A DNA stretch of 23,128 nt from a virus (IMGVR_UViG_3300041432_000025:1-23128); one strand, 5' to 3'; shown: positions 1 to 23,128, numbered from the stretch's first letter. Notes: a model not told the origin generated them from the letters alone. Numbers and translations are program-made.

Positions 1-791
1 CACGCCACGTACACATCCCCGCTGATCGAGCTATACCACCCCGTCGTGATGAGCGCGCTGGTCTGCACCCCATCGATCACCACCGCATCCGGGTCCAGAG
101 CCAGCATCAACGACACATAGTCCGTCCCGGTCACCTGTGCGGCCGTCGCTTCCGTAAACCCCGCATAATAGCTTCCCGACACTCCATTGGTAAATTCGTT
201 AAATGTCCCAAGGGAAATCTTTTGGATGCAGGTCGTGCCTGCCGGATTGGCCGACGTCGGCGCCACCCCATCCCTCACCGTCGTTGCCGTAATACTCGTC
301 ACCGCGGTGCCAACGACCCCGAACTCCGGCACCGGCGTCGTGCCGGCAGGATAAAGAACTGGTGGAAAAATAAAATCCGTGGCGAGCTGCCATAATATCA
401 AGAAGAGCTCCCCGAGCGAAAATATCACATTCCCGGTATAGCTTTGGGGTGGGGTCGCCCCGCTGTTCACATAGGTCCACGTTCCTATAATGATGCCTGT
501 GAATGGCGGATATTGGGACGGCGCCTGGAATTGTAAAGGAACCTGGCTGGGCTGCCCAAGCATGTTGGAGTAAATCGAAAAAGTCGACGCAGGCGCGTCC
601 GGCAATCCGTTCATGGGAAACGGCAGCCCTCCCGAGGAAGACCCTAGAAACCGGTTCAGCGTCACAGTTCCCGCGACGGTCACAGTCAATTGCCCCGTCG
701 ACGGCGACCCGCTCACATAACTGTAATCCACGTCGATATTCAGCGTCGAGATTGCCGGCAACAAATCAACGCTGCCGTCGCCGATATTCAT
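1..791 (-). CDS. Virion or tail-tip protein, 3' end beyond window
   Basis: An open frame of 263 codons runs from an ATG at 791 to the window edge with no stop, so the C-terminus is missing. The start lies 2 nt after the TAG of the preceding gene, as in the rest of this tail operon. The protein is rich in Thr, Ser, Gly and Val in short alternating stretches (for example VTVAGTVTLNRFLG and SITATTVRDGV), which is typical of beta-rich virion proteins. One hydrophobic patch (VIFSLGELFLILWQLATDF) lies mid-sequence. I do not recognise a family. Its place downstream of the tape measure and two further genes suggests a distal-tail, baseplate or fibre role by position only. Confidence 0.7.
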   Translation of the reverse strand, partial: MNIGDGSVDLLPAISTLNIDVDYSYVSGSPSTGQLTVTVAGTVTLNRFLGSSSGGLPFPMNGLPDAPASTFSIYSNMLGQPSQVPLQFQAPSQYPPFTGIIIGTWTYVNSGATPPQSYTGNVIFSLGELFLILWQLATDFIFPPVLYPAGTTPVPEFGVVGTAVTSITATTVRDGVAPTSANPAGTTCIQKISLGTFNEFTNGVSGSYYAGFTEATAAQVTGTDYVSLMLALDPDAVVIDGVQTSALITTGWYSSISGDVYVA

Positions 792-793
792 TA

Positions 794-1396
794 CTAAAGC
801 GTCTCCCAAAGCGGAATCAGCAGACTCGCCGCGTAATTCCAAACCACCGACAAAGCCTGCGACCCGGAAAGGTACGAATTGAAAGTGAGCGTCGATCCGG
901 ACACCGCGTAATCCCCAAGCGCCTGGTAAACATGCGTTGCCGTATTGGCCGGCGTCGCCGACAGGCCGCTCCCATTCGTAATAATGCACGCGGAGAACTG
1001 CCCATAGGCATTCGACGTCACATCCCCATAGATAATTCCGCTCCCACCCACCGCGAACACCAGCGCATGCACGCTTCTGGGAGCCGCCCCCAGCGTCATA
1101 TTAGACGGGATCAAACTCCCCAGCGTCCCATTCACAACTCCCAATTTAAAAGTAGGATTCCCATCCATGTCATAAGTCGTGGCATTGTACAGTTGCAGCG
1201 GCGTAAGCGGTGTCGCAACTGCCCGCTGCCGCTTCGCGTAAAAAACCTGCCCCGTGCTCGCCTGAAACGAAAACACCCCCACCCCCGCCGTCATCACACC
1301 CAGCCGGTTCGCCGGCGCCAGATGGCCCACCGGCTGCGTGCTCGCATCCGCGAACTTCCCCGTCCTCACATCATATCCATTGGGATTTGCGCTCAT
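794..1396 (-). CDS. Hypothetical virion protein in the tail operon (200 aa)
   Basis: This 200-residue protein has no Cys-rich or enzymatic motif. It is rich in Gly, Ser, Thr, Ala and aromatic residues and looks like a beta-structured secreted or virion protein. The N-terminal part (residues 1-70) contains NPNGYDVRTGKFADAS and FSFQASTGQVFYAKRQRAV; the C-terminal half has several Gly/Ser/Thr turns. The gene follows the 231-aa gene by 61 nt and precedes the edge-truncated gene by 2 nt, so it is probably cotranscribed with both. A perfect 18-bp palindrome sits 2 nt upstream of its ATG, where it could influence initiation. Function is unknown; a tail-tip or fibre-associated role is inferred from position. 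Confidence 0.7.
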   Translation of the reverse strand: MSANPNGYDVRTGKFADASTQPVGHLAPANRLGVMTAGVGVFSFQASTGQVFYAKRQRAVATPLTPLQLYNATTYDMDGNPTFKLGVVNGTLGSLIPSNMTLGAAPRSVHALVFAVGGSGIIYGDVTSNAYGQFSACIITNGSGLSATPANTATHVYQALGDYAVSGSTLTFNSYLSGSQALSVVWNYAASLLIPLWETL

Positions 1397-1398
1397 GG

Positions 1399-1416
1399 TT
1401 TACAAACGTTTGTAAA
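1399..1416. repeat. Perfect 18-bp palindrome at a start codon (TTACAAACG element)
   Basis: TTTACAAACGTTTGTAAA is fully self-complementary and lies 2 nt upstream of the ATG of the 200-aa gene. Near-identical elements occur at 7645-7660, 11088-11103 and 17366-17385. It could be a protein-binding site or an mRNA hairpin that shields the start region. Confidence 0.85.
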
Positions 1417-1433
1417 ATCAAAAATCACTTGAC

Positions 1434-1456
1434 CCGGCATAGCCTGGCGAAGCCGG
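1434..1456. repeat. CCGGC-arm dispersed repeat, short copy
   Basis: CCGGCATAG and CGAAGCCGG arms flank a 5-nt centre (CCTGG). This is one of several copies in the window of an inverted-arm repeat with variable centre (others at 10928-10959, 15701-15744, 17163-17184, 18996-19018 and 21181-21214). It occupies most of the gap between two tail genes. Confidence 0.65.
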
Positions 1457-1457
1457 T

Positions 1458-2153
1458 TCATCCGATCAGCGCTCCCGTATTGCCGTTGTACACCACCGGA
1501 TTCCACCCCAGCGGCCCGCTCCCCAGCAGCTCCTGGGCGCTTTGGAATAACTTCCCAACCTGCCGGTAAGTCATCGGCCCCCACAGAAGATTTTTGCAAT
1601 TCGGCGGCAGAATAATATCCTCCGGCACCCCGAAAATCGTCCCCATCGAGGAAGGATTCGGCACCTGATAACTCCAATAGGACCTGCGCAGATTCACCCC
1701 CGGCACCAGATACGCCTCCTCGCCGCCCAGGTTGTCGCCGGCGTTCGGAGGGAACCCCAGGAACAATCCCGTCGTCGGATCGAAAGACGCGCTATTGAGC
1801 GGCGCCCCCTGCGTCCCCCCCAGTACCGAGACGAATTGCGGATGCGTCTCGATCGGCTCCCGGTTCAGCGCCCCGTTGAACTCCACAATATAAGTCGTCG
1901 GGTCCGCCGAAAGCCCGATGTAATCAAGCGTCGCAAGGATCGTCTTCAACTTCCCGTATTTGATCCGCCGCTGAAAACACAATGCGTCCGGCTCCAGCGG
2001 ATGCGCGCTCCAGAGCGGCGGCACAATGGGCGCCAGGCTCGCGTCCCCCTTCAAAATCAGTTGCCCGCGAATCAACCCATCCTGTTCATAGATCAATTCA
2101 CTATCCGGCTGTATCGTCAGAACGCCCGTTCCGCCTGTGGGTAGAATGTTCAT
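1458..2153 (-). CDS. Hypothetical tail protein directly after the tape measure (231 aa)
   Basis: The ATG overlaps the tape-measure stop as ATGA, so translation is probably coupled. The 231-residue protein shows short beta-type segments (GVLTIQPDSELIYEQDGLIRGQLIL near the N-terminus) and loops rich in Pro and Gly. No catalytic motif is evident. In lambda-like siphoviruses the slot after the tape measure holds the distal tail or tail-tip proteins (gpM/gpL or Dit-like), so that is the positional guess; the sequence itself does not confirm it. The gene ends just before a CCGGC-arm repeat. Confidence 0.75.
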   Translation of the reverse strand: MNILPTGGTGVLTIQPDSELIYEQDGLIRGQLILKGDASLAPIVPPLWSAHPLEPDALCFQRRIKYGKLKTILATLDYIGLSADPTTYIVEFNGALNREPIETHPQFVSVLGGTQGAPLNSASFDPTTGLFLGFPPNAGDNLGGEEAYLVPGVNLRRSYWSYQVPNPSSMGTIFGVPEDIILPPNCKNLLWGPMTYRQVGKLFQSAQELLGSGPLGWNPVVYNGNTGALIG

Positions 2154-3895
2154 TTGGGATGTGCGGGATGCGCCCGTTCGTGCGCGCTGGAGCCGCCGCG
2201 CCCGGCCATGTCACGGCAACTTTGTTTGATGTCCTCCAGCGCCCCAGTCTGCCGCTCGAGCTGGCGCAACGCCGGATCGCCGCTTTGCCCGATCCGCCCG
2301 CCGCCGCCAATCGCCCGCATCGAGTCCACCTTCACCGACAGCGGCCCTTTCGCTTTCGCGGGATCGTCGATCGCATCGATCTGGTCCTGCGTTTTCAACG
2401 CCTCCGTCCGCTTGTCGGCGCCCGTCAGCCGGTCCCCCTTGCGTTCCGCCTGGTCCGCGTCATACCAGAGCATGTCCTCCTTTTTCTTGAAGTAGTCGCG
2501 TTGCTGCTTCGGCGTCATCGTCTTCAGCTTGCGATCCTCGATCTCCTTCGCCTCGTCCGCCTGGGAGTCCGCCAGCTTCTTGTCGGCCTCGGCCTGCTTG
2601 TCCGCCGCCTCCTTCGCGTCCCGCGCCTTCCCCTCCGCGTTCTCCTTCTGCTGCGCGTCTATCCTTTCCTGCAATTTCAGGACGTTCAACTCCCCCTCCT
2701 GCTGGTCATCGAGCCCCAGCGACAAAGCGAACTTCACAGAGTTCACCAGTTGCGCGTTATCGCGATCGGCGATCAACTCCGTCAGCTTTTGCTCCCCCGT
2801 CATCGCCGCCAGCCGATGCTTCTCCTGCAGGTCTGCGATTTCATCCGCGATCCGCTTCCGTTTTTCCCCCGCCTCCTCGGCCTTCCGCCCCGCCTCTTCT
2901 TCGGCGCGATCCTCTTTCGCCGCCGCCGCGTCCGCCTCCCCATCGTCGGCGTCGCCGGTCGGCGCCGCGGGCGTCTCGGAATCATCCTTGGTTTCTTGAT
3001 TCGCAACCCCCTGAAGCGCCTCCCTCTGTTGTTTCAGCGCCGCGATCTGCTGCTCCAGCGGGTCGGTAATAAAGGCTGACCTGCCGTGGGACTTATCAAG
3101 CGCCAGCTCTTCCTTCAGCTCGACCTCCTGTTGCATCAGGTCGAGGATTTGAGCCTGCGTCCCGTTGGGATCGGCAAGGTCACCCGCTATCTGGTCTTGG
3201 GTGTGCCCATGCATCTCCGCCCACAAAATGCCCACCCCCTGCGCCGCCTTATTAAAAAATTCCAGCGTTTCCCCCGCCCAAACCGTCAAGGATTCCTTGA
3301 ACTTTTCGATCCGTATTTGTGCCGCCGCCAGGTCGCTCACCGCCTGATTGCTCATCACAGGGAACGCATCCCCCAGCCGCTCGATCTCCTCACGGCCCGC
3401 CCGGAACAAATTGATCAGCGACGCCTGCCGCGTCCCCACCAGGTCCCCGGCCGCCGCCAGCGCCGCATGCTGGTCCGCCGCCCCATGCACCGCGTCCGCC
3501 AGCGCCAGGATCGTATCCCGCGGCCCCGTCAGCCCCTGCAGCTTCTCCATGCTGATCCCCAGGTCCGCAAAATGTTTCTCCGCCGCCTTATCCCCGCTGA
3601 GCGCCTTCTGCGCTTCCAGGAATGCCTTGAAGCCCCCCTTGCTCACCGTATCCATATCCCCCCCCATCAGCTTCACCGCGTTCCCCAGCTTCTGCACATT
3701 CTCCGCCGTATCCCCGAATTTTTTCGACACCTCCTCCACGTCCTTCGCCCGATCCATCGCCCCCGCGAACATCGCCCCCAGCCCGATCCCCGCGAACAAC
3801 GACGACACGCTCCCCGCAAACCCAGCCGCCTGCGATTTCATCTCATCCAGCCCGGCCTTGAAAGCCGCATTTTTAATCCCAACAGGAACGTCCAT
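2150..3895 (-). CDS. Tail tape measure protein
   Basis: This 581-residue protein is expected to set tail length and to be ejected with the DNA. Residues 1-60 hold the usual start of this family, a helix followed by a hydrophobic Gly/Ala stretch (GSVSSLFAGIGLGAMFAG). Next comes the helical module with FGDTAENVQKLGNAVK and a segment resembling other tape measures (FPVMSNQAVSDLAAAQ). Residues 330-520 are a long, highly charged Ala/Glu/Lys/Gln coiled coil. The ATG at 3895 was chosen because it lies 2 nt after the stop of the previous gene and the residues before it are out-of-frame tail-chaperone sequence. At about 0.15 nm per residue, the usual tape-measure rule, the tail would be near 85-90 nm. 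Confidence 0.88.
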   Translation of the reverse strand: MDVPVGIKNAAFKAGLDEMKSQAAGFAGSVSSLFAGIGLGAMFAGAMDRAKDVEEVSKKFGDTAENVQKLGNAVKLMGGDMDTVSKGGFKAFLEAQKALSGDKAAEKHFADLGISMEKLQGLTGPRDTILALADAVHGAADQHAALAAAGDLVGTRQASLINLFRAGREEIERLGDAFPVMSNQAVSDLAAAQIRIEKFKESLTVWAGETLEFFNKAAQGVGILWAEMHGHTQDQIAGDLADPNGTQAQILDLMQQEVELKEELALDKSHGRSAFITDPLEQQIAALKQQREALQGVANQETKDDSETPAAPTGDADDGEADAAAAKEDRAEEEAGRKAEEAGEKRKRIADEIADLQEKHRLAAMTGEQKLTELIADRDNAQLVNSVKFALSLGLDDQQEGELNVLKLQERIDAQQKENAEGKARDAKEAADKQAEADKKLADSQADEAKEIEDRKLKTMTPKQQRDYFKKKEDMLWYDADQAERKGDRLTGADKRTEALKTQDQIDAIDDPAKAKGPLSVKVDSMRAIGGGGRIGQSGDPALRQLERQTGALEDIKQSCRDMAGRGGSSAHERAHPAHPK

Positions 3896-3897
3896 AG

Positions 3898-4569
3898 TCA
3901 GCGTCCCCCGTCCTTCGAAGCCTTGGCGTAGGAGGATCGCGCCGCAGCCCACGCATCCGCCCGTTCCTTGCCCAGGTCTGCCAGCACCACCGTGTACAGG
4001 TCCGCCTCGCTCAATGTCGTCAGGTCCGGCAGATGGCTCACCGCCTCATCCCCGTCCCTCACGAACCGCATCTCCCCGCCCTCCTGCTCACTGATCGCCC
4101 CGTCGATCCAGCACGCCTCGCCAGGCGCAATCCCATTCCAGATTTCATCCCGGGACAAATTAGTCCGCCGCATCAGCGACGTCACCCGCGCCAGCACCGC
4201 CGGCGCCGTCAGCCGGCGCGGCACGATCTCCGCCTCATTCTGCCAGAACTCCGGCATCGCCTCATGCGCGGCCCGGTACGCCCCGAATCGGTCCATCTCC
4301 CGCCGCAGAAACCCCGCGTCATTCCTGTGCCGTCGATACATCAGCCGATCCCGCAAAGACGGCCGCAGGTCCGGCTGATTCGGCCAGCGTGAGCGGCAAA
4401 TCTTCACCCCCACCTGCAGGTCCGGCAGCGACGCCTGCGCATCCGGGTCCAGCAATGGCGACTCAACCGCATGCAGCGTCAGCAGATGCCAGAAAGAAAA
4501 AAGAAACAGCCGCCGTCCTAGAACGCGGTGCGCGCCTGGAAACAGGCAGCGATAAAACGAATCATCCAC
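3898..4569 (-). CDS. Putative tail assembly chaperone-like protein (223 aa)
   Basis: A GTG start at 4569 gives a 223-residue protein in the slot just before the tape measure, where siphoviruses carry tail assembly chaperones. The N-terminus (LGRRLFLFSFWHLLTLHAVESPLL, split here by conserved-looking aromatic residues) resembles small phage proteins found at this site, but I cannot name the family. The middle is rich in Arg and aromatic residues, and the C-terminus is acidic then basic. The gene lies in the same frame as the preceding 94-aa gene, separated only by a TAG and one codon, so amber readthrough would fuse them. Function is inferred from position. Confidence 0.7.
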   Translation of the reverse strand: MDDSFYRCLFPGAHRVLGRRLFLFSFWHLLTLHAVESPLLDPDAQASLPDLQVGVKICRSRWPNQPDLRPSLRDRLMYRRHRNDAGFLRREMDRFGAYRAAHEAMPEFWQNEAEIVPRRLTAPAVLARVTSLMRRTNLSRDEIWNGIAPGEACWIDGAISEQEGGEMRFVRDGDEAVSHLPDLTTLSEADLYTVVLADLGKERADAWAAARSSYAKASKDGGR

Positions 4570-4572
4570 CGG

Positions 4573-4857
4573 CTACGCCGGTTTTGGTGCCGCCGTAGCG
4601 GGACCTGGCTTTTTTTCCAACACCGCCGCTTCCTGCTTCGAAAACTCCTCCGAGATCGCCGCCAGAATGCCCGCGATACTCTTCTTCGTCGTCGCGATCC
4701 GCGCCGTCAGACTCTTGATCGTCCCCGCGCTCGTCGCCACGAACTCCGCCTTCGATTGATCCTGGATCGATTGCGTCAGGCTCACCACCCGCGCCTCGAG
4801 GCTTTTGACCTCGCGTTCCATGTTCCCCTTGAAAGCCGTGAAAGTCGCCGCGTCCAT
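4573..4857 (-). CDS. Small coiled-coil tail-operon protein (94 aa)
   Basis: This 94-residue protein is mostly helical: residues 10-80 alternate hydrophobic and charged residues (MEREVKSLEARVVSLTQS) and end in a Lys/Pro/Ala tail. It sits between the tube-like gene and the chaperone-like gene, the place of gpG-type chaperones. Near its end the codons GAA AAA AAG contain a classic A AAA AAG heptamer, but the -1 frame closes after about 15 codons, so a lambda G/GT-type fusion is not supported. Function is unknown; a tail-assembly role is likely by position. Confidence 0.7.
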   Translation of the reverse strand: MDAATFTAFKGNMEREVKSLEARVVSLTQSIQDQSKAEFVATSAGTIKSLTARIATTKKSIAGILAAISEEFSKQEAAVLEKKPGPATAAPKPA

Positions 4858-4862
4858 GGCTG

Positions 4863-5207
4863 TTACAGCGTCACGTATTCACTGGTCAGAATGTCCAGCG
4901 TCACCATCCGGAACCCCTTGTTCTTCTCCACCCGGCCCACCTTCGTGATCTCGTAAATCACCGCCTGGTACGTCAACTGCGTCCCCACCGCCGGCAGCGA
5001 GTACGTCGATAGAATCTTGATCGTGATCTTCCCCGTGAACGTCTCATCGTCCATCCGCCGCTCGACCACATTCCCGTTCTCATCCTCAGTCTTGTCCCGA
5101 TTCGCAAAGTCGTCATCCAGCGAGAAATCCTGGACCGTGGCATTGGTGACAGTGCCGCCGATCCCGTAAAGATGCGCGGTACCGTAATCGAAGGTTGGGA
5201 CAGCCAT
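4863..5207 (-). CDS. Putative tail tube or minor tail protein (114 aa)
   Basis: The ATG at 5207 gives 114 residues (MAVPTFDYGTAHLYGIGG...). The sequence alternates short beta strands with polar turns: GTVTNATVQDFSLDDDF, then ERRMDDETFTGKITIKILS, then TYQAVIYEITKVGRVEKN. The pattern of an early Gly-rich turn, an acidic loop and a T-x-K-I-T-I strand fits the small beta-barrel tube fold (gpV/Hcp-like). It lies after the tail terminator and before the chaperone-like genes, the expected place of the tube gene. It is short for a major tube protein, so a minor tail protein remains possible. Confidence 0.6.
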   Translation of the reverse strand: MAVPTFDYGTAHLYGIGGTVTNATVQDFSLDDDFANRDKTEDENGNVVERRMDDETFTGKITIKILSTYSLPAVGTQLTYQAVIYEITKVGRVEKNKGFRMVTLDILTSEYVTL

Positions 5208-5250
5208 GCCACCGGACAAATGTCAAAAGCCCCCGGGTAACTGATCGACC

Positions 5251-5292
5251 ATCGGCGCGCAGCGCCGCGTTGGGTCCAGGCATCATGCCTGG
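5251..5292. repeat. Dispersed multi-palindrome element, copy C
   Basis: Contains CGGCGCGCAGCGCCG followed by CCAGGCATCATGCCTGG (5276-5292). It matches the elements at 7667-7706 and 11106-11145 but lacks the TTACAAACG palindrome. Its last palindrome overlaps the stop codon of the tail-terminator gene, so that gene's final codons belong to the repeat. Relative to copy A, one G:C pair in the stem is reversed, keeping the pairing. Confidence 0.8.
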
Positions 5293-5801
5293 TCAAACGG
5301 CTGCGCCACAGCCGTGAACACGAGCTGGTCGTGCCACTTATCCCCATCCATCGAGTCCCGGTCATCCGCCGGGAAGAAATCGTAAACATGCAGCCCCTTC
5401 ACCGCCCGGTTATCCGGCCCCGTCAGAGGCTTGTTCAGCGCCAGCAAGAGCGCCCCCCCCAGCCTGTTCTCGTCCCCGATCGCCGCCGTCAGGTCCACCG
5501 GCGCCAGCAACGTATAAAACACATCCTCCAGCCGCGCATCCGCCGCCGCGCGATCCTCGTCATTCGCATCACTCTTCTGATGCCACACCACCGTCACGCT
5601 CGAAACCCCCACCTCCGCCGGCAGATCCTCATGCGGCCGCGAATCCGTCGCATACACCACATGGTACGGGACCTCCGGCTCCACATTCGCGTGCCCCTCG
5701 ACGATGATCTGCGCTTTCAGCGACGCATCCCCCGTCCCCTTCACAAACGCAATCACCGCCTTCTCCAGCTTGCGCCGCAACATGATGGCCATCGGGTTCA
5801 T
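5283..5801 (-). CDS. Putative tail terminator protein
   Basis: The ATG at 5801 gives 172 residues (MNPMAIMLRRKLEKAVIAF...). The layout fits gpU/tail-terminator-type proteins: an N-terminal helix (residues 5-18), a beta strand ending in VPYHVVYATDSR, a strand VSSVTVVWHQKS, then a helix ADARLEDVFYTLLA and a C-terminal strand WHDQLVFTAVAQPF. Such proteins cap the growing tail and contact the head connector. The gene lies between the tail-completion-like and tube-like genes, the usual order. The last three codons fall inside a dispersed repeat, so the C-terminus may have been altered by repeat insertion. The call rests on fold pattern and position. Confidence 0.62.
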   Translation of the reverse strand: MNPMAIMLRRKLEKAVIAFVKGTGDASLKAQIIVEGHANVEPEVPYHVVYATDSRPHEDLPAEVGVSSVTVVWHQKSDANDEDRAAADARLEDVFYTLLAPVDLTAAIGDENRLGGALLLALNKPLTGPDNRAVKGLHVYDFFPADDRDSMDGDKWHDQLVFTAVAQPFDQA

Positions 5802-5817
5802 AGCAATGCCGCGGTGT

Positions 5818-6669
5818 CTACGCGGCCGCGACGTGGAATCCGGCCTTCCGGGCGTTATACGCCACCACATGCGCGATGCTGATCTCCATTTTCTGCCGCT
5901 GGTACCGGAGAGCCTCCGCCACTTCCACCTGGCTCAACACACGGTTGATGTATGGGACGTGGTTGTGAAGAATCACGTGGGGATTATTGATCGACCCGCT
6001 GTTGTCCGTAGCGCCGCCGGCGCGTGTGCTCTTGTGACCTGTGACCCAGGCCGGCATTCCCCGCGTCCCGCCAACCGCGGCCGCCGCCGCCGCCCAGCCG
6101 CCTTTGGCAATACCGACCCTCTTCCGTACCTTCATGAAGTAGCTCACGAAATTGCGGCGCTTTACGCCCATCTTATCGATGAACTTCCAGCGCCCGATAT
6201 CGCGGGTGCGTTTCCCGGCCGTCGTGACCCGGCCGCGGCTGTCCCGGTATTTTTGATGATGGGCGCTCATCTCCCCAAAGCTGGCGTCGGGCTTGAAGAG
6301 AAATTTTTCCATGCCGAAAACGTCGCCTTTTGCTGTCACCCACAGGCGATCCGCGTTCATCCCTTCAAAGACATTGGCTACGATCCACGGGGACAGCGGC
6401 ATGAAGATTCCCTCCCAAGCCGCGCCTCGGCCGCCAACCAGGTCTCGATGGATCGCCCCCTCCCCCTTTTTCTTCGCCTGCTGGTTGAGTCCAAAAGGCT
6501 GCGTCTGCATGGCCAGATTTACGCAGATCAGGCGTGCGTTTTGACGGACCACGGCGCCGAAGCTCTTCCCGGTCTCGCGGGCAAGCTGGTGCAGCGCCGC
6601 GTCGAAACGGGCCAGTTCCTCAGTGAGGGCCGCTTGCGGGATCTCGACGACTATACCGCCGCCAGTCAT
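5818..6669 (-). CDS. Putative tail completion / neck protein (283 aa)
   Basis: This 283-residue protein starts 3 nt after the FII-like gene. The N-terminal helix (ELARFDAALHQLARETGKSF) followed by VVRQNARLICVNLAMQTQPF resembles the start of HK97-gp10/gpZ-type tail-completion proteins, which have a helix leading to a basic helix with QN/AR residues. The middle is very basic (residues 130-200), and the C-terminus carries PHVILHNHVPYINRVLSQVE, which looks like the conserved N-x-xPY-a-xx-E end of gp10-like proteins (NHVPYINRVL). It is longer than the usual 130-200 residues. Position between connector and terminator genes supports the role. Confidence 0.6.
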   Translation of the reverse strand: MTGGGIVVEIPQAALTEELARFDAALHQLARETGKSFGAVVRQNARLICVNLAMQTQPFGLNQQAKKKGEGAIHRDLVGGRGAAWEGIFMPLSPWIVANVFEGMNADRLWVTAKGDVFGMEKFLFKPDASFGEMSAHHQKYRDSRGRVTTAGKRTRDIGRWKFIDKMGVKRRNFVSYFMKVRKRVGIAKGGWAAAAAAVGGTRGMPAWVTGHKSTRAGGATDNSGSINNPHVILHNHVPYINRVLSQVEVAEALRYQRQKMEISIAHVVAYNARKAGFHVAAA

Positions 6670-6672
6670 GGC

Positions 6673-7014
6673 CTATTTGCTCTTGCTCGGGTTCGCCAGA
6701 TGCAGCGTCATCGAGATCGCATCCTGCATCGCCTTCACGATCCGGTATTTCCGTCCCTGGATCATCAGCCGTTTCCCATCGAGCGCCCGCTCGATCGGTT
6801 GCGCGAACTTCCCGCCGAACTGCTCCCGCCCCGCCACGATCGTCGCATTGTAAGTCCCCACGAACCCGCCCCCATCGGTCATCAACTCCTTCTCCGAATC
6901 AAACAAATCCACGTCGCCGCAGAACGTGTACCGCCCGATCCGGAACTCCTCTTGTCCAAAGATCGCGCCCGCAATCTCCATCCCCTGCCCCATGAAGTGA
7001 AGGAAATCGTTCAC
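6673..7014 (-). CDS. Head-tail connector protein, lambda FII-like
   Basis: This 113-residue protein has the pattern of small head-closure/attachment proteins: FIGRYTF-type strand (RIGRYTFCGDVDLF), then YNATIVAGREQFGGKF, then a strand-turn-strand LMIQGRKYRIVKAMQDA and a terminal strand ISMTLHLA. Lambda FII and related connectors share a similar size and a closing G-x-x-Y-x-I-x-x strand. It would sit at the bottom of the capsid vertex and receive the tail. It lies 3 nt from its neighbours on both sides. Start codons at residues 8 or 12 are also possible. Confidence 0.6.
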   Translation of the reverse strand: MNDFLHFMGQGMEIAGAIFGQEEFRIGRYTFCGDVDLFDSEKELMTDGGGFVGTYNATIVAGREQFGGKFAQPIERALDGKRLMIQGRKYRIVKAMQDAISMTLHLANPSKSK

Positions 7015-7017
7015 GGT

Positions 7018-7203
7018 TCAGCGCCAGAAAAATGCGAACGCACCCTTGATGATCGTCAGATTCACCTGCTGAAGGATGAGCCATTTCAGCCATGTGAGGA
7101 CACCAAAGCAAAAATCCATCCACGCCCAAAAAATCGAGTGGTGAATGTGAAAACCGATCACCGCCGTGCAAAGACAAAACAGAATATAGGTGGCGCGCTT
7201 CAT
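7018..7203 (-). CDS. Small membrane protein in the head-tail region (61 aa)
   Basis: The ATG at 7203 gives 61 residues with two predicted membrane segments: residues 4-20 (ATYILFCLCTAVIGFHI) and about 24-45 (IFWAWMDFCFGVLTWLKWLI). It is Trp/Phe/Cys-rich, with a basic N-terminus (MKR) and a short C-terminal amphipathic stretch ending in WR. No family is recognised. Two membrane spans and small size would suit a holin or a superinfection-exclusion protein, but the location between head-completion and connector genes is odd for either. The gene is close to its neighbours (18 nt and 3 nt), so it is part of the operon. Confidence 0.65.
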   Translation of the reverse strand: MKRATYILFCLCTAVIGFHIHHSIFWAWMDFCFGVLTWLKWLILQQVNLTIIKGAFAFFWR

Positions 7204-7221
7204 TGGTCCCAATTCATCGGG

Positions 7222-7641
7222 TCACTTCCAAAGGACCATGGCCCGCTTCCCATTATTGACCTTCCCCGGCACCAGGCAGAGCTGCACCAGGTCCCGCGCC
7301 TTGGCCGGCGTGAGAAGCTTCGGCGCCACGTCCGAGAACGCCTGGCACGGCGCGAAGAGCACCGTCCGGTCGAAAAGTTTTGAAAATGCGATGTCACCGG
7401 AAAGTTTCCGCGCCGCCTGTTCGTCGGACAGCGTATAAGAGACCGGCCCGATCGATCCCGGTACCGCCGCCACCGCCGTGCACATCAGCCCCGGCTCCGT
7501 CTCGTCGCAATACCGCCCAGCGCCCAGCGCGATCAGCATTTGTTCGAGGACCAGGATTTCCCCGATCTTCGCGTTCCGCTCCGCGATCAGCTTGTGACCC
7601 TCCCCCACCAGGGACGAGACAGTTGGGAGTTTTGCGGCCAT
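7222..7641 (-). CDS. Hypothetical head-region protein (139 aa)
   Basis: This 139-residue protein begins with a helix (VSSLVGEGHKLIAERNAKIGEILVLEQMLIAL) and ends in mixed beta/helix sequence (RDLVQLCLVPGKVNNGKRAMVLWK). It has three Cys but no zinc or catalytic motif. It lies between the decoration-like gene and the connector genes, where head-completion proteins are usually found. The start codon lies 3 nt from a 16-bp near-palindrome (7645-7660), part of a composite repeat that fills the upstream gap. Function unknown. Confidence 0.68.
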   Translation of the reverse strand: MAAKLPTVSSLVGEGHKLIAERNAKIGEILVLEQMLIALGAGRYCDETEPGLMCTAVAAVPGSIGPVSYTLSDEQAARKLSGDIAFSKLFDRTVLFAPCQAFSDVAPKLLTPAKARDLVQLCLVPGKVNNGKRAMVLWK

Positions 7642-7644
7642 GGA

Positions 7645-7706
7645 TTACAGACGTTTGTAAAATGATCGGCGCGCAGCGCCGTACTGGGTCCAGGGATCAT
7701 CCCTGG
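7645..7706. repeat. Dispersed multi-palindrome element, copy A
   Basis: Three palindromes lie in order: TTACAGACGTTTGTAA (7645-7660), CGGCGCGCAGCGCCG (7667-7681) and CCAGGGATCATCCCTGG (7690-7706), with a shared ACTGGGT link. The same order is seen in copy B (11088-11145). The first palindrome lies just upstream of the 139-aa gene start. The rest of the 180-nt gap (7707-7821) holds another inverted repeat, CCCGTTCAAGAACGGG (7791-7806), and no gene that I can support. Confidence 0.88.
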
Positions 7707-7821
7707 CCGCCGCCCCGCCAGGCAGCAGACCCGGTTTCGGGCCGGGCCGCGCACGCCTGGCGAAGACGACGGAAAATGGGAGCCGAGACGCCCGTTCAAG
7801 AACGGGACTGGCAAGGCCCTT

Positions 7822-8262
7822 TTAGAAAATGAACCCGAACGTCGCGGACACCGCGATGTTGCTCCCCGCGCTGGCCGAGGCCGTCGCCACGAGCTGGAGG
7901 TACCGGCCGATCCCGATCGGCACCGCAAACTGGGCATACTGCGCCAGGCCGCCCGGCGTCAGGGTCCCAGCGACGGTCACCACCGGTGCATTGATCGTAT
8001 TGCCGAACGTGATCCCGTCCGCCGAGTCCTGGAGCTGCAAAGTGATCGTGTAAGTATTCACCAGCGCCGGCGTCGCCGGCAGATTGATGAAAAGCTCCAC
8101 GTCATACAGCCGGCCGGGATTCACACTGGCCGTGTCGAGGATCGCGCTCGTCGCCGAGGCCCCGGCTGCCGGCAGCGCAATCGAGAGCTGAAGGTTGAGG
8201 TCCTGCAGCGTCCGCGCGTTGACCGAGTTATCGTTAGCGAAGGGTCCGGTTCCGTAAGGCAT
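7822..8262 (-). CDS. Putative capsid decoration protein (Bbp16-like)
   Basis: This 146-residue protein follows the major capsid gene by 28 nt. It is almost Lys- and Cys-free and rich in Ala, Thr, Ser, Gly and Leu, with strands such as NTYTITLQLQDSADG and RYLQLVATASASAG. The phrase LPAAGASATSAILDT followed by an acidic E/N strand matches Bbp16-type capsid cement proteins, which bind to the outside of capsids. The position right after the major capsid gene is usual for such proteins. The family name is from memory of motif and size. Confidence 0.65.
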   Translation of the reverse strand: MPYGTGPFANDNSVNARTLQDLNLQLSIALPAAGASATSAILDTASVNPGRLYDVELFINLPATPALVNTYTITLQLQDSADGITFGNTINAPVVTVAGTLTPGGLAQYAQFAVPIGIGRYLQLVATASASAGSNIAVSATFGFIF

Positions 8263-8290
8263 AAATTTTGGTTTCTAGTTCTTCGATGGC

Positions 8291-9316
8291 TTACAGGGCC
8301 GGCTGCGCAACCAGCGATTGGAACACACCCGCATGCTCATTCGGCAGCAGTGAGTCGGTGACCTGGATCGTGATGCCCATCGCGCTCACGGGCAGCTCGG
8401 GATACACACCCCCGGCGCTCAGGCCCTTGTTCGCCGGCGTCGCGACGTTCACGGTGGCGCGGCTGGCCTGGAGGCTCAGACGGGCGCTCGTGTTCATCAT
8501 CCAGCGCCATTTCGTCAGGTCCTGCTGCAGCGCATACGGCACCTTGGCCAGGAGGGCCGCGGCCACCGCGTCGCTGAAGGGATACGCCGAGGTCACATTG
8601 ACCACCCGGTAGGCGTTCTGCGGTCGTGCCATCACGAACCCGAGATACGCCAGGAAATTGTTGATGTACGCCATGTACAGCAGTTGCGGATTGCTGCCGG
8701 AGATGGCGAGCTGCTGTTTCAGCCAGACGTCGTTCATCGTCATCCGCCCGGAATTCCCGAGCAGGAAATGGATGCCCTGGGGATTCACGACGTTGTCGTC
8801 GAGATAGACCAGGTACACGCTCGAACTCGAGGCCGTGCCGCTTCCGCCGGCGTTGATCTGGTTGTCGTTGCTATCGATCTGTGTCGAGAGCCCCACGAAC
8901 CCGGCCGCGTTGATCGCGGTGCCGTACCACACCTGTGAGCCGATGGTAATCGCGCTTCCGCGAACCGTTGCGATGGCCTCATCTGCGAGCAGATCGCCCA
9001 AAATCAAATCGGCGTTCTCCGACTGCGCCGCCACCACGATGTCTTCCGGCACCCGCATCGCCGCTTCGAACACCGCCATCGAGCCCAGCTTCTTGTCCCA
9101 GGCCGATTTCGTCACCGGCACGCCGCCGCCGACATTGCGGAAAGCGCCAGTCGGCAGCTCCGTCCGGGTCAGGGTCGAGTAAGTCACGCCGCTTTTCGGA
9201 AAGCAGGGGAACACCCGAAGCTCCGGAGCAAAAGTCAGGACGCCTTCGAGGACGGCCTGGACATTCTTGGAGCTGCGTGCCGCGAGGTCGAGTAAGGTAT
9301 AAGTGCCGAGAGCCAT
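8291..9316 (-). CDS. Major capsid protein, HK97 fold
   Basis: This 341-residue protein has the layout of an HK97-fold capsid protein without a long N-terminal delta domain: start MALGTYTLLDLAAR, then FPKSGVTYSTLTRTELPTG and FRNVGGGVPVTKS (E-loop region), then the spine-helix region DADLILGDLLADEAIAT-type sequence and GSAITIGSQVWYG. A late segment, AYPFSDAVAAALLAKVPYA, leads to the closing strand ITIQVTDSLLPNEH. It lies between a scaffold-like coiled-coil gene and a decoration-like gene, matching head operons with an S49 protease. The exact Pfam family is not certain; the role as coat protein is well supported by motif and context. Confidence 0.85.
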   Translation of the reverse strand: MALGTYTLLDLAARSSKNVQAVLEGVLTFAPELRVFPCFPKSGVTYSTLTRTELPTGAFRNVGGGVPVTKSAWDKKLGSMAVFEAAMRVPEDIVVAAQSENADLILGDLLADEAIATVRGSAITIGSQVWYGTAINAAGFVGLSTQIDSNDNQINAGGSGTASSSSVYLVYLDDNVVNPQGIHFLLGNSGRMTMNDVWLKQQLAISGSNPQLLYMAYINNFLAYLGFVMARPQNAYRVVNVTSAYPFSDAVAAALLAKVPYALQQDLTKWRWMMNTSARLSLQASRATVNVATPANKGLSAGGVYPELPVSAMGITIQVTDSLLPNEHAGVFQSLVAQPAL

Positions 9317-9371
9317 AGTGTTTTGGGAAAAAGTTGCGGAGTTAAATGCGGGGGACTGTCAAAGCGCCCGG

Positions 9372-9842
9372 TTAGGCTGCGACGGCTTCCCCTTGAGCCT
9401 TGAAGCCCGCGGCCAGCCGCTGGCGGGGAGTAAGTGCCGGGTCCGTCGCGGCGACCTCGCCGGCGACCGTGGCTTTCACCTTCGGCAGCACCAGCCCATT
9501 GGCCGCGTACAGCTCGCGCACCTTCAATTCGGCGCGGTCATCGGAAGTCTTGAGATTGGTCTCCGCGGTCGTCTTCGCCGTATTGGCCTCCGCCAGGCTC
9601 AACTTCGAAGCGTCCAGATCGGTCGTGAGCTTCGCGGAAGCGTCGGTGGCCACCTTCAGGTCCGCGTCCGCTTTGTCGGCCCGCTGATTGGCAGTTGTGA
9701 GATCGGTCGTGAGCTTCGTGGAAGCCTCAGTGGCGATCTTCAGGTCCGCGTCGCCTTTGTCCGCCCGCTGATTGGCGGTGGAGAGTTGGCCTTCCAACTC
9801 GGTGATTCTTGCGGTGAGCTGAGGAACGGTAGGCGCGGGCAT
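9372..9842 (-). CDS. Coiled-coil scaffold-like head protein with 28-aa tandem repeat
   Basis: This 156-residue protein is helical and charged over residues 8-105. Residues 22-49 and 50-77 are near-identical 28-residue repeats (start TANQRADKxDADLK, end KLTTDL), equal to four heptads and 84 bp. A globular-looking C-terminus (residues 105-156) carries YAANGLVLPKVKATVAGE and PALTPRQRLAAGF, which resemble the ends of small scaffold or head-assembly proteins. It lies between the S49 protease and the capsid gene, the expected place of a scaffold cleaved by that protease. The repeat may let length vary between relatives. Confidence 0.75.
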   Translation of the reverse strand: MPAPTVPQLTARITELEGQLSTANQRADKGDADLKIATEASTKLTTDLTTANQRADKADADLKVATDASAKLTTDLDASKLSLAEANTAKTTAETNLKTSDDRAELKVRELYAANGLVLPKVKATVAGEVAATDPALTPRQRLAAGFKAQGEAVAA

Positions 9843-9857
9843 GCAACTCGCGCGCTG

Positions 9858-10724
9858 TCAATTCACGTCCAGCAGGCTATAACCGATCAGCGCCTCCAGC
9901 GCATCGAGCGCGTCGCTGAATCCGCCGGTCCCGTCCACGATGCCCGCATCGATGGCGTCGGAGCCGGAGAAACACTGACCGCGCATGGAGCTGGCATCGA
10001 CCTGCGGGCGCACGGATTGGATCCAACCGGTGAATTTCGCGTTGATGGCTTCGATCCAGGCCTGGAGGTATTCGAGTTCATCCTCGGTGGCCGGCCGGAA
10101 GGCGTTGCCAGCCGCCTTCAGGTCGCTGGCTTCCGGGGTGAGGATATTCATCTTCACGCCGAGATTTTCGAGCAGCCGGGAGATATCCGGGAACGTGCAG
10201 ATGGTGCCGATGGAGCCGACGATGGAACTGGAAGAGGCGATGATCGCGGTGCTCGCGCTGGCGAAATAGTAGGCGGCGCTCGCTCCGAAGGTTTCAATGT
10301 AGGAGACGACGGGCTTTTGAATCACCGCGGCCTGCACGGCCGCCGCTGCCTCCGGCGCGCCCACGGCCGAACCGCCTGGGCTTGAGATATAGAGCAGGAT
10401 CCCGCGCACCGTATCGTCCGCCGCCGCCTGCCCCAGCTCGGAGATCAGATCGTTGTAATGGGTATCGCCAAAAAGTTTGTCCACGTTCGTCGCCGTCCGG
10501 CTCAGGACCTCATTGCAATGGATCATCCCGATCCCCTGGACCACCTGGTAAGGGCGCCGCCCGTTCACAAAATCCGCCAGCGTCAGCTCCTGTTTCATCC
10601 CGCTCGGCACCCCGGCATGCGCGTGCATCCGCTCTTCGATGTTCTGCCGGCGCATCAGCCACGCCGCCAGCGCCGGCGCGTGAATCGCGATCGGCTCACT
10701 CAAAAGAAATTCCGGAATGCGCAT
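9858..10724 (-). CDS. S49-family (SppA/gpC-like) prohead protease
   Basis: The ATG at 10724 gives 288 residues. The protease domain shows YISSPGGSA (113-120), the catalytic-Ser region FGASAAYYFAS (Ser149), SSIVGSIGT (167-173) and a late DLKAAGNAF (catalytic Lys203), the layout of S49 peptidases that use a Ser-Lys dyad. Lambda gpC is the model: it degrades the scaffold during capsid maturation. The gene follows the 54-aa gene by 2 nt and precedes the coiled-coil scaffold-like gene by 15 nt. All key residues look intact, so the enzyme should be active. A TTG at 10730 could be an alternative start. Confidence 0.92.
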   Translation of the reverse strand: MRIPEFLLSEPIAIHAPALAAWLMRRQNIEERMHAHAGVPSGMKQELTLADFVNGRRPYQVVQGIGMIHCNEVLSRTATNVDKLFGDTHYNDLISELGQAAADDTVRGILLYISSPGGSAVGAPEAAAAVQAAVIQKPVVSYIETFGASAAYYFASASTAIIASSSSIVGSIGTICTFPDISRLLENLGVKMNILTPEASDLKAAGNAFRPATEDELEYLQAWIEAINAKFTGWIQSVRPQVDASSMRGQCFSGSDAIDAGIVDGTGGFSDALDALEALIGYSLLDVN

Positions 10725-10726
10725 GA

Positions 10727-10891
10727 TCAATTCTCCGGCTCGACAAACACCTTCCCCCGAAGCTGGAAAATTCCCCCCTGCCGGCGCCGCCCCGACCGCT
10801 TGAACGCCGAGAACACCGTGTCCTTATTCAGCCCCCAGGACGTCAGCCGTTCCTCCCCTTCAAAAATCGCATACCACTTTCGAGCTTTCAT
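10727..10891 (-). CDS. Small basic head-operon protein (54 aa)
   Basis: A 54-residue frame starts at an ATG with a good Shine-Dalgarno (GGGAG, 9 nt upstream). The protein begins MKARKWYAIFEGEERLTSWG and has a very basic middle (KRSGRRRQGG) then a strand (IFQLRGKVFVEPEN). Codon use looks coding and its stop lies 2 nt before the protease ATG. The N-terminal strand with W-Y-A-I resembles small beta proteins such as head-tail joining or nucleic-acid-binding proteins, but no family is recognised. It is the only gene here with a clear strong ribosome-binding site, suggesting it begins a translated unit after the repeat-filled gap upstream. Confidence 0.72.
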   Translation of the reverse strand: MKARKWYAIFEGEERLTSWGLNKDTVFSAFKRSGRRRQGGIFQLRGKVFVEPEN

Positions 10892-10927
10892 TTAATGATG
10901 CTCCCAATGTCAGAACTCGGCTTGCCA

Positions 10928-10959
10928 CGGCGTAGCGCCGCGCAGCGGCACGAAGCCGG
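10928..10959. repeat. CCGGC-arm dispersed repeat, copy with nested hairpin
   Basis: Arms CGGCGTAG and CGAAGCCGG flank a centre that is itself an inverted repeat (GCCGCGCAGCGGC). Same family as 15701-15744 and 21181-21214. Confidence 0.6.
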
Positions 10960-11087
10960 GTCCAAGAACTCAATCCAAAAGTAACCACGTGGTTCCATGG
11001 TTGGTCTGATCCCGTGAGAGTTACGCTCCGAAAATAGCCCGGTTTTCCCGAAACCCGCGCATAAGTCATTCAAAAGCCTCGCCTGAT

Positions 11088-11145
11088 TTACAGACGTTTG
11101 TAACTCGGCGCCCAGCGCCGTATTGGGTGCAGGGATCATCCCTGC
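11088..11145. repeat. Dispersed multi-palindrome element, copy B
   Basis: TTACAGACGTTTGTAA (11088-11103), CGGCGCCCAGCGCCG (11106-11120) and GCAGGGATCATCCCTGC (11129-11145) in the same order and orientation as copy A. Compared with copy A the outer stem pair of the last palindrome is flipped (C..G to G..C), preserving pairing. Confidence 0.88.
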
Positions 11146-11177
11146 CTTTGCGCCTTTGCGCCTTTGCGTGAGCATCA

Positions 11178-12773
11178 TCATTGCCCCCCGCCTCCGCCCT
11201 CTCCGCCCCCGCCCCCGCCCCCAAAACTCTCCCCAGCCCCCGGCAGCGTCCCCTGCCCAGGCTTCGACGATCTCCACATCGGCATATTCTTCAGCCACAG
11301 CGCCAGCAGCGCCGCCCCTTCCTCGGGCGACAAATCCTTGCAATTCGCGATCTCCTGCTTCGCCGTCCGGATAAATTCAATCGGCTCCCGGATCCATTGC
11401 AGCATCACATTCCGGTAATTCAACCCCCGCGCGTTGCAATACTCCCGGAGCGTCAGCATCCCGTTCGCCAGCAACTCGATCAGCAGCCGCGTCTCATGCC
11501 CGTTATCCACCGTCACCCGCGGCGGCGTCTGCCACGATAGCTTCGACGCCCACCCCTTATCCTTACACGGCCGCAGCATCCCCATCTTGATCCGGTAGTC
11601 CAGGTACCGGAACGCCACCGGATTGCAGAACCGGTAAATACATCCGTCCCCCAACACCTGGAACAACAAATCCGCCTTCGACAAAATGAACCGCATATTC
11701 GCCCCCCCCAGCTTCTCCGGATCCCAACTGAACGAAGCCGGCAGCCCCAGCGACGCGAACACATTCCGCATAAAAATGTTCGTGATGAAAGCCTCCACCA
11801 GCGGCGACGGCGAATTCGTGCTCAGCAATTGCGCCTCCCCGTCCCCGTTCAGATACGCGATCCCGCCCCCGCTCGCCGTCGTCAGCTTCTCCAGTTGCGA
11901 GTAATCCGTCGGACGCGCCCCATCCCGATCGCTCTCCTTCCCGCCCGGCGTCGCCCGTTGCAGCCCCCCCACCGCCCCGCGCCCCCGCGACTTCGGCACA
12001 TTCTTCAACACCAGCGCGATGAGTTGCTGCGCCTTCGCGCTCCGCGTCGCCAGCCGCGTCAGCTCATAGATATCCACCAGCGGATTCACCGCCTGCGCCA
12101 GATCGCTGATCCCCCGCACCTGGTTCACCGCGTGCGGCTTATACCAGTGGATCATTTGCGACGCCGGGATCGGCGTCCACGTCATCCCATCCAGGTTCCG
12201 ATGGTGATACGCCACCGGCCGCGAATTCAGGTCCAACTCCACCCCGTCCAGGATGATCTTGTCCCCGATGCTCCCAGCCGGAGGCGGCGTAGAAATTTCC
12301 TCACTATCAAAAATCTGAAAAGCCGGCTCCCCTCCCCACTTTTCATTATTACCTAATCCACATAAAAACTCCCCCCGGAGAACCCGTTGTTCCACAGCCG
12401 CCGTCTGCGCTTCGTAAAACGTCCGCCGCGCCGAAAGATCGCATCGATCCGGCGTCGTCGCATATTGCTCGAAGTCATCCTCCGCGAGCTGGTTCCACTC
12501 ATCATCCGTCGAGTTGCACTCCAGCGAAATCCCCCTTCCCACCGTATGCCGCGCGATCCCGCCCACCCCTTCCTTCACAATCCCGAAATTCTGCCACACC
12601 CACTCGATCTTCTCATTAATCATCCGCCGCGTCGTAGCCGTCAGGTAAAGCGCGCTATCCAGCGGCAAAATGAACCTCACATTCGACCGATCAATCGAAT
12701 CCAGGATCGTATCCGAAAACGCGTTCGTCCCAATCCCCAGGTACCGCGAGATCAGCCCCAGCACATTGATCAC
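11178..12773 (-). CDS. Portal protein, lambda gpB family
   Basis: A GTG start preceded by GGGGGG gives 531 residues. The protein forms the DNA channel at one capsid vertex and is the motor docking site. Family features: N-terminal helix region with TATTRRMINEKIEWVWQNF, the body segment FDSEEISTPP, then GVELDLNSRPVAYHHRN, IPASQMIHWYKPHAVNQVRGIS and the helical segment FASLGLPASFSWDPEKLGGANMRF, which matches lambda-type portals (QVRGISDLA and the late S-W region). The C-terminus ends in a low-complexity Gly-rich tail (about residues 513-530) with a P/E break. Length suits the family (about 500-530). It lies after a 105-aa gene in the gpW position and before the protease unit. Confidence 0.92.
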   Translation of the reverse strand: MINVLGLISRYLGIGTNAFSDTILDSIDRSNVRFILPLDSALYLTATTRRMINEKIEWVWQNFGIVKEGVGGIARHTVGRGISLECNSTDDEWNQLAEDDFEQYATTPDRCDLSARRTFYEAQTAAVEQRVLRGEFLCGLGNNEKWGGEPAFQIFDSEEISTPPPAGSIGDKIILDGVELDLNSRPVAYHHRNLDGMTWTPIPASQMIHWYKPHAVNQVRGISDLAQAVNPLVDIYELTRLATRSAKAQQLIALVLKNVPKSRGRGAVGGLQRATPGGKESDRDGARPTDYSQLEKLTTASGGGIAYLNGDGEAQLLSTNSPSPLVEAFITNIFMRNVFASLGLPASFSWDPEKLGGANMRFILSKADLLFQVLGDGCIYRFCNPVAFRYLDYRIKMGMLRPCKDKGWASKLSWQTPPRVTVDNGHETRLLIELLANGMLTLREYCNARGLNYRNVMLQWIREPIEFIRTAKQEIANCKDLSPEEGAALLALWLKNMPMWRSSKPGQGTLPGAGESFGGGGGGGEGGGGGQ

Positions 12774-12798
12774 GGCCGCCCCCCTTGTCCCGGCGTAG

Positions 12799-12843
12799 CG
12801 CCCATCCCGTAAATCCTGTCATCCTGTCTAAAATTCCCCCTGG
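12799..12843. repeat. CATCCTGT-type direct repeat, downstream copy
   Basis: A run beginning CGCCCATCCCGTAAATCCTG and ending in AAATTCCCCC. It resembles 13191-13235 in order and orientation; the two flank the 105-aa gene. Imperfect repeats of this type are common in intergenic DNA of Verrucomicrobiota-like genomes. Confidence 0.65.
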
Positions 12844-13161
12844 TCATGGCCACGACTCCTCATTGCCCCGTCCACCATCCCCATCTGGAACCGTCCGCTT
12901 GAAATCGAGAAAAGTAATCGGCCCGTACCCATGGAAATCCCGCATCGCCTCCACGCACGCCCGCGCCATTTGCACCGCCGTCACAGTCGATTGCCGCCCA
13001 AACGTCTTCCCATTGAGCGACCCCGTAACCACGAACCCCAACTCCCCCTTCCCCGCCGCGATCTGCCCCAGCGCCGCCTCCAGCAATTGGTCGACATATT
13101 CCTTCTTCCCCGCCTCGAGCTGGAACCCGAGGACATCTTGCAAATCGGACGAGGCGGACAT
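12844..13161 (-). CDS. Hypothetical protein in the gpW position (105 aa)
   Basis: The ATG at 13161 gives 105 residues. The first half is a helix (YVDQLLEAALGQIAAGKGE) followed by a strand pair (LGFVVTGSLNGKTFGRQSTV) and another helix (MARACVEAMRDFHGYG), ending with an acidic/Gly tail. The arrangement of basic strand, DGK/NGK turn and helix is loosely like the small head-tail joining protein gpW, which normally lies between terminase and portal as this gene does, but it is longer and identity is unproven. The gene is bracketed by CATCCTGT-type direct repeats. It is not separated from the portal by another gene. Confidence 0.65.
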   Translation of the reverse strand: MSASSDLQDVLGFQLEAGKKEYVDQLLEAALGQIAAGKGELGFVVTGSLNGKTFGRQSTVTAVQMARACVEAMRDFHGYGPITFLDFKRTVPDGDGGRGNEESWP

Positions 13162-13190
13162 CAACGCAGGGGGGTGTCAAAACCTCCCTT

Positions 13191-13235
13191 CGCCCATCCT
13201 GTCCATCCCGTTCATCCCGTCCAAATTCCCCCCGG
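13191..13235. repeat. CATCCTGT-type direct repeat, upstream copy
   Basis: A run beginning CGCCCATCCTGTCCATCCCG and ending in AAATTCCCCC; paired with 12799-12843 across the 105-aa gene. Confidence 0.65.
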
Positions 13236-13283
13236 CAAAAAGAAAGGCCCCGACTTGCCGCGGCACGACGCCGGGTCTCCGCC

Positions 13284-13326
13284 AAAAAAAGACAGCGGCC
13301 CCGATCTCCGAAGAGTGGGGCCGCTG
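13284..13326 (-). terminator. Intrinsic (Rho-independent) terminator after the terminase unit
   Basis: On the minus strand a perfect 10-bp GC-rich stem (CAGCGGCCCC at 13326-13317 in transcript order, pairing with 13302-13293, 14-nt loop) is followed after two bases by seven U residues (13290-13284). It begins directly after the stop of the small ORF at 13327. The structure fits a strong intrinsic terminator for leftward transcription and separates the packaging unit from the portal unit. Confidence 0.85.
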
Positions 13327-13503
13327 CTAGTCGCCTGGCCGAGTCTTCGGCCCTGTCAACGCCCCGCCGAGGAGCCAGCGAAGCCCCCTCGGCAATGAAT
13401 CAGCCGGCGGAGCCGCTCGATGCGTCGCGGACGGGGTCGTGGCCGCAACACGCGCGGCAGCGCGGGCGCCCCAATCGATCCATCCTACTCCCCCAATAAT
13501 CAT
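13327..13503 (-). CDS. Possible small protein coupled to terminase (58 aa)
   Basis: An ATG overlaps the terminase stop as ATGA and opens a 58-residue frame whose stop touches the terminator stem. The protein (MIIGGVGWIDWGARAAARVA...) is Ala/Arg/Gly/Pro-rich with a hydrophobic GLRWLLGGALTG segment near the C-terminus. The coupled start and precise fit to the terminator favour a real gene, but composition is close to that of noncoding GC-rich sequence and no family is recognised. The rest of the 338-nt gap to the next gene (13162-13283) holds only the upstream direct repeat. Confidence 0.35.
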   Translation of the reverse strand: MIIGGVGWIDWGARAAARVAATTPSATHRAAPPADSLPRGLRWLLGGALTGPKTRPGD

Positions 13504-15668
13504 TTTCCCAGCGCTTCCGCCGCCGTCCGCCGCGCCCCCGCCTCCGCCCGGTGCCCATCCAGGCACTCCTCCACAAACCCCGCCATCACCCGTTGCTGCT
13601 TCTCGCAATCCCCCAGATGGTTATTCTTCGTCCGCGACGTCCACACCCGGCGCCCATCCTTCTCCACCTGCGTTTCGTCCGTCAGATGCGCCTTATAGTG
13701 CGCATCGCAATTCACCGGCAGCCACCAGAACACCGGCCCCGCCACACTCGCCCCGTCCTTGATGCAGTCATAGTAAAGGTTGCAAGCGAAGTAATCCGAC
13801 CAAAACCAAACCAGGTCCAGCCGATCGTCCATAATCGGCGACAGCCGCACCGTATTGCCCCGCGTCTTGCTCGCATCACCGCCCTTCGACGGGCTGAACA
13901 CCGCGCTGTTGCTCATGCAAAACGCATACACATTCTTGTTGTCCTGCGCCTCGAACCCCGAGTCCACCAGCCCCGACGTGATCACATATTCACGCACCGT
14001 CCCATCCTCCCGCGTGAACGTGAACTGACGCAGCCGCCCCGCCGCATCCGCGCGCAGCCCGCATATCTCCAACAACTGCTCCCAGCTCACCGCCTCCCCC
14101 CAGTCCACCAGCGCCGACCACGTCGGCCAATCCGGGTTATCCCACAGAATCCCCCATGCCCGAATCACGAACCAGAACTGCATGCCCTGCACGTCAATCG
14201 TGATCGTCAGAATTTCCGCCTCGATCGGAATTTGCCCCTGCACATATCGCATCGGCGTCCGCGCCACCACCCGGTCGATATCCTCCTCCTTGATCACCGT
14301 CCCCAGCCGGATAAACGGCAGCCCCAGCGTGAAATTATAGAACTTGATCATCGCCCCCAGGTTCCCCTTCGCCTCGATGAACTCCTTCGCGATCATCCCC
14401 CAATACTCGAACGGGTTCTTCGCAGCCCACACGTGGAACGAAAGCTTGTCCCGCGCCGCGCCAGGGTTGTGCGAGACCCACCAATACCGATCCAGCATCC
14501 AGCCCAGGTGCGTAAACTCGATATCCTTCTTGCAGTGCGCGCACTCGTAAGTCGTATCCGCCTCCACCGCGTCCATGTCATAGCCCACCTTCACTGGCTC
14601 CGTTTGCGTCGGGTCATCCAGCCGCGGTCGTTCCCCATAAATGGCAAACTGCGAAAACTTGAATTGCCCCGTCTTCTCCTCCCGCCAATGCTCCCGCGCG
14701 GGCAGCGATCCCCTCTTACTCCCTTTCGTCCGGATCAACTGCAATCGCTTATTGAACGGGACAAGTTTTTGCTCGATGAAAAAACTGAACCGCTGCCATC
14801 CGCGCAGCGTTGGTTCATAACTCAATGGCGACCGCCCCGGCTCCACGTCCTCATTCGATGGAGCTACCCAAGGCTCCGCCGGCGCCTTACTTTTACGGCT
14901 CCTCTCAGACTGCGCCGCCGAATACGCCGAACAATACGGACACGGAAAATAACAGTAATGCTGCGATCTCCGCAAAAAATCCTGCCACGTCGGGGACAAC
15001 TCCCCTCCCTCACCAGGCGTCGAGCTATCGATCACCAGCCGCGACTTCGCGAACAACTTCGTCCGCGCCACAATCTTGTCATAACTCGCCGCGTCCCGAT
15101 CAATGCTCGCCCGGCACCGATCCCTCTCGTTGATTACCGCCAGCTCCGCGTTGAACCCGTGTAAGTCAGCCTCCGCGCCCGAGGCCACGATCCGCAGCCG
15201 CTTCCCGCGAAATGCCTTTGCCAGCGTCGTCCACGCCTTCCGCGAAATGATAGCCAGGTCCCGCACCGGCCGGCATTGCAGCAGGTACTCCTCCAGTTCC
15301 GATCGCACCAGATTCACCGCGCTCTTCCGCGTCGGATCCAGCCACACCACGTCCCCGAACCGCTCCCCCAGCCAATACAACACCATGCAAATTGAAAACA
15401 GCGTCTTCCCCACCCGCGCCGACGCCACCACCGTGATGAAATGCACCCCGCGCCTCTGCGCCAGGTCATAGATCCCGCGGAAGATCGGCACCCGTCCCGT
15501 CCGCAGGCTCCCCGTGCATGGACCCCCCGCCTCCTCCGGGATCACCACCCATCGGTCCAGCCACTTCCACAACCGCGTCCGCGGCCGAGGCCGGATCGTC
15601 GCCCGGATAATCGCCTTCAGCCAATCCACAGCCACAAGCGATTTACGATTCGGGATCACCCTTCCCAC
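13500..15668 (-). CDS. Terminase large subunit, GpA family
   Basis: A GTG start (others possible nearby) gives 722 residues, close to the GpA-family size. The ATPase domain has the Walker A-like ASARVGKT (82-89), a Walker B-type segment AVINERDR (177-184) and a coupling motif DSSTPGE (214-220). Zinc-ribbon Cys pairs are CPYC (243-246) and CAHC (376-379), split by about 130 residues, which is more than usual. The C-terminal nuclease has TIDVQ (Asp492) and LVDSG (Asp569). The protein cuts concatemers and drives DNA into the prohead with the portal and small terminase. Asn180 replaces the Asp that normally precedes the catalytic Glu. The stop is followed by a coupled small ORF and a terminator. 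Confidence 0.93.
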   Translation of the reverse strand: MGRVIPNRKSLVAVDWLKAIIRATIRPRPRTRLWKWLDRWVVIPEEAGGPCTGSLRTGRVPIFRGIYDLAQRRGVHFITVVASARVGKTLFSICMVLYWLGERFGDVVWLDPTRKSAVNLVRSELEEYLLQCRPVRDLAIISRKAWTTLAKAFRGKRLRIVASGAEADLHGFNAELAVINERDRCRASIDRDAASYDKIVARTKLFAKSRLVIDSSTPGEGGELSPTWQDFLRRSQHYCYFPCPYCSAYSAAQSERSRKSKAPAEPWVAPSNEDVEPGRSPLSYEPTLRGWQRFSFFIEQKLVPFNKRLQLIRTKGSKRGSLPAREHWREEKTGQFKFSQFAIYGERPRLDDPTQTEPVKVGYDMDAVEADTTYECAHCKKDIEFTHLGWMLDRYWWVSHNPGAARDKLSFHVWAAKNPFEYWGMIAKEFIEAKGNLGAMIKFYNFTLGLPFIRLGTVIKEEDIDRVVARTPMRYVQGQIPIEAEILTITIDVQGMQFWFVIRAWGILWDNPDWPTWSALVDWGEAVSWEQLLEICGLRADAAGRLRQFTFTREDGTVREYVITSGLVDSGFEAQDNKNVYAFCMSNSAVFSPSKGGDASKTRGNTVRLSPIMDDRLDLVWFWSDYFACNLYYDCIKDGASVAGPVFWWLPVNCDAHYKAHLTDETQVEKDGRRVWTSRTKNNHLGDCEKQQRVMAGFVEECLDGHRAEAGARRTAAEALGK

Positions 15669-15700
15669 CGCGTGTCGCCCCGCCGAATGACATCCTTGTC

Positions 15701-15744
15701 CCGGCGTAGCCCCGTCCCGCCACTGCGGGACGGGACGAAGCCGG
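15701..15744. repeat. CCGGC-arm repeat with nested 10-bp hairpin between divergent genes
   Basis: Arms CCGGCGTAG and CGAAGCCGG enclose CCCGTCCCGC / GCGGGACGGG (15711-15720 and 15725-15734, 4-nt loop CACT). It lies between the divergent starts of the large terminase and the 79-aa plus-strand gene. A shorter version of the same nested hairpin is at 21181-21214. Confidence 0.8.
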
Positions 15745-15776
15745 AAGCGCCGCCAAATCCCAAATCCGAAATCGCC

Positions 15777-16016
15777 ATGCTCGCCAAATTAAAAGCCTGG
15801 TTGCAAAAACGCCGCCACCGCTGCCGTGTCTTCGAGCAACTCGACGTGCTCCAGGTCACCGAATCCTACAACCCGGCCCGCATCATCAGGGAGAGCCAGG
15901 AAGCCCGCGGCGTCATCGAGCGCCACACCCTCTGGCGCTCCCGCTGCGTTGAATGCCGCGGCCTCTCCCTCCAGACCGAGACCAGCGAAGGATACAAATC
16001 CGGAGAGTTAGCTTGA
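15777..16016 (+). CDS. Hypothetical 79-aa protein, first of three plus-strand genes
   Basis: The ATG at 15777 gives 79 residues. The protein is basic at the start (MLAKLKAWLQKRRHRCRVFE), helical in the middle (QLDVLQVTESYNPARIIRESQEARG) and ends with a Cys pair (RSRCVECRGLS) and a polar tail. The two Cys (C-x-x-C) could bind a metal with partners not visible. It runs against the phage transcription direction, between the two terminase genes. No Shine-Dalgarno is seen. A GGAAGCGCCGCC sequence 22 nt before the ATG weakly resembles the leader motif described in findings. Function unknown. Confidence 0.6.
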   Translation: MLAKLKAWLQKRRHRCRVFEQLDVLQVTESYNPARIIRESQEARGVIERHTLWRSRCVECRGLSLQTETSEGYKSGELA

Positions 16017-16042
16017 ACCGCTAATCCGGTGTAACCTGCCGG

Positions 16043-16213
16043 ATGTACCCCGAAGCACTCACGATAACCCTCGAACAGGCTCGCCTTTCATTTGCCCAAT
16101 GGTGGGCCGATTTCCAAAGCGATCCTTCAAAATTCACAACCGTGCCGGATTTGGAAGGCAAGGATTCGTCCGAAATTTTCTTTGGATACGCCACGAGATT
16201 TGGAGCCGCATAA
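16043..16213 (+). CDS. Hypothetical 56-aa protein coupled to the SEC-C gene
   Basis: ATG at 16043, stop TAA at 16211-16213 which overlaps the next start (TAATG). The 56-residue protein (MYPEALTITLEQARLSFAQW...) has an amphipathic helix with WWADF and an acidic end (DLEGKDSSEIFFGYA), giving a small soluble protein. The coupled SEC-C gene and sequence composition (less GC-rich than the phage genes) suggest both came together as one cargo unit. No family is recognised. Confidence 0.62.
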   Translation: MYPEALTITLEQARLSFAQWWADFQSDPSKFTTVPDLEGKDSSEIFFGYATRFGAA

Positions 16214-16428
16214 TGAACACCGCGACCGGCGATATCGCCTACCTCGAACACTTCCAGCGCACCTTGTCTCCCGAGATGCTAAAAGGCGTCGTCGTGATCG
16301 ATCGGCTCAATCTCAGCCCCTTCCACCAGCGCCAGCTCGAGCAAACCGGCCAAACCAAGGTCGCCCGAAATTCCCCGTGCCCATGCGGCAGCGGCCGCAA
16401 ATTCAAGCTCTGCTGTTTTCGCCCGTAA
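16213..16428 (+). CDS. SEC-C metal-binding motif protein (71 aa)
   Basis: The ATG at 16213 overlaps the previous stop (TAATG). Residues 1-45 are helical (DIAYLEHFQRTLSPEMLKGV and NLSPFHQRQLEQTG). The C-terminus has the complete SEC-C signature, RNSPCPCGSGRKFKLCC, which in SecA and many small proteins binds a zinc ion through C-x-C...C-C and mediates protein or ribosome contacts. It is a very short SEC-C protein. It runs opposite to the phage operons and its 3' end overlaps the small terminase end by 26 nt. Role in the phage is unknown; a host-derived cargo gene is possible. Confidence 0.85.
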   Translation: MNTATGDIAYLEHFQRTLSPEMLKGVVVIDRLNLSPFHQRQLEQTGQTKVARNSPCPCGSGRKFKLCCFRP

Positions 16429-17536
16429 CTTTTTTCCGTGATTTCCGAACTGATCCTTGTTTACCGCGAGAGCGAGGACCTCGGCCGGCCCTGGCGCCAT
16501 TCTCTTTCGGTAATGCGCCCTCACGCGACCCCGGATCAACTGGCCGCGGCGGTGCGGGAGCTTCGCGAGGCAGTCGCGCGGCAGCCGGCAGTGCCGCCGC
16601 ATCTGGAGACCCTGCCTGATCATCATCTGCCGTGCATTCCGTCTCTGGGTTCGCGCGCATCGCGTCCTGAATAACCCTCCGCCCGATCCGCGCCAGCGTG
16701 AGCCGGACGAGCTGCTCCACCAATCGCAGCAGCGCCTCGCGATCCTGCCCATCAAAACTCACCAGGGCGAACAACCGTTCAGTCTCCTCGTCCCATTCCT
16801 CCCCGTCCCTTGGCCCGGCGAAGCCAGGCGAAGACGGCTCATCGATATATGACGTCGAGTGCAGGTCCGCGATCACCGCGTCCATCTCATCCCTCAACTT
16901 CTCCTCCGCCACCGACTCCTCCCGGATCCCCACCAGGAACCGCGCCGCCCGCGCTGGGAATTGCGACAGCTTCGTCTGGATCGCCGCGAACGTCGCCCCC
17001 AGCGGCACCTCCAGGTCCGCCGCCACCAGCATCCTCCCCTCCAGATGGTCGATATCGATATCCAGCTTCCTCACAATCCTCATCTCACGCTGCACCTTCC
17101 AGTCCCGTAGATTCTTCGGCGCCCCCGGGTCAACGCCGGCGCCGTCCTCGCCCTCCCTTGATCCGGCGTAGTCCAACGAAGCCGATTCATCAGACCCCGC
17201 GAGTCCATGAGTCACCATCGCCACCTTCCAGGCCGCCACATCATGCCGTCCATCCGCCCGAGGCCTCGGCAACGCCCCCGCCAGGTCCTGGCGCTCCCGC
17301 CATTTCAAAATGCTGCGCCGGCTAACCCCCAGGAGTTGCCCCAGTTCATCCCACGTCGAAGCGTAGTTTACAGACGTTTGTAAACCCGCGCCCGCCGCCG
17401 CCGTACTGCTCGAATGCGCAGCATCCAGCATCCGCCTTTCATCCCGCGTCAGCGTCTTCCCGGCATTCAGCTTGCGGATGCAATTCGCCAGTTCCTTCGT
17501 CCGCAGTTTCTCGATATCTTCGGGGGACAGCGTCAC
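16403..17536 (-). CDS. Putative terminase small subunit
   Basis: A GTG start gives 377 residues. Residues 60-100 carry a helix-turn-helix (WDELGQLLGVSRRSILKWRERQ followed by LPRPRADGRHDVAAW), matching Nu1-type DNA-binding modules that recognise the packaging site. A helical body (130-300) includes NLRDWKVQREMRIVRKLDID and a long amphipathic region. The C-terminal 80 residues are Pro/Arg/Lys-rich, low complexity, and overlap antisense to the SEC-C gene. The order small then large terminase supports the role. A dispersed palindrome lies inside the coding sequence (17366-17385) and encodes LQTSVN; two CCGGC-arm-like sequences also fall within the gene. It is long for a small terminase subunit (usually 150-200). 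Confidence 0.7.
   Translation of the reverse strand: MTLSPEDIEKLRTKELANCIRKLNAGKTLTRDERRMLDAAHSSSTAAAGAGLQTSVNYASTWDELGQLLGVSRRSILKWRERQDLAGALPRPRADGRHDVAAWKVAMVTHGLAGSDESASLDYAGSREGEDGAGVDPGAPKNLRDWKVQREMRIVRKLDIDIDHLEGRMLVAADLEVPLGATFAAIQTKLSQFPARAARFLVGIREESVAEEKLRDEMDAVIADLHSTSYIDEPSSPGFAGPRDGEEWDEETERLFALVSFDGQDREALLRLVEQLVRLTLARIGRRVIQDAMRANPETECTADDDQAGSPDAAALPAAARLPREAPAPPRPVDPGSREGALPKENGARAGRGPRSRGKQGSVRKSRKKVTGENSRA
17366..17385. repeat. TTACAAACG-type palindrome within the small terminase gene
   Basis: GTTTACAGACGTTTGTAAAC is a 20-bp inverted repeat with one mismatched pair. It belongs to the same family as 1399-1416, 7645-7660 and 11088-11103 but lies inside coding DNA. Confidence 0.8.
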
Positions 17537-17551
17537 CCCCGAGGCAGCGCG

Positions 17552-17743
17552 TCAATCGCCCGGAGGCTCCGTTGCCGCCAGCAATCCGTGCAACGCCAGG
17601 CCGCGCGGCGATTGCCGCCCCTGCTCCCATTGCTGGAGCGTGCGCTCGGAAATGGAAAGACGCTCCGCCGCCTTCCGCTGCGTGAGACTATTGCGCTGGC
17701 GCCACCGTTTCAGGCGGTCGGATATGTTCTGCGATCCAGCCAT
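17552..17743 (-). CDS. XRE-type helix-turn-helix protein
   Basis: An ATG at 17743 (or 17755) gives 63-67 residues. The HTH region is typical: RLKRWRQRNSLTQRKAAERL, then SISERTLQQWEQGRQSPRG, with the conserved turn and the W-E-Q-G-R-x-S-P ending of Cro/C1-type DNA-binding domains. A short C-terminal tail ends in the acidic PPGD. The start overlaps the preceding DUF2442 gene by 56 nt, so expression is coupled. It may repress its own cassette through the palindrome at 18340-18358, or act as the antitoxin. It has no dimerisation domain, so it would act as a small regulator. Confidence 0.85.
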   Translation of the reverse strand: MAGSQNISDRLKRWRQRNSLTQRKAAERLSISERTLQQWEQGRQSPRGLALHGLLAATEPPGD

Positions 17744-18017
17744 CGGTTTCGCCATAATCCATGAAGCGGCCGGCCTCGCACCAGGCGCGCAGTGCGCCGG
17801 GGGACAGGTCCAGATCGTCCGGCCAGAGAGCAGCCCCGTGGGCCACCGTGACCTGATTGAAGGATGCTTCGTCGCGCAGCCGCTCGAAGATGGGACCGCA
17901 ATCCAGCAGCGGAGTCAGATCGACCTCGCCGGTCCATCCATCCTGGAAGGTAACGCGGACCCGGCGGCCGCCGATGGCCTCGATGGCCGTGACCCTTTCG
18001 GTGAAATATCTGTTCAT
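17688..18017 (-). CDS. DUF2442-domain protein
   Basis: The ATG at 18017 gives 109 residues. The pattern VTAIEAIGGRRVRVTFQDGW, then TGEVDLTPLL, then IFERLRDEASFNQVTVAHGAALWPDDLDLSPGALRAW is characteristic of the DUF2442 family (beta sheet with a DL..LL segment and an ending G-x-x-x-W-P-x-D-x-D-L-x-P). These proteins are often paired with DUF4160 or fused to helix-turn-helix domains and are thought to be antitoxin- or regulator-like. Here it follows a DUF4160 gene by 5 nt and overlaps an XRE gene, in one operon. Activity has not been shown in the sequence. Confidence 0.85.
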   Translation of the reverse strand: MNRYFTERVTAIEAIGGRRVRVTFQDGWTGEVDLTPLLDCGPIFERLRDEASFNQVTVAHGAALWPDDLDLSPGALRAWCEAGRFMDYGETDGWIAEHIRPPETVAPAQ

Positions 18018-18022
18018 GGCTT

Positions 18023-18289
18023 TTAGCGGAGGGGTTCGATTTTGTTTGGCTTGCGACCGGCTTGGACCGCATCCCAAGCCGCCTTAATTTCCGGGCGATG
18101 CTGGAATGCCCATTCGATCACGAGAGCCAGGGGCCGGTTGCTCATTTGCCCCGCCACCACCCGAAGCGTGCCGATTTCGACGGATACCTCCTCGTTGCCA
18201 TAGATGGCGTGGAAGTGGGCGACGTGGCGCGAATCTTCGCGCGTCCGAAGAATAATATCGATTCCGAAGAAGCTGCTGAGTTTTGGCAT
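18023..18289 (-). CDS. DUF4160-domain protein
   Basis: The 88-residue protein has the DUF4160 pattern: MPKLSSFFGIDIILRTRED, then HVAHFHAIYGNEEVSVEIG, then TLRVVAGQMSNRPLALVIEW with a C-terminal W-x-A and IEPL. The HFHA(x)YG segment and the L-x-V-x-x-G strand are typical. Proteins of this family commonly sit next to DUF2442 genes in predicted toxin-antitoxin-like pairs. The start is preceded by the leader motif GGAAGAGCGAACC 22 nt upstream and by a promoter-operator. It may be the toxin of the cassette; no catalytic residues can be pointed to with certainty. Confidence 0.85.
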   Translation of the reverse strand: MPKLSSFFGIDIILRTREDSRHVAHFHAIYGNEEVSVEIGTLRVVAGQMSNRPLALVIEWAFQHRPEIKAAWDAVQAGRKPNKIEPLR

Positions 18290-18311
18290 TTGGTCTTTTG
18301 CGGGTTTGGTC

Positions 18312-18324
18312 GGTTCGCTCTTCC
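18312..18324 (-). promoter_or_regulatory. Leader motif GGAAGAGCGAACC before the DUF4160 gene
   Basis: GGAAGAGCGAACC lies 22 nt before the ATG. The same motif with one change (GGAAGAGCCAACC) lies 24 nt before the starts at 20184 and 21134. If the promoter at 18333-18361 is right, the motif would be at the very 5' end of this mRNA. Confidence 0.7.
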
Positions 18325-18332
18325 GTTTACAA

Positions 18333-18361
18333 GGTAGAAACTACGTGATTCACGTAGTCAA
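18333..18361 (-). promoter_or_regulatory. Promoter of the DUF4160-DUF2442-XRE cassette
   Basis: In transcript sense TTGACT (18361-18356) is followed after 17 bp by TCTACC (18338-18333). The -35 matches the consensus at five of six positions; the -10 is weak. The spacer is almost entirely a perfect palindrome, which suggests repression by a protein bound between the two boxes. Confidence 0.55.
18340..18358. promoter_or_regulatory. 19-bp palindromic operator
   Basis: ACTACGTGATTCACGTAGT has perfect 9-bp arms with one central base and lies within the spacer of the predicted promoter. The nearby XRE gene is a good candidate for the repressor. No second copy was found in the window. Confidence 0.75.
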
Positions 18362-18405
18362 CGCAAGAACTTTCTGCAATTATTTTTTGAGCCGGCAGTC
18401 GCGGC

Positions 18406-18966
18406 CTAGAACTCCATTTCCATCTGGTGATCCGTCCGGATTTCCCGTGCCCTGGCCTCGTAAGGGTCGTTTCCCGCCGTTTCGTTCGCGAGCTCGGCCC
18501 CGACTGCCCAGAAGTGCTTCCACCCCCTCTTGAGCGTCCTCCCTCGCGCCGTGTGCCTATCCAGCGCGAAATCCGGAATCTCCCTCCCCTCACGATTCCC
18601 CTCGTACATCACCACCAGCGCGTGATCCACCATCCGGCTCTTCCGGGCGCCAGCCAGGAACAGAACCGCGTGGACGAGGAAAAGCCGCTCCGGCGAATGA
18701 AGGGTATCCTTCTTCTTCCGCTGATCCACCCAGCTTTGGTAAAGCGCCTGCACCGTCGCCGGGCCCAACGGCTCCCCCAGCCCCACGTCCTCGCTCGCGA
18801 TGATCCTGAGCCGTTTGAAAACGTACTCCCCGAAATTCGCCAGATCGAGTTCCGTCGCCCAGAACAGCGCCTCCTCGGCGAGGCCGCGGCGGATGCACTT
18901 CTGCATCGCGCTCGCGACCTCGCCAACCTTATAGCCGCCCGGCGTAATGGTCTCCGCGAACGTCAC
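18406..18966 (-). CDS. RarA/MgsA C-terminal-type protein, free-standing
   Basis: This 186-residue protein resembles the C-terminal domain of the replication-associated ATPase RarA (MgsA) without its ATPase part. Key segments: GGYKVGEVASAMQKCIRRGL (11-29), EEALFWATEL, FKRLRIIASEDVGLGEP (50-66), then PERLFLVHAVLFLAGARKSR and DHALVVMYEG and a PDFALDRHTARGR segment. In RarA these helices form the tetramerisation and clamp-loader-like collar. The ATG overlaps the stop of the preceding AAA+ gene (ATGA), so the two may be translated together and act as a split RarA or clamp-loader pair. Such stand-alone proteins occur in other phages. Confidence 0.75.
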   Translation of the reverse strand: MTFAETITPGGYKVGEVASAMQKCIRRGLAEEALFWATELDLANFGEYVFKRLRIIASEDVGLGEPLGPATVQALYQSWVDQRKKKDTLHSPERLFLVHAVLFLAGARKSRMVDHALVVMYEGNREGREIPDFALDRHTARGRTLKRGWKHFWAVGAELANETAGNDPYEARAREIRTDHQMEMEF

Positions 18967-19622
18967 GCTGCCTCGCTTTCAGCGCCGCGCTCGTGCCGGC
19001 GTAGCGTCAGCGAAGCCGCAGCGAAGGCCTCGGCATCCTCGACGCAGGCCCGCATGTTCACTCCCTCGCTCGCAAGGCACCCGTCCGGCACCGCGCCCTG
19101 GGCAATCGCCAGTGCAGCCCCGACCGGTACCCGAAACTGCTTGCGCAGATAATGCCGCGCATCCTGGATGCTCGGGGCGTCCACGCGCAGCGTCTTGAAC
19201 CGCGTCTCCAGCCGCCCCTTCGACTCCGCCCGCAGTCGCCCGTAGTTATTCGTCGTCGCCAGCACCATCATCCCCGCCGGCAGATAGTCCAGGTAAGTCA
19301 GAAGCTCCGCTCGGGCGCTCGAACTCGACTCGTCGAGTTCGTCGATCCGCTTCACCGTCCGCGCGGAGAAGAGATTGCCGCAGCCTGCCCGATCCCTCCA
19401 CTCCCTCACCAGGTCAATGCCCAGCGACTGCCCATTGACCCGCTCGATCGCAAACGGCGAGCCCGTCATTTCCAGCGCCAGCAAATCGAGCAGATGGGAT
19501 TTCCCCACGCCCGGATCGCCATGCAGCAGGATGGCCACGCTTTGATGCCGCGTCGCCAGCGCCCGCGCCGTCTCCAATACGGAGACGGCGGGCCCAACCA
19601 ATGGAAGGTCGAGGCGGATCAT
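18963..19622 (-). CDS. AAA+ ATPase
   Basis: The ATG at 19622 overlaps the previous stop (ATGA) and gives 219 residues; a longer upstream extension was rejected because it covers another gene. Motifs: Walker A HGDPGVGKS (34-42), Walker B-type VKRIDELDE (90-98), sensor 1 LATTNN (121-126) and a likely Arg-finger region KGRLETRFKTLR. A short lid follows. This is a compact RFC/DnaC-like AAA+ module with no DNA-binding domain. Coupled SymE-like and RarA-C-type neighbours suggest one complex. The 3' end includes an intruding CCGGC-arm repeat (18996-19018). A role in DNA replication or repair is inferred. Confidence 0.85.
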   Translation of the reverse strand: MIRLDLPLVGPAVSVLETARALATRHQSVAILLHGDPGVGKSHLLDLLALEMTGSPFAIERVNGQSLGIDLVREWRDRAGCGNLFSARTVKRIDELDESSSSARAELLTYLDYLPAGMMVLATTNNYGRLRAESKGRLETRFKTLRVDAPSIQDARHYLRKQFRVPVGAALAIAQGAVPDGCLASEGVNMRACVEDAEAFAAASLTLRRHERGAESEAA

Positions 19623-19789
19623 AACGGTCGAATGGTGATGCTCCCTGGTTCGACGACCACCTGCACCCGGCTCCCGGTCGGGAAACCAGCCTCGTGCAGC
19701 CATTTCCCCGAGAGCCGGAGAAATGGCACGATGGAAAAGCTCCACCGGTTGCGCCTGAACAATCCTGATATGGTCGCGTGCCGGCTCAT
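19619..19789 (-). CDS. SymE/AbrB-fold small protein (56 aa)
   Basis: This 56-residue gene overlaps the AAA+ start (ATGA). The end matches the SymE-like pattern: VPFLRLSGKWLHEAGFPTGS, then RVQVVVEPGSITIRPL, i.e. L-x-L-x-G-x-W-L-x-x-A-G-F-x-x-G-x-x-V-x-V-x-V-x-x-G-x-I-x-I. SymE is an AbrB-superfamily protein; some members are toxins (RNA-targeting in E. coli), others are likely DNA-binding regulators. The N-terminus is basic (RHATISGLFRRNRW). Coupling to an ATPase gene is unlike the classical SymE-SymR arrangement, so a regulatory or structural role in the AAA+ complex is possible. Confidence 0.75.
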   Translation of the reverse strand: MSRHATISGLFRRNRWSFSIVPFLRLSGKWLHEAGFPTGSRVQVVVEPGSITIRPL

Positions 19790-19791
19790 GG

Positions 19792-20184
19792 CTATGCCGC
19801 CTCCCGGCTCGCGCTCGCCAGCGCAATGATGTTCGCCCTAGTCGACGTGGCCACCGGCGCCGGCGTTTTGATAGTGCGAGTCTTACTATCATCCGCCGCG
19901 CGGGCATTCTTGGGGTCTAACTGGGCCCCAATTAGGACCATCGCCGCGAACGCCAGTTCCTCAGGCCCGCGGAATATCTCCCGCGCAGCCGCGTTCCACG
20001 GCACGACCGACTTGCTCACCGCGCCGAATCGGAACCGGTAATCCCCGGTCTTTTTGCATACATACACTTCCCCGGCCGCCCATGCGTCGAACGCCGGTTT
20101 CAATTCCTGATACCGGGCCCCGGCGCGCACGATCCTATTGACCTTACCCAGCCCGAGACTACGGATTCTGCTGATTGGTTTCAT
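19792..20184 (-). CDS. Hypothetical basic protein (130 aa)
   Basis: The ATG at 20184 gives 130 residues. The protein starts with a basic helix (MKPISRIRSLGLGKVNRIVR), has a central EVYVCKKTGDYRFRFGAVSK strand segment, an acidic/helical part (GPEELAFAAMVLIGAQL) and a Thr/Ala-rich tail. No family recognised. It is the first gene after a 157-nt gap that carries the leader motif (20209-20221) 24 nt before its start, so it probably heads the SymE-AAA-RarA transcription unit. Two nt separate it from the SymE-like gene. Confidence 0.7.
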   Translation of the reverse strand: MKPISRIRSLGLGKVNRIVRAGARYQELKPAFDAWAAGEVYVCKKTGDYRFRFGAVSKSVVPWNAAAREIFRGPEELAFAAMVLIGAQLDPKNARAADDSKTRTIKTPAPVATSTRANIIALASASREAA

Positions 20185-20208
20185 TCTATTGACGCCCGTT
20201 TTTGGTGG

Positions 20209-20221
20209 GGTTGGCTCTTCC
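20209..20221 (-). promoter_or_regulatory. Leader motif GGAAGAGCCAACC before the 130-aa gene
   Basis: GGAAGAGCCAACC lies 24 nt before the ATG at 20184, in a 157-nt gap (20185-20341). Upstream is a short inverted repeat (ATCTCC / GGAGAT), which could be part of a control region. A -10 or -35 box is not convincing. Confidence 0.65.
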
Positions 20222-20341
20222 CGTTTTTGGTTTTGCGTCCGATGATCTCCGTCGAACGAAAGGAGATTCGCCGTCGCCAGTCCTGACGTCGCGCTAATCC
20301 AATCGGACGATCACTTTTCCCTCGCCTGGCAAGGCCGCTGC

Positions 20342-20605
20342 TTACGAACCCGTCTCTTCAAATTGCTCCGCGAACGCGAGCAGCTCTTCCAGGGTCGGGG
20401 CCGCGATAAGATGAAAGCCGATTGGAGTTTCAGGGTACCAATGTAGCGTCCAAAGTTCGCCCGTCGCGATGCATTGGTACATCGAGGTCTCGTCCCTGAA
20501 TGAATACGCGAGGCCGTCCCCGATGAATTCGGTAACCGTTTGATAAACGTCCCTGTGCTCGTTGTGGGAGAGAAAAAGGCCGCACTTGTGGGCGGGGAAC
20601 TTCAT
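20342..20605 (-). CDS. Hypothetical acidic protein (87 aa)
   Basis: The ATG overlaps the previous stop (ATGA). The 87-residue acidic protein begins MKFPAHKCGLFLSHNEHRDV, continues with a helix-strand region (QTVTEFIGDGLAYSFRDETSMYQ), and ends with W-rich strands (GELWTLHWYPETPIGFHLIA) and the helix PTLEELLAFAEQFEE. Overall it looks like a small alpha/beta cytoplasmic protein. No family can be assigned. It is the last gene of the unit starting at 21134 (61 aa, 116 aa, 87 aa). Confidence 0.7.
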   Translation of the reverse strand: MKFPAHKCGLFLSHNEHRDVYQTVTEFIGDGLAYSFRDETSMYQCIATGELWTLHWYPETPIGFHLIAAPTLEELLAFAEQFEETGS

Positions 20606-20952
20606 GGATCGAGCAGCTTCTGCAACCCATCCGCGTATTCACGCCGTAGATCCAATGTGTCACCGCGCCCCCCCAGCCACCCCCGATAATCCTCCGGCGT
20701 GATGCACAGCCGCTCAACCCGAATCCCTCGCGGCCGCAGCGCCCGCGAAATGTAGGTGTTCACCTGGCGATGCCACTCCATTGCCCGGCGCGGATAAAAA
20801 AATCGGCAGTCCTCGTCGCTCTGGAAAGTGACGAGCCGCAGCTTGCGCCCGTCCCCCTTCTCAGGCAGACGGGCGCGAGCTACCCATTCGTCGGCGGCGT
20901 CCTTCGCGTTCTGCGCGGTCACGCCGGCAACTTCGCCCGCCGGCGCGTTCAA
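20602..20952 (-). CDS. Hypothetical protein (116 aa), TTG start overlapping previous stop
   Basis: A TTG at 20952 overlaps the TGA of the 61-aa gene and gives 116 residues; the GTG at codon 11 is an alternative start. The protein is helical and basic, with KLRLVTFQSDEDCRFFYPRRAMEW, then YISRALRPRGIRVERLCIT and EDYRGWLGGRGDTLDLRREYADGLQ. A longer upstream extension in this frame would cover the 61-aa gene and has Arg/Gly-rich composition, so it was rejected. The YPRRAMEWHRQV-ISRALR pattern does not match a family that I can name. It is coupled at both ends. Confidence 0.65.
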   Translation of the reverse strand: MNAPAGEVAGVTAQNAKDAADEWVARARLPEKGDGRKLRLVTFQSDEDCRFFYPRRAMEWHRQVNTYISRALRPRGIRVERLCITPEDYRGWLGGRGDTLDLRREYADGLQKLLDP

Positions 20953-21134
20953 TCCAAGTCCGGAATCCAGTCGCTCACGTGTTTCCACTTCTCCACCGTC
21001 CCGTCCTCGAGGGTGACGGTCACGCCGAGCGTCTTCTTGTCCTGGACCACCTTCCGGACGCGTTCGATTTTTCCATCGCGATAATACCGGACGAGCAGCC
21101 CGTCCGGCAGCTTGAGTGCCTTTTGATTTTGCAT
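20949..21134 (-). CDS. Small beta-rich protein (61 aa) heading a three-gene unit
   Basis: The ATG at 21134 is 24 nt from the leader motif at 21159-21171, the same distance as in the 20184 unit, which decides this start over the ATG at 21141 in another frame. The 61-residue protein (LPDGLLVRYYRDGKIERVRK, then TLGVTVTLEDGTVEKWKHVS) looks like a small SH3-like beta barrel with alternating hydrophobic and charged residues, ending SDWIPDLD. Function unknown. It overlaps the next gene by the TTGA sequence. Confidence 0.75.
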   Translation of the reverse strand: MQNQKALKLPDGLLVRYYRDGKIERVRKVVQDKKTLGVTVTLEDGTVEKWKHVSDWIPDLD

Positions 21135-21158
21135 CTTGCATCGTGCCTGTTTTTAACG

Positions 21159-21171
21159 GGTTGGCTCTTCC
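21159..21171 (-). promoter_or_regulatory. Leader motif GGAAGAGCCAACC before the 61-aa gene
   Basis: GGAAGAGCCAACC lies 24 nt before the ATG at 21134 and is identical to the copy at 20209-20221 (13 of 13). The bases between the motif and the start are also A-rich in both (AAAAAC). Confidence 0.7.
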
Positions 21172-21180
21172 CGGCTTGTC

Positions 21181-21214
21181 CCGGCATAGTCCCGCAACTG
21201 CGGGACGACGCCGG
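21181..21214. repeat. CCGGC-arm repeat with nested 7-bp hairpin
   Basis: CCGGCATAG then GTCCCGC / GCGGGAC (21189-21195 and 21200-21206, loop AACT) and a CGACGCCGG arm. It shares the nested TCCCGCNACTGCGGGA core with 15711-15734. It lies between the glycosyltransferase and the next leader motif. Confidence 0.75.
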
Positions 21215-21260
21215 ATTTGTTGTTGCTGCGAGGCTATTGCCCGCGCGATTCACCTGCCAG

Positions 21261-22013
21261 CTAAAAGGGCAATTGCATCGTGATCTTCTGAATGCCCGCG
21301 TAGTCCCGCTTCCGCGTCCCACTGTGGCCACCGGACGAAAAGATATCGCCCCACTTCTTTTGCAGCAGCGCCACGTCGCGCTTCTCCGTCGCGCTCGTCC
21401 GGTAAGCCGCCTGGCCGCCGCGGCCCGTGAAAGTTTCCTTCTGGCAAAAGGTATATCGACAATCCTTCACACACATCCGATGCCGCCGTGCATTCGCCGC
21501 CGCGATATCGAAATCATTCTTCGCGACGATCCGCTCATCGAACCGCAACCCATGCCCTTTCCTGAACCCCATCGCGCAGCCGTTGATGTAACCCGTGAGC
21601 ATGATCGGCTTCAGCCCCGTATAATAACGCAGCGCCCCATTGCTCGCCTCCCATCCGAAGTAATAAGCGCCCACGTCGCGCGCCAGAATAGAAGTGGCCT
21701 CGATGATCGCCTCGATCAGCGGCGGCTCCCGGATCGTCGAGCTTTCCCCAGGCGAAACAAAGCACCGCTGCACTCCCACAATATCGTCATCGACAAACAC
21801 CACCGCATCCTCGTCCCGAAAATAGTCGAGGATCCAATTCAGCTTCGGCGTCAGCCCCCTCACTCGATTAGGATGGGTGAGCACTCTGGACTCGCCGGCG
21901 GCCGCTAGATATTCGGGTTCCTGACTTTCCGGGACGCACACGAGAGCGCTTGGTAGCAGCCGGTGCGTGGTCATCGAGCTTGCCCGCGACATGGATGGAA
22001 TGACGATTTTCAT
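21261..22013 (-). CDS. Glycosyltransferase resembling TET-associated (TAGT) DNA-base glycosyltransferases
   Basis: This 250-residue protein begins MKIVIPSMSRASSMTTHRLL, the nucleotide-sugar-binding start seen in TAGT-type enzymes, has a PES-x-EPEYLAAAG segment and a DxD-type metal/sugar motif VFVDDDIVGV (Asp75-77). The acceptor half has YINGCAMGFRKG, FDERIVAKNDFDIAAANARR (Asp159, Asp167, Asp169) and a late ETFTGRGGQAAYR segment. TAGTs transfer sugars onto hydroxymethyl-cytosine made by phage TET dioxygenases. The start lies inside the previous ParB-like gene by 146 nt. No TET gene is seen within the window. A protein or capsule glycosyltransferase is the alternative. Confidence 0.75.
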   Translation of the reverse strand: MKIVIPSMSRASSMTTHRLLPSALVCVPESQEPEYLAAAGESRVLTHPNRVRGLTPKLNWILDYFRDEDAVVFVDDDIVGVQRCFVSPGESSTIREPPLIEAIIEATSILARDVGAYYFGWEASNGALRYYTGLKPIMLTGYINGCAMGFRKGHGLRFDERIVAKNDFDIAAANARRHRMCVKDCRYTFCQKETFTGRGGQAAYRTSATEKRDVALLQKKWGDIFSSGGHSGTRKRDYAGIQKITMQLPF

Positions 22014-22773
22014 GGAGAGCCTTCAGCGCGCGTTCGAGCGGGATCGCCCGGCCGAGTCCGACGCCAGTTTTTTTGTATGACCGCTCCGGCCGGATACCGA
22101 GCAGGCCTTGAAGGAACGCGAACTCCGTCGCGTTCGTCGTAAAAATCAACACGTAGTCGTAACTCTCCCCCAGCTTCGCCGTGATGGGGAACTCCCCTTC
22201 CGGGATATCGCTCTCGGCAAGCAGCCGCTCCAGCTCCTCGCTCGTCACCGCCGAGAACCCCAGGTCCCCCGAGTCCAGTTCCGAGAGCAGCTTCATCAGC
22301 GCCGCATCGTCCCCCTCCGCCAGATCGGACAGCTTATTGTCCGCCACCAGGTCCCGAATCTCCTCCGCGCGATTCCGGTAATCCTGCATCTCGACCGGCA
22401 CGTCCAGCCCTCGCCGTAGCGCCATCTGCCACGCCCCATGTCCCTTCGTAATGCACCCCGACAGCGACGACACCACAATCGACCGCCTCCATCCATTGCC
22501 AGGCCTGTTCCCGTCGCCCATCACCACCAGCTCATACCGATCCAACTGCCGCGCCGGATGCCTGTTCCAATTCCCCGGATACGGCTTCAACTCCCCCGCC
22601 GGCACAATCTTCGTAAACGCGCAAAACACCGGCACCCCCGACGCCTCGACCATCTTCCCCGATCCCGGCGGCAGCCGATTCCAAACCTTCCCTCTGGCAG
22701 ATTTCTTGGCGCCCGTATGCGGAGAACCCTCTCCATTTTTTTGTGAAGATTTCATGGGAACCAGTTTTTTCAT
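21868..22773 (-). CDS. ParB-like domain protein
   Basis: This 301-residue protein has a ParB/Srx-type domain at residues 53-155: VPAGELKPYPGNWNRHPARQLDRY, then TKGHGAWQMALRRGLDVPV (the box II-like G-H-G-x-x-Q-x-A) and RAEEIRDLVADNKLSDLAE. A second domain (200-252) has YDYVLIFTTNATEFAFLQGL and SYKKTGVGLGRAI, seen in phage ParB-like proteins near DNA-modification genes. Residues after 254 lie wholly in the overlap with the glycosyltransferase and are His/Arg/Ser-rich, so a frameshift may have removed the original stop. An alternative ATG is at 22755. Phage members of this family may be DNA-binding nucleases or sulfiredoxin-fold regulators. Confidence 0.78.
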   Translation of the reverse strand: MKKLVPMKSSQKNGEGSPHTGAKKSARGKVWNRLPPGSGKMVEASGVPVFCAFTKIVPAGELKPYPGNWNRHPARQLDRYELVVMGDGNRPGNGWRRSIVVSSLSGCITKGHGAWQMALRRGLDVPVEMQDYRNRAEEIRDLVADNKLSDLAEGDDAALMKLLSELDSGDLGFSAVTSEELERLLAESDIPEGEFPITAKLGESYDYVLIFTTNATEFAFLQGLLGIRPERSYKKTGVGLGRAIPLERALKALHENRHSIHVAGKLDDHAPAATKRSRVRPGKSGTRISSGRRRVQSAHPS

Positions 22774-22871
22774 TAACGCGTAGAAAACCGCAGGGAGTCG
22801 CCAAGACCCCTGGGGAGGGCCTGTTGGCTAAGAGATTCCTTATAGGGGGGTGTATTGGCTATAACTTCCAT
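22773..22871 (-). CDS. Possible 32-aa leader ORF
   Basis: An ATG at 22871 opens a 32-codon frame (MEVIANTPPYKESLSQQALP...) whose TAA overlaps the ATG of the ParB-like gene (TAATG). It fills nearly all of the 111-nt gap. No ribosome-binding site is convincing and composition is ambiguous, so this may be chance. It could serve as a leader that couples translation. Confidence 0.25.
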   Translation of the reverse strand: MEVIANTPPYKESLSQQALPRGLGDSLRFSTR

Positions 22872-22884
22872 AGGTGCCGGCCGA

Positions 22885-23128
22885 TCAGAGCTTCTCGTAG
22901 AGGGCGTTGAGCGGGGCGAGGCGCTGCTTCAGCAGGCCGCGATCTTGGGATGACCACTGTTCGACTGGGCAGTTGGATATGCGGGCGTTCAGTTGATTGG
23001 TAGCCTGCATCAAGTGAGTGATGAAGGACGCAGCGCCGTAGCTTTTGCTTTCGCCCGTGCCACCGTCGAGTTCAGGCAGGATGCCAGCAAGCCGGTAAGC
23101 CTGCGTGACGCTGCTCGCGTTCTCAAGA
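22885..23128 (-). CDS. C-terminal end of an unknown gene, 5' end beyond window
   Basis: The last 80 codons of an open frame run from the right window edge to a TGA at 22887-22885. The sequence is coding-like and helical: LENASSVTQAYRLAGILPEL, then SYGAASFITHLMQATNQLNA and a terminal DRGLLKQRLAPLNALYEKL. The end, with a regular pattern of hydrophobic and charged residues, is that of a soluble protein. It is not recognised; being upstream of the ParB-like gene it could belong to a replication or modification gene. Cannot be named from the fragment. Confidence 0.65.
   Translation of the reverse strand, partial: LENASSVTQAYRLAGILPELDGGTGESKSYGAASFITHLMQATNQLNARISNCPVEQWSSQDRGLLKQRLAPLNALYEKL

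Follow-up and report, generated by a model that had tools for sequence, protein, structure and literature searches.

A GGGT-tagged, REP-like hairpin family in a phage and in bacterial genomes, frequently placed at the base after a stop codon

Results

Hairpin copies among the late genes of a phage

The window, i.e., the whole stretch of DNA that was analysed, is a 23,128-base virus record. Its late genes lie on the minus strand and encode the large terminase, the portal, an S49 protease and a GP7-type capsid protein. The window showed no DNA similarity to known phages, and the large terminase gave no match as a prophage query against 388 Verrucomicrobiota genomes. Three copies (A, B and C) of a hairpin element were found exactly where a preliminary description had placed them. 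These copies and two genes that give their context are listed below.

5253..5267, minus strand: copy C hairpin 1, CGGCGC-x3-GCGCCG (its position with respect to GGGT matches that in host copies)
5271..5292, minus strand: copy C tag (5271-5275) and hairpin 2, CCAGGCATCATGCCTGG (5276-5292) (from sequence)
7667..7681, minus strand: copy A hairpin 1, CGGCGCGCAGCGCCG (from sequence and RNA fold)
7685..7706, minus strand: copy A TGGGT tag (7685-7689) and hairpin 2, CCAGGGATCATCCCTGG (7690-7706) (from sequence and RNA fold)
8291..9316, minus strand: major capsid protein gene, GP7 type (context)
11106..11120, minus strand: copy B hairpin 1 (from sequence and RNA fold)
11124..11145, minus strand: copy B TGGGT tag (11124-11128) and hairpin 2, GCAGGGATCATCCCTGC (11129-11145) (from sequence and RNA fold)
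11178..12773, minus strand: portal gene (context for copy B)

The paired substitutions described earlier for the 17-bp palindrome (hairpin 2) are present among the three copies, and their common orientation was also borne out, all three being in the gene-sense orientation of the family presented below. Hairpin 2 follows the stop of gene 7822-8262 after 115 nt in copy A and the portal gene stop after 32 nt in copy B. In copy C, the loop TGA (5285-5283 on the gene strand) is the stop codon of ORF 5283-5870, for which a homologue was sought and none was found. Because in-loop stops occur at about the frequency of random placement in ORFs and the homologue search was negative, copy C is only suggestive and is no proof alone. 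Copy C was also rejected as a case of direct (0 nt) contact with a stop, since its ORF ends at the in-loop TGA; this 0 nt arrangement is present in 0 of the 3 window copies.

When the window was searched with the 17-bp pattern, up to three mismatches gave 7 matches against 1.05 expected. A 16-bp palindrome gave 8 matches against 0.05 expected, and both numbers far exceed chance. The 15-bp GC hairpin (hairpin 1) alone, with up to three mismatches, gave 21 matches against 14.4 expected, which is not significant; its position is fixed in all three copies. RNA folding of the single-stranded gene sense predicted hairpins for copies A and B (z of -3.1 and -3.2), while the fold of copy C was less striking (z of -1.5).

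The 16-bp palindrome as a separate element

The 16-bp palindrome TTACARACGTTTGTAA is common to copies A and B, as noted previously, and had been taken for a part of the repeat with two copies only. Four copies were found in the window, starting at 1400, 7645, 11088 and 17368. Since two of these are remote from the hairpins, the palindrome is not part of the repeat.

1400..1415, no strand: 16-bp operator-like palindrome TTACAAACGTTTGTAA, just upstream of a minus-strand ATG
7645..7660, no strand: 16-bp operator-like palindrome TTACAGACGTTTGTAA, directly upstream of gene 7222-7641; L024 syntenic site 15312
11088..11103, no strand: 16-bp operator-like palindrome, behind the portal gene; L024 syntenic site 11590
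17368..17383, no strand: 16-bp operator-like palindrome, within the small terminase gene; L024 syntenic site 5834

In the phage L024, the closest relative found, the portal is 80% identical and three of the 16-bp sites recur in synteny: one precedes the homologue of gene 7222-7641, one follows the portal gene and one lies within the small terminase gene. Hairpins 1 and 2 are missing at these L024 sites, with other inverted palindromes preceding the 7222-7641 homologue. That L024 keeps the 16-bp palindrome without the hairpins does not support the earlier view of a single three-palindrome element. The window sites have a common base change, giving TTACAGACGTTTGTAA in three of four, and the L024 sites have a different one, giving TTACAACCGTTTGTAA in three of three, one in the opposite orientation. 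Such a concerted change would be the pattern of a set of sites read by one protein. In 20 Verrucomicrobiota genomes, an exact match to the palindrome was not found and one-mismatch matches were no commoner than those of a reversed control, so the palindrome looks phage-specific. It is a repeated site with syntenic conservation in a related phage, as phage operator sets are. The 16-bp palindrome is best explained as an operator-type site of the phage, distinct from the hairpins and probably recognised by a DNA-binding protein that the phage encodes; the small HTH protein encoded at 17552-17755 is a putative candidate.

A dispersed hairpin family in bacterial genomes and phages

Hairpins 1 and 2 form a dispersed REP-like family with the order hairpin 1, linker, GGGT, hairpin 2. 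A first scan of 84,980 species genomes with TGGGTNCAGGNATCATNCCTG gave 15 loci, and the genomes with several copies were UBA1321 (Verrucomicrobiota), a Paracaedibacteraceae genome and an alphaproteobacterium. The copies in these genomes yielded a general form, GGGT followed by SCAG-NN-TCA-NN-CTGS. With GGGTSCAGNNTCANNCTGS, 113, 48, 22 and 9 copies were found in four of 62 genomes from the order of UBA1321, and 76 copies in one relative of the Paracaedibacteraceae genome; the reversed GGGTSCAGNNTCANNCTGS pattern gave zero in the same genomes. The search of bacterial genomes suggested in the preliminary description thus returned 9-113 copies in four Verrucomicrobiota genomes. Viral contigs were scanned with GGGTSCAGCGTCACGCTGS, which gave 68 loci, and contain about 80 family copies. 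The family occurs in phages, in Paracaedibacteraceae and in a single lineage of Verrucomicrobiota, the GTDB order that contains UBA1321. Divergent members are missed by these searches because the patterns fix the tag and half of the stem.

A perfect hairpin 1 of at least 7 bp, 5-9 nt before GGGT, accompanies 22 of 98 copies in genomes G427 and G428, compared with 0.9% of random positions. Host composites such as GATTTGC[GCA]GCAAATC-AGCTACT-GGGT and GACGCGC[ATC]GCGCGTC-AGCTACC-GGGT have the same architecture as the window's CGGCGC[GCA]GCGCCG-TACT-GGGT, with different stems. The exact composite pattern had no match in IMG/VR, and a looser composite gave 52 loci there, 0 with the palindrome. The 21-nt class, with at most one mismatch, was found among 388 Verrucomicrobiota genomes only in UBA1321, apart from one chance-like match. 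Rfam covariance models gave no match up to E = 1. A description of a GGGT-tagged family was not found in the literature searched, which covered few subscription journals.

Stem pairing is under selection

The preliminary description had proposed selection on pairing and named unpaired drift in further copies as the observation that would speak against it. Additional copies covary instead, with compensatory changes in their stems. In 15 composite copies, 98.5% of cells are paired, a fraction biased by the choice of composites for a perfect hairpin 1, which does not bias the variety of stems. The same copies contain 20 double-changed cells against 4.5 in shuffles (reached in 0 of 500), and a control with slid partners gave nothing comparable. 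In hairpin 2, at positions left free by the search, the outer pair is matched in 141 of 146 copies, with C-G and G-C as its two common states, and there are 15 double-changed cells. In the phages L349 and L356, whose homologous upstream proteins are 44% identical, the junction that holds the element is the same, and the outer pair has changed from C-G to G-C between the two. Stem pairing is under selection.

Placement at the base after the stop codon

The position of the copies relative to genes was measured in host genomes that are partly MAGs and unannotated, with ORFs called mechanically. Of 119 host copies, 27 have the first base of the hairpin immediately behind the stop codon of an ORF with 80 codons or more, always in the order stop, hairpin, ACCC; random positions abut a stop in 0.32% of cases. 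Once copies with similar flanks had been removed, 27 of the 115 host copies left abut a stop, as do 17 of the 79 phage copies left; the opposite end abuts a stop in 0 host copies and 1 phage copy. Other hairpins of the same size abut a stop in 10 of 799 cases (1.3%), and among the GTRG hairpins found in these genomes 1 of 46 does so. Abutting copies follow genes that are not related to one another, and each of the three stop codons occurs. This exact abutment was unforeseen in the preliminary description, and a comparable 0 nt precision for ordinary bacterial hairpin repeats was not reported in the literature searched.

The remaining copies of the family, about three quarters, have no such contact with a stop. 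A count of copies lying up to 60 nt behind an ORF end gave 68 of 119 in one orientation and 25 in the other; the copies are intergenic and downstream of genes, as is usual for REPs.

A plain target preference for stop-like triplets was rejected: such triplets are not in excess outside gene ends, except in one longer repeat, so a mere triplet target fails as an explanation. At the capsid gene end of L396 and L441, which reads ..AGVLRNVKIA-TAA, the element follows directly, and among the 30 homologues listed the stop lies at or near the same residues without the element. The native stop is kept where the element is present, indicating that the element follows the stop and does not supply it. In several phages the element spans the whole intergenic gap, in the order stop, hairpin, ACCC, AATT, ATG. 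A clean empty-site pair at the base level was not seen; the RuvC junction was tried for this purpose across the UBA1321 order and rejected because the upstream gene differs.

Relation to REPs, MITEs and terminators

TnpA-REP classes carry GTAG or GTGG tags, and CGTC and CnGA are known as further tags (PMC3733652, PMC6006769). Like GTAG/GTGG REPs and CGTC repeats, the present family has a small hairpin with a tetranucleotide at its foot and many copies, which are intergenic, mostly downstream of genes, and have covarying stems (PMC3733652, PMC6006769). It shows the numerous dispersed copies and the conserved pairing that are expected of REPs in general. The family differs from these repeats in the second hairpin, present at near-fixed spacing in some copies, and in the tag, which reads GGGT; the search pattern itself fixed GGGT, and the window copies were chosen independently of the pattern. 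GTAG REPs are reported to supply the TAG stop themselves (PMC3733652, PMC6006769), whereas here the hairpin contacts the stop without the tag supplying it. In the account of Liang et al. 2015 given in PMC12306157, an effect on translation is reported for E. coli REPs that lie no more than 15 nt from a stop. These REPs resemble the present hairpins in their closeness to the stop and their possible effect on the terminating ribosome, but in that account their spacing is spread over 1-20 nt, whereas the family here peaks at 0.

One alternative is that a RAYT (Y1 HUH transposase) mobilises the family, which would then be an ordinary REP with GGGT as a drifted guide sequence. The foot tetranucleotide, the small covarying hairpin, the copy number, the tandem and inverted groups and the intergenic sites would all fit, and placement close behind stops is already known for REPs (PMC3733652, PMC12306157). 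However, a Y1 gene flanked by the GGGT hairpin was not found in G427, G428 or G426 (MAGs, possibly incomplete), a Y1 search in UBA1321 gave no match, and the GTRG hairpins of the same genomes do not share the stop abutment. A link to a Y1 transposase was therefore rejected for the copy-rich Verrucomicrobiota genomes, and we consider the drifted-REP explanation unlikely. Thus, the earlier suggestion of a REP-like dispersed element common to bacterial genomes holds, while its tie to a REP-associated transposase does not, and the hairpin family is not a classical RAYT REP. In G427, GTAG hairpins lie near 3 of 4 Y1 genes; in G395, GGGT hairpins lie within the flank of 1 of 4 Y1 loci tested.

The genes between inverted copy pairs are ordinary enzymes, and no mobility gene was found among them. 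MITE features (a parent element or a target-site duplication) were not seen, with no clean empty-site pair available for comparison. An intrinsic terminator was rejected because ACCC, not a U run, follows hairpin 2. In a loose terminator scan, which yields no more than shuffles, only copy A hairpin 1 passes.

Discussion

REP-like hairpins are common, but what they do is disputed because their placement is loose. In the present family, copies are often fixed directly behind the stop codon, a position that connects the hairpin with translation termination. We give an even chance to the reading that the family is a GGGT-tagged REP-like repeat kept as a gene-end hairpin, which would tune message stability, translation termination or coupling. 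In gene sense the order is gene end, hairpin 2, ACCC, a short linker and hairpin 1, so an RNA hairpin would form at or just behind the end of the translated gene. This hairpin would most likely guard the 3′ side of the upstream message and set the output of the upstream gene against that of the next one through translation termination, coupling or decay. That the element acts as RNA, and which step is tuned, we infer from sequence. The phage copies behind capsid and tail genes suggest a useful effect.

Two models remain for the origin of the single-base placement, namely strong selection for the exact place or a spreading process that senses translation ends. In the latter, a mobile element would be aimed at translation ends by an RNA- or ribosome-dependent insertion step, and the abutment would reflect mechanism instead of function. 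The sharp peak at offset 0, the use of all three stop codons, the kept native stop and the lack of excess at stop triplets off gene ends (save for the one longer repeat) are consistent with aimed insertion. On the other hand, the enzyme was not found, no mechanism of this kind is known, and selection for a gene-end hairpin could yield the same picture, making aimed insertion a doubtful explanation. Very unlikely is a phage gene-boundary sequence serving as a recombination joint for mosaic exchange: the element does fill the stop-to-ATG gap in several phages, but one bacterial genome holds more than 100 copies, and compensatory stem changes lower the identity needed by recombination. Least probable of all is that a DNA-binding protein recognises the palindromes and that they stay symmetric to suit its dimer. 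This reading fits the 16-bp palindrome well, but in the hairpins the bases vary freely while pairing stays, and a dimer site would keep its contact bases.

We propose tentatively, as a possibility short of probable, that the repeat is a mobile hairpin family which bacteria from two phyla share with their phages and whose copies are positioned, exact to the base, behind in-frame stops. If so, its spread or its retention would depend on recognition by the translation machinery rather than on DNA sequence. Through the family, these phages are also connected by sequence to a lineage of Verrucomicrobiota.

Repeated sites are known from other phages. The SAS/ESAS sequences of Cluster K mycobacteriophages likewise recur where genes meet, always pointing the same way, and as with the 16-bp palindrome their consensus differs concertedly between related phages (PMC3203893). 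SAS go with starts, whereas the hairpin family goes with stops and extends to bacterial genomes. The 17-bp palindrome of Cluster O mycobacteriophages resembles the 16-bp palindrome in being dispersed, near-perfect and located both between and within genes, but it has more than 30 copies compared with 4 here, and its sequence is unrelated (PMC4351075).

Hairpin repeats in bacteria and an inverted pair in a related phage

A tandem array with an 87-bp unit was found at 1300-1570 of L059/L068 (contig C196) of UBA1321, a Verrucomicrobiota genome that carries the GGGT hairpin family. The unit contains an inverted pair, GGGTGCAGCGTCACGCTGG then CAGGGATGATCCYTG, and in this it resembles BIMEs, where a paired layout is known. 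In the Paracaedibacteraceae relative G395 (loci L171-L198), the copies include GGAT-tagged relatives, GGATGCAACGGCACGTTGC, which take the hairpin 1 position ahead of the GGGT hairpins. A phage capsid operon with a GGGT hairpin element (L030) lies on a contig labelled as a Betaproteobacteria MAG; this NCBI label is doubtful because the genome groups in the same order as UBA1321. In L024, the closest phage relative found, the position of window copy A (L024 15248-15298) is occupied by another inverted pair. It consists of GCCAATCTCCCGATTGGC and GCCAATCAGGAGATTGGC, with half-sites similar to the hairpin 1 stems GATTGGC/GCCAATC of G427, a copy-rich genome of UBA1321's order.

A second dispersed repeat family

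The window also carries a second dispersed family of the form CCGGCGTAGCC..GCGAAGCCGG, some members of which have an inner GTCCCGC..GCGGGAC hairpin. Its copies were located at:
1431-1456
10926-10962
12783-12800
15690-15745
16810-16842
17162-17192
18990-19018
21174-21214

The presence of 11 copies in one Verrucomicrobiota genome, G125, gives a hint of the lineage of the phage host. The family is also represented within the small terminase gene.

Operator-like palindromes and other genes

The 16-bp palindrome lies within the small terminase coding sequence both in the window (17368-17383) and in L024 (5834-5849), where the overlying peptides read GLQTSVN and GLQTVVN, respectively. Both protein and palindrome are conserved at this site, which is possibly a packaging or regulatory site. 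A further operator-like palindrome, ACTACGTGATTCACGTAGT (18340-18358), is conserved in L024 at 4329-4347. Annotated genes include:
17552-18289, DUF4160 - DUF2442 - HTH gene group, downstream of ACTACGTGATTCACGTAGT
21261-22773, TET-associated glycosyltransferase (PF20691), adjoining a ParB-like protein

The DUF4160 - DUF2442 - HTH group resembles a regulatory or toxin-antitoxin module. The glycosyltransferase and its ParB-like neighbour suggest that the phage DNA has modified bases. An 84-bp tandem duplication (9616-9783, 87% identical) sits in a coiled-coil gene between the capsid and protease genes.
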